64,000 nt of DNA from Chloroflexota bacterium (GTDB lineage: Bacteria; Chloroflexota; Anaerolineae; Aggregatilineales; J027). The stretch is from the NCBI GenBank assembly GCA_024434115.1, contig QMIT01000003.1:531282-595281 (forward strand). Reading direction: 5' to 3'. Under the pieces are notes generated by a model. It was not told the DNA's origin, searched no databases, and worked only from the letters and a program-made list of their open reading frames with translations. Positions 1 to 64,000 of this stretch are shown here, piece by piece. How positions within the stretch are numbered: the first letter of the stretch is position 1; every line of letters begins with the position of its first letter. A program made the translations under genes and the position numbers.

Positions 1-2834
1 ATCGCATCCCCGGCCAACAGAGTGCGGCTCCAATTGACCAACTGCTCACCACTGGCATTCACCAGCAGGTTACGCACGGCTTGGAAATCGCCGCGCAGTT
101 CACGTCCCAGCGTATCAATCGGCTTCAGCGCATAGTTGACCATACCGACGCTTTCCGCCGGATTCAAAATATGCACCGCTTTGACGTTCAACTCGTCCGC
201 GATCACATCCGCCATATCCAGCAGGGTATCCCCTTCTTCATGCGACGGCACAGCGAAATTGACCTCCGATAGTGGTTGGCGCACACGAATTTCGGCATTG
301 TTCCGGGCCGCATGTCCGAGGCTGACCATCCGTTTGACCAGTGCCATCTTATAGTTTAGGTCGTTGTTGATGACGGCCTTATTGGTTTCGGGCCAAGTCG
401 CCAGATGCACACTTTCCGGCGCGGCGGCGTCATGCCCCACCACTAAATTCTGATACATCGCCTCCGCCAAAAACGGCATGGAAGGGGCAAGCAACTTGGC
501 GATTGTCACCAGACATTCATAGAGCGTCTGATAGGCCGCCAATTTATCCTGTGGGTTATCATCCTGCCAGAACCGACGGCGCGAACGGCGCAGATACCAA
601 TTGCTCAAATCTTCGACAAACTCTTCAATCGGGCGAGTCGCCCCAATCACGTCGAAGGTTTCAAAGGCTTGGGTCGTTTGTTCGATAAGCCCATTGAGTT
701 CGCTCAAGACCCACCGATCCAGCATTTCCCGTTTTTGCAGCGGCACTTGGGGCGCATTCGGGTCGAAATTGTCCAGATTGGCATACGTCACGAAGAAGCT
801 GTAGACATTCCACAACTTCAGATAGAAATTTCGCAAGATTTCGGCAATGGGGGGGATTTCATCTTGCGTATCGGGATTCCGCCATCCCATATATTTGGTG
901 TCCCCCGGTTGGCTGGCCGTGAACATAAACCAGCGCATCGCGTCCGCCCCATATTTGTTGATGACATCCCATGGAGCCACAATATTGCCCTTGCTCTTGG
1001 ACATTTTGCTGCCGTCATCTGCCATGATGAGGCCGAGGCAGATCACGTTTTTGTAGGCCACCGAATCAAAAACCATCGTAGCGATGGCGTGCAGGCTATA
1101 AAACCACCCGCGTGTCTGATCCACCGCCTCGCAGATGTAATCCGCCGGGAATTGGTCTTCAAACATCTCGTGGTTATGCTGTGGATAACCCCACTGCGCG
1201 ACGGGCATCGAACCACTGTCGAACCACACATCAATCACTTCTGGCACACGGCGCATGGTCACTTTTTTACCTTTGACCGTTTCTTGCCAAGTGATGTCGT
1301 CCACATAAGGCCGATGCGGGTCAACCCCGGTCACGTCCCGCCCGACTTTTTGGCTGAGTTCGGCAAGGCTGCCCACACATACCGCATACTCCACATCCGG
1401 GTCGTCCGCCACCCATACAGGCAGCGGTGTGCCCCAATAGCGTTCGCGGCCCAATGCCCAGTCCTTAACATCCTCCAGCCAATTGCCGAAGCGTCCGTCT
1501 TTGACATGCTCCGGTACCCAATTGATGGTCTTGTTCAGCCCCACCAGTTGGTCTCGATAGGCCGTCGTGCGGATATACCACGTCGCACGGGCGTAATACA
1601 TCAGTGGCCCTTTATCGCGCCAGCAGTGCGGATAGTTGTGGCGGAAGGTGGTCAGATGGAATCGCAGGCCGCGTTCTTTCAAATCCCGCGCCACGATCTT
1701 ATCCGCGTCCTTAAACCACATGCCCGCCACCAATGTCACTTCATCCTTGAAGTGTCCATCCGCATTAACCGTCACCACCACAGGCAGGTTATATTTGTTA
1801 GCCGTCACAAGGTCGTCTGCCCCGAAAGCTGGAGCGGTATGCACAATGCCCGACCCATCCTCTACCGTGACATAATCCCCCGCTGTGATGTAATAGGCAT
1901 CGCGGTCAACCGGCAGGTAGCTGTACAGCGGCTCGTAATGTTTGCCGAGCAAATCCCGGCCTTTCATTTCCGCCACGATTTCATATCCGCCGCCGTCTTT
2001 GACCTGTGGCAGCACAATGGCCTCAAATCTCGCTTTTGCTACATACAGCCGCTCAACAGGCGATTCGGCATCCACCCGCCCTTCGATCAGCAGATAATCA
2101 ATCTTTTCACCGACGGTCAGTGCCACGTTACCGGGCAGTGTCCAAGGCGTAGTCGTCCATGCGAGGAAATAGGTATTGTCTTCACCCACTACCTTGAACC
2201 GTACATAGATGCTGGGGTCATCCACCTCGGCATAGCCCTGTGCCACCTCGTGGCTCGATAGCGGCGTGCCGCAGCGGGGGCAATAGGGCACAACCTTATA
2301 ACCTTGATAGATCAGATTTTTGTCCCAAAGCTGTTTGAGCAGCCACCATACACTCTGCACGTATTCAGGTTTATACGTTTCATAGGCAGTGTCCAAATCC
2401 ACCCAAAACGCGATGCGCTCCGTCAGTTTGTTCCACTCGGCGATATACCGCTGCACACTGGCGCGGCATTTTTCATTAAACGCGGCGATGCCGTATTCCT
2501 CGATTTCGCTTTTGTGTTTGATACCGAGTTCTTTTTCAACCTCAATTTCGACAGGCAGGCCGTGTGTATCCCATCCAGCCTTGCGGATGATGTGATGGCC
2601 CGTCATAGTTTTATAGCGCGGGAAGATGTCCTTAAACGCACGCGACAAGACGTGATGGCTACCGGGGCGACCATTGGCGGTGGGGGGGCCTTCATAAAAC
2701 ACAAATTTGGGGCCGCCTTCGCGCTCACTCATGGCACGATGAAACACATCTTTCTCGCGCCAGAACTCAAGGACGCCCAATTCCAATTCATTGATGTCCA
2801 GTTTTGGCGATACAGGGGCAAACCGTTTGCTCAT
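1..2834 (-). CDS. ileS: Isoleucyl-tRNA synthetase, type 2 (C-terminus cut by window edge)
   Basis: Charges tRNA-Ile with isoleucine in the cytoplasm. About 944 codons are present; the family is usually 1,030-1,060 aa, so the C-terminal end of the anticodon-binding region lies beyond base 1. The reverse-strand translation shows a HIGH-type signature in the form PPTANGRPGSHH, the editing-domain motif TTTPWTLPGN, and the class I KMSKS loop as MSKSKGN. The N-terminal third (EGPPTANG, GWDTHGLPVE, VVPYCPRCGTPLSSHEV) resembles Thermus/eukaryote-like type 2 IleRS more than the E. coli type; by family knowledge type 2 enzymes tend to be less sensitive to mupirocin. The ATG at 2834 has the good Shine-Dalgarno AGGAG about 13 nt upstream. 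It is the distal gene of a co-directional cluster that begins with a T-box. Confidence 0.97.
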   Translation of the reverse strand, partial: MSKRFAPVSPKLDINELELGVLEFWREKDVFHRAMSEREGGPKFVFYEGPPTANGRPGSHHVLSRAFKDIFPRYKTMTGHHIIRKAGWDTHGLPVEIEVEKELGIKHKSEIEEYGIAAFNEKCRASVQRYIAEWNKLTERIAFWVDLDTAYETYKPEYVQSVWWLLKQLWDKNLIYQGYKVVPYCPRCGTPLSSHEVAQGYAEVDDPSIYVRFKVVGEDNTYFLAWTTTPWTLPGNVALTVGEKIDYLLIEGRVDAESPVERLYVAKARFEAIVLPQVKDGGGYEIVAEMKGRDLLGKHYEPLYSYLPVDRDAYYITAGDYVTVEDGSGIVHTAPAFGADDLVTANKYNLPVVVTVNADGHFKDEVTLVAGMWFKDADKIVARDLKERGLRFHLTTFRHNYPHCWRDKGPLMYYARATWYIRTTAYRDQLVGLNKTINWVPEHVKDGRFGNWLEDVKDWALGRERYWGTPLPVWVADDPDVEYAVCVGSLAELSQKVGRDVTGVDPHRPYVDDITWQETVKGKKVTMRRVPEVIDVWFDSGSMPVAQWGYPQHNHEMFEDQFPADYICEAVDQTRGWFYSLHAIATMVFDSVAYKNVICLGLIMADDGSKMSKSKGNIVAPWDVINKYGADAMRWFMFTASQPGDTKYMGWRNPDTQDEIPPIAEILRNFYLKLWNVYSFFVTYANLDNFDPNAPQVPLQKREMLDRWVLSELNGLIEQTTQAFETFDVIGATRPIEEFVEDLSNWYLRRSRRRFWQDDNPQDKLAAYQTLYECLVTIAKLLAPSMPFLAEAMYQNLVVGHDAAAPESVHLATWPETNKAVINNDLNYKMALVKRMVSLGHAARNNAEIRVRQPLSEVNFAVPSHEEGDTLLDMADVIADELNVKAVHILNPAESVGMVNYALKPIDTLGRELRGDFQAVRNLLVNASGEQLVNWSRTLLAGDA

Positions 2835-3026
2835 GGTGCTATTTCTTTCTCCTAGAAGGTGTCCAATTCGAGATGCTGCTGTTATTGCGTGTCGGCTTAG
2901 GCTATTCGCGTCTGTGTTTCTCGCGCCCCAATACCCCGCAACGCAGCCGTCTTCCCAACGGCGGCATCACGGTGACACCTTCCTCTCTGGACATTGCTCG
3001 CTACTTGCATAGTCTTCTTCTTATTC
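2835..3026 (-). promoter_or_regulatory. Structured leader immediately upstream of ileS
   Basis: This 192-nt untranslated stretch separates ileS from the preceding gene. GAAGGTGTC (2982 down to 2974) can pair with GACACCTTC (2863 down to 2855), whose 3' end abuts the AGGAG ribosome-binding site of ileS. The pairing could therefore hide the site. The loop holds further short hairpins (for example GCCG/CGGC around 2947-2966). The 5' arm lies in a 14-mer that matches the T-box consensus at 10 of 14 positions, but the tRNA-pairing UGGN is UGUC, so it is not a standard T-box. A translational control element is inference. Confidence 0.4.
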
Positions 3027-3587
3027 TTAACGCTCGCTAAATAGATAGATACGGAATTTCGTTCGATACTCTCCGCTATAACCATCAAAAATATCTGCTC
3101 GCCATGTATAGCTGGACGCCACTTCTTTTACCTGTTTGCTGCATACCGCCACCTGCGAAAAATTGGCCGTGATCGTGCCCCCTTCCGGAGTGGGCGTGGG
3201 TTCGGCTTCCGGTGTCGCCGTTGGCTCAACATCTACTGGGCAGGCCATCGGTGTATAAATGCACTCCACCCCCTCATGTTGGTCAAAAAACGCGGCTACC
3301 TCACACCCCGGCATTTTGGAGCCATACAGCCATTCAGTGGTAGCATAGTTGGATTCTTCATCTTTCTTCTCCAAATGCGTCCCCGGCGGCAGCGGGATGT
3401 CTGGTTTTTCAGGCGAAATCAGATTCAGCAGCGGCTCCGCAATAGATGAAATAATCACCCCCGCCACTACTACCGCAAGAACCATTGCCGCCAGTGCCAC
3501 CCAAACCGGGACGACAACACGCGGCTTTTTAGTGGATTCCGATGGTGCAGCGTCGTCTGGAACCAAGCCCAAATCTGGTTCTTGCAT
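3027..3587 (-). CDS. Single-pass membrane protein with PT-rich linker, unknown function
   Basis: I do not recognise the family. The 186-aa product has an acidic, charged cytoplasmic N-terminus (about residues 1-24), one strong transmembrane helix (about 25-50, VWVALAAMVLAVVVAGVII), and an extracytoplasmic part containing a Pro/Thr/Glu-rich linker (TATPEAEPTPTPEGG, about 120-138) followed by a short conserved-looking tail. It resembles the neighbouring 3621-4238 product in layout: short acidic N-terminus, one helix, then an outside domain with a Cys pair. The ATG at 3587 has AAGG/AGGG upstream. It lies 33 nt after the previous gene and 192 nt before ileS, in the same direction, so it is probably part of the T-box-led cluster. 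Confidence 0.75.
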   Translation of the reverse strand: MQEPDLGLVPDDAAPSESTKKPRVVVPVWVALAAMVLAVVVAGVIISSIAEPLLNLISPEKPDIPLPPGTHLEKKDEESNYATTEWLYGSKMPGCEVAAFFDQHEGVECIYTPMACPVDVEPTATPEAEPTPTPEGGTITANFSQVAVCSKQVKEVASSYTWRADIFDGYSGEYRTKFRIYLFSER

Positions 3588-3620
3588 GGTGAATTCCCTT
3601 ACCTTTATGCTTCCCTATTT

Positions 3621-4238
3621 TTATTCTTTCCATACCCGTTCAATCGTGACATTCACCAGCTCGGTACGCTCACCCTCAAGTGTAAATTCCGGCGCAATCG
3701 TCACGCGGGCATATTGGGTAATCCCGAAGAAATCATGCGAATGATCCAGTAAACAGGTGGTACGCACATAATTTTGAGATTCAATCGTTTGGTCAGATTG
3801 TTCTTGGCCTTCTTCAGGTTCGCTGAACAACCGATTGCAGTCGTCCATCTGTTTCCGATAGTGATTTTCAAGCTCGGCCAGTTGCACAGTACCCGACCAT
3901 GTTTGCAGATCGTGTCCCTTATCTACTTTCTGATAAGAGGATTGAAGCAGCCCCGGAAATGCCTTGATGTCCAACGGCTCATCCCGACTGGAACTCGCTT
4001 GAAAATAGGCCCCACCAACGATGACTCCTACAATCACGAGAATCAAAATCACCGCCAGCAGCAGCCGGATAAACCAACTATCTAACAATCGCGGGCCATC
4101 GTCGGATTCTTTCTGACGCTGTGCGTATACCGATGCCTTACCCTGATCTTCATCTGGATAGGCATCATGATAGCCCTCGCTTTGTTCTGGATATTCTTCT
4201 TCATAATAATCTTGCGGATACTCTGGTCGTTCACTCAT
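3621..4238 (-). CDS. Acidic single-pass membrane protein, unknown function
   Basis: About 205 aa from the chosen start. I do not recognise the family. The N-terminal 55 residues are very rich in Tyr, Glu, Asp and Pro (YPQDYYEEEYPEQ), followed by a basic-flanked transmembrane helix (LLLAVILILVIVGVIVGGAY) and an outside domain with two Cys residues that could form a disulfide. The start chosen is ATG 4238, because AGAGGAG lies about 10 nt upstream; an in-frame codon 33 nt earlier exists but lies inside the upstream gene. The start overlaps the end of the TPR gene by 8 nt, which indicates translational coupling. The Tyr/Glu-rich tail could be a modification target, but that is speculation. Confidence 0.75.
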   Translation of the reverse strand: MSERPEYPQDYYEEEYPEQSEGYHDAYPDEDQGKASVYAQRQKESDDGPRLLDSWFIRLLLAVILILVIVGVIVGGAYFQASSSRDEPLDIKAFPGLLQSSYQKVDKGHDLQTWSGTVQLAELENHYRKQMDDCNRLFSEPEEGQEQSDQTIESQNYVRTTCLLDHSHDFFGITQYARVTIAPEFTLEGERTELVNVTIERVWKE

Positions 4239-5049
4239 GCCCGCTGTTCTCCTCTTGTAATATGGCCTCAATGCGTGCTACATCGGAATTTAATCGTCGC
4301 CCAAAATCCGTCGTCGCATGGCGTTTGGCTTCCCCCTGCCAATAGGCCAACCCCGCCGCAGTATGGTGCATCACCCGCCGAGCAACTTCCTCCTCCGTCG
4401 GATTGGTCGCAAATCGGGCCATTAAATAATTCACCATCAGTGCCCGATAATTTTCGACATTGAGGATGCGTCCGGTTTGTTGGGCTACCTCTATAATACG
4501 ACTTTGGTCGGCTTCTGCATAATACAGCGCCAATGCCAGATCAGCCCGAACCGCCTTACGCGCTCCCAATTTTAGGGCCTGTTCAATCAACCTTGCCGCC
4601 TCATCATACTCACCCTGAGCCAAGCGCGTCCGCCCCAATCCGTATACCGGGAAAGCCTTGTTAGGAAATTGTTCGATTGCCTGCTGCAACAGAGCCGCAC
4701 TCTCATCCAATCTCCCCAATTGACGATAGGTATTCCCCAAAACCGTCAGTAATTTCAAATCAGGCGCTTGTCCAGCAACGCGATGTTGCTCCAGTTGGCC
4801 CTCCAATAATCCGGCGGTGTCCTCATAGCGCCCGTCTACAAAGGCCTGCTGTGCCTTTAACAGAGCACCCTGATGCCCTTTGCCCCGTATCAAAATAAAA
4901 ACTTGGAGCAAAGCCAGCAATCCGGCAAATCCGATGGCTAACGGCACGCGGCTGTCGGCGTCGGCCTGACTCAAAATCACAAACAGCACAACCGCCATAA
5001 GGACGGACAATCCAAAGGCCAAACGCAGACGGGTGTCACGCCACAGCAT
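4231..5049 (-). CDS. TPR-repeat membrane protein
   Basis: A 272-aa protein with two N-terminal transmembrane helices (about residues 8-28 and 33-52, LAFGLSVLMAVVLFVILS and VPLAIGFAGLLALLQVFILI) and a cytoplasmic TPR solenoid from about residue 60 to 190 (LGRLDESAALLQQAIEQFP and LAQGEYDEAARLIEQAL are typical TPR helices). The C-terminal 60 residues are less repetitive. TPR domains mediate protein-protein contacts; no catalytic motif is visible. The start ATG at 5049 overlaps the stop of the upstream TPR gene (TAATG), so the two are probably co-translated and may form a pair, since both share the two-helix plus TPR layout. Confidence 0.85.
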   Translation of the reverse strand: MLWRDTRLRLAFGLSVLMAVVLFVILSQADADSRVPLAIGFAGLLALLQVFILIRGKGHQGALLKAQQAFVDGRYEDTAGLLEGQLEQHRVAGQAPDLKLLTVLGNTYRQLGRLDESAALLQQAIEQFPNKAFPVYGLGRTRLAQGEYDEAARLIEQALKLGARKAVRADLALALYYAEADQSRIIEVAQQTGRILNVENYRALMVNYLMARFATNPTEEEVARRVMHHTAAGLAYWQGEAKRHATTDFGRRLNSDVARIEAILQEENSGHE

Positions 5050-6050
5050 TATTCGGCCCCAAAGAGTGTGGCAGCACTGGCTTCGACGGTGTTATAGGCT
5101 TGTTTCGCCAATTCAACATCCGTCTCCAATACCTTTCGCAGTACACCCGCTTGTTCGCTGCCAAAGATCGTTTCCCATTCTTTCAAACCCTTGCCCTCGT
5201 GTTTGATTTTCGCCAATGTCTCATCCGCCTTATCCACTTGGCCCAAACGGTAATACGCCCGTGCCAACCAGACATACGTCAACAATCGGTGACGGCTGTC
5301 GGGTAGTCCATGCTCCAAAACGGCATTGAGGTGTTCAATGACCTTTTCGCTTTCCCCCAACCGATCTTCTATCATGCCCAAATTATAGGGCGCGACCCAA
5401 TAGGTCGGTTCACGCTCAAAAGCCTGCTCACCATAGGGCTTGGCCTTTTCATATTGACCCTGCTGCAAATACACCTCGGCCAATCCGTTATAACCCACCG
5501 CCGATTCCGGCGACAATTGCACGACTTCTTCATAATCACGAATCGCTGGCGCCATCCGTCCCGCTAAACGATTGAGTTCGGCCCGAAACCGATAATGTTC
5601 GCCGTTTTTCTGGTCAGCTTTGATAAGCTCGCTGATAATCGTGATGGCATCGTTGTAATCCTGTTTACGCATGGCCTTAATCGCGTCTCGATATTCCATC
5701 CGTACCCGATCTCGAAACAGCATTTGCGCCGCCAGCAGCCACCCAAACGCCAAGCCCAGCAAAATCGTAAACGACCCCTCTGGCAGCACCAAACCCAGTG
5801 CCACCAATCCAATTGCCGGGGCCAGTGTCAACAACAAACGAAGTTGAGCCGGGCGGGGTAACTTCGTTCCCACAATCACACCTGTCCCGCCCAAAAACGC
5901 CAACATAAACACCGTCTGCAATGGTTCTGACCAAGACTCATCACTTGCCAGCGCCAAACTAAACAGGCTGCCCAAGCCCGTAATAATGAGCAGCACTATC
6001 AACAGCCGCTTGCGTGTCGGCCCCAACCATGAAAGAAATTGCTGCACCAT
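5049..6050 (-). CDS. TPR-repeat membrane protein
   Basis: A 333-aa protein from the start chosen here. It has N-terminal hydrophobic helices (LLIVLLIITGLGSLFSLAL, TVFMLAFLGGTGVIVGT, then a pair around residues 75-115), and a TPR array of at least four units from about residue 125 (YNDAITIISELIKADQKNGE, YRFRAELNRLAGRMAPAIRD, YNGLAEVYLQQGQYEKAKPY, YNLGMIEDRLGESEKVIEHL). I chose ATG 6050 because the longer reading frame begins inside the upstream acetyltransferase gene. The gap to that gene is 14 nt, and the downstream TPR gene overlaps by 1 nt. The role is probably a membrane-anchored scaffold; partners are unknown. Confidence 0.85.
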   Translation of the reverse strand: MVQQFLSWLGPTRKRLLIVLLIITGLGSLFSLALASDESWSEPLQTVFMLAFLGGTGVIVGTKLPRPAQLRLLLTLAPAIGLVALGLVLPEGSFTILLGLAFGWLLAAQMLFRDRVRMEYRDAIKAMRKQDYNDAITIISELIKADQKNGEHYRFRAELNRLAGRMAPAIRDYEEVVQLSPESAVGYNGLAEVYLQQGQYEKAKPYGEQAFEREPTYWVAPYNLGMIEDRLGESEKVIEHLNAVLEHGLPDSRHRLLTYVWLARAYYRLGQVDKADETLAKIKHEGKGLKEWETIFGSEQAGVLRKVLETDVELAKQAYNTVEASAATLFGAE

Positions 6051-6064
6051 AGTGTGTTTAATCC

Positions 6065-6538
6065 TTAGAGCCGATAGCGGACAACATGCAGATAATCTGT
6101 CGCCCCAAGTGCCCGCCAAAAGGCTTGGGCAATCGGGTGGCTTTGGGGCACATGCGCCTCGACCACTTCAATCTGATGCTCCTTAAACCAACCACGCAAG
6201 CCATCCAACAGAGCCGACCCCACCCCGCCTTGCCGGGCATGACCATCCACACACAAATCGCTAATCAGCCCAATCGTTTCGGGTATTTGCACAGGTGGTC
6301 GTTTGACCCGCCATCCCACCACAAACCCGATCAATCGGCCATCCCGCTCGGCAACCAGAATCCGGGCATCCTCGCGCTCCAACCATACCTGCAAATCATT
6401 TCGGTAATGGGTTGGAGCCTCTTCGGTAATGCGAAACCGCCGATCCAGTTGAGCTAGGTCGTGCATGTGTTCGTGCCAGATGACAGTTAACTTTTCCACA
6501 TCTGCCACCACTGCCGGACGGACTTCCAACGATGTCAT
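6065..6538 (-). CDS. GNAT-family N-acetyltransferase
   Basis: A 157-aa single-domain GNAT enzyme that would transfer an acyl group from acyl-CoA to an amine. Visible features: an N-terminal beta strand (VRPAVVADVEKLTVIWHEHM), strand 4 LIGFVVGWRV, the acetyl-CoA pyrophosphate loop in the form RQGGVGSALLDGL (Q/RxxGxG/A), and a C-terminal AFWRALGATDY typical of the family. Its substrate cannot be told from sequence. It is the first gene after the T-box leader, with AGAGGA about 7 nt before ATG 6538, so its expression is predicted to respond to an uncharged tRNA. It could therefore act in amino acid or translation homeostasis, or merely sit in the transcript that feeds ileS. Confidence 0.9.
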   Translation of the reverse strand: MTSLEVRPAVVADVEKLTVIWHEHMHDLAQLDRRFRITEEAPTHYRNDLQVWLEREDARILVAERDGRLIGFVVGWRVKRPPVQIPETIGLISDLCVDGHARQGGVGSALLDGLRGWFKEHQIEVVEAHVPQSHPIAQAFWRALGATDYLHVVRYRL

Positions 6539-6563
6539 AAAATCCTCTTGTCCTATATCAAAT

Positions 6564-6600
6564 AAAAAACTCCCGCCCCAAACACATAAGGGGACGAGAG
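6564..6600 (-). terminator. Rho-independent terminator of the T-box leader
   Basis: On the reverse strand CTCTCGTCCCC (6600-6590) pairs with GGGGCGGGAG (6579-6570) and is followed by a run of six T residues. The 5' arm is also complementary to part of the T-box (GGGGTGGTACCGCGAG), so uncharged tRNA binding would favour the antiterminator and let RNA polymerase read into the acetyltransferase gene. Confidence 0.85.
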
Positions 6601-6898
6601 TGTATCATCTCGCGGTACCACCCCAATTCCTCAACCATTGCGGCTGAGGCTCTTGGTGCTGCATATCCAAAAAAGTTGATGCAGCGGCTGCGTTAACGGG
6701 CAGCACCCGGTATCCCTTACTATTGCAGTGCAAGTTCAGTTCACGGCTCCGGAAGGATCATCAATTGAGAGTTCGTATCGGGCTTCCACCATTGATTCCC
6801 GACTCGCTGGCCGATTGGCTCAATTCACGCTGTTTCCATCTATGCCTATTGATGTCTATTCTACAAGATGGGTCAGACGCAATCAATAGGCTGAAAAT
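6564..6898 (-). promoter_or_regulatory. T-box riboswitch leader, probable Ile (AUC) specifier
   Basis: The reverse strand carries the invariant T-box GGGGTGGTACCGCGAG (6624 down to 6609), followed by a competing terminator, which is the classic transcriptional layout. Stem I is recognisable: AATTGAG pairs with CTCAATT, and below it GGAA pairs with TTCC, leaving an internal loop whose 3' side reads GATGATCC. The triplet in the specifier position is ATC (6758-6756). The apical part CCAGCGAGTCGGG with GGTGGAAGCCCGA matches the usual stem I head. The bulge UGGU would pair with an ACCA tRNA end, compatible with tRNA-Ile. The first gene downstream is a GNAT enzyme; ileS lies five genes further on. 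Confidence 0.9.
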
Positions 6899-6904
6899 AA
6901 CAAG

Positions 6905-6933
6905 TCTATAGCTTTCTTTAACCCTACCGTCAC
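6905..6933 (-). promoter_or_regulatory. Sigma-70-type promoter for the T-box leader
   Basis: Reverse strand GTGACG (6933-6928) and TATAGA (6910-6905) are separated by exactly 17 nt, placing the predicted transcription start near 6898, just 5' of stem I of the T-box. Each box is 4-5 of 6 to consensus. Confidence 0.55.
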
Positions 6934-6950
6934 TTGACCACCCTTTAGTT

Positions 6951-6970
6951 TTCTTGAGGTTTCTTGAGGT
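6951..6970 (+). repeat. Two tandem copies of TTCTTGAGGT
   Basis: A perfect 10-bp direct repeat lies between the two divergent promoters, and the second copy contains the -35 hexamer of the forward promoter. The placement suggests a regulator binding site, but no regulator is identified. Confidence 0.6.
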
Positions 6971-6992
6971 TGTGCCAAACCTAAAGTATACT
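6964..6992 (+). promoter_or_regulatory. Sigma-70-type promoter for the cyclase-like/ATPase/TPR gene
   Basis: TTGAGG (6964-6969) and TATACT (6987-6992) are separated by 17 nt. The predicted start near 6999 leaves a leader of about 100 nt before the coding region at 7100. It is back-to-back with the T-box promoter. Confidence 0.6.
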
Positions 6993-7025
6993 TTGGAATA
7001 CAATCGGTTTGTGTTTAAGGTAGTC

Positions 7026-7052
7026 TCTGACGGTTCTGACGGTTCTGATAGT
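7026..7052 (+). repeat. Three tandem 9-bp units in the 5' leader
   Basis: TCTGACGGT occurs at 7026-7034 and 7035-7043, followed by the variant TCTGATAGT at 7044-7052. It lies in the predicted untranslated leader of the 1,383-aa gene. It may be a slipped-strand repeat or a binding site; nothing distinguishes the two. Confidence 0.6.
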
Positions 7053-7099
7053 TCTGCTCTAGCGGCTGTTGTGGGACAGAAAAAAGGCAATAACTCAAA

Positions 7100-10000
7100 T
7101 TGACATCACTAGCCCCTGCTAACGGCTTGTCAGATTCAAATGATTCTCGGAAACTTTCGCTTGTGAGCTTGGTACCGCCCCTCCTACGCGAACAGCTTTC
7201 GGTTACTTCCTCGCGCCCCTCGACTGGACAATTTCAGCGTTTTCAAGCAATTGTGGTGCGCATCCGGATTGATGGCCTAACCGATGACGCCGTACAAGAA
7301 AGTATTGCCTCGAGCAAGGCGTCCGTCATCACCACCCTGTTTAACACCCTCTACGCCCCACTGCTTCAACCCCTCCAAGACGCCAAAATCACCCTAGCCG
7401 AACTGGGCATGAACCGTCTGACGGCAGTTGTGCCTTTAGAAACAGTGGCGCAGGCCGGACGGGTGCTGCAAACCCTCATCGCTGTCGAAAAATCCATCGA
7501 AGCCACCCTAGACAAAACCCCTCCCGGTTATCCCCATATTCATTGGAAGATCGCGGCGGGTGCTGGCATCGGCAATGTCTCGACCTTTGTATTTAGCAGC
7601 GAAGGCCTCCAGCGTAATGTCTTTATTTTTGGTGGCCCGGCGGTGGATCAAGCCGATCAAGCCTTAGCCGTTGCCAAAGATGGACAGATCATCACCCACC
7701 GGGATGTGCTAAAGCGGCTCGGAAGTGCCCCGGCAGGCCAATGGGTCGCCAGCAATTATTTCCTATCGGATGTCAGTTTTGCCGAAAGTCAAGTGGGTGA
7801 GGCTATGGCGAAGGGGCAAAACAAACGCTCCAGTTCGCCCCTGCCCGTTACGGGCAATTCGAATACCCTTGCAACCGCCGAACTATTTGTTGATCCCCTC
7901 TTGCGTACACCGTTCCATTCGGTACAAGAAGGCGTTGTAACCGATCATCTAGCCTGTATTGTGCTGCGTATCCGAGGGCTAATGCTCGGCACGGATGAAG
8001 TGATTCCACGCTGGACGACCATCCTAGAAAATGTGCTGGATGTCGCCGCTCGTTATGGCGCCCTGTTGGATCGCATTACGGTGGAAGGTGAGCAGTCCGA
8101 AATTCGCCTTATTTTGGGGGTGCCCCATGTTCAGGAACAAGCCAGCCGGAACGCAGCCGGGTGTGCCTTAGCTCTACAACGCGCCTTGAACAACATTGAA
8201 CCCAGTTTGCATATGGCAATTGCCAGCGGGAATGGCTTTGCGGCCCTGCTTGGACGCGAATATTACAGCCCCTATACGATTATCTCACCCATCCTGCTCA
8301 CCGCTGCCCAGCTTGCCGACACCGCCGATGCCCGTGAAATAATCGGGGATGAAGTCACCCAACACGCCACCGAAAAAATCTTTGGCTGGCGATCCGGCAA
8401 TCGTAAATTAGAATCTGGCTTCACCATGACGGGTGAAATTAGTTTGGGGGGTGGCCTTTCCACGCGCTATCAGATTGCCCGTCAAATTCCACTGGTCGGG
8501 CGCGAGGCTGAACGCGAACAAATTCGAAAAGAAGCCCAGCGCGGCTTAACCGGTGCAAATCATCTCCTTTTGATGACGGGCAGTGCGGGCAGTGGACGTT
8601 CCGCCCTTACGGATGAATTGATTGGGCAGTGGTTGACGGCGGGTGGCAGCGGTTTCATTTCCGTCGGCCCGGTGCATGTCCCAACTGCTCCCTATACCCT
8701 GTGGATCCCGATTTGGCAGTTCCTCTTTGGCCTAAATCCAGAATCCGAACCGGCCATCAATTACGAGAAATTGCAGTTGTCGCTCATCCGCATGATGCCC
8801 GACGCAGAATCGGCCATTCCGCTGTTTGCCGAGGTACTTGGCCTAACCCCCAACACCTCCCCAATGGTAGATGGTCTGAAGCCCGAAGGCCGACAGGAAC
8901 GGCTTTTTTCGACCACTCTCTACCTCCTGCGACAGCTTGCCGAACTATCGCCTCTCTTGCTGATTTTTGAGTATCTGGATAACAGTGATGCCCTGTCACT
9001 GGAACTGATGCAAAAATTAGTGGATGGCCTAGAAAGCTATCCGGTGTTGTTGTGCATCGAAGATCGTTCCAATCCAACCCATTCCCTAGCCAGTTACTTC
9101 ACCTCTCCAACCACCGTCCATGCCCAACCCCTATCCGGCCAAGATGCGTGGCGTTTGCTCAATCACTTTCTGCCCGATATTCCGTGGCCTGTCCATTATC
9201 GGGCCGCCCTTGCCGAATTTTTGAATATTTATGATCCGACACATGGGGATGATGCCAAAGCCGTCCACAGCCCCGCCAATATTGTCGCCCTCGCCACTGT
9301 GCTGGAACATGGGATTTTGAAACGGCGTGGGGGTCAGTGGGATTTCGATAACACACCGCCACCCCAAGAATGGCCGCGCGATTGGGTCGAAATCACCGAT
9401 TATCTGGCCGATAAGGTCTTGGGCCAGCGCGAACGACAGGTCATGTTCTACACTGCCGCCGACGGGATGACATTTTATAACAACGTGCCTTGGATCAAAA
9501 AACATGCCCATCCCGCGTTGGTCGAACTGAATCGAATGCGGGAACTGCATCTGTGTGAGCGTTATATTGATGAAGGGCCTACCCATCGTTGGGACAGATT
9601 CCGCCACCAAATCATCCGTGAGGCACTCTACACCCATCTGGATGCAGCGGAGCGTACCGAAACCCATCGGCAAATTGCAGGGTGGCAGTTGCTGCGTGCC
9701 CCCGGTCATGCGGGTAAAGCGCTTGTCGCCTATCATTTGGAACACGCGGGGGAAATCAACAGCGCGGTAGATGCCTATTTAGACGCCAGTCGGTTTGCAG
9801 CGGCATGGGGCGCAACCTCCGAAGCCATGCAGAGTGTTTTGGCTGCCGAACGCCTGATTGCCCGCCAAGAAAACGAAGTCCCGCTGACGGTTGCCTTAAA
9901 AATCCGCCTTGCATGGGCCGCCCTCTACCTGCGTCAAAACAACTTGGAAAAGGCGATCACCGAAACCAGCCGCGCTATCGAATATGCCGAGCAGATTGGC

Positions 10001-11251
10001 GAACCCATTCCGCTGGCAAGTTCATTAGTAATCCGTGCCCGCAGCGAGATGCTCCGCCGCAATTATCCAGCCGTTGGTGCCGACGCCAGCCGCGCCATCA
10101 GCCTACTGCAAAACGGCGACGCAGGTGAACTCGCCATCGAAGCCAAGTGGTTACAAGCGCGTGCTCTATTTGCCGATCAGCAGCGACCCAACGCCGTGCG
10201 TGTCCTCACCCGTGCCGTCGAAGCCGACACCATCACCAATCCGCGCCTTGAAATCGAAATGCGCTTGGATGCTGCCCATTATCTCATGCTGGATTATCAA
10301 CGTGACCGCGCCCTCCCGCATGTCCAACAGGCCCACCAAAAAGCCGAGAAATTGGGCGACCCCGCCTTGTTACAGCAAGCCACCGCCCAACTAGGCCGCT
10401 TGAAAATGTTGTATGGGGAAGCCGAAGAAAGTATCGAACTCTTAGAACGGGCCTTGCGGATGCCCCTTGCTACCGACATGCACCGCACCCCCGGCCATCT
10501 GCATCAAGACCATGCCCTTGCGCTGTGTTTCTTAGGGCGCTATGATGCCGCCGCCGCTGCCTTTACTGAAGCCGAGAAATATTTCCTTGCCCAGCGCGAC
10601 GATACCAGCCTCACCTATTTACATCTCCTGCGTGCCTACGAATTTCACCTTGATCGTGGCGCATTGGATGAAACCGAAGCCGTCCTTCAAAAATTCACCA
10701 CCGAAAACCCGACCCCATCCGAGGATTCAGAGCTACTGGCAACCCTCCTGCGTCTGGCCCTACACGTCCGGCGAAAGCAATTTGACGATGCCCGCCAACT
10801 CCTCCAAAATTTGGAAACTCGCCCTTTGTCCTCAGCCCTGTTGTGGTATCGGCCCGCGATTGCCCTCTATCATGCCGAGATGGTCATTTTACAGGGCAAG
10901 GTTGAGGAAGCCGATCAATTTTTGCACCAAGCCCTCGGTGCGGTGGGGGTACAAGGTGATCTTCGTTACCTGACCGCCATCTACGCAAGTTTGGCCGAGG
11001 TCAAAATCATGCGTGATGAAAAAGTCGAGGCGATCCAAGACGCCCTAGATCGTGCCGAAACAGCGGGCCGACGACAGGGACGGCGTATTCATTTAGCCAA
11101 AGCCTTGCTGCTCTATGGGCAATATCTAAAACATACCTCCCACCGCTACAGCACCCGTGCCCGCGCCAGCACCTTTTTGTTCGAGGCCAGTCTGCTTTAT
11201 AAAGAGATGGGCCTACCCATGCCGGAACAGGTCGCCAGTTATACCGCCTAA
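7100..11251 (+). CDS. Cyclase-homology / AAA-type ATPase / TPR signalling protein
   Basis: A 1,383-aa cytoplasmic protein. Residues about 40-215 and 270-440 look like two nucleotide-cyclase-homology domains (FQAIVVRIRIDGL and LACIVLRIRGLML begin each), but the metal-binding Asp pair expected for an active cyclase is not evident, so they are probably degenerate sensory or regulatory domains. Residues about 470-760 form a STAND/AAA-16-type ATPase with Walker A GSAGSGRSAL and Walker B-like LLLIFEYLD. The C-terminal half (about 850-1380) is a long TPR-type solenoid (LEKAITETSRAIEYAEQIGE, YDAAAAAFTEAEKYF). The layout matches large signal-integrating proteins common in Chloroflexota and cyanobacteria. 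The start is TTG 7100, directly after an in-frame TAA; the ribosome-binding site is weak, so a slightly later start is possible. No output partner is encoded next door. Confidence 0.88.
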   Translation: MTSLAPANGLSDSNDSRKLSLVSLVPPLLREQLSVTSSRPSTGQFQRFQAIVVRIRIDGLTDDAVQESIASSKASVITTLFNTLYAPLLQPLQDAKITLAELGMNRLTAVVPLETVAQAGRVLQTLIAVEKSIEATLDKTPPGYPHIHWKIAAGAGIGNVSTFVFSSEGLQRNVFIFGGPAVDQADQALAVAKDGQIITHRDVLKRLGSAPAGQWVASNYFLSDVSFAESQVGEAMAKGQNKRSSSPLPVTGNSNTLATAELFVDPLLRTPFHSVQEGVVTDHLACIVLRIRGLMLGTDEVIPRWTTILENVLDVAARYGALLDRITVEGEQSEIRLILGVPHVQEQASRNAAGCALALQRALNNIEPSLHMAIASGNGFAALLGREYYSPYTIISPILLTAAQLADTADAREIIGDEVTQHATEKIFGWRSGNRKLESGFTMTGEISLGGGLSTRYQIARQIPLVGREAEREQIRKEAQRGLTGANHLLLMTGSAGSGRSALTDELIGQWLTAGGSGFISVGPVHVPTAPYTLWIPIWQFLFGLNPESEPAINYEKLQLSLIRMMPDAESAIPLFAEVLGLTPNTSPMVDGLKPEGRQERLFSTTLYLLRQLAELSPLLLIFEYLDNSDALSLELMQKLVDGLESYPVLLCIEDRSNPTHSLASYFTSPTTVHAQPLSGQDAWRLLNHFLPDIPWPVHYRAALAEFLNIYDPTHGDDAKAVHSPANIVALATVLEHGILKRRGGQWDFDNTPPPQEWPRDWVEITDYLADKVLGQRERQVMFYTAADGMTFYNNVPWIKKHAHPALVELNRMRELHLCERYIDEGPTHRWDRFRHQIIREALYTHLDAAERTETHRQIAGWQLLRAPGHAGKALVAYHLEHAGEINSAVDAYLDASRFAAAWGATSEAMQSVLAAERLIARQENEVPLTVALKIRLAWAALYLRQNNLEKAITETSRAIEYAEQIGEPIPLASSLVIRARSEMLRRNYPAVGADASRAISLLQNGDAGELAIEAKWLQARALFADQQRPNAVRVLTRAVEADTITNPRLEIEMRLDAAHYLMLDYQRDRALPHVQQAHQKAEKLGDPALLQQATAQLGRLKMLYGEAEESIELLERALRMPLATDMHRTPGHLHQDHALALCFLGRYDAAAAAFTEAEKYFLAQRDDTSLTYLHLLRAYEFHLDRGALDETEAVLQKFTTENPTPSEDSELLATLLRLALHVRRKQFDDARQLLQNLETRPLSSALLWYRPAIALYHAEMVILQGKVEEADQFLHQALGAVGVQGDLRYLTAIYASLAEVKIMRDEKVEAIQDALDRAETAGRRQGRRIHLAKALLLYGQYLKHTSHRYSTRARASTFLFEASLLYKEMGLPMPEQVASYTA

Positions 11252-11268
11252 AATGAATCATTCACTGC

Positions 11269-11297
11269 TTGATTAACCGAAACCGACCCGTTATAAT
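11269..11297 (+). promoter_or_regulatory. Strong sigma-70-type promoter
   Basis: TTGATT (11269-11274) and a perfect TATAAT (11292-11297) are 17 nt apart. It should start transcription near 11304 and drive the small membrane protein that begins at 11380. Confidence 0.7.
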
Positions 11298-11379
11298 TTC
11301 GTGTGTTCGATTGTGAAATGATTCTCACCTTTTCAATTTTTCAGGCTTTCAAAAGTAATTCACCCGCGTGGAGGTTGTT

Positions 11380-11811
11380 GTGCAAAATTCAGCCCGCCTT
11401 TTAATTGGTTTTGTATTTGCGGCGCTCGTCATTGGCGGCTTTTTTACGGTTAGTGGCGGCGACCTGCCTGCCGCTGAACAGGTGTCGAACCCCGATGCCT
11501 CAACCCTAACGGGCACAAATGATAAGTTGGCTCAACTGGCATTGGTCGTGGTAGTGGCAGGCGGCGCGGTCATGAGCATAGCGATTGCCCTCGCGGTGAG
11601 TGCGTGGTTCCTCAATCGCCAAATTGTGAAAGCTGCCCTTGAAGAACCCAAGCCCGTCAACCTCCCCCAATTGACCTCACCACAGGCTGCCCTTCAACAA
11701 AGTGGCCCTGCGATCTCGATGGTACAGAAAAATATCTTCCCGATTGTCGTCACCATTGGCCTTTTGGCGGTCATGGCTTTCTTGATTCTGGTCTTCTCTG
11801 GCAACCTGTAA
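11380..11811 (+). CDS. Small two-helix membrane protein, unknown function
   Basis: A 143-aa protein with three hydrophobic stretches: an N-terminal signal-anchor (LLIGFVFAALVIGGFFTV, about residues 6-24), a second helix (LALVVVVAGGAVMSIAIALAVSAWFL, about 52-78), and a C-terminal helix (NIFPIVVTIGLLAVMAFLILVFS, about 118-140). I do not recognise the family. I chose GTG 11380 rather than GTG 11368, because GGAGG at 11370-11374 is correctly spaced only for the later codon. It has its own strong promoter and ends 3 nt before the convergent phosphodiesterase gene. The context gives no function. Confidence 0.7.
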   Translation: MQNSARLLIGFVFAALVIGGFFTVSGGDLPAAEQVSNPDASTLTGTNDKLAQLALVVVVAGGAVMSIAIALAVSAWFLNRQIVKAALEEPKPVNLPQLTSPQAALQQSGPAISMVQKNIFPIVVTIGLLAVMAFLILVFSGNL

Positions 11812-11814
11812 TCA

Positions 11815-13086
11815 TTACAGGGGCAGCGCCAATAAAATCGTCTCCATCTCTTCCGGGGTCATGCCGCCGTGCATCCCTCGGAAGGCTTTCAAAAATGGCT
11901 CTTCATCCCACCACACCTGCTCATGGCCCGTTGGCAGCACCAATAAATGACTGACCCGGCTCAAAAATTCGGCTGAAGCTTGCCCGCTGCCAAAAAATCC
12001 CTGCTCAATCAAATCCGCCGTGCGATGCACCTCTGCCAGTCCCTCCAATTTTTCCGCCAGCAGTCCATACGACTCTTCAAGGCATTCATCCCACACATAC
12101 AGAAATAAATCACGCGACGATCCAGCAGGGGTCATCAATTGTCCCCGCTGATTGGTCTTAATCAATCCCCGGATTTCCGGCACATGCCGATTCAAATAAA
12201 CGATGGACTGCGAATTGACCCCAATCTGCCCATGATCGGCAGTCACCAAAAGCAGCGTATTCTCCACCTTGCCTGCCAGCGATTGATACAACACCGACTC
12301 GAAAATGCCCATCAAGGTACGGATTTCCATGTCCAACTGACGCGACCCCGGCCCATAATAATGCGCGACGGTATCAATCGGATCGAGATAACAGAAAAAA
12401 TAGGCTGGCCCGTCCGTATTGATGACTGCATCCGCTAGATTCAGCATCGCCTCTGAAAAGGTGCGGAAAGGGATCATCTTGGCCCCCGCCAGCAATTTGT
12501 CGGAGTAGGGGGATGGCAAATAGAGGTTATTCTGAAACACAACCGACTTCACACCCTGCCGCGCCAACCGCTGATAAATCGTCTGGTCAGGTAGCAAACC
12601 ATCCCCATCAAACCCCATTTTCACTAGTGTGTTGCGTTCCTTGTCGCCTGCCACCGAAAACAGCAGCGGCGCGATGACCTCATCCACCAGCGGTTCATAA
12701 TAGAACCACTCAAACACCCCCGATTGACCAACTGGCAGGCCGCTATGAATCGTGGTGATATGGGCCGCCGTCGCCGAGGGGAATTGGGAATTGAGCTTCG
12801 ACACCACCCCCTGTTCCACAAACCGCCGCAAAAAATCATGCTGGCTCTGATACTGCTGGAAAAATTGCCAACCGAACGCATCCACGAACAGCAAAATCAC
12901 CTTGTCATAGCGTTGGGGAAACTCACCGAGGACGCTGGTCGGCAATCCATGATGACCCTCGCCTGTCAGCAGATGAAAAATCGTCTGGGGGATTTGCGAA
13001 AAACAATAGGTGTCATACAGCGGCTTGGCAAAATGTGGGCTTACCCGTGCCGCATCCACCGCCTGAATCGAATCGTGGTTATACAT
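11815..13086 (-). CDS. Alkaline phosphatase superfamily phosphodiesterase / nucleotide pyrophosphatase
   Basis: About 423 aa. It belongs to the alkaline-phosphatase fold (type I phosphodiesterase / PglZ-like): metal-binding LLFVDAFGW near the N-terminus, the nucleophile segment FPSATAAHITTIHSG (Thr or Ser in the SAT motif), DPIDTVAHYYGP (Asp/His metal site), VTADHGQIGV (Asp/His), and a C-terminal GMHGGM His. It would hydrolyse a phosphodiester or phosphomonoester; the substrate is unknown. No signal peptide is visible, so it is probably cytoplasmic. The start ATG 13086 follows GGGAGG closely (3 nt). An alternative GTG 33 nt earlier begins inside the duplicated 13111-13299 repeat and is less likely. 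It is convergent with the small membrane gene. Confidence 0.85.
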   Translation of the reverse strand: MYNHDSIQAVDAARVSPHFAKPLYDTYCFSQIPQTIFHLLTGEGHHGLPTSVLGEFPQRYDKVILLFVDAFGWQFFQQYQSQHDFLRRFVEQGVVSKLNSQFPSATAAHITTIHSGLPVGQSGVFEWFYYEPLVDEVIAPLLFSVAGDKERNTLVKMGFDGDGLLPDQTIYQRLARQGVKSVVFQNNLYLPSPYSDKLLAGAKMIPFRTFSEAMLNLADAVINTDGPAYFFCYLDPIDTVAHYYGPGSRQLDMEIRTLMGIFESVLYQSLAGKVENTLLLVTADHGQIGVNSQSIVYLNRHVPEIRGLIKTNQRGQLMTPAGSSRDLFLYVWDECLEESYGLLAEKLEGLAEVHRTADLIEQGFFGSGQASAEFLSRVSHLLVLPTGHEQVWWDEEPFLKAFRGMHGGMTPEEMETILLALPL

Positions 13087-13110
13087 ACCCCTCCCTATAA
13101 AATGTGATAA

Positions 13111-13299
13111 GTGCTGCACGCCTGCCTTAACTGTACTAAAATTTGAGAGGGATACAATGCCATTCGCTTGACCAATACATACAAATTGGTTTTCAGGAAA
13201 GGGCCTAAGAATGAGATTTTTAGTTTGCTTCTGCGCTATTCTCCTTATTTTGGCTAACCAATCTCCAATTGCTGAAGGTCAATCGAATGCGCCGTTTAT
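13111..13299 (+). repeat. Copy 1 of a 189-bp direct repeat (promoter plus signal-peptide DNA)
   Basis: This block recurs at 15716-15904 with only about nine substitutions. It covers the upstream region (including a TTGACC box), the ribosome-binding site and the first about 30 codons of the secreted beta-propeller gene. Beyond it, the two genes diverge sharply. Confidence 0.9.
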
Positions 13300-14716
13300 C
13301 TACTACTATTCCCCTAGCCAAAAGGCATTTGTGATTGAACGTGCGGATGGCAGCGAAAACCGTATTTTGACGAATTATGCTTTTCCGGAGGAAGTTGTAG
13401 GGGAGTTTTGGATTATTGGCCCCGGATGGTCCCCCTCGGGAAATTGGTTGGCTTGGACGATTGAAAGGAGATTGGGGGGTAGCACTGGCGGAATAACCCC
13501 AGTTTCGGAGAGCTATATTGTCAATAGGCAAAGCGGTGACTCTATCTCGCTTATCAGACGTACCGATGGAATAGTGAACATCACGAGCATGGATTGGTCA
13601 CCAATGGAAGACCTCTTACTGGTAAACGAGGCTTTTTATCCAACCTTGCCAGATGGAAAGCCTGACATTGAGAAGCGTGAAGAGTCCGCTTACATCTTCG
13701 ATCCTTCGACACAGCAGATTACACTCGATATTCCTTATGGTTTGAAATGGTCATATGATGGGTCGGCCCTCGTGTCAAATCGTATAGATTCCGGCAATGG
13801 GATTTTGTTGGTCGGACTTGATGGGACGATACATGAAAGGTTTGCTTATATTGCAGATAATTGCGATTTGACTGAGCTTAAATGGTCCAGAGATAACAAA
13901 TTAATCTATAAGTCTGATCAAGAAAACCTAATTGTTGAGGATTTTACGTCTGGGGGAAAAACCGAATTGGAGCTTCCAGAGGAAATAATAAGAAATATTG
14001 AATGGAGTTATGATAATCAATACGCATTAATCTATACATTATCCTCATGCGAAGACGAGTCTCCACAATTATGGATTTTTTCTCTTGCTGAAAAGCTGTT
14101 AACTGTCGTATTGGAGCAGTCACAAATTTTAGAATATCTAGCTTATCCTGCTAAGATTATATCGCCTCTAAGTTGGTCCCCAACAAGTAATCACGCATTT
14201 GCAATATCCCAGTTAGGGATGCTTTACCTCATCTCAACTTCCCCCTTTGAAATTAAGGAGATAACCCTTAAATCTCAAGAATCTATTCGTAACATCAAAT
14301 GGGCACCAGTAAGCAATCAATTAACGATTTTCGTGTCTGCACAAGATGGGGATGATGCAATATATCTTTACAATATAGAACGCGATAGTTTGGAGCTACT
14401 TGCTTCAGTGCGAGACGGAAGCCCTTTTGTATTGGAATGGTCTCCGAATGAAAACCTCTTAGCATTCTCAGATTTTAGCAGCGAAGAGGCAAAGATATTA
14501 GACGTGACCTCTCGACAGATTACTAATATCAAGCCCCTAAGCAATATACCTACTATGAGCTTGAGCGTGCAAACCATCAAGTGGGATCCTACAGGAGAAT
14601 GGCTTTTTTTGACGGGCGACAACGGGTATCTGAATGTCACAAAGTCTGATGGTAGCCATAAGAGAGGCTTAGTTGTTTGTATTCTATCTCCTTCGTGTTT
14701 TGGCTGGCTTCCATAA
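13211..14716 (+). CDS. Secreted beta-propeller (TolB/WD40-like) protein, paralogue 1
   Basis: A 501-aa exported protein. It has a signal peptide (MRFLVCFCAILLILANQSPI, cut probably after AEG) and at least six PD40/TolB-type blades, seen as repeated W-S-P/W-D-P turns (GPGWSPSGNWLAW, MDWSPMEDLLLV, LKWSYDGSALVS, LSWSPTSNHAFAI, LEWSPNENLLAFS, IKWDPTGEWLFLT). It ends in SCFGWLP. No catalytic motif is seen; propellers of this kind usually bind proteins or glycans. The gene is AT-richer than the flanking genes and shares its promoter and signal-peptide DNA almost identically with the gene at 15816, suggesting duplication with later divergence or gene conversion. AGGAAAGG lies about 8 nt before ATG 13211. 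Confidence 0.85.
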   Translation: MRFLVCFCAILLILANQSPIAEGQSNAPFIYYYSPSQKAFVIERADGSENRILTNYAFPEEVVGEFWIIGPGWSPSGNWLAWTIERRLGGSTGGITPVSESYIVNRQSGDSISLIRRTDGIVNITSMDWSPMEDLLLVNEAFYPTLPDGKPDIEKREESAYIFDPSTQQITLDIPYGLKWSYDGSALVSNRIDSGNGILLVGLDGTIHERFAYIADNCDLTELKWSRDNKLIYKSDQENLIVEDFTSGGKTELELPEEIIRNIEWSYDNQYALIYTLSSCEDESPQLWIFSLAEKLLTVVLEQSQILEYLAYPAKIISPLSWSPTSNHAFAISQLGMLYLISTSPFEIKEITLKSQESIRNIKWAPVSNQLTIFVSAQDGDDAIYLYNIERDSLELLASVRDGSPFVLEWSPNENLLAFSDFSSEEAKILDVTSRQITNIKPLSNIPTMSLSVQTIKWDPTGEWLFLTGDNGYLNVTKSDGSHKRGLVVCILSPSCFGWLP

Positions 14717-14842
14717 GCACACTTTCCAACAATGCCGGTTTTGTCTGCCTATTCGATGTCACGCCATAACTTGTTTTATTCAGGCCAAGCCGCTGCTGGC
14801 AAAAGCGTAAAATAGGCATGTACCTGAAGCAGGATTCTATCC

Positions 14843-15673
14843 CTAATCTTCCGGCCACTGCTCTCTTGGAAGGGTTTCTATACAAGCATTATCTTCAGAA
14901 AAAATCTCAGAAAAGGTCGCATTGTCAACGCCTGTAAAGTACACAAAATTAGAATTACCTCCAAAGTAATCATCCGTTGCATTTTCATCTGATAGAACAA
15001 GGATTTCCATATAATTTGAGGCAAAAGTATTGCAGATAAAAAAAGTGTCATCAGCAGTAACAGCCCTTTTGAAATCGGGCAAAATTACGGTGTATCTTAT
15101 AATGAAATGCAATTCAGAATACTTCAATTTAACGTTGTACCCTGTGCCAGCATCTATGGCAAAGTCTATATTTATTGCATCAGGAACCCCATATCGACCT
15201 AGTATTTTGGGCAACCTATACGATGACCAGTTTATGCTGCTTTCTGTGGGAGAATGGACTAAAAGGTAGATTTCTCTGAGCAAATTATCTTCTTGGGCAA
15301 TAAGTCGTAGCCCAACATCTTGTCCATCTTCAGAACCAGCAGGAGAAGCACTTGTCAAAATCCCCGCTGTTAAATAGGTGTCCTCCCCAATACTAGTCAT
15401 ATTCACTGGAGTTCCGGTCAAAGTCTCTAGTTTCTGTTTAGCGCTTTCTAAATTATCTTCGCCAAGAACCCACCCCCACCAGCAGGGCAATTGACAAGTT
15501 TCATCTCTGATTAGCTGATTCAAAGCATTGATAACATCGGGATCAGGCGTCCGCGTCGGCGATTGTGCCGCACCGATATTTGGGGCAGGGGCAGCCAAAC
15601 TCAAAAGGGTGGTCAGCGATAAACCCAAGCAAAATACCACGCCTATCGCATACCCTGTTTTGTGTTTTGCCAT
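14843..15673 (-). CDS. Secreted protein of unknown function
   Basis: A 276-aa exported protein with a clear signal peptide (YAIGVVFCLGLSLTTLLSLA then AAPAP). I do not recognise the mature domain. It begins with a short linker containing TRTPDPD, then a CQLPCWWGW segment with two nearby Cys, and ends with CIETLPREQWPED; at least one more Cys (FFICNTF) is present, so disulfides are likely. ATG 15673 has GGAGG 6-7 nt upstream and is preferred over a start 51 nt earlier. It lies head-to-head with the second propeller gene and between the two propeller paralogues. It shares their AT-richness and may be part of the same accessory unit. Confidence 0.75.
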   Translation of the reverse strand: MAKHKTGYAIGVVFCLGLSLTTLLSLAAPAPNIGAAQSPTRTPDPDVINALNQLIRDETCQLPCWWGWVLGEDNLESAKQKLETLTGTPVNMTSIGEDTYLTAGILTSASPAGSEDGQDVGLRLIAQEDNLLREIYLLVHSPTESSINWSSYRLPKILGRYGVPDAINIDFAIDAGTGYNVKLKYSELHFIIRYTVILPDFKRAVTADDTFFICNTFASNYMEILVLSDENATDDYFGGNSNFVYFTGVDNATFSEIFSEDNACIETLPREQWPED

Positions 15674-15715
15674 GCCCCACCTCCATTTACTCGTACAGAG
15701 GCTTGCTGAAATTAT

Positions 15716-15904
15716 GTGCTGCACGCCTGCCTTAACTGTACTAAAATTTGAGGGGGATACAATGCCGTTCGCTTGACCAATACATACAAATTGGTTTTCA
15801 GGAAAGGGCTTAAGAATGAGATTTTTAGTTTGCTTCTGTGCTATTTTCCTTATTCTGGCTAACCAATCTCCAATTGCTGAAGGTCAATCGAATGCCCCAT
15901 TTTT
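15716..15904 (+). repeat. Copy 2 of the 189-bp direct repeat
   Basis: Nearly identical to 13111-13299. It overlaps the divergent upstream region of the 14843-15673 gene by adjacency and supplies the promoter and signal-peptide codons of the second propeller gene. Confidence 0.9.
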
Positions 15905-17330
15905 TTACTATTACTCTATTGAACAAGCCGCGTTGATTATAGAGCGAGCGGACGCAAGCGATTCTAGGATTTTGTTTCATAACCCTGATGAGGATGGAAC
16001 GGGAAATATCTGGGGTCCGGGGTGGTCTCCATCAGGAAATTGGTTCGCTTGGGTTAATCAATCTTCTGGTAGAACGCCACCAGAGACAAATCCTGTGTAC
16101 GTGACAAGGTCAGATGGTCAAAACCAGCTTTCATTGTTAGATAACTTAGGAGTTGTCAGGCTTGTGGAATGGTCACCAGTCTCCGACATGCTGGTAGTCG
16201 GCTTACTGACACTACCAGATGATGAATACTTTATAGATGTTTATGTTATTGATGTGGGAACCCAAAGTGTAGTAAACACCTATAGTCTACGGGAACTCGA
16301 TTTTGGTGGAGTGAATTGGACGCCCGGTGGGGAATTTCTTGTCTTATATCAATATCCTCCTTATACGCCTAACTTATGGAACGAGGTATTGCCCACAGCG
16401 ATTCTTTTGACTTTGACGGGGAAACAGAAAGCTATATCAATCAGTGTGCCAATTGACTGCTTTGATTTTGATTCAAAAGCCGCATTTTCAAATAGCAGTA
16501 TGGTCTATAGACTTAAGGATTCCATTATCATTAGAAACTTACGCACAAGCGAAGAAAAAGCCATCAATTTCCCCGATCAGGTTATTCATTCAATTGAGTG
16601 GAGTTTTGATGAAAGCTATGCCCTGATTTACTCCCAAGAGTCATGTGAAAGCGTGAAAACTCGACTGTGGCTTCTATCAGCACAAACGGCAAACGCGACG
16701 CTTGTATCCCAAAATGTAGCTTTACCATTTTATCTAGATGGTGTTCAGCATTGGAATTGGTCTCCATCCGAAAATATAGCTTTGTTTTCTTCAGATGAAG
16801 GTTTTTTCCTGCTCATCGCGTCCCAATCGGCAGTACAGAAAATTATGTCATTCAGCGAGGCATTACAAAGTTTCCATACACCAGCGCAATGGCTTCCTGA
16901 TGGGAGTGGCCCTCTCTTGTTAAATGAAATCCCAAGCCAAACTACTGGTCTTTCCAAGTTCGATTTAGTAACAAATGAGCTACTGGCTTTAGGATCGCCA
17001 AGAGGATTAGAGATAAGTGCAGTGCGAAATTTTGTTATCTCACCTAACAGTCAATACATAGCTTTCTCTGGTACTTGTAGAGATAGCATCAATTCGATTT
17101 GTTTCCTTGATCTACATACAAATTCACTTTTTTTATCATCAATATATCAATCAGGGGGACATGATATAGCTGAAATCTATTGGCATCCAAGTCAAGATTG
17201 GGCGCTGATAGCGGAATGGGTAAGTATTTCTATGAGACGGATAAGTTTGTCAAAGCATGATGGCACATCGGCGCGAAAACTAGGATTATGTAATGTTTCA
17301 GAATCATGCTTTGGCTGGATGCCTCGTTAA
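15816..17330 (+). CDS. Secreted beta-propeller (TolB/WD40-like) protein, paralogue 2
   Basis: A 504-aa exported protein, paralogous to 13211-14716. The signal peptides are almost identical (MRFLVCFCAIFLILANQSPI), as are the blade turns GPGWSPSGNWFAW, VEWSPVSDMLVV, IEWSFDESYALIYS and HWNWSPSENIALFS, and the C-terminal SCFGWMP. The body is much more diverged than the first about 30 codons. No enzyme motif is visible. The two products probably have similar binding roles with different ligands. The gene ends 5 nt before the convergent acyl-AMP ligase gene. Confidence 0.85.
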   Translation: MRFLVCFCAIFLILANQSPIAEGQSNAPFFYYYSIEQAALIIERADASDSRILFHNPDEDGTGNIWGPGWSPSGNWFAWVNQSSGRTPPETNPVYVTRSDGQNQLSLLDNLGVVRLVEWSPVSDMLVVGLLTLPDDEYFIDVYVIDVGTQSVVNTYSLRELDFGGVNWTPGGEFLVLYQYPPYTPNLWNEVLPTAILLTLTGKQKAISISVPIDCFDFDSKAAFSNSSMVYRLKDSIIIRNLRTSEEKAINFPDQVIHSIEWSFDESYALIYSQESCESVKTRLWLLSAQTANATLVSQNVALPFYLDGVQHWNWSPSENIALFSSDEGFFLLIASQSAVQKIMSFSEALQSFHTPAQWLPDGSGPLLLNEIPSQTTGLSKFDLVTNELLALGSPRGLEISAVRNFVISPNSQYIAFSGTCRDSINSICFLDLHTNSLFLSSIYQSGGHDIAEIYWHPSQDWALIAEWVSISMRRISLSKHDGTSARKLGLCNVSESCFGWMPR

Positions 17331-17335
17331 TTGCC

Positions 17336-19072
17336 CTAAAGCAAGCCCTCTGCCGCCATCTCCTGCAAAAACTTCTCTCGATTGGCATTCCGCGCGATCT
17401 TGCCGCTGCTGGTCTTAATTAGCCATTTCGGGCCGACCAGATGCACAAACCGCGCATTCACATCCGTCGCCTGCACAATCCGCTGACGGGCCTCGCGCTG
17501 AATCCGCCCCTGTGTCTCTTCGTCGTCCTGTGTAATCTCGGCAATCACCGCGATGTCTTCCGTCCCAAGTTTTTCATTAAACACCCCAAATGCCACCGTG
17601 CGTCCATCCTTGACCCCGTCAATCTGGCTAACAATCGACTCAATATCTTGGGGATAGATGTTTTTGCCGCCGACGATAATCAAATCTTTCTTGCGCCCCG
17701 TGACATACACCTCACCCTCTGCCATATAGCCGAGGTCGCCCGTCAGATACCATCCATCATGTAGGGCCTGTGCCGAAATTTCGGCCTGATGATAATACCC
17801 CGTCAGCATGGAATTACTCCGCAGGGCAATTTCCCCAATCTGGCGTTCCGGCAGCGGTTTTTTGTCGCCATCCACTATCTGCACTTCGCAATTCGGAATC
17901 GGCTTGCCACACGACACTATGACCAACACCCCGTCATCACCGCTCCCATTTGCAGGCACAGCCCGATTCTGCTCCTGAAAGGGCCGACGCTGAATCCGGT
18001 CATATTTTTGTGGGCCATCCATGCCGCTTTGGGTCACAGCAAATGTATTTTCCGCCATCGCATACGAAACCGTCAGTGCATCAGGTGCTAATCCATAGGG
18101 GGCATATTTTTCTTGGAAAATTTGGTGGCTATCGGCCCGCACGGGTTCGGAACAATTGATAAAGGCCCGCATACTGCTGAGATCGAGATTTTCCAGATGT
18201 ACCTCCCGCACGCGGGTCGCCAGCAAGTTATAAGCGAAATTCGGCAGCCAGCACAGCGTCCCCCGATATTTCTGGATGGCGTGCAGCAAAATATGCGGGG
18301 CACGTACCCAGTGAAACGGCGACATCAATACCAGCGGAATCCCCTGCATCAATGGCATGATGAACCCCGCAATTAGCCCCATATCGTGATACAACGGCAG
18401 CCAACTGCAAATCACATCATCGGCCTGCAACCGAATTGCCGCGCTGTACCCCGCCAATTGATTCAACACCGCCCAATGCGACAGCATGACTCCTTTTTGC
18501 AACCCCGTGCTACCGGAGGAATGCTGCAAAAACGCGGTAGATTCGGCGGTAGGGGCGTAGGTCAAAAATTCATCGGGATGACCGCCGGGGGTCAGCGCAT
18601 CCGTCACCAAGATGGGCAGCATCCCCGCCACATCCGCCAGCACCGCATTTAGCCGATCATACAGTGCCGGATAGGTGATAATCAACCGCACCCCCGAACG
18701 CTCTACCAGTGCATGAAGGCTCTCAAAATAACGATCCGGGTCGAGTTTTTCTGTCAAAAATGGGAAGATGCTCGGCACGGCCCCCAGCAAAATCGCCCCC
18801 CAAAAGCTGTACAGCACATCCAAGCTGTGTTCCAACACCAGCACCACCAGATCGCCCGCCTGAATGCCATTTTGCCGCAGGGCATGAGCATATTCCGCCG
18901 CGTGTTCAAAAAATGCATGGGTCGAAATGGCCTGCTCGCCTTCGGGGGTTATAAAATAGAGCGCGGTGGCGTCTGGCTGTGTTTCCAGCAGATACCGGAT
19001 TTGCGCATTCAGCGTTTCGGGCAGCGGATGGTCGAGTCGAATCGGAACGTGGGTCGTGCTTGGTGCGGTCAT
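17336..19072 (-). CDS. Fatty-acyl-AMP ligase-like enzyme (DltA-position activator)
   Basis: A 578-aa adenylate-forming enzyme that would activate a carboxylic acid as acyl-AMP and load it on the carrier protein encoded just upstream. Motifs in order: P-loop HSSGSTGLQKGVMLSH (about residues 187-202), SWLPLYHDMGLIAG and GTLCWLPNFAYNL, which are typical of the FAAL/acyl-CoA-ligase branch, SYAMAENTFAV, the A7-type YLTGDLGYM with GRKKDLIIVGGKNIYPQDIE, and the C-terminal catalytic Lys in TSSGKIARN. It does not look like D-alanine ligase DltA, which is about 70 residues shorter. GGAG precedes ATG 19072. It lies 30 nt after the carrier gene in the same operon and back-to-back with the MBOAT operon, so the activated acyl group is predicted to feed that membrane transferase. 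Confidence 0.92.
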   Translation of the reverse strand: MTAPSTTHVPIRLDHPLPETLNAQIRYLLETQPDATALYFITPEGEQAISTHAFFEHAAEYAHALRQNGIQAGDLVVLVLEHSLDVLYSFWGAILLGAVPSIFPFLTEKLDPDRYFESLHALVERSGVRLIITYPALYDRLNAVLADVAGMLPILVTDALTPGGHPDEFLTYAPTAESTAFLQHSSGSTGLQKGVMLSHWAVLNQLAGYSAAIRLQADDVICSWLPLYHDMGLIAGFIMPLMQGIPLVLMSPFHWVRAPHILLHAIQKYRGTLCWLPNFAYNLLATRVREVHLENLDLSSMRAFINCSEPVRADSHQIFQEKYAPYGLAPDALTVSYAMAENTFAVTQSGMDGPQKYDRIQRRPFQEQNRAVPANGSGDDGVLVIVSCGKPIPNCEVQIVDGDKKPLPERQIGEIALRSNSMLTGYYHQAEISAQALHDGWYLTGDLGYMAEGEVYVTGRKKDLIIVGGKNIYPQDIESIVSQIDGVKDGRTVAFGVFNEKLGTEDIAVIAEITQDDEETQGRIQREARQRIVQATDVNARFVHLVGPKWLIKTSSGKIARNANREKFLQEMAAEGLL

Positions 19073-19102
19073 AAGGCTCCAGAGGTGTGATTTTTTGACA
19101 GG

Positions 19103-19342
19103 TTATTGGCGGGCTTCAATCAATTTGGCGATGTCATCAACCGTGTTACAGGTGGCGACGGTCATTTCCATGTCGTCAATCCACACGCCGAACTGCTTTT
19201 CGATAAACAATTGCACCTCAACCAGCGAGAAGGAATCAATCAGCCCGCCAGAAATGAGCGGTTCAACATCTTTCAGGGGATATTTTGGATTCCGCATAAT
19301 TTCTTTGGTGATAAATGTCTTGAGTTCTTGTCGAATGTCCAT
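19103..19342 (-). CDS. Acyl carrier protein (DltC-position)
   Basis: A 79-aa carrier protein. The phosphopantetheine attachment Ser lies in GGLIDSFSLVEVQLFIE (about residues 32-48), with a hydrophobic helix following, and the family length of 75-85 aa fits. Its expected role is to hold the acyl group activated by the ligase 30 nt downstream and present it to the MBOAT membrane protein encoded divergently. GGAG lies 6 nt before ATG 19342. The D-S-F-S-L context differs from the D-S-L-D-L of fatty-acid ACPs and resembles dedicated carriers such as DltC. Confidence 0.9.
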   Translation of the reverse strand: MDIRQELKTFITKEIMRNPKYPLKDVEPLISGGLIDSFSLVEVQLFIEKQFGVWIDDMEMTVATCNTVDDIAKLIEARQ

Positions 19343-19484
19343 GTCTGCTCCAATTTTGGGAAAATGACCCTGCCATTATACCAAAAAATGCCCGCCGTCC
19401 TGCCGTGCAACAATCGCCTGTTGGCAAGCCGTCGTCCCGCCTGTAAAATGTGCGCTTGCTTTGTAATGGATAGGAAAAAGCACA

Positions 19485-19625
19485 GTGGGTCAACTATTTC
19501 GGAAAATCTTGCGCCTCATCTTCTCGCGGGAAAACGTCTTTGCGGTGATGCTCTGCCTCATCATCATTTTGCTGATTATCGTCACGGCGGATACCGCGCC
19601 CCAGTGGATTTATCAGGGTTTTTAA
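19485..19625 (+). CDS. DltX-like single-helix micropeptide
   Basis: A 46-aa protein. A basic N-terminus (LFRKILRLIFSRE) leads into one transmembrane helix (VFAVMLCLIIILLIIVTA), and the C-terminus is APQWIYQGF. DltX of Firmicutes has the same build, about 47 aa, and ends in F-I-Y-x-E-F; work on the Dlt pathway assigns its C-terminal Tyr as the acyl acceptor between DltB and DltD. Here the aromatic-I-Y-x-x-F pattern is kept, with Tyr at residue 43. The start is GTG 19485, because an in-frame TAA lies seven codons upstream and AGGA is about 9 nt before it. It is 9 nt upstream of the MBOAT gene, exactly the place expected for dltX. The function is inferred. Confidence 0.75.
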   Translation: MGQLFRKILRLIFSRENVFAVMLCLIIILLIIVTADTAPQWIYQGF

Positions 19626-19634
19626 AACGACCAT

Positions 19635-21062
19635 ATGACCCTTACCCACATTCTCGTTTTTGCGCTGGCGTCCCTGCCCTTCATGTGGTTGATCCCGACG
19701 CGCTGGCGACCCCAAAGTCTGCTTTTCGCCAGCATTTTGGCGTTGGCATGGCTGCTGGCTGATGATGTCCTCAATCATCTCGATTTTATGGTGCTAATTG
19801 GCACACTCGCCCTCAGCATCGCTGTCTGGTGGGTCGTCCAACCTCCCTCCGAAACCATGCCCACCCGCCGCATTGACACCCAAACATTTTTAATTATTGG
19901 TATCGGCATACTTCTAGCAGGTTTGATATTCACCCTTCTGGATAGACCCCCCAATCTCCTATTCCCCATTTTTGGCGTAGCAGTAGCAACCGTCGGCGTG
20001 TTGAATCTGCCCCAAATCCTGCCATCTACCAACACCGAAATCTATAAGCGCCTGAGTCTGCTGTTGGTGGTTGGCCTGATTGTGATTTTGGTCATCCTCA
20101 AAATCCCCGCCAGCGCCCGTTTTTTCAGCCTTGCCCTTGACCGCGACGAGGCCCTCCACCCAACCGGCATTACTCCGCTGGCATGGCTCGGTTTTTCCTA
20201 TATCGCCTTTCGCTTAATCGGTGTCCTATTCGATTTCCGTGCTGGACGCCTGCCCAAAGATGGCATGGCTCTGCGTGATTTCCTGACCTATGTCATTTTC
20301 TTCCCCGCCATGACCGCTGGCCCGATTGACCGTGTGCAGCGTTTTATCCCCGAACTCAACCAGACCAAAACGCTGGATTCGGCCCGATTGATTGAAGGCA
20401 CTATGCGGATTATGGTAGGGGCGTTCAAAAAATTTGTCATTGCCGACAGCCTAGCCCTCGTCGCCCTAAATCCAACCCTTGTCAATCGCACCGGGGACAC
20501 GATTGGCGCGTGGCTGTTGCTCTATATCTATGCCTTCCGCATCTTTTTCGACTTCAGCGGCTATTCGGATGTCGCCATCGGTATTGGCCGTTTATATGGC
20601 ATCACCTTGCCCGAAAATTTTGACCGCCCCTATACCCAGCCCAATTTGCAGCAATTTTGGCAGCGCTGGCACATCACCCTCAGTACGTGGTTTCGGCTCT
20701 ATTATTTCACCCCCATCAGCCGTGTCATGCTGCGCAGCGGGGTCAAGATGCCGCAGTGGTTGATGGTCATGATCGCTCAGATCAGTACGATGGTGTTAAT
20801 CGGTCTATGGCATGGGATAACCGTTAATTTTGTGCTATGGGGATTGTGGCACGGTATCGGCCTGTTTATCCACAAACTGATTTTGGATAACACCCGCCTC
20901 TGGTATCAAACCATCAGCCAACATCGCTGGCGTCGTCGTTTTATCTTTGGCATAAGCTGGCTGACCACCTTTCATTATGTCGCATTGGGCTGGGTCTTTT
21001 TTGCCCTGCCCACCCCTGCCGACAGTCTGGCGATGCTGGCCCGTTTGGTAGGAGGTCGTTAA
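19635..21062 (+). CDS. MBOAT-family membrane O-acyltransferase (DltB-like)
   Basis: A 475-aa polytopic membrane protein (about 10-12 helices). It carries the MBOAT hallmarks: SYIAFRLIGVLFDFRAGRLP (about residues 194-213), FPAMTAGPIDRVQRF, FDFSGYSDVAIGIGRLYG, the conserved WQRWHITLSTWFRLYYFTPI (His346), and the LWHG segment with the catalytic-type His393 followed by a second LWHG (His406). DltB and AlgI share these. It should take an acyl group from the cytoplasmic carrier protein and move it through the membrane, by analogy to the DltX-like peptide encoded 9 nt upstream. Its stop is directly followed by the ATG of the SGNH gene, with AGGAGG just before. It is probably DltB/AlgI family rather than a cellulose- or alginate-specific enzyme, because the rest of those operons is absent. 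Confidence 0.93.
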   Translation: MTLTHILVFALASLPFMWLIPTRWRPQSLLFASILALAWLLADDVLNHLDFMVLIGTLALSIAVWWVVQPPSETMPTRRIDTQTFLIIGIGILLAGLIFTLLDRPPNLLFPIFGVAVATVGVLNLPQILPSTNTEIYKRLSLLLVVGLIVILVILKIPASARFFSLALDRDEALHPTGITPLAWLGFSYIAFRLIGVLFDFRAGRLPKDGMALRDFLTYVIFFPAMTAGPIDRVQRFIPELNQTKTLDSARLIEGTMRIMVGAFKKFVIADSLALVALNPTLVNRTGDTIGAWLLLYIYAFRIFFDFSGYSDVAIGIGRLYGITLPENFDRPYTQPNLQQFWQRWHITLSTWFRLYYFTPISRVMLRSGVKMPQWLMVMIAQISTMVLIGLWHGITVNFVLWGLWHGIGLFIHKLILDNTRLWYQTISQHRWRRRFIFGISWLTTFHYVALGWVFFALPTPADSLAMLARLVGGR

Positions 21063-22229
21063 ATGGCCGGATGGGATTGGCTGACCAAGCCGCAAACCCC
21101 CTATAACCGACGTTTTGTCCGCAATGTGGTGATTAAAGGTGTGCTGCTGTTTATCACCCTCAATCTATGTTATGCACTCACCAATCCTCTGCCATTTTTA
21201 AGCCGTGTCACCCTTTATAATTCAGTTTTACCCGGACGTGAGCGCCTGCCCTATTCCGAAAACCCCGCCAGCGATTACAACATCTCCGTCCAGCGCTTAG
21301 AGGGTATGTTCGCTTCAATTAAACTTAGCCAAACGCCAAAGGCCAATGATGAATACCGTGTCTTTTTCTTGGGCGATTCCTCCGTGTGGGGCTGGCTGCT
21401 CGAAGAAGATGAAACCCTCAGCGCGTGCATCAATCGGGGTAATTATCGGATGCCGGATGGTCGGCGTTTGGTCGTCTACAATTTAGGCTACCCCGTGACC
21501 AACGTCCTCAAAGATTCGATGTTGTTAGAAGAATCCCTGCAATATGAGCCGGATTTGGTGGTCTGGTTTTTGACCCTTGCCGGGTTTTATATCCAAGACC
21601 AACTCAAACATCAGGTTGTGCAGAATAACGCCGACCTTGCCCGTGACCTGATTGAACGCTATCACCTTGCCCTAGATGAAAATCGCCTGCCTGACGACCC
21701 CAACTTATGGGAGCGCAGCATCATCGGTCAGCGCCGCGAATTGGCCGACTTGCTTCGTCATCAAGTTTATGGCATGGCATGGCTGGCAACGGGATACGAT
21801 CACCGCAACCCCAAATTTCATGAACAGCGTGTCGAAAATCTGCTCCCCGGTGATGATCTGCTAGGGATGCCGCGTATCGAGGGCGGCTGGACAGAGGATT
21901 TGTTGTCATTCGATGTGATGTTGGCAGGCATGGACATCGCGCAAAATCACGATTTGCCTGTACTAGTCATCAATGAACCCATTTTTCGCACCAGCGGCTT
22001 TAACAACGAAAACCGCTATAACGACTACTACCCCAAATGGGCCTATGACAGCTATCGGGAACTGCTTGGCAGCATTGCCCAGCGCGAAAATTGGCACTAT
22101 ACCGATTTATGGGATGCCGCCCCGAACGACCAATTCACCAACACGGGCCTACATCTCACCCCCGCCGCGACGTGTGAGTTCGCCCACAAAATGGTGCCCT
22201 ATATTATGGCGCTGGCGGAGCAACCGTAA
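21063..22229 (+). CDS. Membrane-anchored SGNH-hydrolase-fold protein (DltD-position)
   Basis: A 388-aa protein with an N-terminal signal-anchor helix (VVIKGVLLFITLNLCYAL, about residues 21-38) and an extracytoplasmic SGNH domain. The nucleophile block is FFLGDSSVWGW (Ser106), block II is NLGYPVTN, and the C-terminal His block is NTGLHLTP (His364). The Asp normally three residues before this His is Thr361, so the classical triad is incomplete unless another acid substitutes. In Dlt and alginate systems the equivalent protein transfers the acyl group from the membrane intermediate to the polymer; that is the role inferred here. ATG 21063 directly follows the MBOAT stop. The 3' end overlaps the convergent 22204-24333 gene by 26 bp. 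Confidence 0.85.
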   Translation: MAGWDWLTKPQTPYNRRFVRNVVIKGVLLFITLNLCYALTNPLPFLSRVTLYNSVLPGRERLPYSENPASDYNISVQRLEGMFASIKLSQTPKANDEYRVFFLGDSSVWGWLLEEDETLSACINRGNYRMPDGRRLVVYNLGYPVTNVLKDSMLLEESLQYEPDLVVWFLTLAGFYIQDQLKHQVVQNNADLARDLIERYHLALDENRLPDDPNLWERSIIGQRRELADLLRHQVYGMAWLATGYDHRNPKFHEQRVENLLPGDDLLGMPRIEGGWTEDLLSFDVMLAGMDIAQNHDLPVLVINEPIFRTSGFNNENRYNDYYPKWAYDSYRELLGSIAQRENWHYTDLWDAAPNDQFTNTGLHLTPAATCEFAHKMVPYIMALAEQP

Positions 22230-24333
22230 TTTGCCCATCCGCGCCAATCGTCACAATTGCCAGCAGGATAAAATCACCGAATGGCCCTTGCAGTCGTTCA
22301 AAGGTGTTGGGATCATAAAAGCCAACCCGAATCTGATACTCCCCGGTTGGCACATCTGCCATCGCCAGCACACGGGTTTCGGCAATCACATCTCCCGCCT
22401 GCCAGAATCGTGTTGGATAGCGCCCACCCACCGGCGTCCCATCGGCCTGTCGCAGCGGCGCGGCCTCCCCCATCGGCACAAAATGCAAGAAAATATCATA
22501 GTCCCGATTAAAGGATGCCTGCGCCCCCCACACCAAATTAACCGCAATTTGCCCATCCGCAGTAGAAAAATCGGCGGCATACAAAATCGCCGGGCCAAGT
22601 GTGCCGATTTGGGTAGTCGGTGGGGTAATTGCTGCCCCTTGCAAAAACACACTGCCAATGGTCGCCTGATTCAACGTGGCAGCTTTGTAATCCAGCGTCA
22701 CCGAGATATTCAGCAGGCCGGGTTGTGCATCCGCCGGAATCAAAAGGGCATGATAGGTGCTAATGTCCAGCGGTTTCCATGTAACAGGTTCAAAACGGGG
22801 GAAAACAGACACAATCGGATTGCCCGTAATATCCAACAAGCTGACGTACACCCCCATTTGCGTCGTGGGAGGGAGGTCTAATTGCCAATCCAAGCGCAGT
22901 CGCAATGTTTCTCCGGGACGCAGGTGAGTATTATCCACTGTATACCCCACTAGCGTGACATCGGGACTGTAATCAATGTCGAGCGTCTGCGTCTCGCCCC
23001 ATTCGCCAATCACCGAATCGCGTACCCATAATTCATCGCCATTTCGCACCGGTGCATCTTCATTGATGGGCTGTTGCGTATAATTCAACCCCGTCAACCC
23101 CGGGCTTTGCATATCCATATCTGCCAGAGGGCCATCTTCCCGATTGAAATACAGCACATCCGGCGCAAGAGCCACCAATAGCGATTCTCGATCTTCCCGC
23201 CGTAACAGGGCATCAATAAACGGGGAGCGCCGACCATCCAAGCGATAAATCTCGTCAACCCCATCGCCATCCAATTCTGCTATCAGTGCATCACTGCGAT
23301 CATGGGCATAGCTTTTCGCTTCTCCCAAATATTCCGCCAACCGCTGGTCATTTTGCAACGATTTTTCGGTTTGGGGTGGTGCGACAATTAATAGAATCCC
23401 CATAACCACTGCCAGCCCTACTAGTATGGGAATTTGGCTATTTTTCAGCGCAGGCTGTCGGCTAAGAGTGACCAAAATGAGGGCTACCCCCAATCCCAAC
23501 GAGGTACTTTCGAGGGCGTAGCTTGAGAAAATGAACTGGGCCACGATTTCACCCGCCACCCACCCGATCAAAATCAGCATCGGGCGTGATTCATCCGACC
23601 AATTGAGGCGCGAAATGGCAAGACCACCTCCAATCAGCAGTCCTAGCCATAAAACCCCCTGCCATGCCCAATCCGTTTGGGGGTATAAATCCAGCACCAG
23701 CCCTCCCAAGCCATCAAATCCATAGACCCCGATGGCGACCCCCGTCCAGAGCGCCCCCGGCATCCAAACGACTTGCCAAAAACGTCTGCCATTCTCGTGT
23801 ATCAGGGCATATACACCAATCAACGCCGCCCCGATCAAACCCGTCGGTTGTGCCAAAACCGCCAATCCTGCCACCCATCCGGCCCAGCGCCATCTGGCAT
23901 GGGTCGCTAGTTCCAATCCGCCCAAAATAAACATCGCGGTGAGGCCCGCCGACGAACGTATCCCTGCCCAAACCACCCATGAGGCGAGCCACAGGACAAG
24001 GCAGAATAGGCTTTCAAGGTCACTATATCCCCAGCGGCGCATAAGCCGAAATAAACTCCCACCCGCGATGGTATAAGCCAATGCCGATGCTATCACCAAT
24101 GGCGTGTCTTCCGAGGGCTGCACAGCGGCAATCAAAACGGGTAAGGGGCTGGCAGTCAATAGCGTCTTTACGCCGGGGGTATAAACCATCCCGCGCCCGT
24201 CGCTCAGGTTTTGGGCCAATCGGGACGTCAGGAAATCGGCTTCGCGGTGATAATCCTTCAGGATAACCAGACCGACGACACACAGATAGGCAAAAATAAT
24301 GAGGCTGATGATATGGGATTTTTGGTTTGACAT
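22204..24333 (-). CDS. Large polytopic membrane protein, GT-C glycosyltransferase-like
   Basis: A 709-aa protein. Residues about 1-330 hold roughly ten transmembrane helices, and the C-terminal 350 residues form an outside region with two beta-sandwich-like segments (LRPGETLRLRLDWQLDLPPT and VNLVWGAQASF, GEYQIRVGFYD). An early loop has KDYHREADFLTSRLAQNLSD, with acidic residues after helix 1, and the early WASWVVWAGIRSSAG region resembles membrane mannosyltransferases of the GT-C fold; this layout is frequent in Chloroflexota. The catalytic Asp cannot be assigned with certainty. A role in building an envelope glycan next to the acyl-transfer operon is plausible but inferred. It overlaps the SGNH gene at its 3' end by 26 bp. 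Confidence 0.7.
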   Translation of the reverse strand: MSNQKSHIISLIIFAYLCVVGLVILKDYHREADFLTSRLAQNLSDGRGMVYTPGVKTLLTASPLPVLIAAVQPSEDTPLVIASALAYTIAGGSLFRLMRRWGYSDLESLFCLVLWLASWVVWAGIRSSAGLTAMFILGGLELATHARWRWAGWVAGLAVLAQPTGLIGAALIGVYALIHENGRRFWQVVWMPGALWTGVAIGVYGFDGLGGLVLDLYPQTDWAWQGVLWLGLLIGGGLAISRLNWSDESRPMLILIGWVAGEIVAQFIFSSYALESTSLGLGVALILVTLSRQPALKNSQIPILVGLAVVMGILLIVAPPQTEKSLQNDQRLAEYLGEAKSYAHDRSDALIAELDGDGVDEIYRLDGRRSPFIDALLRREDRESLLVALAPDVLYFNREDGPLADMDMQSPGLTGLNYTQQPINEDAPVRNGDELWVRDSVIGEWGETQTLDIDYSPDVTLVGYTVDNTHLRPGETLRLRLDWQLDLPPTTQMGVYVSLLDITGNPIVSVFPRFEPVTWKPLDISTYHALLIPADAQPGLLNISVTLDYKAATLNQATIGSVFLQGAAITPPTTQIGTLGPAILYAADFSTADGQIAVNLVWGAQASFNRDYDIFLHFVPMGEAAPLRQADGTPVGGRYPTRFWQAGDVIAETRVLAMADVPTGEYQIRVGFYDPNTFERLQGPFGDFILLAIVTIGADGQITVAPPAP

Positions 24334-24437
24334 GGGGCAGTAGTGTAGCGGAAATCCTCCCCAAACGCATAGGTGTATTCCCTACGACATTCAGGTAAGC
24401 TAGAGGGGTTCATCTGTTTATAAGAGGCGATGAATTG

Positions 24438-25076
24438 ATGATAACTCTGATTGCGCGTGGCATCAGCATTGGATTTGCGGCAGGCATGACCCCCGGCCCA
24501 TTGCAGATTTTTATGCTCATGCACACCCTCCGACACGGAGCGCGGTACGCCCTATGGCTGATCTTGGCCCCGCTGATTAGCGACGCCCCGGTGGTGACCA
24601 TCGTCCTGCTCATTTTGGGACAGGCCAGCGGCGATCTATTAGATGGCATCGGCCTGTTGGGTGGCTTCTTTGTCCTATATATCGCGTGGGGCTTATGGCA
24701 GCAGCTTCGCAGCGGGGTGCATTTACCTTCAGCGGAAGCGACTGAGACCGATGCGGCTATCCGGCAACCTATCCCCGTCAACTTGCGTAAAGCGGTCATC
24801 ATCAATGCGCTGGGGCCGGGGGCATGGCTGTTTTGGGGCACGGTTTTGGGACCGCTGGTGATTGACGCATGGCGCGATACCCCCACCCATGCTGTTTCAT
24901 TTGTGCTGGGATTTTACGCGATGTTTTTGCTAACAATGGCCGGTTTGGTGATTCTGTTCCATCAGGCCCGCCGCTTGGGGACGCAGGCTGTCACGATTGG
25001 CTTATGGATCGGCTTGGTGGTGCTGGTGGGTTTTGGGGCATCACTCATTTGGGAATCATTACACGGACTTTTCTAG
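24438..25076 (+). CDS. LysE-family amino acid / metabolite exporter
   Basis: About 212 aa with six predicted membrane helices, in the length range of LysE/RhtB exporters. It shows the family N-terminus GISIGFAAGMTPGPLQIFML (the TPGP motif is typical) and ISDAPVVTIVLLILG in helix 2-3. It would export an amino acid or related small molecule using the proton gradient; the substrate cannot be told. I chose ATG 24438 over the adjacent TTG, with AGAGG about 11 nt upstream. It lies 6 nt before the NarL-type regulator and is probably co-transcribed with it. Confidence 0.88.
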   Translation: MITLIARGISIGFAAGMTPGPLQIFMLMHTLRHGARYALWLILAPLISDAPVVTIVLLILGQASGDLLDGIGLLGGFFVLYIAWGLWQQLRSGVHLPSAEATETDAAIRQPIPVNLRKAVIINALGPGAWLFWGTVLGPLVIDAWRDTPTHAVSFVLGFYAMFLLTMAGLVILFHQARRLGTQAVTIGLWIGLVVLVGFGASLIWESLHGLF

Positions 25077-25082
25077 GCTGTT

Positions 25083-25730
25083 ATGTCAAATTCACCGATT
25101 GCGAACGATGATTTACGACTTTTGATTGTCGCCGACAATCCATTGGCGCGGACGGGGTTGGTCGCGCTACTCAATGACCAACCCGGCTTTAATGTGGTCG
25201 GGCAAGTCGCCGCCGATGGCGATTTGCTGCACATGCTCGACATATATCGCCCTACCGTCGTGGTCTGGGACTTAGGCTGGGAACCTGCCGCCACATTGGA
25301 ACGATTGCGTGAAGTCCGCGAAAGCCACTATCGCGTGGTGGCCCTTTTGCCAGACGAAGATTTTGCGGCGAATGCGTGGCGGGCAGGTGCGAATGGCCTG
25401 CTGTTCCAAAATGTGCAAACAGAGGCAATGATCGCGGCCATTCACGCCGTTGCCAATGGCCTGACCGTACTTGACCCCGCGCTGGCTTTGCAAACCCTTG
25501 AAGCTGCTGCCTCCACGCCCGAATTACCCGCCGAAGCCTTGACCCCCCGTGAATTGGAAGTTCTGCAATTGCTGGCGCAGGGTCTCACCAACAAAGCCAT
25601 TGCCCAACGCCTTACCATCAGCGACCACACGGTAAAATTCCATGTCAACGCCATCATGACCAAACTGAATGCCCAAAGCCGTACCGAAGCCGTCGTGCGT
25701 GCCTCCCGTTTTGGCCTAATTCTCTTATAA
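25083..25730 (+). CDS. NarL/LuxR-type response regulator, probably atypical receiver
   Basis: A 215-aa DNA-binding protein. The receiver domain spans residues about 11-130, with Asp18 and the phospho-acceptor-position Asp63 (VVVWDLGW) present, but the conserved Lys of the fifth strand (normally GYLLKD) is Gln in GLLFQN, which suggests phosphorylation-independent or altered control. The C-terminal LuxR helix-turn-helix (about 146-208) is textbook: [20 protein letters not shown], then [13 protein letters not shown]. No histidine kinase lies nearby. It starts 6 nt after the LysE exporter and may regulate it. Confidence 0.92.
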
Positions 25731-25845
25731 CCACCTACCCATTTTTCTAGGTGCTACTCGCCACTGGGCCGATGTATCATCCCGCCTCATTCAGTTATAA
25801 CTAAATCATCTTGAATGATGCAATCCAATTGGGGGAGGAACCCAC

Positions 25846-26739
25846 ATGACCGTATTAAACGAACTCTCGAATGCAATGGCGGCGGCGGTTGAAAATGTCG
25901 GCGCTTCACTGGTGCGCGTCGAAGGTCGTAAGCGCATGTCGGCGACAGGTGTGGTCTGGAACAGTGATGGGGTAATCGTCACCGCCAGCCACGTCGTCAC
26001 CCGCGACGAAGAACTGCATATCGGCCTACCCAATGGCGAAACCGTATCCGCCACCCTAGTCGGACGTGACCCAACTACCGATGTCGCCGTTCTCCGCACC
26101 TCAGCCAAAAATCTAAGCGTGCCACATTGGGCCGATGGCGATGGCCTCAAAGTCGGTCATTTGGTGCTGGCGTTGGGTCGTCCCGGCCAAAATGTACTGG
26201 CGACGCTTGGCGTGGTCAGTTCGATTGCTGAAGAATGGCACACCCCAGCGGGTGGCAAGATAGATTATTACCTGCAAACCGATGTGACCATGTACCCCGG
26301 TTTTTCTGGCGGGCCATTGGTCGGCGTGGGGGGTGAGATTTATGGCATCAATAGCTCGACCCTGCTGCGGGGTGTCAGTGTCACCATCCCCACCACAACC
26401 ATCGCCCCGATTGTGGATGCCCTCTTGAAACACGGCAAACTGCGTCGTGGTTATCTCGGGGTTGGTTCACAACCCGTCCGCCTACCTGCCGCATTGGAAC
26501 AGCAACTTGTGCAAGAAACGGGCTTGCTTTTGGTCGCCGTCGAACCCAATAGCCCCGCCGAAAAAGGTGGTCTAATGTTGGGGGATGTAATCGTGGCCCT
26601 CGATGGTCATCCCGTGCGTGTGCCTGATGAATTATTGGCGGGCTTAACTGGGGATAAGGTTGGTAAGGATGCCAAAATCAAGCTGGTACGCGGTGGTCAA
26701 ATCCATGACGTAACGGTTACAGTCGGCGAACGCCAGTAA
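25846..26739 (+). CDS. HtrA/DegP-type serine protease with one PDZ domain
   Basis: A 297-aa trypsin-like protease followed by a PDZ domain. The catalytic triad is visible: His49 (VTASHVV), Asp79 (PTTDVAVL) and Ser154 in PGFSGGPLVG. The PDZ domain covers about residues 205-290 (LLVAVEPNSPAEKGGLMLGD). No signal peptide or membrane helix is present, which is unusual for HtrA proteins, so a cytoplasmic or non-classically exported enzyme is likely. GGGGAGG lies about 8 nt before ATG 25846. A related protease without PDZ follows 62 nt downstream in the same direction. Confidence 0.92.
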   Translation: MTVLNELSNAMAAAVENVGASLVRVEGRKRMSATGVVWNSDGVIVTASHVVTRDEELHIGLPNGETVSATLVGRDPTTDVAVLRTSAKNLSVPHWADGDGLKVGHLVLALGRPGQNVLATLGVVSSIAEEWHTPAGGKIDYYLQTDVTMYPGFSGGPLVGVGGEIYGINSSTLLRGVSVTIPTTTIAPIVDALLKHGKLRRGYLGVGSQPVRLPAALEQQLVQETGLLLVAVEPNSPAEKGGLMLGDVIVALDGHPVRVPDELLAGLTGDKVGKDAKIKLVRGGQIHDVTVTVGERQ

Positions 26740-26801
26740 TCTGAAAATATTGGGCGGGTTTCCAATTCGCCCATTTTGAGCAAAGGGGAATAGGGACTAC
26801 T

Positions 26802-27440
26802 ATGGGTATCGCAGCAGCGGAGTTTGAAGCAGTTGGCGAAGTGGAAATCGGCGGGTCGGATCGCCTCCGTCAACTCAATGACGATATTTCCGATGCGATT
26901 GATCGGGCCTATCACGCCCTCGTACAAATCACCAATGGCGAACGCAGCATCGGCGCGGGCACCATCTGGCATTCCGAAGGGCTGATTTTGACCAATGCCC
27001 ATGTCGTACATGATGAAAAACCCAACGTCACCTTAAACGATGGGCGCACGTTTCCGGCACGGGTGTTGTATTACAATGCCGAACTTGACCTTGCCGCCCT
27101 CAGCATCGAAGCGAGCGGCCTGCCAACTATCGAACCCGGTGATTCCAAACACCTCAAACCCGGTCAATGGGTCATGGCGTTGGGGCATCCTTGGGGGGTA
27201 CGCAATGCAGTGTCAGGCGGCATCGTGATTGGCATGGGAGCGGAGATGCCGGATATTCCATTCAGCAGTCGGGAATGGGTTGTCGTCAGCCTGCACATGC
27301 GCCCCGGTCATTCTGGCGGCCCTTTAATTGACACCGCTGGCCGTCTGATTGGCATCAACACCATGATTAGCGGGCCGGATGTCGGCGTAGCCATCCCCGT
27401 GCATGTGGTCAAGAAATTCCTCAAGGATTCGATGGCCTAA
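26802..27440 (+). CDS. Trypsin-like serine protease without PDZ domain
   Basis: A 212-aa protease, paralogous to the upstream HtrA-type enzyme but lacking the PDZ domain. His67 (TNAHVVHDE), the Asp in YYNAELDLAAL and the Ser in PGHSGGPLIDTAG are in place, as is the closing GINTMISGPDVGVAIPVHVV. There is again no signal peptide. AAAGGGGAAT precedes ATG 26802. A terminator-like hairpin follows at 27476-27520, so the two proteases probably form one transcription unit. The missing PDZ suggests that it either pairs with the first enzyme or recognises substrates in another way. Confidence 0.9.
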   Translation: MGIAAAEFEAVGEVEIGGSDRLRQLNDDISDAIDRAYHALVQITNGERSIGAGTIWHSEGLILTNAHVVHDEKPNVTLNDGRTFPARVLYYNAELDLAALSIEASGLPTIEPGDSKHLKPGQWVMALGHPWGVRNAVSGGIVIGMGAEMPDIPFSSREWVVVSLHMRPGHSGGPLIDTAGRLIGINTMISGPDVGVAIPVHVVKKFLKDSMA

Positions 27441-27475
27441 CACTGTATTTCTGGATTTCTGGTCTGATAGCGAGG

Positions 27476-27520
27476 AACACGGCTTGGCTCATCCGAGATG
27501 GGCAGGCCGTGTTTTTGTTT
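27476..27520 (+). terminator. Terminator after the protease pair
   Basis: AACACGGC (27476-27483) pairs with GCCGTGTT (27506-27513), followed by TTTGTTT. Confidence 0.7.
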
Positions 27521-27645
27521 AAGGAAGTAGTCGCCTGATTTTTCGACAATTTATACTAAACGAAGTACCATTGAACAAAATTTCAATGCCGAATGTACTA
27601 CTGTCAGTATCATGCTCCACAAGAGATAGGTAGAGAAGCAAACAT

Positions 27646-30552
27646 ATGACGACACAACATGGTTTTGAACTCGTCAAAGATACTTTTATTCCCGAACTGA
27701 ACAGTCAAGCACGGCTCTATCGCCATGTGCAGACCGGCGCGGAACTGCTTTCGATGGAAAACGACGACGAGAACAAAGTTTTTGGCATCACCTTCCGCAC
27801 CTTGCCGGAGGATTCAACAGGCATCGCCCACATTTTGGAACACTCTGTCTTGGATGGATCACGCAAATATCCGGTCAAAAGCCCGTTTGTAGAATTGATT
27901 AAAGGCTCACTGCAAACCTTTGTCAATGCCATGACCTATCCCGACAAAACGGTCTATCCTTGTGCCAGCCAGAACCTCCGCGATTTTTATAATCTCGTGG
28001 ATGTCTATATGGACACGGTATTTTATCCGCGTTTTGGCCCCCAGACCTTGCAGCAAGAAGGCTGGCATTTTGAGCTAGAAAACCCCGACGCCCCGTTGAC
28101 CTATAAAGGGGTGGTGTTTAATGAAATGAAGGGGGCCTATTCCGACGCCGACGATTTGCTGCGCCAGCGTATTCAGGCCGCCATGTTCCCCGACAACCTC
28201 TATTGCCTCGATTCCGGTGGCGACCCGGCGGTCATGCCTACCCTGACTTTTGAGAAGTTTAAACATTTCTATCAAACCCACTACCACCCCTCCAACTCGA
28301 TGATTTTCTTCTATGGCGACGACGACCCCGCCGAACGTCTGCGTTTTACCAATGACTACCTGAAAGATTTTCAGCGCTTGGCTATTAACTCGACCATCCC
28401 ACTGCAAAAGCCATTTAATGCCCCCAAGCGTCTGACCTTTCCTTACGACGCTGGCGAGGAAGCCAACAGCATGGTCACGGTCAATTGGTTGCTGCCCGAA
28501 TCAGCCAATTCTGAAATCAATATGGCGATGCAGGTCTTGACCCATATTTTGATTGGCACACCCGCCGCCCCTCTCCGCAAAATCTTGATTGAATCCGGCC
28601 TCGGTGAAGATTTGGCAGGCAGCGGTTTGGTCAATGAACTGCGCCAAATGTATTTCTCAACAGGTCTGAGGGGTGTCCCGCCAGAAAATGTGGGGAAGGT
28701 CGAGGCGTTGATTTCCGAAACGCTAGAAGCACTCGTTCAGGATGGCATTGACCCCGAAACCGTCGAAGCCTCCCTCAACACCATTGAATTCCAACTGCGT
28801 GAACTGAATACGGGCAGTTTCCCACGCGGCCTTGCTTTGTTGATCGCTTCCTTGACCTCATGGGTCTATCATGGCGACCCGCTTGGCCCGCTCGCCTATG
28901 AAGGCCCATTAAACGCCATCAAAAATCACTTCGCCAGCAACCCGCGCTATTTTGAAGGGCTGATTCAACAATATCTGCTCAACAACAGCCATCGCGCTAC
29001 CGTCATCTTGGAACATGACGCTGCATATCGTCAGCGCTTGGAAGATGATGAGGTCGCCCGCTTGGCAAAAATCAAAGCCGGATTGAGCGAGGCCGATGTC
29101 AAGGCGATTATCGAAAACACCCGTCAATTGAAACTGGCCCAAGAAACGCCCGACACCCCCGAAGCGCTTGCCAAGATTCCCGTCCTCCAATTGAGTGATA
29201 TTGATCGCCAAAACAAGATCGTGCCGCTAGAAATTTTGGAGGAACAGGGTAGCAAAGTCCTCTATCACGACATTTTCACCAACGGCATCACCTATTTGGA
29301 TGTCGGGTTTAACCTGTATGCGCTACCACAAGAATACCTGTCCTATGTGAGCCTGTTTGGGCGTGCTCTGTTTGAGATGGGGACGGCGACTGAGGATTTT
29401 GTCAAACTCTCTCAGCGCATTGGCCGTAAGACGGGTGGCATTGACACCGCGACCTATACCTCCGTCGTGCAGGAAACCAATCGTTCAACGGCATGGCTGT
29501 TTTTGCGCGGCAAATCCACCGTCGCCCAAACCGATGACCTTTTGGCGATTCTGAGCGATGTCCTGCTAACGGTCAATCTCGATAACCCCGAACGTTTCCT
29601 CCAGATGGTCTTGGAAGAAAAAGCGGGTCAGGAAGCACAGGTCGTTCCGGCGGGGCATATCGTTGTCAATACCCGTCTACGTGCCCATTTTAATGAAGCG
29701 TCATGGGCCAGCGAGCAAATGAGCGGTGTCAATTACCTGTTCTTCCTGCGTGACCTTGCCGAAAAGATTGAAAAAGATTGGCCCGCCGTCCTGAAAACGT
29801 TGGAGGACATCCGCCGCCTGCTGGTCAATCGGAATGCCGTCATTTGCAATGTGACGTTGGACGGCGCGAATTGGGCCAAAATCCGACCCAGCCTCAACCA
29901 TTTCCTATCGGGTTTGCCAGCGGTGCAGCTAAAAGCCCAGCAGTGGTCACGCCCCAAAGGGGGGTATCACGAAGGGCTGACCATTCCGGCACAGGTCAAT
30001 TATGTGGGCAAGGGTGCAAACCTATTCGACCTCGGCTATAAACTGCATAATTCGGTGGACGTGATTAATCGTTTCCTCGGCACGACATGGCTGTGGGACA
30101 AAATCCGCGTACAGGGCGGGGCCTATGGCGGATTTAGCGTGTTTGATTTCCGCTCTGGCGTCTTTACCTTTTTGTCCTATCGTGACCCTAACCTCATTGG
30201 CTCATTGGATAATTATGATGCCACCGCCAATTTCCTACGCCAACTCGATCTGCCACAGGAAGAAGTGACCAAAGCGATTATCGGCATCATCGGCGCGATG
30301 GACACCTATCAACTGCCCGACGCCAAAGGTTATAACTCCATGCTGCGCTATCTGTCGGGGGATAGCGACGAAAAACGCCAAATCCGCCGCGAACAGGTGC
30401 TGTCCACTACCGTCGCCGATTTCAAAGCCTTCGCCAACGTCCTCGACAAAGTGGCCGAGGCGGGGGAGGTGGTTGTGTTAGGATCGCAGGAATCTATTGA
30501 AGAGGCCAACGAATCCCACGATGGCTTCTTAAAAGTCACACGAGTGCTATAA
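27646..30552 (+). CDS. Peptidase M16C family zinc protease (presequence-protease type)
   Basis: A 968-aa protease with four M16 half-domains in one chain, the length of PreP/Cym1. The inverted zinc motif HxxEH is at residues 62-66 (HILEHSVLDGSRKYPVKSPF follows the PreP pattern), with a distal Glu expected in GVVFNEMKGAYSD. The C-terminal half keeps the GGAYGGFSVFD and SYRDPNL segments used in substrate binding. These enzymes degrade peptides in a closed chamber; without a signal peptide it should act in the cytoplasm. AGAGAAG precedes ATG 27646. It is followed by a series of hairpins ending in a strong terminator. Confidence 0.95.
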   Translation: MTTQHGFELVKDTFIPELNSQARLYRHVQTGAELLSMENDDENKVFGITFRTLPEDSTGIAHILEHSVLDGSRKYPVKSPFVELIKGSLQTFVNAMTYPDKTVYPCASQNLRDFYNLVDVYMDTVFYPRFGPQTLQQEGWHFELENPDAPLTYKGVVFNEMKGAYSDADDLLRQRIQAAMFPDNLYCLDSGGDPAVMPTLTFEKFKHFYQTHYHPSNSMIFFYGDDDPAERLRFTNDYLKDFQRLAINSTIPLQKPFNAPKRLTFPYDAGEEANSMVTVNWLLPESANSEINMAMQVLTHILIGTPAAPLRKILIESGLGEDLAGSGLVNELRQMYFSTGLRGVPPENVGKVEALISETLEALVQDGIDPETVEASLNTIEFQLRELNTGSFPRGLALLIASLTSWVYHGDPLGPLAYEGPLNAIKNHFASNPRYFEGLIQQYLLNNSHRATVILEHDAAYRQRLEDDEVARLAKIKAGLSEADVKAIIENTRQLKLAQETPDTPEALAKIPVLQLSDIDRQNKIVPLEILEEQGSKVLYHDIFTNGITYLDVGFNLYALPQEYLSYVSLFGRALFEMGTATEDFVKLSQRIGRKTGGIDTATYTSVVQETNRSTAWLFLRGKSTVAQTDDLLAILSDVLLTVNLDNPERFLQMVLEEKAGQEAQVVPAGHIVVNTRLRAHFNEASWASEQMSGVNYLFFLRDLAEKIEKDWPAVLKTLEDIRRLLVNRNAVICNVTLDGANWAKIRPSLNHFLSGLPAVQLKAQQWSRPKGGYHEGLTIPAQVNYVGKGANLFDLGYKLHNSVDVINRFLGTTWLWDKIRVQGGAYGGFSVFDFRSGVFTFLSYRDPNLIGSLDNYDATANFLRQLDLPQEEVTKAIIGIIGAMDTYQLPDAKGYNSMLRYLSGDSDEKRQIRREQVLSTTVADFKAFANVLDKVAEAGEVVVLGSQESIEEANESHDGFLKVTRVL

Positions 30553-30596
30553 ATGACCTTGAGTGGTTCTTATCCTGCGTCTTGAACTAACTTCAG

Positions 30597-30702
30597 CACG
30601 GTGGCTTTAGCCCCGTGTTCCAATGCAGAAAGACGGGTAAATGACCTTGTGTGCGCCATTTACCCGTTCTTTCAGCCTCATTTGATGAGGCTTTTCTTTT
30701 AT
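30597..30702 (+). terminator. Three consecutive hairpins ending in a T-rich terminator
   Basis: After the M16 gene come CACGG/CCGTG (about 30598-30618), then a 16-bp stem GAAAGACGGGTAAATG (30628-30643) with its complement at 30657-30673, then AGCCTCA/TGAGGCT (30674-30692) followed by TTTTCTTTT. The last is a classic intrinsic terminator. Confidence 0.8.
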
Positions 30703-30707
30703 TCATA

Positions 30708-30730
30708 GCCGGAGGGTTTGACCCTCTGGC
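30708..30730 (-). terminator. Hairpin after the ABC exporter operon
   Basis: GCCAGAGGGT and ACCCTCCGGC flank a 3-nt loop, 13 nt beyond the stop of the exporter gene. It lacks a T run, so it may stabilise the mRNA end instead of terminating. Confidence 0.4.
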
Positions 30731-30742
30731 GTTATAGTTACT

Positions 30743-32617
30743 CTACAACCCCACCGCGTCCGGCAGTGATTCTTCAGCCGCCCCTTCTTCAATGCCCACG
30801 ACTTTTTGCTCGCTGGTCTTGAAGATGTCGTACTTGACTTCCAAATCCTTGCGGAACTGGCGGGTATACAGATTGTAGTAATGCCCGCGTTGATGGATGA
30901 GTTCGGCGTGCGACCCCATCTCAATAATCTTCCCACCCTCGATCACCAAAATCCGATCCGCCTGTTTGATGGTCGAGAGACGGTGCGCGATGACAAAGCT
31001 CGTCCGATCCGACATCAACTCCTCCATCCCCTTCTGAATGAGATGTTCGGTCAGCGTGTCTACTGAACTGGTCGCCTCATCCATGATGAAAATGTCGGGT
31101 TGCGCCAAGACCGCCCTTGCCAAACTGATGAGTTGCTTCTGGCCTACCGAAAGCAGATTTCCGCCTTCACCCACTTCTTCTTCATAGCCCTTTTCCAGCG
31201 CGATGATAAACTCATGCGCCCCGGCTAATTTGGCGGCATCTTCGATCTCGGCATCCGTCGCCCCTAAGCGTCCATAGCGGATGTTTTCGCGGATGTTGCC
31301 GGAAAACAGATGGGGCGTTTGCAGCACAATCCCCAAACGCGAATGGATGCTGTGTAGCGTAAAATCACGATAGTCCCGCCCGTTGATGCGAATTTGCCCC
31401 GACTTCGGTTCGTAGAAGCGGCACAGCAAGTTCAGGATGGTGGATTTACCACCCCCTGTCTCGCCAACCAGCGCAATCGTCTCCCCGCCCTTAATCTTGA
31501 GCGAGAAATTATTCAGCACAGGCTTGTCCTCTTCATAGTAGAACGTCACATCATCAAACTCAATGTCGCCGCGCAGTGTACCGGGGTCAATCGCGCCTTC
31601 CTTGTCGGTAACATCGGGAGCGGCGTCTACCAGCGAGAAAATCCGTTCACCCGACGCGATGGCCCGCTGCAACTCAGCATAAACACGTGCCATTTCTTGG
31701 ATCGGCCACATCATGAACGTGATATAGGCCACAAACGCTTGGATACCGCCGATGGTCATGCCACCCGTCTTGGCCTGTAATCCACCAAAATAGACCACAC
31801 ACCCAACCGCGACGGCACTGATGACCTGTACCGCTGGCAGGAACAAGGCCGAAAACCATGCAGCGCGATAGCTGGCGTTATACATGCCATCCGTCAGCAC
31901 TTCAAATTCTTTGAGATTGGCTTCCTCACGGCGGTTGGATTTTGTGACCCGCACCCCCGTGATGCTTTCGTTATACGACCCCGTAATCTCCGAGTTGAAT
32001 TTGCGTACTTGTCGGAACTCAACCAAAATGCGTTTCTTAAACCACACCGAGGTTCGCATCAACACCGGGATCATCACCAGCACCACAATCGCCAGCTTCC
32101 AGTTGATGAAAAACATGAAAACCGACGCAGTGATCGTGTTCACGATACCCCATGTCGTATCCAGCAAGCCCCATGTCACCAACTGCGCCACACGCTCCGA
32201 GTCGGAGGTGACACGCGACATAATCCAGCCAACTGGGGTGCGGTCAAAATAGGAAAACGACAGTTGTTGCAGGTGGTCAAACATCTTTTTCCGCAGGTCA
32301 TATTGCACCAAATGGCCCAGAATCCCTGCCAGATAGATGAACCCGAACACCCCTGCCGAAAGCACCAACATAATCCCGATGTAGAGCGCCCCAATTTGCA
32401 CAAGGGCGTCTTTATCACCGGGGACAATGCCTTCGTCAATAATACGCTTGCCCAGATAGGTCAGATATGAGTCGAACATTGCCACACTCATAATCATGAC
32501 CAAAAAACCCGTCACCCATTTCCAATGTGGCCTGACCTGCTGCAAAATGCGTATCAGCGTCTGGCCGTTAAACTGGGTATTAAACTCTTCTTCCTCGAAA
32601 CGATAGTTATCAGACAC
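30743..32617 (-). CDS. ABC exporter half-transporter, consensus-catalysis subunit
   Basis: A 624-aa type IV ABC exporter subunit: six-helix membrane domain (about residues 35-330), then an ATPase domain with Walker A GETGGGKST, signature LSVGQKQ and Walker B FIMDEATSSVD. The catalytic Glu is present but the signature deviates from LSGGQ. This pairs logically with its neighbour, whose signature is intact but whose Walker B Glu is Asp: the two should form a heterodimer with one consensus and one degenerate ATP site, as in TM287/288 or BmrCD. Its start overlaps the end of the upstream gene by 8 nt. The substrate is unknown; drugs or lipids are typical. Confidence 0.94.
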   Translation of the reverse strand: MSDNYRFEEEEFNTQFNGQTLIRILQQVRPHWKWVTGFLVMIMSVAMFDSYLTYLGKRIIDEGIVPGDKDALVQIGALYIGIMLVLSAGVFGFIYLAGILGHLVQYDLRKKMFDHLQQLSFSYFDRTPVGWIMSRVTSDSERVAQLVTWGLLDTTWGIVNTITASVFMFFINWKLAIVVLVMIPVLMRTSVWFKKRILVEFRQVRKFNSEITGSYNESITGVRVTKSNRREEANLKEFEVLTDGMYNASYRAAWFSALFLPAVQVISAVAVGCVVYFGGLQAKTGGMTIGGIQAFVAYITFMMWPIQEMARVYAELQRAIASGERIFSLVDAAPDVTDKEGAIDPGTLRGDIEFDDVTFYYEEDKPVLNNFSLKIKGGETIALVGETGGGKSTILNLLCRFYEPKSGQIRINGRDYRDFTLHSIHSRLGIVLQTPHLFSGNIRENIRYGRLGATDAEIEDAAKLAGAHEFIIALEKGYEEEVGEGGNLLSVGQKQLISLARAVLAQPDIFIMDEATSSVDTLTEHLIQKGMEELMSDRTSFVIAHRLSTIKQADRILVIEGGKIIEMGSHAELIHQRGHYYNLYTRQFRKDLEVKYDIFKTSEQKVVGIEEGAAEESLPDAVGL

Positions 32618-34424
32618 TAGCTATTTCCTTTTCGAGTTCAGTTTCGATACGTGCCTGCATGTCATAAATCTGGCGATAGATGCCGTCTTGTTCAACCAAT
32701 TCATCGTGGATACCCCGCTGGACAATCCGGCCCTTGTCCAACACGAGAATCAGATCGGCATTCATGACACTTTGGATGCGGTGTGCGATGATAAACGTTG
32801 TGCGTGCCTCCATCAGATTTTGCAGAGCTTCTCGAATTTCGCCTTCGGTTTCCGTATCCACCGACGACGTAGCATCATCCAAGAGCAAAAGGCGAGGGTT
32901 TTTCAGCAAGGTGCGTGCAATGGCGACCCGTTGTTTTTGACCACCCGACAGCGTAACCCCACGCTCCCCCACCAGCGTTTGATAGCCTTTGGGGAAGGTC
33001 AAAATCACCTCATGGATGGCGGCGGCACGGGCGGCGGCTTCAACCTCTTCATCCGATACCTCACGCGACACGCCATAGGTGATGTTTTCGCGGATGGTAC
33101 GGGAGAACAAAAAGGGCTGCTGTTCCACAATGCCAATCTGGTCACGTAGGAATTCTTTGGAATACTCTTTAAGCTCAATGCCGTCCAGCGTAATTTTGCC
33201 GCTGGTGTATTCATAGAAACGTGGCAGCAGATTGACTACCGTCGTCTTGCCCGACCCCGTTGGCCCCATCAAAGCGACGGATTGACCGGGTTTCACCGCA
33301 AAACTAATGTTATGCAGCACGGCCACATCTTTATCGTATTCAAAACTCACATCATCAAATACGATTTCACCCTTAACCTCACCATGCGGTGCTTGGTTTA
33401 TGCCAGTCAGCAATTCACGGTCAGCCTTAATCATTTCCATCACACGCCCATACGACACAAGGCCAATGGACATCTGGGTAATCAATCGTCCCAGATTGCG
33501 GATGGGCCAAATCAGCCAGACCACCATACCCGCATAAGCCAAGTATGTGCCCAGTGAGATTTCACCATCAATTGCTAGGGTTGCCCCATAGATAAACCCA
33601 CCTAGCATCTGCAAGCTGCAAATGATGTCGGTGGTCGGCCAGAAATAGGCATGGTTGATGGTCAGCTTGCGCCCCCGCTTATACTTTTCAAAGTTTTCCT
33701 TCTCAAACTTATCCATCTCCCACTGTTGACGTGCAAAGGCTTTCACCACGCGCACCCCGGTGAGGTTTTCTTGGAGGATGGTTGAGAGTACCGACTCTTG
33801 TTCTTGGAACTTCTCATAGCTTTTTTCAATGCGCCGGAAGAAGAACACCGAGACGACCAGAATGGGCGGGATGACGACAACCGAGGCGAGTGCCAGCTTC
33901 CAATTTAGCAGGGCGATAGCGGTAAAATTGACTACAAACAGCAGCACGATGCGACCCGCGCCAATCGCTTGGTCAGCAAGGAACAGGCGCACCGCGTCCA
34001 CATCCGAGGTCGAACGCTGCAACAGATCACCCGTCTGATGTTTGTCGTGATACCTAAACGACAACCGCTGCACATGGTCAAACAGGAAATTCCGCAGACG
34101 CCGTGTGACTCCCTCGGCGGTGCGGGCGGCCCACTTCCCACTGAGGAAAGTAAACCCGCCTTCCATCAGCGCCAAGGCGACAAAGCCTACCGCTACGAGA
34201 CCGATAAATTCAAAATTGCGCTTTTCGAGTACATCGTCAATGAAATAGGCCAGCAGCAAAAACGTCAGCGTCTTAAAGATAGCGGCAAACCCCAATGCAA
34301 GGGTCGCACCGCCATAGAGGAGACGGAAGCCGGTCATCAGACGCCACAATGCTTTGAGGCGATTGTCCGACACGGTGGTTCTGAAATCAAAGGATGTAGA
34401 GGAGGGTAATGCGGTTGTAGCCAT
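32610..34424 (-). CDS. ABC exporter half-transporter, degenerate-site subunit
   Basis: A 604-aa ABC exporter subunit, first gene of the pair. The membrane domain covers about residues 30-330; the ATPase domain has Walker A GPTGSGKTT, intact signature LSGGQKQRVAIAR, and Walker B LLLLDDATSSVD, where the catalytic Glu is replaced by Asp. Together with the LSVGQ of the downstream subunit this makes one degenerate nucleotide site. The start is ATG 34424 in a 271-nt divergent region shared with the SH3/glycosidase gene. Co-translation is likely from the 8-nt overlap with the next gene. Confidence 0.94.
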   Translation of the reverse strand: MATTALPSSTSFDFRTTVSDNRLKALWRLMTGFRLLYGGATLALGFAAIFKTLTFLLLAYFIDDVLEKRNFEFIGLVAVGFVALALMEGGFTFLSGKWAARTAEGVTRRLRNFLFDHVQRLSFRYHDKHQTGDLLQRSTSDVDAVRLFLADQAIGAGRIVLLFVVNFTAIALLNWKLALASVVVIPPILVVSVFFFRRIEKSYEKFQEQESVLSTILQENLTGVRVVKAFARQQWEMDKFEKENFEKYKRGRKLTINHAYFWPTTDIICSLQMLGGFIYGATLAIDGEISLGTYLAYAGMVVWLIWPIRNLGRLITQMSIGLVSYGRVMEMIKADRELLTGINQAPHGEVKGEIVFDDVSFEYDKDVAVLHNISFAVKPGQSVALMGPTGSGKTTVVNLLPRFYEYTSGKITLDGIELKEYSKEFLRDQIGIVEQQPFLFSRTIRENITYGVSREVSDEEVEAAARAAAIHEVILTFPKGYQTLVGERGVTLSGGQKQRVAIARTLLKNPRLLLLDDATSSVDTETEGEIREALQNLMEARTTFIIAHRIQSVMNADLILVLDKGRIVQRGIHDELVEQDGIYRQIYDMQARIETELEKEIASV

Positions 34425-34617
34425 AGGGCGTGAACACTTTCCTGTTCAAGATTGAAAGACAGGGGAAACTGTATTCATTATACTCTAAAAAATTTCAAAG
34501 GATAGTCTGATAACAGTTTTTTCTCATTTTTAATCATTTTTAAAAGGTCATAAAAGGTCAATTTGGCGCATTGCCGCTTTTCACCCCACCGACTAAACAC
34601 AATCCGCAAAATGGCTC

Positions 34618-34623
34618 TATAAT
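34618..34623 (+). promoter_or_regulatory. Perfect -10 box in the divergent intergenic region
   Basis: TATAAT lies 73 nt before the SH3/glycosidase start. No convincing -35 box is present at 16-18 nt, so the promoter call is tentative. Confidence 0.35.
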
Positions 34624-34695
34624 TTGAGAGGACTAGCAACCGCTATAGAACAAATATTTCTGATAATTGTACATTTGAGCAATGGATAAGGCAAC

Positions 34696-35757
34696 ATGGC
34701 AAACGAAACCTGTTTTGCAATCATCCGCCCTACCGATACCACCGCCACCAGTTTTAATGTTCGCAACGGCCCCGGCACAGGCTACGCAGTTTTATTTTCT
34801 GCCCCCGTCAATCAAACCGTTCTCACCATCTTGGATGTCAAAAAGGATGAAGGGGGTACGGCGACCAATGGCAAAGTCCATCAGTGGTTTAATTTGCGCT
34901 TCCCCGATAATCGCACCGGGTGGGTACGCGATGACGGCGTAGCGATTTATGGCGATTGTGCCGCCTATGGGTATGGACTTGTCGCGTTTAGTGCCTTCGC
35001 CCTGACCCGCAGCGAATCCAGCGAACCCGACAAGCCTACCCCGCCGCCCAACGACCTTCAGCGCATCCAAAAAGCCGCCTATGCCATCACCGGGGCATTC
35101 GAGGGTAGCGGATATGCCGCCTTCAACAATTATGATGCGGGGATTGTCAGTTACGGTCTTTTCCAATTCACACTAGCATCCAGCAGTCTCGAAACCGTGC
35201 TGCGTCGCTATTGGGCACTCTCCAATGGTCGGGTCGCCGATTCATTGAAAGTCTATGAACAGGCCGTCGTCCGCAAAGACCAAGCCCTCCGTAATGACGA
35301 GCGCTTTAAAAACCTGCTCATCAAGGCCGCCGAAGAAAAAGAGATGCGTGAAGCCCAAAACGCCGTCGCCACCGAAAAATATTGGGATGCGGTCTATGTC
35401 GGGTATGTCCAGCCGCGTGAATTAAAGCTGCCCCTCACATTGGCCCTGTTGTTTGATATGGGCATTAATTTTGGCCCCAATCATTCTTTTGTGCGCCTCG
35501 CCGAGCAGCAGTTGGGTGTGCCATCCCGTTCCAAGCCCGGTCAAAATGGCATTACCGAGGAGCAGTTGACCATACGAGTCGCCGAACTCCGCCGTGATTC
35601 GCATTACAAACAAGCCGCCGCCCAAAATTTACCCGGTCTGCGCGTGCGGGGTGATTTCTGGTTGAGCCTCTGCACACGTGGGGATTGGAATTTGCAGGGC
35701 GATAACAACGGCAACGTCAATGTGAATGGGCGGATTGTGCAGGTGCGGAATCCGTGA
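34696..35757 (+). CDS. SH3-like domain plus chitosanase/lysozyme-superfamily hydrolase
   Basis: A 353-aa protein. Residues about 15-90 look like a bacterial SH3 domain (SFNVRNGPGTGYAVLF, WFNLRFPDNRTGWVRDDG). After a Pro-rich linker (DKPTPPPN, about 114-121), residues 125-330 resemble the GH46 chitosanase/lysozyme-like fold: ITGAFEGSG with a candidate catalytic Glu, NNYDAGIVSYGLFQFTLAS, then LALLFDMGINFGPNHSF. The expected substrate is peptidoglycan or another amino-sugar polymer. There is no signal peptide, so export would need another route. Its stop overlaps the start of the first of two small paralogues (GTGA), suggesting coupled expression and possibly a toxin-immunity relation. Confidence 0.75.
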   Translation: MANETCFAIIRPTDTTATSFNVRNGPGTGYAVLFSAPVNQTVLTILDVKKDEGGTATNGKVHQWFNLRFPDNRTGWVRDDGVAIYGDCAAYGYGLVAFSAFALTRSESSEPDKPTPPPNDLQRIQKAAYAITGAFEGSGYAAFNNYDAGIVSYGLFQFTLASSSLETVLRRYWALSNGRVADSLKVYEQAVVRKDQALRNDERFKNLLIKAAEEKEMREAQNAVATEKYWDAVYVGYVQPRELKLPLTLALLFDMGINFGPNHSFVRLAEQQLGVPSRSKPGQNGITEEQLTIRVAELRRDSHYKQAAAQNLPGLRVRGDFWLSLCTRGDWNLQGDNNGNVNVNGRIVQVRNP

Positions 35758-36086
35758 CGAACAAACAAATTATCGAAAAACTACTGGAAAGTCTAGAGGA
35801 AGTTCGTCAACGTCCTAGACTTTTCTTTGGAGAGGATGTACCGCCTGTTCTCCATTTTCTCTGGGGATTTAAACTTGCATGTGAAGCGGCGGAAATTGAT
35901 AAAAGCTATCAAGATATGTATATAAAAATCCAGATGGAGCGAAATTGGCAAATTAATAATGCGCTTCATCCGGTAGTTCTGATGGCACGTCAAGGGCTTG
36001 CAAAAGATGCGATTATTCAAGAAGCCCTTACCCTAGAACTCGAAACATGGAAACGCCTACTCGCCGAGTTATCCAACAATGAATAG
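35754..36086 (+). CDS. Small cytosolic protein, paralogue A (candidate immunity protein)
   Basis: A 110-aa all-alpha-looking protein starting at GTG 35754, which overlaps the stop of the hydrolase gene. It carries a pattern common in small uncharacterised proteins, here VRQRPRLFFG followed by a hydrophobic helix (PVLHFLWGFKLACEA), and ends in LELETWKRLLAELSNNE. I do not recognise a named family. The next gene encodes a homologue with an almost identical C-terminal DNA segment. It is AT-richer than the window average. A tandem pair of small cytosolic proteins behind a hydrolase resembles immunity genes, but this is inference. Confidence 0.65.
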   Translation: MTNKQIIEKLLESLEEVRQRPRLFFGEDVPPVLHFLWGFKLACEAAEIDKSYQDMYIKIQMERNWQINNALHPVVLMARQGLAKDAIIQEALTLELETWKRLLAELSNNE

Positions 36087-36119
36087 CATGGCCGGGCGTA
36101 TCTTGGAGGTACAGCATCC

Positions 36120-36455
36120 ATGACTCAACGTGAGCAATTTGAGAAAATAATCGGAACATTGGAGCATGTTCAGAAACGACCTTATATGTATATCAGTGTT
36201 CAGTCGCATCCCGTTCTGAATTTTATCCACACTTTTAATCTCGTATGTCATCTACTGGAAGCTGTTCAGGGAGACAAATTTCAAGAGAAATATAACCAAA
36301 TCATAGTTGAGCGAGGGTGGGAACGTAGCTCGATGCATCCAGTATCACAAATGGAAGCCCAAAATATGGATTTTGATGAAATTATCACCGAAGCCCTTGC
36401 CCTAGAACTCGAAACGTGGAAACGCCTACTCGCTGAGTTGCCCGATAATGAATAA
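36120..36455 (+). CDS. Small cytosolic protein, paralogue B (candidate immunity protein)
   Basis: A 111-aa homologue of the preceding product: VQKRPYMYIS, the helix PVLNFIHTFNLVCHLLE, VERGWERSSMHPV, and the near-identical end LELETWKRLLAELPDNE. The last about 60 bp of the two genes match almost exactly, while the 5' parts have diverged, so the pair arose by tandem duplication with conversion at the 3' end. GGAGG lies 11 nt before ATG 36120. Function unknown; see paralogue A. Confidence 0.65.
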   Translation: MTQREQFEKIIGTLEHVQKRPYMYISVQSHPVLNFIHTFNLVCHLLEAVQGDKFQEKYNQIIVERGWERSSMHPVSQMEAQNMDFDEIITEALALELETWKRLLAELPDNE

Positions 36456-36473
36456 TAATTCGGAGAGAGGCTT

Positions 36474-37389
36474 ATGATTATTCGTATCTCAAAAATTTCC
36501 TTTTGCGTCCTCTCGGTAATACTAATGGCGTTTTTGGGGAGAGGTAACAATCATAACGTTGCATTCTCTCAAATTTCGACCCCGACCCCATCAATCTTGG
36601 ATTCGGAACCACAGGTTTTTTATGATGAAAAAGGGATTCCTATGGTTTTTGTTCCAAGTGGCACCTTCGTCATGGGCTTCACCAATGAAGAGCAATTTGA
36701 ACTCTGCAAAAGCCTAAGACCAGATGATGTCAATTATCCGTGCCCTAGAGAAGTTCAAGATGTGTTGGCACCCATAACAGTCTCTGTCGAAAGTTTCTAT
36801 CTTGATCAATTTGAGGTTTCCATTGAAGCCTATATAGAATGTGTACAGGCAGATGTGTGCATAACTGATCCGTCGCCTAACCAGCCACCAGAACCCACGA
36901 CTCTTCCTATTAGGCTTGTGAATTATTATTGACGCCGCTGTCTACTGTGCGTGGCGAGATGGCCGATTGCCCACTGAAGCAGAATGGGAGTATGCAGCGC
37001 GTGGGCCTCAAGGGTTAATATTTCCATGGGGGAATGAATTTGACGGCAACAGGGTCAATTTCTGTGACGTAAATTGCCCTTCTTCAAACGTTGCTAACTA
37101 CCTATGGGACGACGGGTACTCTGAGACTGCTCCTATTGATACATTGCCAGAAGGTCAAAGTTGGGTAGGTGCTTATCACATGACAGGAAATTTAGCTGAA
37201 TGGACTTCAACACGTATATGGAGCGATAACCGAAATTTTCGGTTAGTAGATTTTAGAGTAGTAAAAGGCGGAGCATATTTAGCATTTGCATATCATACTG
37301 CTGGCTGGACGAGAACAGTGGCGCAAGCAGAGTTTGGTCAGGTCGCATTCAGTTTTCGTTGTGTCAGAACATCAAATCCGCAATCCTAA
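36474..37389 (+). pseudogene. Frameshifted secreted SUMF1/FGE-fold protein
   Basis: The first frame (36474-36932, 152 aa) has a signal peptide (ISFCVLSVILMAFLG) and the start of a formylglycine-generating-enzyme fold: VFVPSGTFVMG, then FYLDQFEVS. It stops just after RLVNYY. A second frame continues without loss as DAAVYCAWRDGRLPTEAEWE, PWGNEFDGNRVNFCD, MTGNLAEW and FSFRCVRTS to 37389. In intact members the junction reads N-x-x-x-D-A-x-x-Y-C-x-W, so one extra T near 36931 (TATTATTGACGCC) explains the break. It could be a real inactivating mutation or a sequencing error. GAGAGG precedes ATG 36474. The region is AT-rich. Confidence 0.85.
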
Positions 37390-37445
37390 AACTTGGTAGG
37401 TTATTTAGTGTGATTTTAGACTTTTAGTTAGGAAGTAAATGCCCT

Positions 37446-38573
37446 TTGCGTGACCAATTTCTCCTCGACCCCACCGTGACCTTTCTCAATCATGGCTCGT
37501 TTGGGGCGTGTCCAAAACCCGTTTTTGAAACCTATCAACGCTGGCAATGGGAACTCGAACGCCAACCCGTCGAATTTTTGGGACGGCGCTTCGATAGTTT
37601 AATGGATCAGGCCCGTGCCCGTCTCGCCGATTATCTCCATGCCCCCGCCGACAGCCTAATTTTTGTCCCCAACGCCACCGCCGGGGTCAACACCGTCGCC
37701 CGTTCGCTGAATTTACAGCCGGGGGACGAAATTTTGACCACCGACCATGAATATGGGGCCTGTGATCTGACATGGCAGTTCGTGTGCCGCCAAACTGGGG
37801 CAATCTATATCCACCACCCGATCCCATTGCCCGTCACCACCCATGCGGATTTTGTCGAATCTTTTTGGAGTGCCGTCACCCCGCGCACCCGTGTCATCTT
37901 TATCAGCCACATTACCTCCCCAACCGCCTTAACTTTCCCGGTAGCCGAAATCTGCCATCGCGCCCGTGCAGCGGGTATCCTGACCATCGTAGACGGCGCA
38001 CATGCCCCCAGCCAAATTCCGCTGGATTTAGCGACCATCGGCGCGGATGCCTACACGGGGAATTGTCATAAATGGCTGTGTGCCCCCAAAGGTGCAGCAT
38101 TTTTGGTGGTACGTCCCGCCCTGCATGACCAAATCAATCCTCTCATCGTCAGTTGGGGCGATATGAATGAGACCCTGACTTTCGTAAACCGTAATCAATG
38201 GCAGGGCACACGCGAACCCTCGGCGTTTTTGTCCGTCCCCGCCGCAATTGATTTTCAGCAGGAACACGATTGGAATGCGGTACGCCTGCGCTGTCACCAA
38301 ATGGCAAGCGACATGCGAGGCCGCCTAGCTGGATTATTTGGCCTCCCTCCCATCTGCCCCGATTCGCCGGACTGGTTCGCCCAAATGATTACCGTCCCGC
38401 TGCCTCCCTGCGATCCCGCTGTCCTAAAAACCCGTCTGTATGACGAATTTCGCGTCGAAGTGCCGATTGTGACGTGGGGCGGTAATCAATACGTCCGCGT
38501 TTCGTTTCAGGGTTATAACACCCCCGCCGACGCTGATGCCCTTGTCCATGCCCTGCAAAAAATCCTATGTTGA
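37446..38573 (+). CDS. PLP-dependent class V aminotransferase, isopenicillin-N-epimerase-like
   Basis: A 375-aa fold-type I PLP enzyme. It begins with the family hallmark FLLDPTVTFLNHGSFGACPK, has the phosphate-binding FVPNATAGVNTVARS, the Asp of VDGAHAPSQIP and the Schiff-base Lys in TGNCHKWLCAPKGA. Relatives include isopenicillin N epimerase and ergothioneine C-S lyase EgtE; the reaction here cannot be fixed, and desulfurase, epimerase or lyase are all possible. The start is TTG 37446, with AGGA about 12 nt upstream; the ATG at 37439 is in another frame. The stop overlaps the following kinase gene by 7 nt, so the two probably act together. Confidence 0.88.
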   Translation: MRDQFLLDPTVTFLNHGSFGACPKPVFETYQRWQWELERQPVEFLGRRFDSLMDQARARLADYLHAPADSLIFVPNATAGVNTVARSLNLQPGDEILTTDHEYGACDLTWQFVCRQTGAIYIHHPIPLPVTTHADFVESFWSAVTPRTRVIFISHITSPTALTFPVAEICHRARAAGILTIVDGAHAPSQIPLDLATIGADAYTGNCHKWLCAPKGAAFLVVRPALHDQINPLIVSWGDMNETLTFVNRNQWQGTREPSAFLSVPAAIDFQQEHDWNAVRLRCHQMASDMRGRLAGLFGLPPICPDSPDWFAQMITVPLPPCDPAVLKTRLYDEFRVEVPIVTWGGNQYVRVSFQGYNTPADADALVHALQKILC

Positions 38574-39454
38574 CAACCGAACCCTTTGAACGCCTCGTCC
38601 AAAAAATGGATTCCCACAGCCGTCTGGTGCGTGCATGGCCTTTGACGGGTGGCGTCTCGGCACAAATCGTGGCGATTGAGATGGCCCACGCCGATGGTCA
38701 AACCCAAAAAATGATCGTCCGGCTGCATGGGGAAATAGACCGCCAGCAAAATCCACAGGTCGCCGCCGATGAATTTAAACTTTTGCAGCATCTCAAATCA
38801 GCCGGATTAGCCGTGCCCGCCCCCTATTATCTGGACACCTCCTGCGAGATTTTCCCCATTCCTTACCTTGTGATCGAATTTGTAGAGGGGGCAACCGATT
38901 TCGCGCCCAAAAATTTACCGGGCTATCTGCGCCAAATCGCCACCCATCTCGCCCAAATTCATCAACTGCCCGCTGCCGATTTCGACTTTCTGCCCCGTCA
39001 AGCCGACAATAAATTCAAGCAGCGTCCCGCAAAAATGGATGATTCCATCGGCGAGGGCCGGATTCGAGACGTTTTAGAGTCGGTCTGGCCTTTAACCCAG
39101 CACAACCCATCCGTCCTGCTGCATGGCGATTTTTGGCCCGGAAATCTGTTGTGGCGTGGGAGTCAAGTGATGGCAATTATTGATTGGGAAGATGCCCGTA
39201 CCGGCGATCCATTAGCTGATCTTGCCAACAGCCGCCTCGAAATTTTATGGGCATTCGGTGTTGAGGCCATGTTGGAATTTACGCAGATATATCAATCTTT
39301 GATAACGCTTGATTACACTAACCTGCCCTATTGGGATTTATGCGCCGCGCTCCGTCCGGCTTTCAAAATTCCCGAATGGGCCACTGATGAAGCCGCCGAA
39401 AAACGGATGCGCGAACGGCATAGGTGGTTCGTCGCCCAAGCCATTGAGAAGTGA
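38567..39454 (+). CDS. Aminoglycoside-phosphotransferase-family (APH) kinase
   Basis: A 295-aa small-molecule kinase. It shows the N-lobe start LTGGVSAQIVAIEM, the hinge IEFVEGAT, the catalytic loop LLHGDFWPGNLLWRG with Asp and Asn, and IIDWEDARTGDPLADLA with the metal-binding Asp. It would phosphorylate a hydroxyl on a small substrate; the substrate is not necessarily an antibiotic, since homoserine, choline and thiamine kinases share the fold. It overlaps the PLP enzyme gene by 7 nt and ends 22 nt from the convergent Ser/Thr kinase gene. Confidence 0.88.
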   Translation: MLTTEPFERLVQKMDSHSRLVRAWPLTGGVSAQIVAIEMAHADGQTQKMIVRLHGEIDRQQNPQVAADEFKLLQHLKSAGLAVPAPYYLDTSCEIFPIPYLVIEFVEGATDFAPKNLPGYLRQIATHLAQIHQLPAADFDFLPRQADNKFKQRPAKMDDSIGEGRIRDVLESVWPLTQHNPSVLLHGDFWPGNLLWRGSQVMAIIDWEDARTGDPLADLANSRLEILWAFGVEAMLEFTQIYQSLITLDYTNLPYWDLCAALRPAFKIPEWATDEAAEKRMRERHRWFVAQAIEK

Positions 39455-39476
39455 TTGGGCGGGCGTTAGATCATTA

Positions 39477-41276
39477 TCATTGTCCCGGCGGCGGTGGTGG
39501 AGTTGGCACGATTGGCATATTTTCCACACATCCCGCTGTTGCTTCAACATCCCCGCTGAACACCCATAATCCGGGCGCGTTCACATTTTGAATGGCATTT
39601 TCCCCCAAAAGCCACCATCTTTGCCCTGTCGAATCGTTGGCCTGCCCGCGAACCGGATAATCATGACCGCTTTCTAGGGACGTAATCGGCGGCATTTCGA
39701 GTCTCAAATCCTGACGCACAGACACATCCTCGCGTTCCGTCGAAATGGTACAGGTAGCCAACATAGGAGTGGCAATCAGCGTGCGTGTAGCGGTTGGGCT
39801 AGGGCGGGGCGTTGAGGTGCGGGTGGCTCGCCGCGTCGGAGTAGAGGTAAAAGTTGCCGAAGCAGTAAATGTGCTGCTGGCAGTGAATGTGGCCGTTGCC
39901 GAAAGGGCCAAAATCGTCTGTTCAACATGTGCCGTTTCCTGCGCGATAGCCGCCATCTCAAAGCTGATAGTCGCCTCTTCATTAAGAGTCGCTTGGGCAA
40001 ACTGTGTCTCGGTTTGTTGTGCATCGAGCCGGGCCTGTGCGATTTCACGGGCCGTCAAGGTGTTGGTTGGCGAGGGCGTACTACTCGATGTCTCGGTTGG
40101 GCTGGGGGTCGTCGTGGGTGATGGCGGCACGTCAGTAGGCGTCGAACTTGCTGAAATATTCGACTCAGCCTTGCCGCCGTTATCATCATCTTGATTAGAT
40201 AAAAACCAAATCAACGCCACAAAAATCAGCAGCATCGCCGCCACCCCCGCCCATGTAAGCTGTGCGGCGCGATGATGCGAAATGCGGGCAACTTTGGTCA
40301 CAGGGGCTTCCATTGGCGTCGTCGCCACTGGACTTGCCGTTTGGGGTATGGCGGGCGGCGTAAAGGTGACAATCGGCATGGAGGGCAGCGAGGAAATGTT
40401 AAGGACAAAAAAGCCCGACGCTTCCATCGGAGGCAGGCTTTGACTTGCTTCCTCCAATTTACGCGCAAATTCCGAAACCGAGGCATAACGATCTGCTGGA
40501 TTTTTCTCCAATACCTTTGCCAATACATCCTGTACGGTCTTGGGTAAATCGGCCCGCAGGTTGAGGATTGGTGGTGGTGGGGTATACAAATGGTCGTGCA
40601 TCAGTTGAAACGGCGTGTCGCCACTAAATGGCGTTTGTCCGGTTAGCAGCGCATAGACAATCACCCCCAGAGCATATTGGTCGGCGGCGGGTCCAACTTT
40701 AGCACTCTGCCATTGTTCGGGGGCCATATACATCGGCGTGCCAAGCAGGGTGTTTTGCGTAGTTAGACCGACACTCGCTTCACTCAACCGCGCCAAGCCA
40801 AAATCCACCAAAAACGACATACCACTTTCATTAAACATCACATTATTAGGTTTGATGTCGCGGTGAATGACGTTGCGTTGATGGGCATAATCCAATGCGT
40901 CCGCCAATTCGCGGGTGATTTGTGCCACTTCGGTCAAGGTGGGTAATGCGCCATTGTGTTCAACGCGGTACGCCATGCGATCTGCCAACGAACCACCCGT
41001 CAACAGGCGCATCACGACATAACTGAGGCCGTTTTGTGTACCATAATCATAGATGGGGACGATATGCGGATGTTCAAGGCTTGCGGCGGTCTGCGCCTCA
41101 CGTACAAAACGTTCGAGTGCGCCGGGCTGCGAGATAATTTGGGGCAGCAGAACCTTGATGGCGACTTCGCGTTTTAGCGCGGCGTGATACCCCCGGTAGA
41201 CCGTGCCCATACCGCCTTCACCGAGGAGCGACTTGAGTTCATACTGACCCAGCGTCTGGCCCACCAGATGTTGCAT
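39477..41276 (-). CDS. Transmembrane Ser/Thr protein kinase (PknB-like)
   Basis: A 599-aa Hanks-type kinase. The cytoplasmic kinase domain spans about residues 12-270: LGEGGMGTVYRG, Lys41 in VAIKVLL, catalytic loop VIHRDIKPNNVMF, DFGLARLSE, and GTPMYMAPEQW. A membrane helix (AGVAAMLLIFVALIWFLS, about 345-362) leads to an outside part made of a Ser/Thr/Pro-rich stretch, an Ala/Glu/Gln-rich probable coiled coil (ARLDAQQTETQFAQATLNEE), more low-complexity SPTATRT-type sequence, and a C-terminal SH3-like globule with CTISTEREDVSVRQ. The outside region probably senses the envelope. An FHA protein is encoded at 42343-42816 and may read its phosphorylation. Confidence 0.94.
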   Translation of the reverse strand: MQHLVGQTLGQYELKSLLGEGGMGTVYRGYHAALKREVAIKVLLPQIISQPGALERFVREAQTAASLEHPHIVPIYDYGTQNGLSYVVMRLLTGGSLADRMAYRVEHNGALPTLTEVAQITRELADALDYAHQRNVIHRDIKPNNVMFNESGMSFLVDFGLARLSEASVGLTTQNTLLGTPMYMAPEQWQSAKVGPAADQYALGVIVYALLTGQTPFSGDTPFQLMHDHLYTPPPPILNLRADLPKTVQDVLAKVLEKNPADRYASVSEFARKLEEASQSLPPMEASGFFVLNISSLPSMPIVTFTPPAIPQTASPVATTPMEAPVTKVARISHHRAAQLTWAGVAAMLLIFVALIWFLSNQDDDNGGKAESNISASSTPTDVPPSPTTTPSPTETSSSTPSPTNTLTAREIAQARLDAQQTETQFAQATLNEEATISFEMAAIAQETAHVEQTILALSATATFTASSTFTASATFTSTPTRRATRTSTPRPSPTATRTLIATPMLATCTISTEREDVSVRQDLRLEMPPITSLESGHDYPVRGQANDSTGQRWWLLGENAIQNVNAPGLWVFSGDVEATAGCVENMPIVPTPPPPPGQ

Positions 41277-41605
41277 TCTATTGTCTCCTGCGTGGTGTGA
41301 TGATGATGGAATTATAGTGGTTCTGATGTCACGTGCAAGCGAGGAGGGAAACGCCTATAGCGATGCTCATCTTGGTTAACCCGCCTTTCCAGCCAAATTT
41401 AGCATGACAGCTTTAAGGCTAGGTCAGTAATTGGCAAAAGCGCTTGGAGAATGTCTACCCAGTCATCCACGCCTTCGTAGGGACGTGGCACGCTACGTCC
41501 GTACTAAAGAGCCTAAGTGATGAATTTTTGCAGACTGGCCGAAACTGAATTCCCATTCAAACCTTTTGCTCCCCCTCTCCACTGCGTAGCGAGGGGGTTG
41601 GGGGG
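41277..41605. repeat. Gene-free stretch with REP-like palindromes
   Basis: No gene is visible in these 329 bp between the kinase and lipB. It holds an imperfect palindrome GGACGTGGCACGCTACGTCC (41481-41500) flanked by GTA/TAC, and a longer inverted repeat CCCCCTC(N)GAGGGGG around 41571-41597 just past the lipB stop. Both are of the kind found as dispersed intergenic repeats in Chloroflexota; only one copy of each is seen here. The second could also end lipB transcription, though it lacks a T run. Confidence 0.5.
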
Positions 41606-42316
41606 CTAGGATGCGTTCATATCTACCGCGCCAATCCGCACTGCTTCATAGCCGAAGGTGTTGGCAAAAGCCTTTTCAACCGCATCCATCACAGGCGAAG
41701 AATTTACGGGATACCCTAAGGTTTCCGCCATACTCATCACGGGCTTGTCGGGAATGCCACAGGGGATAATCCCGCGAAAATAATCGAGGTCGGTGTTGAT
41801 ATTGAGGGCAAAACCATGTTGCGTGACACGGTGCGCGGTCACTTTTACCCCAATCGCGGCAATCTTGCTAAGAACCCCTTCGACCTCTACCCACACCCCC
41901 GTATATCCGGCCAATCGCTCCCCTACGATGCCAAACTCAGCTAATGATTCAATCAGCATCGTTTCCAATTGACGCACATAAGCCACCACATCCAGTGAGC
42001 GTTTTTGGCTAGGGTCGCTGTCAGGCAGGCGCACAATTGGATAACCCACCAACTGCCCCGGCCCATGATAAGTTATGTCCCCGCCGCGATCTACATGATA
42101 AACTGATACACCACGTCGGGTGCGCTCGGCCTCATCCATGAGCAGATGTTCCAATTTGCCAGATGAGCCAAGCGTATAGGTATGGGGGTGTTCAAGCAGC
42201 AGCAAAGCATCGGGTCGGTGGTGATGCGCCCGTTCTTGTGCCATTGATTTTTGCATGGCCCATGCGTCGGTGTATGCAACAGTGCCGAGCCGGAAAACTT
42301 CAAGGAGATTGTCCAT
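41606..42316 (-). CDS. lipB: Octanoyl-[acyl-carrier-protein] : protein N-octanoyltransferase
   Basis: LipB moves an octanoyl group from ACP to the lipoyl-domain lysine of E2 enzymes, the first step of lipoate assembly. The 236-aa product shows LLLLEHPHTYTLGSSGK, VDRGGDITYHGPGQLVGYP (the RGGxxTxHGPGQ signature), the catalytic Lys in AAIGVKV, HGFALNINTDLDYF, and the Cys nucleophile in GIIPCGIPD. I chose ATG 42316 over the adjacent TTG. Its product should modify the E2 encoded at 47830-49122. lipA is not in the window. The FHA gene ends 26 nt upstream. Confidence 0.95.
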   Translation of the reverse strand: MDNLLEVFRLGTVAYTDAWAMQKSMAQERAHHHRPDALLLLEHPHTYTLGSSGKLEHLLMDEAERTRRGVSVYHVDRGGDITYHGPGQLVGYPIVRLPDSDPSQKRSLDVVAYVRQLETMLIESLAEFGIVGERLAGYTGVWVEVEGVLSKIAAIGVKVTAHRVTQHGFALNINTDLDYFRGIIPCGIPDKPVMSMAETLGYPVNSSPVMDAVEKAFANTFGYEAVRIGAVDMNAS

Positions 42317-42342
42317 CAATTTATTTGATGTTGTTCGTCAAT

Positions 42343-42816
42343 CTATTTGTAGAACAGCTTCAACACCAACTGTCCCAAGCGCAGTTCATCGCCGTCTCGC
42401 ACGACCAAAAAGTCGTTTTCCAAGACGCGCTGACCATTCAAAAAAGTGTGGTTGGTGCTGCCGAGGTCAGTCAAATAGAGGCGCGATCCTTCGCGGGTAA
42501 GGCTGGCATGACGCCGCGACACCCCTTTATTTTCAGCATCATAGGTATCCAAATTGAGCAGCGAGAATTCGGAGGCTTCACCACCAGAGCGCCCAAACAC
42601 AATTTTTTCGTCTACCCGAATCGCCAGTGGATCATCTACGCCGGGAAGGTGAATAATCACAATATGTTCATCCCCCAGTTTTTCACTACCCGAAGATAAA
42701 TCATCGGTGCCAAGCTGTTTGGTTCCAACCGAAATTACCCCCAGCGCCACCCCACAGCGATCACAAAATGTTTTCTCATCTGAATTTTGATACCCGCAAT
42801 TGGTACAAATCATCAT
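42343..42816 (-). CDS. Zinc-ribbon plus FHA-domain protein
   Basis: A 157-aa cytoplasmic protein. An N-terminal zinc ribbon (CTNCGYQN ... FCDRCGVA, residues 4-23) is followed by a linker and a C-terminal FHA domain (about 68-155) with IVFGRSGG, the phosphothreonine-binding GVSRRHASL and TDLGSTNHTFLNGQRV. It should recognise phosphothreonine on a partner. The nearest kinase is the PknB-like gene at 39477-41276, with lipB between them in the same direction, so a signalling link is plausible. Confidence 0.92.
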   Translation of the reverse strand: MMICTNCGYQNSDEKTFCDRCGVALGVISVGTKQLGTDDLSSGSEKLGDEHIVIIHLPGVDDPLAIRVDEKIVFGRSGGEASEFSLLNLDTYDAENKGVSRRHASLTREGSRLYLTDLGSTNHTFLNGQRVLENDFLVVRDGDELRLGQLVLKLFYK

Positions 42817-42882
42817 AGGCGACCCCCATAGAAAATATGCAAGCTGTTGCTATTTTAGCTTGTCAAAGCTCATTAGTACAAA

Positions 42883-43641
42883 TTAATATACGCGACCTGA
42901 CCAAAAATTTTGCCCATTCATATCCGGGGCAGGTGGTTTGCCCTGATAGGTTTCCAAAAAGGCTAAAACATTAAACCATGCGTCTTCGGCGGCTTCGGGA
43001 ACATAGGTGGGGGTCATATCGTTGAAAAATCCGTGCGGCGCACCGGGATACGTCAACACCTGATGGGGCTTGTTATCTGCCGCCAGTTCAGCCCGCAGTC
43101 GTGCCTCGGTACGGTGGGTTAGCTCATCCTCGGCCCCATTGATGACCATCACCGGACAGTTTAGCTGGGACAATTGACCAAAGAAGCCAGTCGGGTCACC
43201 ATAAAACGCGACGGCGGCCATAATATCACGCCGCTGTAGGGCCACTTGCAGCGCCAGTTCAGCGCCCAAATCCCAACCGACCACCGCCATTTTCCGGTTG
43301 CATTTGCGGTGGGTCTCAAGCGCTTGCAGGGCCGCTGTAACTTTGGGCAGTGCCAAATCTTTAAAATAGATTTCAAGGGCATCTGCTTCCAACTGAGAAT
43401 TGGCGCGTTGGCCTTCAAACAAATCGGGGGCGATGACATAATAACCAATTTCGGCAAAGCGGTGAACCCGCGCTCGCATATGGGCGTCCATGCCCCAATC
43501 GTCATGAAGCAAGACGATACCGGGAAATGGCCCGCCATATTGGGGATGTGCCCAAAACGCTGGAACATGGCTGGTCTCGTTGACTACCACCCAAACATGC
43601 CCGCTGGTGATGCTGTGTTGAAGGTGTTTGGTTTCCGGCAT
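42883..43641 (-). CDS. Dienelactone-hydrolase-family alpha/beta hydrolase with Asp nucleophile
   Basis: About 252 aa. The fold signatures are IVLLHDDWGM, GYYVIAPDLFEGQ, the nucleophile elbow VVGWDLGAELA, INGAEDELT (acid) and PGAPHGFFND (His). In ordinary dienelactone hydrolases the elbow is G-x-C-x-G; here the centre is Asp124 (codon GAT at 43272-43270), the nucleophile type of haloalkane dehalogenases and epoxide hydrolases. The reaction is therefore uncertain: it may go through an ester-to-Asp intermediate, or the protein may have lost activity. I chose ATG 43641 because GGAG lies 9 nt upstream; a start 15 nt earlier is also possible. Confidence 0.85.
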   Translation of the reverse strand: MPETKHLQHSITSGHVWVVVNETSHVPAFWAHPQYGGPFPGIVLLHDDWGMDAHMRARVHRFAEIGYYVIAPDLFEGQRANSQLEADALEIYFKDLALPKVTAALQALETHRKCNRKMAVVGWDLGAELALQVALQRRDIMAAVAFYGDPTGFFGQLSQLNCPVMVINGAEDELTHRTEARLRAELAADNKPHQVLTYPGAPHGFFNDMTPTYVPEAAEDAWFNVLAFLETYQGKPPAPDMNGQNFWSGRVY

Positions 43642-43708
43642 TAGCGATGACTCCATACCAAAACATTTTCATAGATTGTGCAGGATTATCGCCAATGACG
43701 CAAGCAAG

Positions 43709-44530
43709 TTAGAGAATTGGAACGATAGAGAGTCGTCCGACAGGTTGGCGACTTTCATAACTGGTCACACTGTCAAATCCAGCCATCAGCGCCGCTTCAA
43801 GCGCGAGGTTCGTTCCCGCTGCCACATCCGCAGGCCGATGGGCATCGCTGCCAATGGTCAAGATGTCACCGCCCATTTCTCGATACCACGTCAGGGCTTC
43901 CACCGTTGGATGGAGTTGATTGACATCATGGCGCAAACCCGCTGTGTTGATTTCGATGCCGATGTTGTTTTCAATGCACGCCTGCCAAACCTCACGTACT
44001 TCGGTTTCAAATTCACGCAGGTCAAAACGGCCATACACTTTATAGGCCCGGCGTTTTGGGAAATCCAGATGGGCCAACAAATCAAACCCACCTTTTCTGA
44101 CCATCTCAGCCATTTCGCCAAAGTAACGTTTCATGGCTTCTTGGAGGGGATATTTCTGGAAAAAGGTCGCGTCCGACATGCTGAGGCCTTCGGCAAAATG
44201 CAGGCTGCCCAGCACCACATCATACGGAGATTGTTCCAATACGGGGCGCACAAGCTCACCATACAGATGCGGTTCACCAACCTCAACCCCGGCGCGAATG
44301 GTGATGCCCCCCGGCTCAAATTCGGCCCGACAAACATTCAGCGTCTCAAAATAGACCGCCGAGTTATATTTGGGCCGACGCAGACTTTCATCAAACTGGT
44401 CAAAGTGGTCGGTAAAGGCGATTTCTTTGAGGCCAATATCCATCGCCGCCCGAATCATTTCGGGCATGGGGATGCGGCAATCCCAACTATGGTTGGTGTG
44501 GGTATGATAATCAATCGGTGAATAGATCAT
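43709..44530 (-). CDS. PHP-domain histidinol-phosphatase-like phosphoesterase
   Basis: A 273-aa metal-dependent phosphoesterase of the PHP family (HisK/HisJ type). It shows the N-terminal metal ligands DYHTHTNHSWDCR, LKEIAFTDHFD, GVEVGEPHLY, the His of VVLGSLHFAEG, LLAHLDFPKR, GIEINTAG and GSDAHRPADVA. By family knowledge it may hydrolyse L-histidinol phosphate to L-histidinol; related PHP proteins act on other phosphate esters, and no his genes are near. ATG 44530 lies 34 nt after the preceding gene in the same direction. Confidence 0.9.
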   Translation of the reverse strand: MIYSPIDYHTHTNHSWDCRIPMPEMIRAAMDIGLKEIAFTDHFDQFDESLRRPKYNSAVYFETLNVCRAEFEPGGITIRAGVEVGEPHLYGELVRPVLEQSPYDVVLGSLHFAEGLSMSDATFFQKYPLQEAMKRYFGEMAEMVRKGGFDLLAHLDFPKRRAYKVYGRFDLREFETEVREVWQACIENNIGIEINTAGLRHDVNQLHPTVEALTWYREMGGDILTIGSDAHRPADVAAGTNLALEAALMAGFDSVTSYESRQPVGRLSIVPIL

Positions 44531-44564
44531 GATGTTTGAACTTTGCCTTATTACCTTAATGCGG

Positions 44565-44972
44565 CTAATACTGTTGAGTGATTACGACACATTCATCATC
44601 TGAAAACGTCGGTTGTGGATGAAAGATATAAAAACTTGTATCGTCATGAAACCCGCCCACTTCTCCGGGAATATCTATTTGGCCCACAAAAATCATTGGT
44701 TTTCCATTGTGAAAGGGCCAATCCGCTGATTGAATCCAACGTGGACGTTCTCCATAGGCGATAAAGGCTTCAGCCATTGCTTTATCCAAATACGTTGTGA
44801 GGCCTTCTTTATCGAGTGTGCCTTTGTACTCCGCCAGCAGATTGCGAAAGAAATCTTCTATACCGCCAGTCCACTCAGGGTCAGGGTAACCCGGATCAAC
44901 CTGATGGCGATTGCATACCCCGGCAATCAGGTCAAATGTCTCTGGGTCTTCATACTTGAGCGAAATGCTCAT
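44565..44972 (-). CDS. Small hypothetical protein (DUF1963-like end)
   Basis: A 135-aa cytoplasmic protein. I do not recognise it with confidence. The C-terminal half, ADWPFHNGKPMIFVGQIDIP, resembles the W-P-x-x-x-G-x-P-M-x-F-x-x-Q motif of DUF1963-type proteins, and the rest is acidic. No membrane segment is present. The start ATG 44972 follows GGGG. It is co-directional with the PHP gene, 34 nt away. Confidence 0.6.
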   Translation of the reverse strand: MSISLKYEDPETFDLIAGVCNRHQVDPGYPDPEWTGGIEDFFRNLLAEYKGTLDKEGLTTYLDKAMAEAFIAYGERPRWIQSADWPFHNGKPMIFVGQIDIPGEVGGFHDDTSFYIFHPQPTFSDDECVVITQQY

Positions 44973-45040
44973 GAACTGCCCCTATCACATTTCCGCATGG
45001 CTAACGGTCAATTATGGCTTTCCACCATAACCGATGACAC

Positions 45041-45053
45041 CACTTGACAAGTG
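45041..45053. repeat. Small palindrome CACTTGACAAGTG
   Basis: A 13-bp perfect inverted repeat (6-bp arms, 1-bp centre) between two co-directional genes. It may be an operator; there is no other support. Confidence 0.3.
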
Positions 45054-45098
45054 CATACCGTTTCACTGGCCGGACTAATGGCAATTTAGACGATGCTG

Positions 45099-46052
45099 TT
45101 ATATATTGACGCGCCAAGCGAACACAATCTGACTATCACGTACATCGGTGGCTTCTGGCTCAACCAAGCCCATCACCGTATCATCCGCCAAAATCATCAA
45201 TTCCTGATAGCCCAATCGTGCCGCCCGATCCCGCACCGATGAGACCAAATGGCCTGTTAATGGCCTTTCCGACCATAGGGACACATGAGCCAATCCCGCA
45301 TTAAATCGGTCTTGTTCCAGCATCAAAATCCCCTGCTGCCCGGTCAAAGTAACGTCAAATCGGGCCACCTCTGGCTCAACCAATTCAGGGACGCTATTCC
45401 AAAAACCGGGCCAAATATGCTCCCATTCGTGGCGGGCATTTTGATAGCGCCCCAACGGCATAGACCAGCCATTGATGCGATCAGGATTAAAATCCGTCAT
45501 CTCAGTGCCTTTATAAAATACGCGGCCTTCTTTGGCAGGCATGATGGCGGTGCGGCGGGTGATCAGGGGGGTAAAACCCTGCTGGCGATAAAATTCCGGG
45601 GCATCTGGCGCGGAAACTAGCACCTGCTGATATTTCATCACCTGTGCCATTTGTTTGACATAATCGAGCAAGGCGATGGCTAATACGTCAAAATCCGCAT
45701 CAGCATGAATCCGCAATGAGGTAATCTGCAAATGGCGGTTATAGGGGGTGGGTTCATTGCCAATAGCAACTTCAGCCTCGCCCAAGACAATACCATCGGC
45801 CTGCACCACTAGCGGCATTTCATCGCCATAACGCAACAGATGAGCCAACCACACCGCGCAGGTTTCGACAGACATCCACGCGCCGCCATGCAAATAGCGT
45901 TCAAAAATGCTGAGGGCTTCATAGGCAACAGGGGTGCGCGTCCCATCAGGATTACGCCGCGTAAAGACGCCCCCCTCGATTGTTGAACAATAAATATCCG
46001 TAATCGCGTGTGCATCGGCAAGGGTCGCCTGCCGGACAACGATTTCAGTCAC
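45099..46052 (-). CDS. GNAT acetyltransferase, possibly tandem domains
   Basis: A 317-aa protein. The N-terminal domain (about residues 1-170) starts with the GNAT pattern IVVRQATLADAHAITDIY and ends with FYRQQGFTPLI. The C-terminal half looks like a second, more diverged GNAT unit (RARLGYQELMILAD near the end). The acetyl-CoA loop R/QxxGxG/A is not clearly visible in either half, so activity is uncertain. It sits between the DUF1963-like gene and the SUMF1-domain gene, in the same direction as both. Substrate unknown. Confidence 0.72.
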   Translation of the reverse strand: MTEIVVRQATLADAHAITDIYCSTIEGGVFTRRNPDGTRTPVAYEALSIFERYLHGGAWMSVETCAVWLAHLLRYGDEMPLVVQADGIVLGEAEVAIGNEPTPYNRHLQITSLRIHADADFDVLAIALLDYVKQMAQVMKYQQVLVSAPDAPEFYRQQGFTPLITRRTAIMPAKEGRVFYKGTEMTDFNPDRINGWSMPLGRYQNARHEWEHIWPGFWNSVPELVEPEVARFDVTLTGQQGILMLEQDRFNAGLAHVSLWSERPLTGHLVSSVRDRAARLGYQELMILADDTVMGLVEPEATDVRDSQIVFAWRVNI

Positions 46053-46112
46053 TGCTAAACCCCTAATCGCTGGTCATGAGAAAATAACCGTCTTATTATA
46101 CCAAGAGTGACC

Positions 46113-47639
46113 TCATTGTTGGGCAGCCAAAGTTGCTGTTGGTGGAATATTTCCAGCAGGCGGGTTACTGGCGGTTGTCGGGCTGGTTGATGACGACCCA
46201 GACCCCGGCTTGACCCCACTCCCCGTCGAACCCGATGTATCGGTCACCGGGGCAGGCGTTGTAGCGGCCACATTCGTTGTCACACTCGTATTAGAACTGG
46301 GTGGCACGGTGCTGATCCCACTGGCAGTATCGGCACAGCGGAAACCGACCCACGTGCTGGTCTGGCCGGGTGCCCACAAATCAATACGATGGACGGTGCG
46401 GGCAAATAGCGGCACATTACTCCATGAACCTCCGCGCACCACCCGCTTATCACCCCCAATTGGGCCAGTTGGGTTCACCGTCACCTGACCGGTGTTGGCT
46501 AATTGTTGGTAATAGTTGTTCTGATACCAATCGGCTGTCCATTCGGCAACATTCCCCGCCATGTTATAAGCGCCAAACTCGCTGGTACCTAAACTTGTAC
46601 CTGTCCCATAGGAATCTACTGGCACGGTGCCATCTTCGGTTGGGCGATTGGTCTTAGCCCGATTGACATCCCACTGTGGCCCCCAAGGATAAATCGAATT
46701 GGTAAGACCACGCGCGGCCCGCTCCCACTGCGCCTCGGTTGGCAGGGTACGCCCCAATGCTCGACAATAAGCATCCGCGCCATGCCATGTCACCAAAGTA
46801 ATCGGGTAATTGGAGCGGTCAACTACAGCAGCCCGCACCTCATAGCGTTCGTCCGTAGCATTATAGGAAATATCGCTGCCCGCGCCGCCCGTGTCTTGTG
46901 TGGTCAAGGCACAGGGGCCATTGCAAGCCGTTAAATGGGGTCGAACATTGTCGGGATTTTGCTGAATCAGATAGTTTAAGAAGTTCACATATTGAATGAC
47001 GCTGACTTCATATTGTTCAATCTGGAAATTATCAACCGAGACATCGTGGGCAGGCGTGGAATCCATAATCATGGCAAGCTCACACGTCCCGCCGTCCCGC
47101 TGTACACACTCCGCGACGGCTGCTGTTCCTTCATCCACCGTTGTCCCCATACGGAATGTTCCCCCTGTAACAGCAACAAGTGATGTGGCTCCAATCGCCA
47201 ATGCCGCCGAGTTATCTTCGGTGGGTGGGCTTGGCAAAAATCCCGTCGGATTAGGAGTTCCTACACTGTTCGTAGTGTCTAACACGCCACCGCCACCGCC
47301 CTCAGGCGTCATGCTCGCCACCCCCGGCAAATCCGTTGGGGTAAAGGTCGCAATGGGTTGACTGGGTTGGACGGGTGTTTCCGGCGTCTGACCTTCATTC
47401 GTAGGAACATCAATAATGCTGGGTGTCGTCGGGGTTAGGCTTGCCTGCAATGGATCAGAAGTCTGAGTCACCACTTGGATTTCGCGCTCACCATCGGATG
47501 TATCGGAACTGAATTCGATCAGGCCAAATACATAACCCGCAAAGCCAACCGTAAATGAACAGGCCATGCCTAAGATGACCCCAATTACCAGCCACTGAAC
47601 GCCCTCATTCCGGTTCCGGCGTCGCCCTATCTTCGTCAT
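46113..47639 (-). CDS. Membrane-anchored SUMF1/FGE-fold protein with PT-rich linkers
   Basis: A 508-aa protein: a short basic N-terminus, one transmembrane helix (WLVIGVILGMACSFTVGFAG, about residues 15-34), a long Pro/Thr-rich outside linker (about 50-135), a formylglycine-generating-enzyme-type (SUMF1) domain (about 150-440: VAVTGGTFRMGTTVDEG, PVTLVTWHGADAYCRALGR, LPTEAQWERAARG, YPWGPQWDVNRAKTN, MAGNVAEWTADWYQ, VVRGGSWSNVP, VGFRCADT), and a Gly/Ser/Thr-rich tail. The two catalytic Cys of true FGE are not evident, so it is probably a binding or structural relative. The frameshifted 36474-37389 gene is a homologue. Confidence 0.88.
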   Translation of the reverse strand: MTKIGRRRNRNEGVQWLVIGVILGMACSFTVGFAGYVFGLIEFSSDTSDGEREIQVVTQTSDPLQASLTPTTPSIIDVPTNEGQTPETPVQPSQPIATFTPTDLPGVASMTPEGGGGGVLDTTNSVGTPNPTGFLPSPPTEDNSAALAIGATSLVAVTGGTFRMGTTVDEGTAAVAECVQRDGGTCELAMIMDSTPAHDVSVDNFQIEQYEVSVIQYVNFLNYLIQQNPDNVRPHLTACNGPCALTTQDTGGAGSDISYNATDERYEVRAAVVDRSNYPITLVTWHGADAYCRALGRTLPTEAQWERAARGLTNSIYPWGPQWDVNRAKTNRPTEDGTVPVDSYGTGTSLGTSEFGAYNMAGNVAEWTADWYQNNYYQQLANTGQVTVNPTGPIGGDKRVVRGGSWSNVPLFARTVHRIDLWAPGQTSTWVGFRCADTASGISTVPPSSNTSVTTNVAATTPAPVTDTSGSTGSGVKPGSGSSSTSPTTASNPPAGNIPPTATLAAQQ

Positions 47640-47765
47640 ATCTCTTAGAACTCCTCAAGCCTAAATCTTTTATACAGGCGGCCTATAATCTTACCTGTTG
47701 AAAACACGGATTTCCAGCATTTAGCTTACGCCAATCTGACGGAAAAGCGGCGTCTAGCTTGCCAA

Positions 47766-47803
47766 AAAAATCAAAAGGGCGATTTTTGGTAAACCGCCCC
47801 TTC
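47766..47803 (-). terminator. Intrinsic terminator after the pdh operon
   Basis: On the reverse strand AAGGGGCGGTTT and AATCGCCCTTTT form a stem (about 47801-47772) followed by GATTTTTTTGG. It lies 27 nt beyond the pdhC stop. Confidence 0.75.
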
Positions 47804-47829
47804 GAATTTTGTTGACTCTCCAAACGCGG

Positions 47830-49122
47830 CTAAATAAGTAACCGCATTGGGTTTTCTAGCAGTTCCTTGACTCGCTGCAAATATTGAGCGCCCTCGGCTC
47901 CGTCGCTGACACGGTGGTCAACACTGACGGTAGCTTTCATACGAACGCCAATTTTGATCTCACCGTTTTCCACAATCGGCACTTCGAGCGCCGACCCCAC
48001 TGCCAAAATCGCGGCTTCGGGCGGATTGATGATGGCAAGGAAGTGTTCGACATCATACGCGCCAAGATTGCTAACGGTAAAGGTCGCGCCTTCGACATCA
48101 TCCGGTTTGACCTTGCCTTCACGCGCACCCGCGATCATCTCTTTGTTCTTGACCGACATATCCGTCAGTGTGCGGCGATCTGCATCTTTGCAAACAACAT
48201 TGATGAGACCGTTTTCTACTGCGACGGCAATCCCGACATTGATCCGTTTGTGACGTACCAATTTGTCGCCATAAAAGTGGGTGTTCAGGTTCGGGAATTC
48301 ACGCAGGGCCAACGCTGCGGCCTTCACCACAAGGTCATTGACAGTGATTTTCTGTTCATCGGTCAAGCCCGCGTTTAATTGCTTGCGGAGTGCCATAGCC
48401 GGCCCCATGTCAATTTCGCTGGTGACAAAGAAGTGCGGCACAAATTGGAAACTGGCCTGTGTGCGTTCACCAACAATCTTTCGCATCCGGGTGAGCGGAA
48501 TTTCTTCAATATCCCCACCAGTAGGGGCTGTGCCAAAGGTCGGTGCAGCGGCTTGAGTAGGCGCAGGCGCTACCGTTGGAGCAGCAGGCGCATCAACACC
48601 GGGGGCAAAACCTTCAATATCGCGTTTAATGACACGGCCACCGGGGCCAGTGCCAGCAACTTGGGCGAGATTAATGCCCTTTTCTTCCGCCATCCGACGC
48701 GCTACCGGACTGGCCTTGACGCCGCCGGGATAGCCCTCATCACTAACTGGAGCGGGGGCGGGAGCAGAGGAAGTGTGACCATTCGCAGCCTTCGGTGCAG
48801 CCGCTTGGGGAGTGGATGTGGCCGGAGCAGCAGAAGCCGGAGCAGATGGCGTAGCAGGAGCGGAACCACCTTCAATCGGTTCATCGGCTGTCCCGATAAT
48901 CGCAATCGGCGCACCCACTTCAACAATCGTGTTTTCGTTAACCAGCCACTTCCGCAAAATGCCGCTGGCATAGGCTTCCACTTCAACTGTCGCCTTATCG
49001 GTTTCAATTTCGGCAATGACATCCCCCACATTCACCGGGTCATTCACCTGCTTGACCCAGCGAACGAGCGTGCCTTCTTTCATATCAAAGCCCAATTTGG
49101 GCATCATCACGGTATCAGCCAT
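47830..49122 (-). CDS. pdhC: Dihydrolipoamide acetyltransferase (E2) of pyruvate or 2-oxoacid dehydrogenase
   Basis: About 430 aa. Transfers the acyl group from lipoamide to CoA. The lipoyl domain (residues about 3-77) has the lipoyl Lys in EIETDKATVEV; an Ala/Pro-rich linker follows; the peripheral-subunit-binding domain is KASPVARRMAEEKGINLAQV with GTGPGGRVIKRDIEG; the catalytic domain has FVTSEIDMGPA and the closing VDHRVSDGAEGAQYL with catalytic His and Asp. I chose ATG 49122, one codon after a GTG, because AGGAG is 8 nt upstream. It overlaps the stop of pdhB by 1 nt (TGATG). LipB at 41606-42316 probably supplies the octanoyl group. Confidence 0.95.
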   Translation of the reverse strand: MADTVMMPKLGFDMKEGTLVRWVKQVNDPVNVGDVIAEIETDKATVEVEAYASGILRKWLVNENTIVEVGAPIAIIGTADEPIEGGSAPATPSAPASAAPATSTPQAAAPKAANGHTSSAPAPAPVSDEGYPGGVKASPVARRMAEEKGINLAQVAGTGPGGRVIKRDIEGFAPGVDAPAAPTVAPAPTQAAAPTFGTAPTGGDIEEIPLTRMRKIVGERTQASFQFVPHFFVTSEIDMGPAMALRKQLNAGLTDEQKITVNDLVVKAAALALREFPNLNTHFYGDKLVRHKRINVGIAVAVENGLINVVCKDADRRTLTDMSVKNKEMIAGAREGKVKPDDVEGATFTVSNLGAYDVEHFLAIINPPEAAILAVGSALEVPIVENGEIKIGVRMKATVSVDHRVSDGAEGAQYLQRVKELLENPMRLLI

Positions 49123-50132
49123 CACAAAATCTCCTTGACTGCGGCGATTACTTTATTAGCATCCGGCAGAGCCATCTGTTCAATTTCGCGGGCATAGGGC
49201 AATGGGGCATCAATGGTAGTGACACGCTTAATGGGGGCATCCATCCAATCGAACGCTTTTTCGGTGACTTGGGCGGCGACCTCTGCGCCCACCCCAAACA
49301 GCGCATGGCCTTCTTCGACCACCACCATGCGGTTGGTTTTCTTAAAGCTCTCAATCAGCAGGTCGGTATCCAAAGGACGCAACCAGCGCAGGTCAACAAC
49401 TTCGGCTTCGATGCCCTCTTGGGCCAATTTCTCGGCGGCTTCAAGGCAGATATGTACCCCTTTGGAGAAGCTGACCAACGTTACATGCTTCCCTTCCCGA
49501 ATGATATTGCTCTTACCAACGGGCAGGGTGTAGTCGGGATCATCGGCGGGGACTTCATCCCGTTTTTGATAGAGCGTGCTGTGTTCGACGAACAACACGG
49601 GATTGTCATTGCGAATAGCAGTTTTCAAGAGGCCATACGCATCAGAGGCTGTCGCAGGGCAGCAGACATATAGACCGGGGAAATGGGCGAAAATAATTTC
49701 AGGACTGTGCGAATGCGTCGCCCCCAATTGACGCCCCCCGCCTGTGGTAGTACGCACCACGAGGGGACAAGAAAACTGCCCACCGAACATATAGTGTACT
49801 TTGGCGGCGTGGTTGACAATCGCATCCAACGCCAAGAAAGCAAAGTTAATGGTCATGATCTCCGCCACTGGACGCAGGCCCGCCATTGCAGCGCCAGCCG
49901 CCGCCCCCGCGATGACCATTTCTGCAATGGGGGTATCACGCACACGGCGCTCACCAAATTCGTCAAAAAATCCACGTGTCACCGCATACGTTCCGCCCCA
50001 TACGCCGATTTCTTCGCCCATGAGGAAAACGCGGTCATCTCGATTAAGTTCTTCGCGCAGGGCTTGGCTTAGGGCCTCGCGGATGGTCATGCGCTTCGTT
50101 GCTGTTGTCGTAATTGCTGGTGTTGCCATCAT
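49122..50132 (-). CDS. pdhB: Pyruvate dehydrogenase E1 component, beta subunit
   Basis: A 336-aa E1 beta subunit, typical length about 330. It carries FLMGEEIGVWGGTYAVTRGF, RVRDTPIAEMVIAGAAAGAA, GGRQLGATHSHSPE, and the transketolase C-domain VEVVDLRWLRPLDTDLLIES with VEEGHALFGVGAEV. With the alpha subunit it forms an alpha2-beta2 thiamin-diphosphate enzyme that decarboxylates a 2-oxoacid. It lies between pdhA (16 nt away) and pdhC (1-nt overlap). Confidence 0.95.
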   Translation of the reverse strand: MMATPAITTTATKRMTIREALSQALREELNRDDRVFLMGEEIGVWGGTYAVTRGFFDEFGERRVRDTPIAEMVIAGAAAGAAMAGLRPVAEIMTINFAFLALDAIVNHAAKVHYMFGGQFSCPLVVRTTTGGGRQLGATHSHSPEIIFAHFPGLYVCCPATASDAYGLLKTAIRNDNPVLFVEHSTLYQKRDEVPADDPDYTLPVGKSNIIREGKHVTLVSFSKGVHICLEAAEKLAQEGIEAEVVDLRWLRPLDTDLLIESFKKTNRMVVVEEGHALFGVGAEVAAQVTEKAFDWMDAPIKRVTTIDAPLPYAREIEQMALPDANKVIAAVKEIL

Positions 50133-50148
50133 GCATCGTCCTCACGAA

Positions 50149-51111
50149 CTAGACGTAAATATCGCGGAATAAGTCTTCATAGGTGGGTTCGGGGCTTTCT
50201 TCGGCAAAGCGCACCGCAGCCTCAACTTCTTCAGCGGCCTTCTTATCAAGCGCCACCAATTCATCCTTCTTGGCCTTCCGTTTAGCGGTCAAAGATGCAC
50301 CAAACTTGCCAATCGGGTCGCCCTCTTGATATTCGCGCACTTCATCTTTGGTACGGTAACGTTCGGGGTCGCCCATGCTATGACCCACAAAGCGATAGGT
50401 TAGGGCTTCCATCAAAACGGGGCCGGTCTTACGGGCATACTCCATCGCTTCTTTGACGGCATCGTAGGTCGCCAAAACATCCATACCGTCGGCGCGAGGG
50501 CCTTCTTTCATGCCATAGGCGGCGGCCTTCTTGACAATTTCGGTCACGCCGGAGGCACGTTCAACGGCTGTACCCATGCCATATTGGTTGTTTTCAACCA
50601 GCCATACGACGGGTAAATCCCACACCGCGCTGAGATTGAGGCTTTCATGGAAATAGCCGATGTTGGTTGCGCCATCCCCCATCATGCACAGCACACCAAA
50701 ATCTTCGTTGTTATAGCGGGCACGCAGCGCAACCCCAGCAGCAAGGGGCAAATGTCCACCCACAATCGCATAGCCGCCCCAGAAATTGTGTTCACGACTG
50801 GCAAGGTGCATCGAGCCACCTTTACCCTTGCTTACCCCGGTTGATTTGCCCAGCATTTCCGCCATCAAACCTTTGATGTCAATGCCGCGTGCAATCGCAA
50901 CACCATGATCGCGGTAGGCGGTGAAAAAATGATCTTCGGGACGGAGCGCACGAATCGCACCGACACCTGTGGCTTCTTGACCGATATACAGGTGTAGAAA
51001 GCCGCCGATTTTGCCTTGTTGGTACAGTTCCTCGCTTTTTTCTTCAAAGCGACGGATCAGCACCATGTCATAATACATATCAAGGAGTTCATCTTTGCTG
51101 AGATCGGCCAT
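50149..51111 (-). CDS. pdhA: Pyruvate dehydrogenase E1 component, alpha subunit
   Basis: A 320-aa E1 alpha subunit. The thiamin-diphosphate motif starts GDGATNIGYFHESLN and ends VENNQYGMGT. Other hallmarks: FLHLYIGQEATGVG, FTAYRDHGVAIARG, GKGGSMHLASREHNFWGG and YRFVGHSMGDPERYR (phosphorylation-loop region). First gene of the pdhA-pdhB-pdhC operon; E3 (dihydrolipoamide dehydrogenase) is not in the window. Pyruvate is the most likely substrate; branched-chain or acetoin-type substrates cannot be excluded. Confidence 0.95.
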   Translation of the reverse strand: MADLSKDELLDMYYDMVLIRRFEEKSEELYQQGKIGGFLHLYIGQEATGVGAIRALRPEDHFFTAYRDHGVAIARGIDIKGLMAEMLGKSTGVSKGKGGSMHLASREHNFWGGYAIVGGHLPLAAGVALRARYNNEDFGVLCMMGDGATNIGYFHESLNLSAVWDLPVVWLVENNQYGMGTAVERASGVTEIVKKAAAYGMKEGPRADGMDVLATYDAVKEAMEYARKTGPVLMEALTYRFVGHSMGDPERYRTKDEVREYQEGDPIGKFGASLTAKRKAKKDELVALDKKAAEEVEAAVRFAEESPEPTYEDLFRDIYV

Positions 51112-51297
51112 CCGACAATATCCCCTTTGCTTTGACTGCCGAATACATGAAAAGATAAGCTGCCGGATATCGCCGCTTATCCATTGCTACCAGAGGTTAT
51201 AGATGCAGTTAGTTAAAACAGACTGCGCTAAAACGAAAGAATATTAGCACAAGAGGGGCTATTCTAACAAAATCTTTTGTGGCGTTTTAACCAAACT

Positions 51298-52392
51298 TTA
51301 AGGCCGCAGCATGACTTTACCGCTGTTGCCACCCGCAAAAGTTTCAAACGCAAGGTCAAAATCTTCCAACGCAAATTGATGGGTCAACATCGGCCCCAAA
51401 TCCACGACCCCGCTGTGAATGAGGCTTTCCATCTGGAACCACGTTTCCCAAAGGCGTCGCCCCGCAATCCCGCGCACCGTTGCACCCTTAAACGTGATGT
51501 GGTTATTGATGTCAAAGGTCATGGGCTGGGCCGTCAATCCGAGCAAGGCCACTTCACCACCCGGTTTGAGCGCGGCAAAACCTTGATCTATCGCGCTGGG
51601 TGCTCCCGACATTTCTAATATCACATCCACCCCTTCATCATGGGTGGCTTCCATCAAGGCGTCAATCACATTTTCCTCAAGGGGGTTAATGATGCGATCC
51701 GCCCCCATGCGACGGGCCAATTCAAGCCGATAAGCGCTGATGTCAGTAGCAAAGACCGCTCGTGCGCCAGCCGCTTTCGCAACCGCTACCGCCATACATC
51801 CCACCGGGCCACAACCTGTTACCAATACATACTTGGCGGCGCAGTTTTGAGCCATCGTGGTGTGGACGCCATTGCCAAAATTTTCCATCAGGACACTAAT
51901 GGTAATCGGCATCTCCGGTGGGTTCACCCACGCATTTTGTTCCGGCACGGCGATATATTCCGCAAAACCGCCATCCCGATCTACGCCAATAATCTGGGTA
52001 TTTTCGCAGATGTGGCCCTGACCCGTGCGGCAGAATCGGCACACATTACAAACGATATGGCTTTCCAGCGAGACATGATCCCCTACTTTGACGCGCTTGA
52101 CATCGGGGGCAACCTGCACAATCCGCCCCGTGATCTCATGCCCAATCACCAGCGGCGGGTTGAGTCGGCTGGCGGCCCACTTGTCCCATTTATAGATATG
52201 CAAATCCGTCCCACAAATGGACGCGCCTTCAACTTTGACCAGCACTTCGCCATTTTTGATGACCGGGGTGGGGTAATCATGTACCATCTGCAAACCGGGG
52301 CCTGCGGTGGCTTTGAGTACCGCCCGCATCGTAGTGGGGATAGTCGTTTCATCTTTCACGGCGATGGTTTCTTTTGCGAAGGCGCTGGTCAT
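51298..52392 (-). CDS. Zinc alcohol dehydrogenase, L-threonine 3-dehydrogenase-like
   Basis: A 364-aa NAD(P)-dependent medium-chain dehydrogenase. Catalytic zinc ligands are Cys in ASICGTDLHIYKW and His-Glu in VIGHEITG; the structural zinc uses CNVCRFCRTGQGHIC. The Rossmann motif is VTGCGPVGCMAVAVAKAAGA. The pattern CGTDLHIYKWDKWA with MENFGNGVHTTM fits threonine dehydrogenase (Tdh), which makes 2-amino-3-ketobutyrate; related sorbitol or butanediol enzymes are possible. AGGA lies 8 nt before ATG 52392. It stands alone, with a terminator upstream from its neighbour. Confidence 0.9.
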   Translation of the reverse strand: MTSAFAKETIAVKDETTIPTTMRAVLKATAGPGLQMVHDYPTPVIKNGEVLVKVEGASICGTDLHIYKWDKWAASRLNPPLVIGHEITGRIVQVAPDVKRVKVGDHVSLESHIVCNVCRFCRTGQGHICENTQIIGVDRDGGFAEYIAVPEQNAWVNPPEMPITISVLMENFGNGVHTTMAQNCAAKYVLVTGCGPVGCMAVAVAKAAGARAVFATDISAYRLELARRMGADRIINPLEENVIDALMEATHDEGVDVILEMSGAPSAIDQGFAALKPGGEVALLGLTAQPMTFDINNHITFKGATVRGIAGRRLWETWFQMESLIHSGVVDLGPMLTHQFALEDFDLAFETFAGGNSGKVMLRP

Positions 52393-52474
52393 GTTAATTT
52401 TCCTGAATCTATAGGGTAATCATCTGTCAATATTTTACCGCATGGGCCGATTGACCTTCAAGTTTTTAATTTCA

Positions 52475-52508
52475 AGAAAAAAGGGGAGAGTTGTCATACC
52501 CTCCCCCC
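52475..52508 (-). terminator. Intrinsic terminator after the subtilase gene
   Basis: On the reverse strand GGGGAGGGT pairs with ACTCTCCCC (52491-52483) and TTTTTT follows. Confidence 0.75.
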
Positions 52509-52516
52509 GAAAAGTC

Positions 52517-55500
52517 CTATTCGGTAGCGACGGTCACATCAAAGGCGTCAATCGCAATGACACCCCGCACCGGAACAATCTGTAGGATATGTGACCCCGG
52601 TTCCAGATAGTTGATGACACTGCGGACATTAAAGGTCGGGTCGCTGCTGGTCGCAATGACCGTTCGCACCGCCACCTCATCTACCACAATCGTGAATGTA
52701 CCGAGGCTTGGCCCTTGTAGATAAATCACTTCCAGCGACGTGCCCTCAAATTCGAGCGTCAGCACATCGTCCAGACTGCCACTGCTGTAGAGATAACCAC
52801 CGCCACTGGCAGAGGGGGCCGATTGGAAACTCCATTGACCCGTCTGGGTGACAAGTGGATCATCCGATTCAATCAAGCGATGCACGAGGTTGACGGATGT
52901 GTTGGGTGTTTCGCCTGTCGCCTCACCTGCATTAAAGCCAGTTGCGGTGCCATTACGCCACGAGGCTACCTGAATGCTGGTTGCGCCGATGGGACTACCC
53001 ACCCGCTGCAATTGGTAGATTCCGGTGTTCCAAGAGACATCGTTGCGGCGATAGAAATAGCCGTTTTGATAGAACAGCCCAAAACTATCTATCCCGTCCC
53101 GATTCCAGTCGCCTGAGACGAAATAGCCATAATCATTGGCGCTGGGGGTGCCGATATATTGGGCAAGGTCAAAGGCTGACAATAAGGTAGTCGGTGGCGT
53201 GTTGGTAAACGCGATAAAGGCGCTCCGCCGGATGGCAATGGTATCCACTCCATCATTGTTAAAGTCGCCCGCCGCGAATTGGGCCGTACCAGTGTGCCCC
53301 TGTGAATCTGGCAGCAGCACACTCAACCATTGGAAGATTAACGGTGGAGCACCCCCCGCAAGATTACAGGTGAAGTACATGGCATAGGCCGTGCCAAAGG
53401 GTGGGAAGTTGCCGCTGTCTACTACTCCCAAACAGTCATTGGGGCTGCCAGAACTGAAACGCCCTACCACGGCTGGACGGCCAAACAAGCCAAACCAAGT
53501 GCCTGTCCATGAAGCAAGGGGCGTCGTACTGAGTAGGTTGGTGGTATAGAACACCCCATTGGAGGCATAAACGCCGGGGGTCTTGATGCCGTCGCCATTC
53601 CAGTCGCCCATCACCCACTGTCCGTTGACGGTTGGCGCGGGGCCTCCAGAAGCAAACGTGTTATAGGTGGTGCTGGCAGGCAAATCTTGGACGGTTTCCA
53701 GCAGGCTTACCTGACCATTGGAAGTATTAAACAGGGCCAGTGTATCCGTGTCCTGCGTGCCATACAGGGTAATCTGCCACGAGCCGAATGTGCCGAGGTC
53801 TTGAGACGCATTATCCCGTACCGTAATTGTCCATGTCCCGTTCGGGTCTTCGTCCCAGAAATGCACGCTCATGAATGTCCAATTGACAAAGTTGTCGCCA
53901 CTGTCATTACGCGAGCCGATTAACTGGCTGACTGTCCCACGTGGCGATGTGAGTGTAACGGACAAATCCCCTCGATAGGGATGGGTGGTATTAAAAACGA
54001 CCTCAACATGTTCAAGGCGCGAAATAGTCGAATTTGAGACATTAAAGGTACTCGATACGCCGGTTGGGTTATTGTCTGGAATCGCCACGTTGACATTAAT
54101 CACCCCAGAGGTTTGGCTGACGGCGGGGGGCATATTGGTCCAGTTGTACGCCGTCGAGACCGCTGCCGTCGCATCCACGCGCCCAAATCCATAATAATGG
54201 CTATAGTAGCGATTTGCGCCGTTCAACAGCCAACTGCTGTTGCTAGGGTCATTACGCTCGGCGGTGTTAATCAAAATATGCTGTACATCCCGCCATGTTA
54301 GGTTGGGGTTGGCTTGCAGCATCAGCGCCACAATGCCCGATACTAATGGGGTTGCTGAAGACGTCCCGCCAAAGTCCGGAGTACAGTTACCGGGTTCATA
54401 GCCCGCACTCCCTTGACGGTCAGTCGTGTAGATACCCAACGACCCGCCGCTGCTTGGTGCGTTCACCACAATGGCTGACCCCGGTTCGCTATAGCTGGAG
54501 CGTATCCCGGTATTGGTCGTAGCCGCTACCGCGATGGTATAACGTGAACTGGCATAACCATCCGCGCCAGCATCATCGGCATTGCCACCATTACCCCCTG
54601 CCCACACAAAAATCGTGCCACGTCCGCCGCGGCCATTAGTGGTTTGATTTTGGAACGACGCAATCGTCAATGGGCCGGGGCCTTCCAGAGCCGAGCCACT
54701 GTCACTTGGCCCCCAACTATTGCTAGAAATTTGTACCACACCCGGCGTCGTCGCAAGGGCATCCGCCATCGCGTTGGCTTCTTGGGCGTCCGTCGAACCT
54801 GCGCTAATCAATCGCAAGCCAGCGACTTGGGCGTTATAAGCCGAACCAACTCCACATGACCCCCCGCTGGAATCATCATTTGCCATCGCCACCCCTGCCG
54901 CTGATGTCCCGTGTCCATCGCCCGCTAAAGTATGATTGGGGTCGTGGTCATTAAAATTGTAGTCGTAGCTGGCGTTGCCGTTGTAATTGGGAGCGATGTC
55001 GGGGTGGGTGGTATCAAGGCCATCGTCTACAACCCCAATGAGTACCCCGCTGCCGTCATAGCCCAAATTCCATGCGCCTGTTAAATTCGCATCCTCACCT
55101 GCTGTACCGCCGCCTTGACCCGTGTTAATCAAATGCCACTGATTGCCGAGGCCGGGGTCGCTTGGCACGGGGCGTTTGCTTTGTTGTCGGGCGATCTGCT
55201 GTTCAAACCATACGACATTGGGCGAACGAGTCAAGGTGCCAAACGCCTGACCCGCTCGGTCAAGTCGAGTGTCAGTCTGGGGAATACGGAATAAGTACAT
55301 ATTGGGTAGATCGGCGATTTTGCCGAGAAATTCATACCCATTGTCACGGGCAAATTTATCGGGATTCACACCTGCCTGCAATTCGACGGCCCATTGGTCG
55401 GTGACCTGCTTGGGTGTTTCGGTTGCGCCCTGTGAACCGCCCTTACCACCGCCTTGCTGTGTTAAACCGCCGACATGGTTTGGGTCATGGGATAATGCCG

Positions 55501-55579
55501 GAGTTAATGGGCTTAAAACAATAGTTAGGACGATTAATAAAGCCGTCCAGCGACTAAAACGAACCTGTCCCTGTCTCAA
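52517..55579 (-). CDS. Secreted subtilisin-like protease with P-domain and FG-GAP/VCBS-like repeats
   Basis: A 1,020-aa exported S8 protease. A signal peptide (ALLIVLTIVLSPLTPALS) precedes a propeptide (about residues 50-145). The catalytic domain has Asp in GVVDDGLDTTHPDI, His in DGHGTSAAGVAMAN and Ser in GGTSSATPLVSGIVALML, with the oxyanion Asn in VWAGGNGGN. A proprotein-convertase P-domain follows (LEHVEVVFNTTHPYRGDLSV, WTFMSVHFWDEDPNGTWT), as in kexin-like enzymes. The remainder (about 590-1020) holds repeats like VMGDWNGDGIKTPGVY and FAAGDFNNDGVDTIAIRR, typical of FG-GAP/VCBS calcium-binding segments, and a beta-rich end. It is probably a cell-surface or secreted enzyme for protein degradation. 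GGAG precedes ATG 55579. A terminator lies directly after the stop. Confidence 0.94.
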   Translation of the reverse strand: MRQGQVRFSRWTALLIVLTIVLSPLTPALSHDPNHVGGLTQQGGGKGGSQGATETPKQVTDQWAVELQAGVNPDKFARDNGYEFLGKIADLPNMYLFRIPQTDTRLDRAGQAFGTLTRSPNVVWFEQQIARQQSKRPVPSDPGLGNQWHLINTGQGGGTAGEDANLTGAWNLGYDGSGVLIGVVDDGLDTTHPDIAPNYNGNASYDYNFNDHDPNHTLAGDGHGTSAAGVAMANDDSSGGSCGVGSAYNAQVAGLRLISAGSTDAQEANAMADALATTPGVVQISSNSWGPSDSGSALEGPGPLTIASFQNQTTNGRGGRGTIFVWAGGNGGNADDAGADGYASSRYTIAVAATTNTGIRSSYSEPGSAIVVNAPSSGGSLGIYTTDRQGSAGYEPGNCTPDFGGTSSATPLVSGIVALMLQANPNLTWRDVQHILINTAERNDPSNSSWLLNGANRYYSHYYGFGRVDATAAVSTAYNWTNMPPAVSQTSGVINVNVAIPDNNPTGVSSTFNVSNSTISRLEHVEVVFNTTHPYRGDLSVTLTSPRGTVSQLIGSRNDSGDNFVNWTFMSVHFWDEDPNGTWTITVRDNASQDLGTFGSWQITLYGTQDTDTLALFNTSNGQVSLLETVQDLPASTTYNTFASGGPAPTVNGQWVMGDWNGDGIKTPGVYASNGVFYTTNLLSTTPLASWTGTWFGLFGRPAVVGRFSSGSPNDCLGVVDSGNFPPFGTAYAMYFTCNLAGGAPPLIFQWLSVLLPDSQGHTGTAQFAAGDFNNDGVDTIAIRRSAFIAFTNTPPTTLLSAFDLAQYIGTPSANDYGYFVSGDWNRDGIDSFGLFYQNGYFYRRNDVSWNTGIYQLQRVGSPIGATSIQVASWRNGTATGFNAGEATGETPNTSVNLVHRLIESDDPLVTQTGQWSFQSAPSASGGGYLYSSGSLDDVLTLEFEGTSLEVIYLQGPSLGTFTIVVDEVAVRTVIATSSDPTFNVRSVINYLEPGSHILQIVPVRGVIAIDAFDVTVATE

Positions 55580-55650
55580 GGTAGACTCTCCTAATAATTA
55601 CCCGAATTTTGGATTAGTCTTATTGTATAACAGATTTGGGTTTTCGATAT

Positions 55651-56583
55651 TTAGTCGCTGTAATAAGCGATATGGGCCAATAGCTGTTCATGTGTTGGGG
55701 CCGCTGTTGCACCACCCACTCCGGTGACTGAGCACCCGCCACAAATATTGCCATAGCGGAGGCACTGATCTAAGGGGGCTTTTTCAATCAGGTAGCCATA
55801 GAGGAATCCGGCATTAAAACAATCGCCTGCACCAGTGGTGTCCACGACGGTTCCGGTCTTAAACGCGGGCACATGAATAATCTCATCCGCACGACCCACC
55901 CATGCGCCGTTGGCACCATCTTTAACCACAGCGATGTTAACCCATTCCAGCAACCGCCGGACGGCATCACGGGCATCCTCTCGATGGGTAATCATCATGG
56001 CTTCCCGCATGTTGGGCATAAAGATGTCTACATGACGCAGCAGTTCTCGCCATTCGCAGCTACTCCGATACAACTGGGGCACATCTTGGCAGTCGGTAGA
56101 CGTGGTGGCATCCCGTTCTTTAGCGATTTTCAGCAAATCGGGCAACTGCTCAAGGGTATGCAGCCCACCAACATGCAAATGATCGAAGGTACATTTATCG
56201 AGACTGTGCAGCCGATGCGTATCGCGTTCTTCGGGTTCCTGATCCACATACGTCACAAAGGCTCGTTCACCTTGCAGGGGTAGCGAGGTTGTAATCCGCC
56301 GATAGGGGCACGGGATTTCTTTGATAAGGCTGAGGTCAATCCCTTCCTGTTGAGCCAATTCTTTGACAAAATGACTGTAGGAATCCGTCCCAAAAATGGC
56401 GGGCCACCCGACCTTGACCCCCAACCGACGCAGCGAGGTGGTGGTGATAAACATGGCCCCACCTGTTGATGTCACATCTTGGCTGTAGATTTCACGGCCC
56501 AACTCAGGGAATTCCGGCAGTCCGGTATAGATCAGGTCAAAAAAATAGTCACCGATACAGACAACATCAAAATGTGGAAACAT
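55651..56583 (-). CDS. PfkB-family carbohydrate/nucleoside kinase
   Basis: A 310-aa ribokinase-fold kinase. N-terminal VVCIGDYFFDLIYTGLPEFP, the family signature 1 region VTSTGGAMFITTTSLRRLG, and signature 2 VVDTTGAGDCFNAGFLYGYL with the catalytic Asp are visible. It should phosphorylate a monosaccharide. I chose ATG 56583; an earlier in-frame start lies inside the GH4 gene. It is the last gene of the sugar-uptake operon, 4 nt after GH4, so the sugar freed by GH4 is its likely substrate. Confidence 0.92.
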   Translation of the reverse strand: MFPHFDVVCIGDYFFDLIYTGLPEFPELGREIYSQDVTSTGGAMFITTTSLRRLGVKVGWPAIFGTDSYSHFVKELAQQEGIDLSLIKEIPCPYRRITTSLPLQGERAFVTYVDQEPEERDTHRLHSLDKCTFDHLHVGGLHTLEQLPDLLKIAKERDATTSTDCQDVPQLYRSSCEWRELLRHVDIFMPNMREAMMITHREDARDAVRRLLEWVNIAVVKDGANGAWVGRADEIIHVPAFKTGTVVDTTGAGDCFNAGFLYGYLIEKAPLDQCLRYGNICGGCSVTGVGGATAAPTHEQLLAHIAYYSD

Positions 56584-56587
56584 TGCT

Positions 56588-57946
56588 TTAATGCCAACCC
56601 TCAAGTTTGTGTGCTGCGATGTATTCATTTACCAGTGTCTCAGCCAATGGATACGACCCGACTAATGGATGGGCCGCCATTGCTTCCACTGCTATCATCT
56701 TATCACGTTTGAGGATCGCTTCCGCTGCCAAACGCTCATAGTGTTTGACCGCCCGCATCAATAAATAATGAGATTCGGGGATGTCGCCGATATGAATCGG
56801 GTGAATTCCACTGCCATCTACTTCGCAGGTCACTTCTACTACATCATCGGGCCGCATCCCATGAATCGAAGTCCCATTTGGCACATTGAGGCCAATTCGC
56901 AGGGGGCGGTTTTGCGTCAGGGCCAGACCCGTCCGCAACGCTACCCCCGCATAGCCCCCAACGGTTTGCTGCTGATGCACGGGTGCGACATCTTGGGTCG
57001 GATTGGAACGGGCCTCACGTAGGGTCTCATCCGCTTCGGCAGATGCCATATAACTGGCGCTGCGACGGCGATTATAGGCGTCATATGTCGCAAAAGCGTC
57101 TTTGGGCGATAACCCCCGTAGGGCTTCAAATAGCCGTTGATTGAGCATCTGCACTTCTTCGCCGCGTGTGATTTCTTCATCCTGCAAGCGGCTGAGGGCG
57201 ACATCGCGCAGGTAATAATAAAAGAGATATTCATTTAGGAACATGCCCATCCGCCGGACGAACGGCCCACCAAAAAACCGCAGATGGGTTGCTTGGACAA
57301 AGGCATCCTCGGCCAATACTTCCGGCAAAACATCCCGTCCATTAACCTTTGCCTGCCGTGCCCACGAAAGATGGTTGAGGCCAAACACCTCGGTTTTGAC
57401 AGCATCATGATCCACCTTCAGCCATGCCGCGACTTCATGTTGGGCAGTATTGGCACTGTCGCAAATGCCAACAATACGCCGATACCCCGCCATGTGCAGC
57501 GTTTGAGCCACCAGCCCCGCCGGATTGGTAAAATTGAATGTCCACGCGGTTGGGGCCAACATCTCGGCGCGGGCGGCAACATCCAGCAGCGCAGGAACAC
57601 TCCGCATCGCCATCGCAAAACCACCCGGCCCGGTTGTTTCTTGTCCAATGACATTATGTTTAAGGGCGATGCGCTCATCCAGCACCCGCCCCTGTTCAAA
57701 TCCGGCTCGAATGGTGGTCACAATCATGGATGCGCCGCGCAGGGCCTCATCCAAATTTTGGGTAGCGATGACCCTAAAATGACTACCAGCGATTTCTTGG
57801 CATAAGGGGGCGATGATGTTCAGCCGTTCAGCGTGAATATCCATCAGCCATAGTTCTTGTAAATCCAAATCGGCGGCAAAGGCCAACGCCCCACGCACAA
57901 ACTCCGGCGCACGGACACCTCCCCCGCCAATCAAGGCCATTTTCAT
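56588..57946 (-). CDS. GH4-family glycosidase (6-phospho-beta-glucosidase / alpha-galactosidase type)
   Basis: A 452-aa NAD- and Mn-dependent glycosidase. The Rossmann start is MALIGGGGVRAPEFVRGAL, metal and substrate segments are GPGGFAMAMRSVPALLDVA, AWTFNFTNPAGLVAQTL, GICDSANTAQHEVA (Cys) and FGLNHLSWARQAKV (His). GH4 enzymes cleave by an oxidation-elimination route and act on alpha or beta glycosides, often phosphorylated; since the import system here is ABC type and not PTS, an unphosphorylated substrate is more likely. It overlaps the MalG-like permease gene by 4 nt. Confidence 0.93.
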   Translation of the reverse strand: MKMALIGGGGVRAPEFVRGALAFAADLDLQELWLMDIHAERLNIIAPLCQEIAGSHFRVIATQNLDEALRGASMIVTTIRAGFEQGRVLDERIALKHNVIGQETTGPGGFAMAMRSVPALLDVAARAEMLAPTAWTFNFTNPAGLVAQTLHMAGYRRIVGICDSANTAQHEVAAWLKVDHDAVKTEVFGLNHLSWARQAKVNGRDVLPEVLAEDAFVQATHLRFFGGPFVRRMGMFLNEYLFYYYLRDVALSRLQDEEITRGEEVQMLNQRLFEALRGLSPKDAFATYDAYNRRRSASYMASAEADETLREARSNPTQDVAPVHQQQTVGGYAGVALRTGLALTQNRPLRIGLNVPNGTSIHGMRPDDVVEVTCEVDGSGIHPIHIGDIPESHYLLMRAVKHYERLAAEAILKRDKMIAVEAMAAHPLVGSYPLAETLVNEYIAAHKLEGWH

Positions 57947-58812
57947 CGCTTCACCCCTGACATGGAAATTCCCTCAATGAAATAGCGTTGCAGCAAAATA
58001 AACAGAATCAACATCGGCAACGTGCCCAAAAACGACCCCATCATCAAAAGGTTAAAGGGGGTATTGCGCTGGCCGATCAAAAAACTTAATCCGACGGGCA
58101 GTACGCGCGTTTCGGGCGAATAGGAGACGATCAACGGCCACAGAAAATCATTCCATGCCGCCTGCACGGTAATCACCCCGAACGCCGCCAACGCCGGAAC
58201 GGACAGCGGTAGGGTGATGTAAATGAGGATTTGCAGCGGGTTGGCCCCATCAATCATGGCGGCTTCTTCAAGCTCAATCGGAATTTGCAGAAAGGCTTGG
58301 CGCAGCAAAAATAGGGCAAATGCACTAAACGTCCCCGGTACAATTAAGGCATAGAAAGTATCACGCCAACCCAAGTCGTTAATCAAAATAAACTCTTGGA
58401 TAATGAATGCCTGTAGGGGCACCATCAACAGGGCCAAACACAGTGCGAACAGGATATTGCGGCCCGGAAATTTAAAGCGTGCAAACCCATAGGCCGCCAG
58501 CGAACACGTGACCAGTTGACCCAATGTACGTCCGGCTGTTGTCAGTGCCGAATTGAGCAGGTATCGGTTAAACAACGGCACCCGATCATATAGCCCCTCT
58601 AGGTTCGCACGACAAACTTGATTTTCGGGGATGAAGGTCACGGGAATGCGTGTCAGTTCTTGGGGTGGTTTACAGGCCGTCGAGACCATCCACACAAACG
58701 GCAATAACATAATAGCCGCTCCCAAGAACAACAGCACGTAGCTTATCACTTGCAGAGGAATCGGCACCCGCTCATACGAGGGTGGAATGTCGCGGGCAGC
58801 TTTTTGCATCAT
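57943..58812 (-). CDS. Sugar ABC transporter permease (MalG-like)
   Basis: A 289-aa inner-membrane permease with six predicted helices. It has the coupling EAA loop EEAAMIDGANPLQILIYITL and a MalG-like N-terminus (AAIMLLPFVWMVSTACKPPQE). It forms a heterodimer with the 58812-59744 product. Start overlaps the MalF stop by 1 nt. No ATPase gene lies in the operon, so a shared ATPase encoded elsewhere is likely. Confidence 0.94.
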   Translation of the reverse strand: MMQKAARDIPPSYERVPIPLQVISYVLLFLGAAIMLLPFVWMVSTACKPPQELTRIPVTFIPENQVCRANLEGLYDRVPLFNRYLLNSALTTAGRTLGQLVTCSLAAYGFARFKFPGRNILFALCLALLMVPLQAFIIQEFILINDLGWRDTFYALIVPGTFSAFALFLLRQAFLQIPIELEEAAMIDGANPLQILIYITLPLSVPALAAFGVITVQAAWNDFLWPLIVSYSPETRVLPVGLSFLIGQRNTPFNLLMMGSFLGTLPMLILFILLQRYFIEGISMSGVKR

Positions 58813-59744
58813 TATCCCGACTCCGTTTCGTAATACACCCAGCGGCGTTGGGCAATCAACTGCAAAATGGTGATCCCCAAAATAATCATGAATAGGATAA
58901 AGGCAATCGCAGAGGCATAGCCATAATCAGAACTTTGACCAAAGCCGCTCTCATATAAATAGAGTGACAAGGTGCGGGCACTTCCGCCCACCCCCCCGCG
59001 AATGGTGCGGGAAGTCATGATATAGACCTGATCGAAAATCTGGAAACTGCTGATCGTTGCCAACGTCATAATTAAAAAGGTGGTCGGCGAAAGCATGGGC
59101 AAGGTGACGTGCCTGAAACGCTGCCAACGATTGGCCCCATCAATCATAGCGGCTTCATGCAGCACACGCGGCACATTTTGTAGACCCGCCAAGAACAACA
59201 CCATATCAAAACCGATGCGCTGCCAGACCGTCACAACCACAATTGGGAACAATACCAAATCCGGGTCTACTAGCCAGTTAAGATCGCCATACCCGAACGG
59301 CTCTAGCATCGTTGCCATCAAGCCATAGCGCCGCTGAAAAACGAATGTCCACACAATCGAGGCAGCCACCGTAGAGGTCACAACGGGTAGAAAATAGATG
59401 GTGCGGAAGAGGATACGTCCACGCAGCCGCTGATTCAGCAAAAGCGCGATACTCAATGACAATCCCATCTCCAACGGTACAACAAAACCGACCAACTTGA
59501 GCGTGTTGGTGAGGGCTTTACGAAACATGGGGTCGTCATAGAGCCGCTGGAAATTTTCAATATCCACAAAACGCGGCGTGTTAAAAGCGTTCCACTCATA
59601 AAAGGAGATGCGAAAGGATTGCAGAATCGGCCAGCCAAAAAAGAGAAAGAGGCCGATGGTATTGGGTGCAATCAGCAGCAGACCCCACAGCGCACGGCGG
59701 CGGGTCAGCGGGGTCTTACCAAAAAGATTCAGAAATGATGACAT
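58812..59744 (-). CDS. Sugar ABC transporter permease (MalF-like)
   Basis: A 310-aa permease with six helices, the EAA loop HEAAMIDGANRWQRFRHVTL, and the MalF-type start LLLIAPNTIGLFLFFGWPIL. Paired with the MalG-like permease downstream (1-nt overlap). It lies 71 nt after the substrate-binding gene, separated by a stable hairpin. Confidence 0.94.
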   Translation of the reverse strand: MSSFLNLFGKTPLTRRRALWGLLLIAPNTIGLFLFFGWPILQSFRISFYEWNAFNTPRFVDIENFQRLYDDPMFRKALTNTLKLVGFVVPLEMGLSLSIALLLNQRLRGRILFRTIYFLPVVTSTVAASIVWTFVFQRRYGLMATMLEPFGYGDLNWLVDPDLVLFPIVVVTVWQRIGFDMVLFLAGLQNVPRVLHEAAMIDGANRWQRFRHVTLPMLSPTTFLIMTLATISSFQIFDQVYIMTSRTIRGGVGGSARTLSLYLYESGFGQSSDYGYASAIAFILFMIILGITILQLIAQRRWVYYETESG

Positions 59745-59762
59745 AGGTTGATAGGATGATAA

Positions 59763-59791
59763 AGGGGACAGTTGTTATTACACCGTCCCCT
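59763..59791 (-). promoter_or_regulatory. Intercistronic hairpin between binding protein and permeases
   Basis: On the reverse strand AGGGGACGGT and AACTGTCCCCT form a near-perfect stem with an 8-nt loop, followed by TTAT. In sugar ABC operons such hairpins protect the binding-protein mRNA or partly terminate transcription, giving more binding protein than permease. Confidence 0.65.
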
Positions 59792-59815
59792 CGCTAATGG
59801 CTGCGTTACGAAAGG

Positions 59816-61144
59816 TTATTCGGGTAGCTGCGTGTCAATAAATTCGCACGCCAGTTGGGTGGCCTCTTCTACACTCAGGCCTAAATCAAAGATGTTGAGG
59901 ACGATTTCGGTATTGATCGCATCCCAAATTTCACCGAAGACAGTGACACCCTGCGAATCAACGGTGGCATCTACAAAGGTCTGTACGTTAACGTCGGTCT
60001 CGCCAAACGAATCCATCCACATCTGCTGCAATTCAGGGCTAGGATTGGCTGGCGCGACACCACCCGCTTCGGCAAAGAATTTCTGGCCTTCGTCACTAAC
60101 CAAATAGAGAATCAAGTTAGCTGCTAGATCGGCATTCTCGGTCTGACGATTGGCGACATACCCAACCGCGTGCAAAATGGAACGGCTACGGCCTGTTTCG
60201 GGGTGCTTGGGCAGTTGTACCACGTCCCAACCAAAATCTTCAATCTTCAGTGCATCTGGCAATTTCCATGAGCCACCGGTAATCATGGCAACGCGACCCG
60301 AGGCCCAATAATTGAAAACATCATCCGCCGAGCTACCACCAACAATGGAAACACTCGGCATCACGCCCTCATCATAGAGGCCCTTGAGGAAATTGAGCGC
60401 CTCGACACTGCCCTCATCTTGCAAGGTGCAGCGCGTCTGGCCTGCCTCGACATCCGGGGTTGTGCCCGTTGCGGCGATCCAGTTGGGGTAACCCGCCTGA
60501 TATTCCATATAAACCGCAGCGCCGTACACATCTTCGTCCGGGTTGGTCAAAGCACGGGCAGCTTCGGCAAAATCATCCCATGTCCAATCAGCAGTGGGCA
60601 GTTCCAGACCAGCGGCCTCGAACATATCTTTGTTATAGAAAACGGCAACGGTGTCCCAATTGACCGGGCCAGCATATAAATCACCATTTTCACCCCAGCG
60701 ATAGGGATCAACCAAACCCGTGCCCCAGACGGTGGTATCTACACCTGCCGCGTCCCAATAGGGTTGCAGATCGAGCAATACATCATTTTTAGCATAAAAA
60801 TAGAAGCGGTCTTGGGCCATGTTAAAAACATCGGGCAGTTCACCAGTAGGAGCATTGGCGGTTAGCACATCCCAATATTCACCCCAAGGCACCACCTGTA
60901 GATCAACTTCTGCGCCGGGGCAATAGGTTTCTTCCCATGCGTTGATGGAATCGCCGATAATCTTCCCCCAGTTTTCATCCCACACCCACATGGTGAGTTC
61001 GCCGGGTTCAGCACAGGCGACGGGGGTAATAACCGCTTCGCCGCTATCTTGGGCTTTGGCTGGGGTAGAAATGGAAGAAAGCGAAACGCCAGAAATCACT
61101 AGTGCGCCCAACAGGAGGACTACTAGGGTTTTAGATTTTGACAT
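59816..61144 (-). CDS. Sugar ABC transporter substrate-binding protein
   Basis: A 442-aa exported binding protein. The signal peptide is TLVVLLLGALVISGVSLSS with a cut near AKAQ; no lipobox Cys is seen, so anchoring is unclear. The family-1 extracellular solute-binding fold is shown by LTMWVWDENWGKIIGDS, MAQDRFYFYAKNDVLLDLQP, NWDTVAVFYNKDMFEAAGLE, DWTWDDFAEAARALTNP and GRVAMITGGSWKLPDAL. I chose ATG 61144, one codon after a TTG, with GAGGAG about 11 nt upstream. First gene of the sugar operon. Confidence 0.95.
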   Translation of the reverse strand: MSKSKTLVVLLLGALVISGVSLSSISTPAKAQDSGEAVITPVACAEPGELTMWVWDENWGKIIGDSINAWEETYCPGAEVDLQVVPWGEYWDVLTANAPTGELPDVFNMAQDRFYFYAKNDVLLDLQPYWDAAGVDTTVWGTGLVDPYRWGENGDLYAGPVNWDTVAVFYNKDMFEAAGLELPTADWTWDDFAEAARALTNPDEDVYGAAVYMEYQAGYPNWIAATGTTPDVEAGQTRCTLQDEGSVEALNFLKGLYDEGVMPSVSIVGGSSADDVFNYWASGRVAMITGGSWKLPDALKIEDFGWDVVQLPKHPETGRSRSILHAVGYVANRQTENADLAANLILYLVSDEGQKFFAEAGGVAPANPSPELQQMWMDSFGETDVNVQTFVDATVDSQGVTVFGEIWDAINTEIVLNIFDLGLSVEEATQLACEFIDTQLPE

Positions 61145-61458
61145 CAAATCATCTCCTCAAATCTGAATTGAATATTTGAAAACTTCCACAAATCAGCCGA
61201 CTCCTTTCTTTTCTAACGCGACTACCCTGCTTTTGCAAGTTATAGAAGTCATCAAAAAGAATCACTCCGGTTATCCTGACCGCCACGCATATTCTATTTA
61301 GCCAAGTTCGCCCACCATAGTTTTGTTTTGCTAAAGGCCATCGTCACGCCATCCTATATAATCCACATCCATTTAAGCGTAACTGTAGTTACGCTAACGC
61401 ATATCCATTATATAACCTACAAACATAGACCGTATGTTCTATAATATAATCGTATCGC
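61145..61458 (-). promoter_or_regulatory. Upstream region of the sugar operon with a 20-bp palindrome
   Basis: No gene is visible in these 314 bp. They contain AGCGTAACT-GT-AGTTACGCT (61376-61395), an inverted repeat with perfect 9-bp arms, 232 bp before the binding-protein start, and AT-rich runs around 61429-61452. A LacI- or GntR-type regulator could bind here, but no regulator gene is in the window. Confidence 0.5.
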
Positions 61459-62277
61459 TCAGTCCATTCGTGCCCGTACCCCCATATACCCCCGCCGCAA
61501 AATCCGCTGTCGAACATCAATCGGATAGCCGAACCGCTGGTGTAAAAAATGCGCCGCTAACTGCCACTGTTGGCGTTGACCAGTTTGGCCCATACCCTTT
61601 GCCAAGCGTAGGGCCTGCTGCCACGCCTCAAAAAACGCGGCGGGACATTCATCTTGCATATGATGAATTAGGCGCTTGGGCAAAATGGCTTGAAAATGCA
61701 CAGGGGTAATCAACTGGCGGAAATTGGTTCCGAATACCAATTCTCGATGGGCCAATGTCCCGTCGGTCATTTTTTCATAGACATCAAACGCGACGATATT
61801 GCCACTGGGGGTAGAAGTGCCTTCAATCAATATCCCTCCGATGGTTAACCCCTGCGCCATTTTGTAAAGGGCATCGGTGACGGCCTCTTCCTCATATTGC
61901 CGCAGTACATTATAAGCGCGGATGATGGTGGCCTTTTCGCCACCCAACACGTCGGTTAGGTTAAAGCCGCCTAGCCGAAAATCGAGCACACCGGGTTGGG
62001 AATAGGGTTGCGCCGCCGCCACTCGTTCCGGGTCAATCTCAAGGCCTAACAAGCGTAAATTGGGACTAAAAGGCAGCCAGCGCTCCCACATTTCAATAGC
62101 CGTCCATGCCTGTGCGCCATACCCGACATCTACCACCAACGGGGGTGTACCAGCCAGAGATGCGGAACGAGTCAAAGTGATATAGACATCCACTTGACGC
62201 AGACGATTGAGAGCGGTTTTGCCACGAGTGGGCTGTCCAATGAGGCGAATGCGTTTCGAGGGTGGCATAGGCCCCAT
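61459..62277 (-). CDS. Class I SAM-dependent methyltransferase-like protein
   Basis: A 272-aa protein with a methyltransferase motif I, PLVVDVGYGAQAWT (about residues 45-58), and motif II LLGLEIDPERVAAAQPY. The later segments VLGGEKATIIRAYNVLRQYE and GLTIGGILIEGTSTPSG fit the post-I and motif III regions. The substrate is unknown. I chose ATG 62277 because GGAGG is 10 nt upstream. It lies 35 nt after the Yip1-like gene in the same direction. Confidence 0.8.
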   Translation of the reverse strand: MGPMPPSKRIRLIGQPTRGKTALNRLRQVDVYITLTRSASLAGTPPLVVDVGYGAQAWTAIEMWERWLPFSPNLRLLGLEIDPERVAAAQPYSQPGVLDFRLGGFNLTDVLGGEKATIIRAYNVLRQYEEEAVTDALYKMAQGLTIGGILIEGTSTPSGNIVAFDVYEKMTDGTLAHRELVFGTNFRQLITPVHFQAILPKRLIHHMQDECPAAFFEAWQQALRLAKGMGQTGQRQQWQLAAHFLHQRFGYPIDVRQRILRRGYMGVRARMD

Positions 62278-62312
62278 TGTACAGAGTCCTCCACGTGCAA
62301 GACAACCCATTT

Positions 62313-62993
62313 TTAGGATTCAAGCAACTCTTGAAGCGCCTTAAAAATATCGGCATAGACATTGCCACCCAAAGGCTTCATCAGCATAAAAGAGTCGTTC
62401 GGATTCCCCATAAAAGGACTGATTGTCCATGCCATCTGACTCCCCACAAACCCATAGACCAGTACCCACAGATAAAAGATCATGCGGCGTGTTTGGATAC
62501 CTTCGTCGCCTTCCAACTCGGTAACAACGTGCATTCCCTGTCGGAGAAAGACCGCCCCCAATGAGCCTGCGATCATAAAAAACACCACATTGAGCAGTTT
62601 ATAGAACTGATAGCCACTGTTGGTGAGCAGGAAAAACAGCGTAATGGGGGCAAGACTAAACAACAGTACGGAAGAAGTTGAAATGGCTGTCAGAATTAGC
62701 GCGATGGTTTGCAAAAGGGTCTGTTTGGAGCCAAAGAGGATGTTGAAAAAATGAAGCGATGGGGCACAAATGGCTAAGGTGAGCAGAAATAGGATAGGGA
62801 GTTTTAGCATCGCAGAGAGGGCTTGTGGAATACTGTGCGATGCCCCCATCACAAAACCATAGGCGGCCAAAAACACAAAACACGACAGCAGCATCGCCTG
62901 AATTTTCCCGGATATGCTTCTCCCCTCACGGATTTCGGCAAAAAATCGCCCCCGGTCACGCAGAATGGTCTCGACAATTGTCAAATTATTCAT
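62313..62993 (-). CDS. Yip1-like five-helix membrane protein
   Basis: A 226-aa inner-membrane protein with five hydrophobic helices (for example MLLSCFVFLAAYGFVMG, LPILFLLTLAICAPSLHFF, LILTAISTSSVLLFSLAPIT, VVFFMIAGSLGAVFL and MIFYLWVLVYGFVGSQM) after a charged N-terminus (IVETILRDRGRFFAEIREG). The topology resembles Yip1-domain proteins. No catalytic motif is visible. It probably shares a transcript with the methyltransferase gene. Confidence 0.75.
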   Translation of the reverse strand: MNNLTIVETILRDRGRFFAEIREGRSISGKIQAMLLSCFVFLAAYGFVMGASHSIPQALSAMLKLPILFLLTLAICAPSLHFFNILFGSKQTLLQTIALILTAISTSSVLLFSLAPITLFFLLTNSGYQFYKLLNVVFFMIAGSLGAVFLRQGMHVVTELEGDEGIQTRRMIFYLWVLVYGFVGSQMAWTISPFMGNPNDSFMLMKPLGGNVYADIFKALQELLES

Positions 62994-63088
62994 AAGTCAT
63001 CACGCTCCTTTTTCCTGACAATAACACCTCTGGAAAATGGAACGCGATGACTCAAGTACGGCAGTTTAAGCACTCAAGTGCGAGGGAG

Positions 63089-63907
63089 TTAGTGTTCGGC
63101 CTCGCGGGTCATACGATAGGCCAGCAAAATCGGGATAAAGGTCACGGCGATCACAAAAACCGCCGCCACATTGGTGATAGGGCGATCACGTGTACGAAAC
63201 AACTGGGTGAAAATCCAAATCGGTAGCGTCCTTTGGTCACCAGACGTGAAGTTCGTGACCACGATTTCGTCAAACGACAAGGCAAACGCCAACATTCCAC
63301 CCGCCAACAGCGCACTGGCGATATGGGGTAGCACGACAAATCGAAACGTTTGGAATACCGATGCACCTAAATCCATTGATGCCTCGATTTGCGAATGGGC
63401 GGTGCGGCGAAATCGCGCAATGACATTGTTATAGACTATCACGATACAGAATGTGGCGTGACCAATGACGATGGTCAAGAAACCATATTCGATATGAATC
63501 CTCCGCATAGCCGAGCGCAGTGCGATGGCCGTCACAATGCCGGGTAGTGCAATCGGCAGCACGACCAGCAGCGAAATGACATCTTTGCCAAAAAACTTGC
63601 TGCGATAGACCCCCGCCGCACACAACGTTCCCAAGACCAGCGCGATGCCCGCCGAAGCCCCCGCCACCTTGACCGACAGGGTTAATGCATCCCAAAAATC
63701 TTGACGCTCATAGGCCACCTTAAACCATTCGGTGGTGAGTCCCGGCGGGGGAAATTTATAGGTGCGTTCTTCTGTTGTAAAGGCATACAGCACGATAATC
63801 CAGATAGGGAAATGTAGAAACAGCAGGGCGGCAAAAGTGGCAACTTTCAAGAAAAGCGGGGAACGCCCTGTTGGATTGCGTAAAAAGGCTAACGGTTTAG
63901 AGCGCAT
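63089..63907 (-). CDS. Polyamine-type ABC transporter permease (PotC-like)
   Basis: A 272-aa permease with six helices. The coupling loop is [20 protein letters not shown], and the C-terminal [20 protein letters not shown] is typical of PotC/PotI permeases for spermidine or putrescine. It pairs with the upstream partial permease gene (PotB position), which it overlaps by 11 nt. Substrate not fixed. Confidence 0.93.
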
Positions 63908-64000
63908 CGAACGCTCCTAATCTCTTGGCTACGGACAGATAGACCATCATAATAACCACTGGCACAAGGGTCAGCACCGACGCCAGAGGCCAGTTCCCTA
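63897..64000 (-). CDS. ABC transporter permease, C-terminus only (PotB position)
   Basis: The last 33 codons and stop of a membrane protein whose N-terminus lies beyond base 64000: [20 protein letters not shown], then [13 protein letters not shown]. The sequence and the position upstream of a PotC-like gene with an 11-nt overlap suggest the partner permease of a polyamine-type importer. Confidence 0.8.

Follow-up and report, generated by a model that had tools for sequence, protein, structure and literature searches.

The Dlt pathway (DltA-DltC-DltX-DltB-DltD) and the MBOAT-SGNH pairs PatA-PatB and AlgI-AlgJ are the described systems against which the locus reported here is best read. FxYxxF is the acyl-shuttle motif of both DltX and PatA, and its role has been described (PMC12148441); in DltX the tail reads FLYFGF (PMC11035591). 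MBOAT-SGNH pathways other than Dlt have neither a carrier nor a DltX-like micropeptide, as stated in the 2025 PatAB paper (PMC12148441). Fatty acyl-AMP ligases (FAALs) are diagnosed by an insertion, a helix region and CoA-blocking residues (PMC8460268), and MBOATs are not mentioned in a review of these enzymes (PMC11837247).

In contrast to the statement in the PatAB paper, the system described here has both a carrier and a micropeptide, is found class-wide in Anaerolineae-class Chloroflexota and is paired with a FAAL. We propose, at a probability of about 0.8, that it is a second carrier-dependent MBOAT-SGNH acyl-transfer pathway with an acyl-tyrosine shuttle, of Dlt-like build and charged by a FAAL in place of DltA. 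Our search for earlier accounts of a FAAL-fed MBOAT-SGNH system covered the open-licence literature and found none, so one may exist elsewhere.

Gene content, micropeptide and MBOAT

A preliminary description had placed five genes at 17336-22229, equating them with the five parts of the Dlt pathway, and the open reading frames agree with these coordinates (Table 1). Ligase and ACP make up a minus-strand unit; micropeptide, MBOAT and SGNH protein make up a plus-strand unit, spaced by 9 bp and 0 bp, respectively. The residues singled out at that stage are all present: GGLIDSFSLVEV in the ACP, APQWIYQGF at the end of the micropeptide, His393 within LWHG in the MBOAT, and GDSS and GLH in the SGNH protein.

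Table 1. Features of the locus; positions refer to the window, i.e. the whole 64,000-nucleotide stretch of DNA that was analysed (contig QMIT01000003.1).
Feature	Position	Strand	Support
FAAL-type acyl-AMP ligase, 578 aa	17336-19072	-	PDB FAAL matches, NCBIfam FAAL models
Acyl carrier protein (ACP), 79 aa	19103-19342	-	PP-binding E 0.003, NCBIfam carrier-protein models
Intergenic region, ~140 bp, separating the two divergent units	19343-19484	.	Sequence read
DltX-like membrane micropeptide, 46 aa, GTG start	19485-19625	+	Conservation, purifying selection
DltB-like MBOAT, 475 aa	19635-21062	+	TIGR04091, PDB DltB, fold match
Membrane-anchored SGNH protein, 388 aa, one N-terminal TM	21063-22229	+	GDSL_2 E 1e-5

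Is so short an open reading frame a gene at all? Among five congeners the micropeptide is under purifying selection (dN 0.01-0.06, dS 0.19-0.88), and a six-frame search of 396 class genomes recovers it from 94, in 41 of 222 genera, with per-genome E-values as low as 1e-15 beyond its own genus. Low dN/dS and this wide occurrence establish that it is more than a chance ORF. It has one transmembrane helix (residues 17-35), and since the segment at its N-terminus is basic, the positive-inside rule would place the tail outside the membrane. This tail, APQWIYQGF, holds the shuttle residue Tyr43 (codon 19611-19613) and conforms to a consensus P-x-W-I-Y-Q-G-F, in which Pro and Tyr are each present in 95 of 96 copies, Trp in 92 and the final Phe in 94; it is thus a form of FxYxxF, with W replacing the first F in those 92 copies. 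Searches of the micropeptide against Pfam and NCBIfam models, DltX included, gave no match, nor did its profile against PDB sequences. Its assignment as the DltX-like part is supported by the acyl-shuttle hexapeptide in the tail.

The MBOAT is recognized by Pfam at E 4e-16 and by the DltB model TIGR04091 at E 1e-67 (229 bits, below the 375-bit cut-off). Its closest solved structure is DltB, both by sequence (E 4e-45) and by fold (6e-14), in keeping with the role of DltB counterpart first given to it. The catalytic His393 (20811-20813) and a second histidine, His346 (20670-20672), are present in 82 of 82 sequences, and align with His336 and His289 of S. thermophilus DltB, both named in PMC11035591. 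Aligned beside the window protein, MBOATs from other phyla carry the shuttle motif fused at their C-terminus (PFIYFQF, PFLYFQF, PFIYYRF); the window MBOAT stops before that position and bears no such motif itself. When micropeptide and MBOAT were modelled as one read-through chain, the mean pLDDT was 68 and the best match DltB, followed by HHAT and PORCN; confidence is moderate, with a fair MBOAT core and a micropeptide tail below pLDDT 50, so that the model gives no docking of the micropeptide Tyr.

The SGNH protein, the ligase and their probable substrates

The nucleophile of the SGNH protein, Ser106 (21378-21380), lies in a G104-D105-S106 motif present in 52 of 52 sequences, and His364 (22152-22154) in 51 of 51. 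Three residues before this His, Ser or Thr is found in 49 of 51 sequences and the usual Asp is absent, which makes the triad non-canonical; Asp329 and Asp348 are invariant, and either could replace the missing residue. Models of DltD did not match the protein, which has a weak match to GDSL_2, and its profile gave no meaningful match to PDB sequences, DltD not being found. The predicted structure is poor (pLDDT 49), with weak fold matches to generic SGNH hydrolases and to PatB. A membrane-anchored SGNH protein with GDSS and GLH is indeed encoded, as first described, but by sequence it does not belong to the DltD family.

To what would such a protein transfer its acyl group? We give a surface polysaccharide an even chance of being the acceptor; among the loci examined, no gene of polymer synthesis or for an acceptor was consistently linked. 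Alternatively, the shuttle may work as proposed but deliver to a lipid, a glycolipid or a lipoprotein, or the SGNH protein may be an esterase that removes acyl groups. In many of 39 loci a small lipoprotein is encoded immediately upstream of the micropeptide, extra secreted SGNH proteins recur in 41 loci and the triad of the window SGNH protein is altered, all of which points in that direction, whereas the SGNH member of characterised MBOAT-SGNH pairs is a polymer transferase (PMC12148441). We judge this alternative unlikely, though it deserves to be kept in view beside transfer to a polysaccharide.

What is the acyl group? The ligase matches the AMP-binding family at E 1e-57, and in the Pfam and NCBIfam scans FAAL models rank highest, at up to 366 bits; the DltA model TIGR01734 yields 34.5 bits against a cut-off of 559.85. 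Its best PDB matches are likewise FAALs (3kxw/3lnv, 7r7g, 3pbk). The FAAL insertion is present: the distance from the A5 to the TGD motif is 102 residues, compared to 108 in the Legionella FAAL and 63-81 in four non-FAAL paralogues of the same genome. When aligned to FAAL structures, the CoA-rejection residues Met231 and Phe279 are found in 42 of 42 sequences, as are Trp255 and Pro259 of the FSH region (251-259) and the pocket residue Pro226. By its sequence, then, the ligase is FAAL-type and not a DltA, as had been supposed from the outset.

The phosphopantetheine site of the carrier is Ser37 in GGLIDS (codon 19232-19234), with G33, D36 and S37 in 41 of 41 sequences; it scores 18.9 bits with the DltC model TIGR01688, below the cut-off of 52, and other ACP models are nearer. 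The gene for this dedicated ACP adjoins that for the FAAL.

To our knowledge, the substrate range of a FAAL cannot be read from its sequence. The ligases linked to the micropeptide make up a subfamily whose NCSEP corresponds to NGAEP in the Legionella FAAL that binds dodecanoyl-AMP, so chain length should not be assumed, and a short or unusual acid is conceivable. Trp275 was considered as a chain-length blocker and rejected, other FAALs of the class having Trp275 too. The FAAL-fold ligase might accordingly activate a short, branched, hydroxy or non-fatty acid for the same shuttle, the outcome being a small ester decoration akin to acetylation instead of lipidation. Besides NCSEP, the habits of the partner enzymes favour such a view, as DltB-type MBOATs handle small acyl groups and PatA moves acetyl (PMC12148441). 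Against it, every FAAL-defining element is retained, and acetyl and other small groups usually arrive as acyl-CoA and call for neither a ligase nor a carrier of their own. A small acid is in our opinion improbable, and by analogy with FAALs elsewhere the transferred group is probably of the fatty-acid type.

Linkage of the two units across the class

Could the two units be neighbours by accident, the FAAL and ACP feeding a separate lipid or natural-product pathway while micropeptide, MBOAT and SGNH protein use acetyl-CoA? Such a reading would suit the divergent layout in the window, which we found to be confined to five genomes of its own genus, one of which carries an inserted gene. Absence of the divergent pair in relatives had been named beforehand as a sign of unrelated units. 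Divergence is indeed not conserved outside the genus, so we judged linkage by operons and genome co-occurrence instead; by these the units are still linked. The usual order in relatives is micropeptide-MBOAT-SGNH-ACP-FAAL on one strand.

Of the 94 loci, 71 have 5.5 kb or more of sequence downstream, and neighbourhoods were counted in these. An MBOAT follows the micropeptide on the same strand in 66 of the 71, at a median gap of 2 bp; an SGNH protein is present in 47, an ACP in 37 and a FAAL in 38, and all four, MBOAT included, occur together in 34. Neighbours of the micropeptide lie almost always on the same strand and in the same order, and a FAAL would be expected nearby by chance in ~0.4% of cases. 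In 29 of the 71 loci the micropeptide and MBOAT appear without a FAAL in the fetched sequence, the ligase usually residing elsewhere in the genome, which indicates that the pathway is partly unlinked there.

Two further kinds of protein recur at these loci. A small lipoprotein is encoded near the micropeptide, and in many cases just upstream of it, in 39 loci, and 79 further secreted SGNH proteins are distributed over 41 loci. Both are reminiscent of the accessory proteins that take part in alginate and cellulose acetylation.

Across the 396 genomes of the class, micropeptide and FAAL occur together in 89 and are both missing from 290, with 5 having the micropeptide only and 12 the FAAL only. 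The ligase is thus found in 89 of 94 genomes with the micropeptide and in 12 of 302 others (odds ratio 430; Fisher p 3e-68, a value that overstates the evidence owing to the common ancestry of the class genomes). Counted by genus, the figures are 40 with both, 175 with neither, 1 with the micropeptide only and 6 with the FAAL only. The two genes are nevertheless jointly present or jointly absent in different genera of one family (e.g. family f2). In a sample of 400 genomes of the phylum, the ligase subfamily was found only in the class of the host, and outside that class the micropeptide gave five marginal matches (E 1e-4 to 0.01).

The exceptions are informative. At four loci with FAAL and ACP and no adjacent micropeptide, a C-terminal hexapeptide is found at the end of the neighbouring MBOAT or ORF: PPPFIYQGF at L171, PFVYQGF and PFVYQSF on MBOATs at L204, QFIYFEF at L191 and PFVYLGF on a truncated ORF at L201. 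Three of these four genomes (G208, G314, G384) belong to the 12 ligase-positive ones in which no micropeptide was matched. Beside the same type of ligase and carrier, a free tail is thus exchanged for a fused one, and we regard this exchange as our best evidence that the micropeptide would act as acyl shuttle for a FAAL-ACP donor.

Accidental proximity was consequently rejected on co-occurrence: although the units diverge here and are unlinked at a sizeable share of loci, an odds ratio of 430, operons common to both units in many families and the adjacency of FAAL and ACP to fused-shuttle MBOATs leave it very improbable. The five-gene neighbourhood search suggested at the start has thus tied the two units together through the operons of relatives as well as through the genomes, and we are highly confident that the five genes form one Dlt-type shuttle pathway.

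An ordinary Dlt operon placing D-alanine on teichoic acid, which an MBOAT nearest to DltB and a DltX-type tail might suggest, did not stand up to the models for ligase, carrier and SGNH protein and is scarcely credible: the ligase has 34.5 bits with the DltA model (cut-off 560) and up to 366 with FAAL models, the SGNH protein matches no DltD model and the micropeptide no DltX model, no ANL enzyme of the genome passes the TIGR01734 cut-off, and a TagF-type teichoic acid polymerase (PF04464) was not found in the 97%-complete genome, which is consistent with the early proposal that a different envelope polymer is the acceptor.

Proposed pathway and comparison with known systems

The sequences themselves show which genes and motifs are present, how far these are conserved, that they are linked, and that free and fused shuttles interchange; the chemistry, the acyl chain and the acceptor are inferred. 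By family, the FAAL would form an acyl-AMP and load the acyl group onto the phosphopantetheine of the dedicated ACP. The DltB-like MBOAT would take it from acyl-ACP on the cytoplasmic side, and His393 would pass it to the Tyr at the outer end of the micropeptide, by analogy with DltB/DltX and PatA. The acyl-Tyr tail would then swing to the membrane-anchored SGNH protein and place the acyl group on Ser106, from where this protein would hand it to a hydroxyl group at the cell surface, with a glycan as the likeliest acceptor. Since the first enzyme is of the fatty-acid-activating kind, a fatty-acid-type group is probably attached to another cell-surface molecule than teichoic acid. That a true fatty acyl chain (~C8+) crosses the membrane as O-acyl-tyrosine on the micropeptide and lipidates a surface polymer is a more tentative proposal, to which we give slightly less than even odds.

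If the pathway operates as proposed, the acyl-tyrosine shuttle would extend from acetyl and D-alanyl to fatty-acid-type groups, FAALs would gain a role in envelope modification, and a phylum with little-known surface chemistry would acquire an envelope-modification pathway. Should a true fatty chain be transferred, this class of Chloroflexota would have a hydrophobic or anchored outer layer, and carrier-dependent MBOAT-SGNH pathways would comprise a second, independent class.

Like Dlt, the system has five parts, including a ligase, a carrier and a membrane-anchored SGNH protein, as well as a separate single-TM micropeptide ending in aromatic-x-Tyr-x-x-Phe and an MBOAT without a motif of its own. 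Unlike Dlt, its ligase is FAAL-type, the models of DltC, DltD and DltX do not cover its carrier, SGNH protein and micropeptide, and it belongs to Anaerolineae-class Chloroflexota, here without a TagF-type polymerase. With PatA-PatB and AlgI-AlgJ it shares the acyl-Tyr shuttle hexapeptide, the MBOAT His and an SGNH partner, and fused-motif MBOATs adjoin relatives of the present FAAL-ACP pair; those systems draw on acyl-CoA and have neither a dedicated carrier nor a micropeptide (PMC12148441); the donor here would come from the FAAL-ACP pair. Like the FAAL-ACP pairs of lipopeptide, polyketide and mycobacterial lipid synthesis, it couples a CoA-rejecting ligase with the insertion to a dedicated carrier, but its product appears bound for a membrane acyl-tyrosine shuttle and not for a PKS or NRPS. 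The shuttle principle is already known; the donor branch is a different one, and the system is spread over one bacterial class.

Genes flanking the cluster

Where might the acceptor of the pathway be sought? One possible lead is the 709-aa protein, the gene for which overlaps the SGNH gene across the latter's final 26 bp and, in a locus comparison with congeners, stays adjacent to the cluster within the genus. A family-model scan returned a very weak match (E 0.018) of this protein to a family of cell-surface glycopolymer formation.

The two genes for beta-propeller-like proteins beside the cluster were compared pairwise. They share 97% identity across the 60 nt upstream of the genes and 86% across their first 110 nt, beyond which they diverge; the pair is a tandem duplication whose upstream region is conserved. 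The signal peptides of the two proteins are near-identical.

Features discussed, in the window and, where an L-number is given, at loci of other genomes of the class
Feature	Position	Strand
Secreted beta-propeller-like protein, 501 aa	13211-14716	+
Secreted beta-propeller-like protein, 504 aa	15816-17330	+
709-aa protein, family unknown, apparently membrane-bound	22204-24333	-
Small lipoprotein family, examples (plus relatives)	L104:7549-7923; L094:7560-7946; L126:8032-8478	
Second SGNH family, examples (plus relatives)	L104:5275-6327; L082:8025-9110; L108:9542-10786	
FAAL, micropeptide immediately after on same strand (genome G239)	L078:7938-9838	
Two tandem MBOATs, shuttle tails fused, adjoining ACP and FAAL	L204:2839-6804	

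Companion families and variant loci

A family of small lipoproteins (about 120-150 aa), for which no Pfam family was matched, lies near or immediately upstream of the micropeptide at 39 loci; no member adjoins the window cluster. Secreted or lipoprotein-type proteins of a second SGNH family (79 proteins, 41 loci) surround the micropeptide operon, often with several members at one locus.

At L078, no MBOAT was found within the 16-kb stretch that holds the FAAL and the micropeptide. At L204, each of the two tandem MBOATs adjoins a protein of roughly 365 aa, and one ligase possibly feeds two acceptors there.
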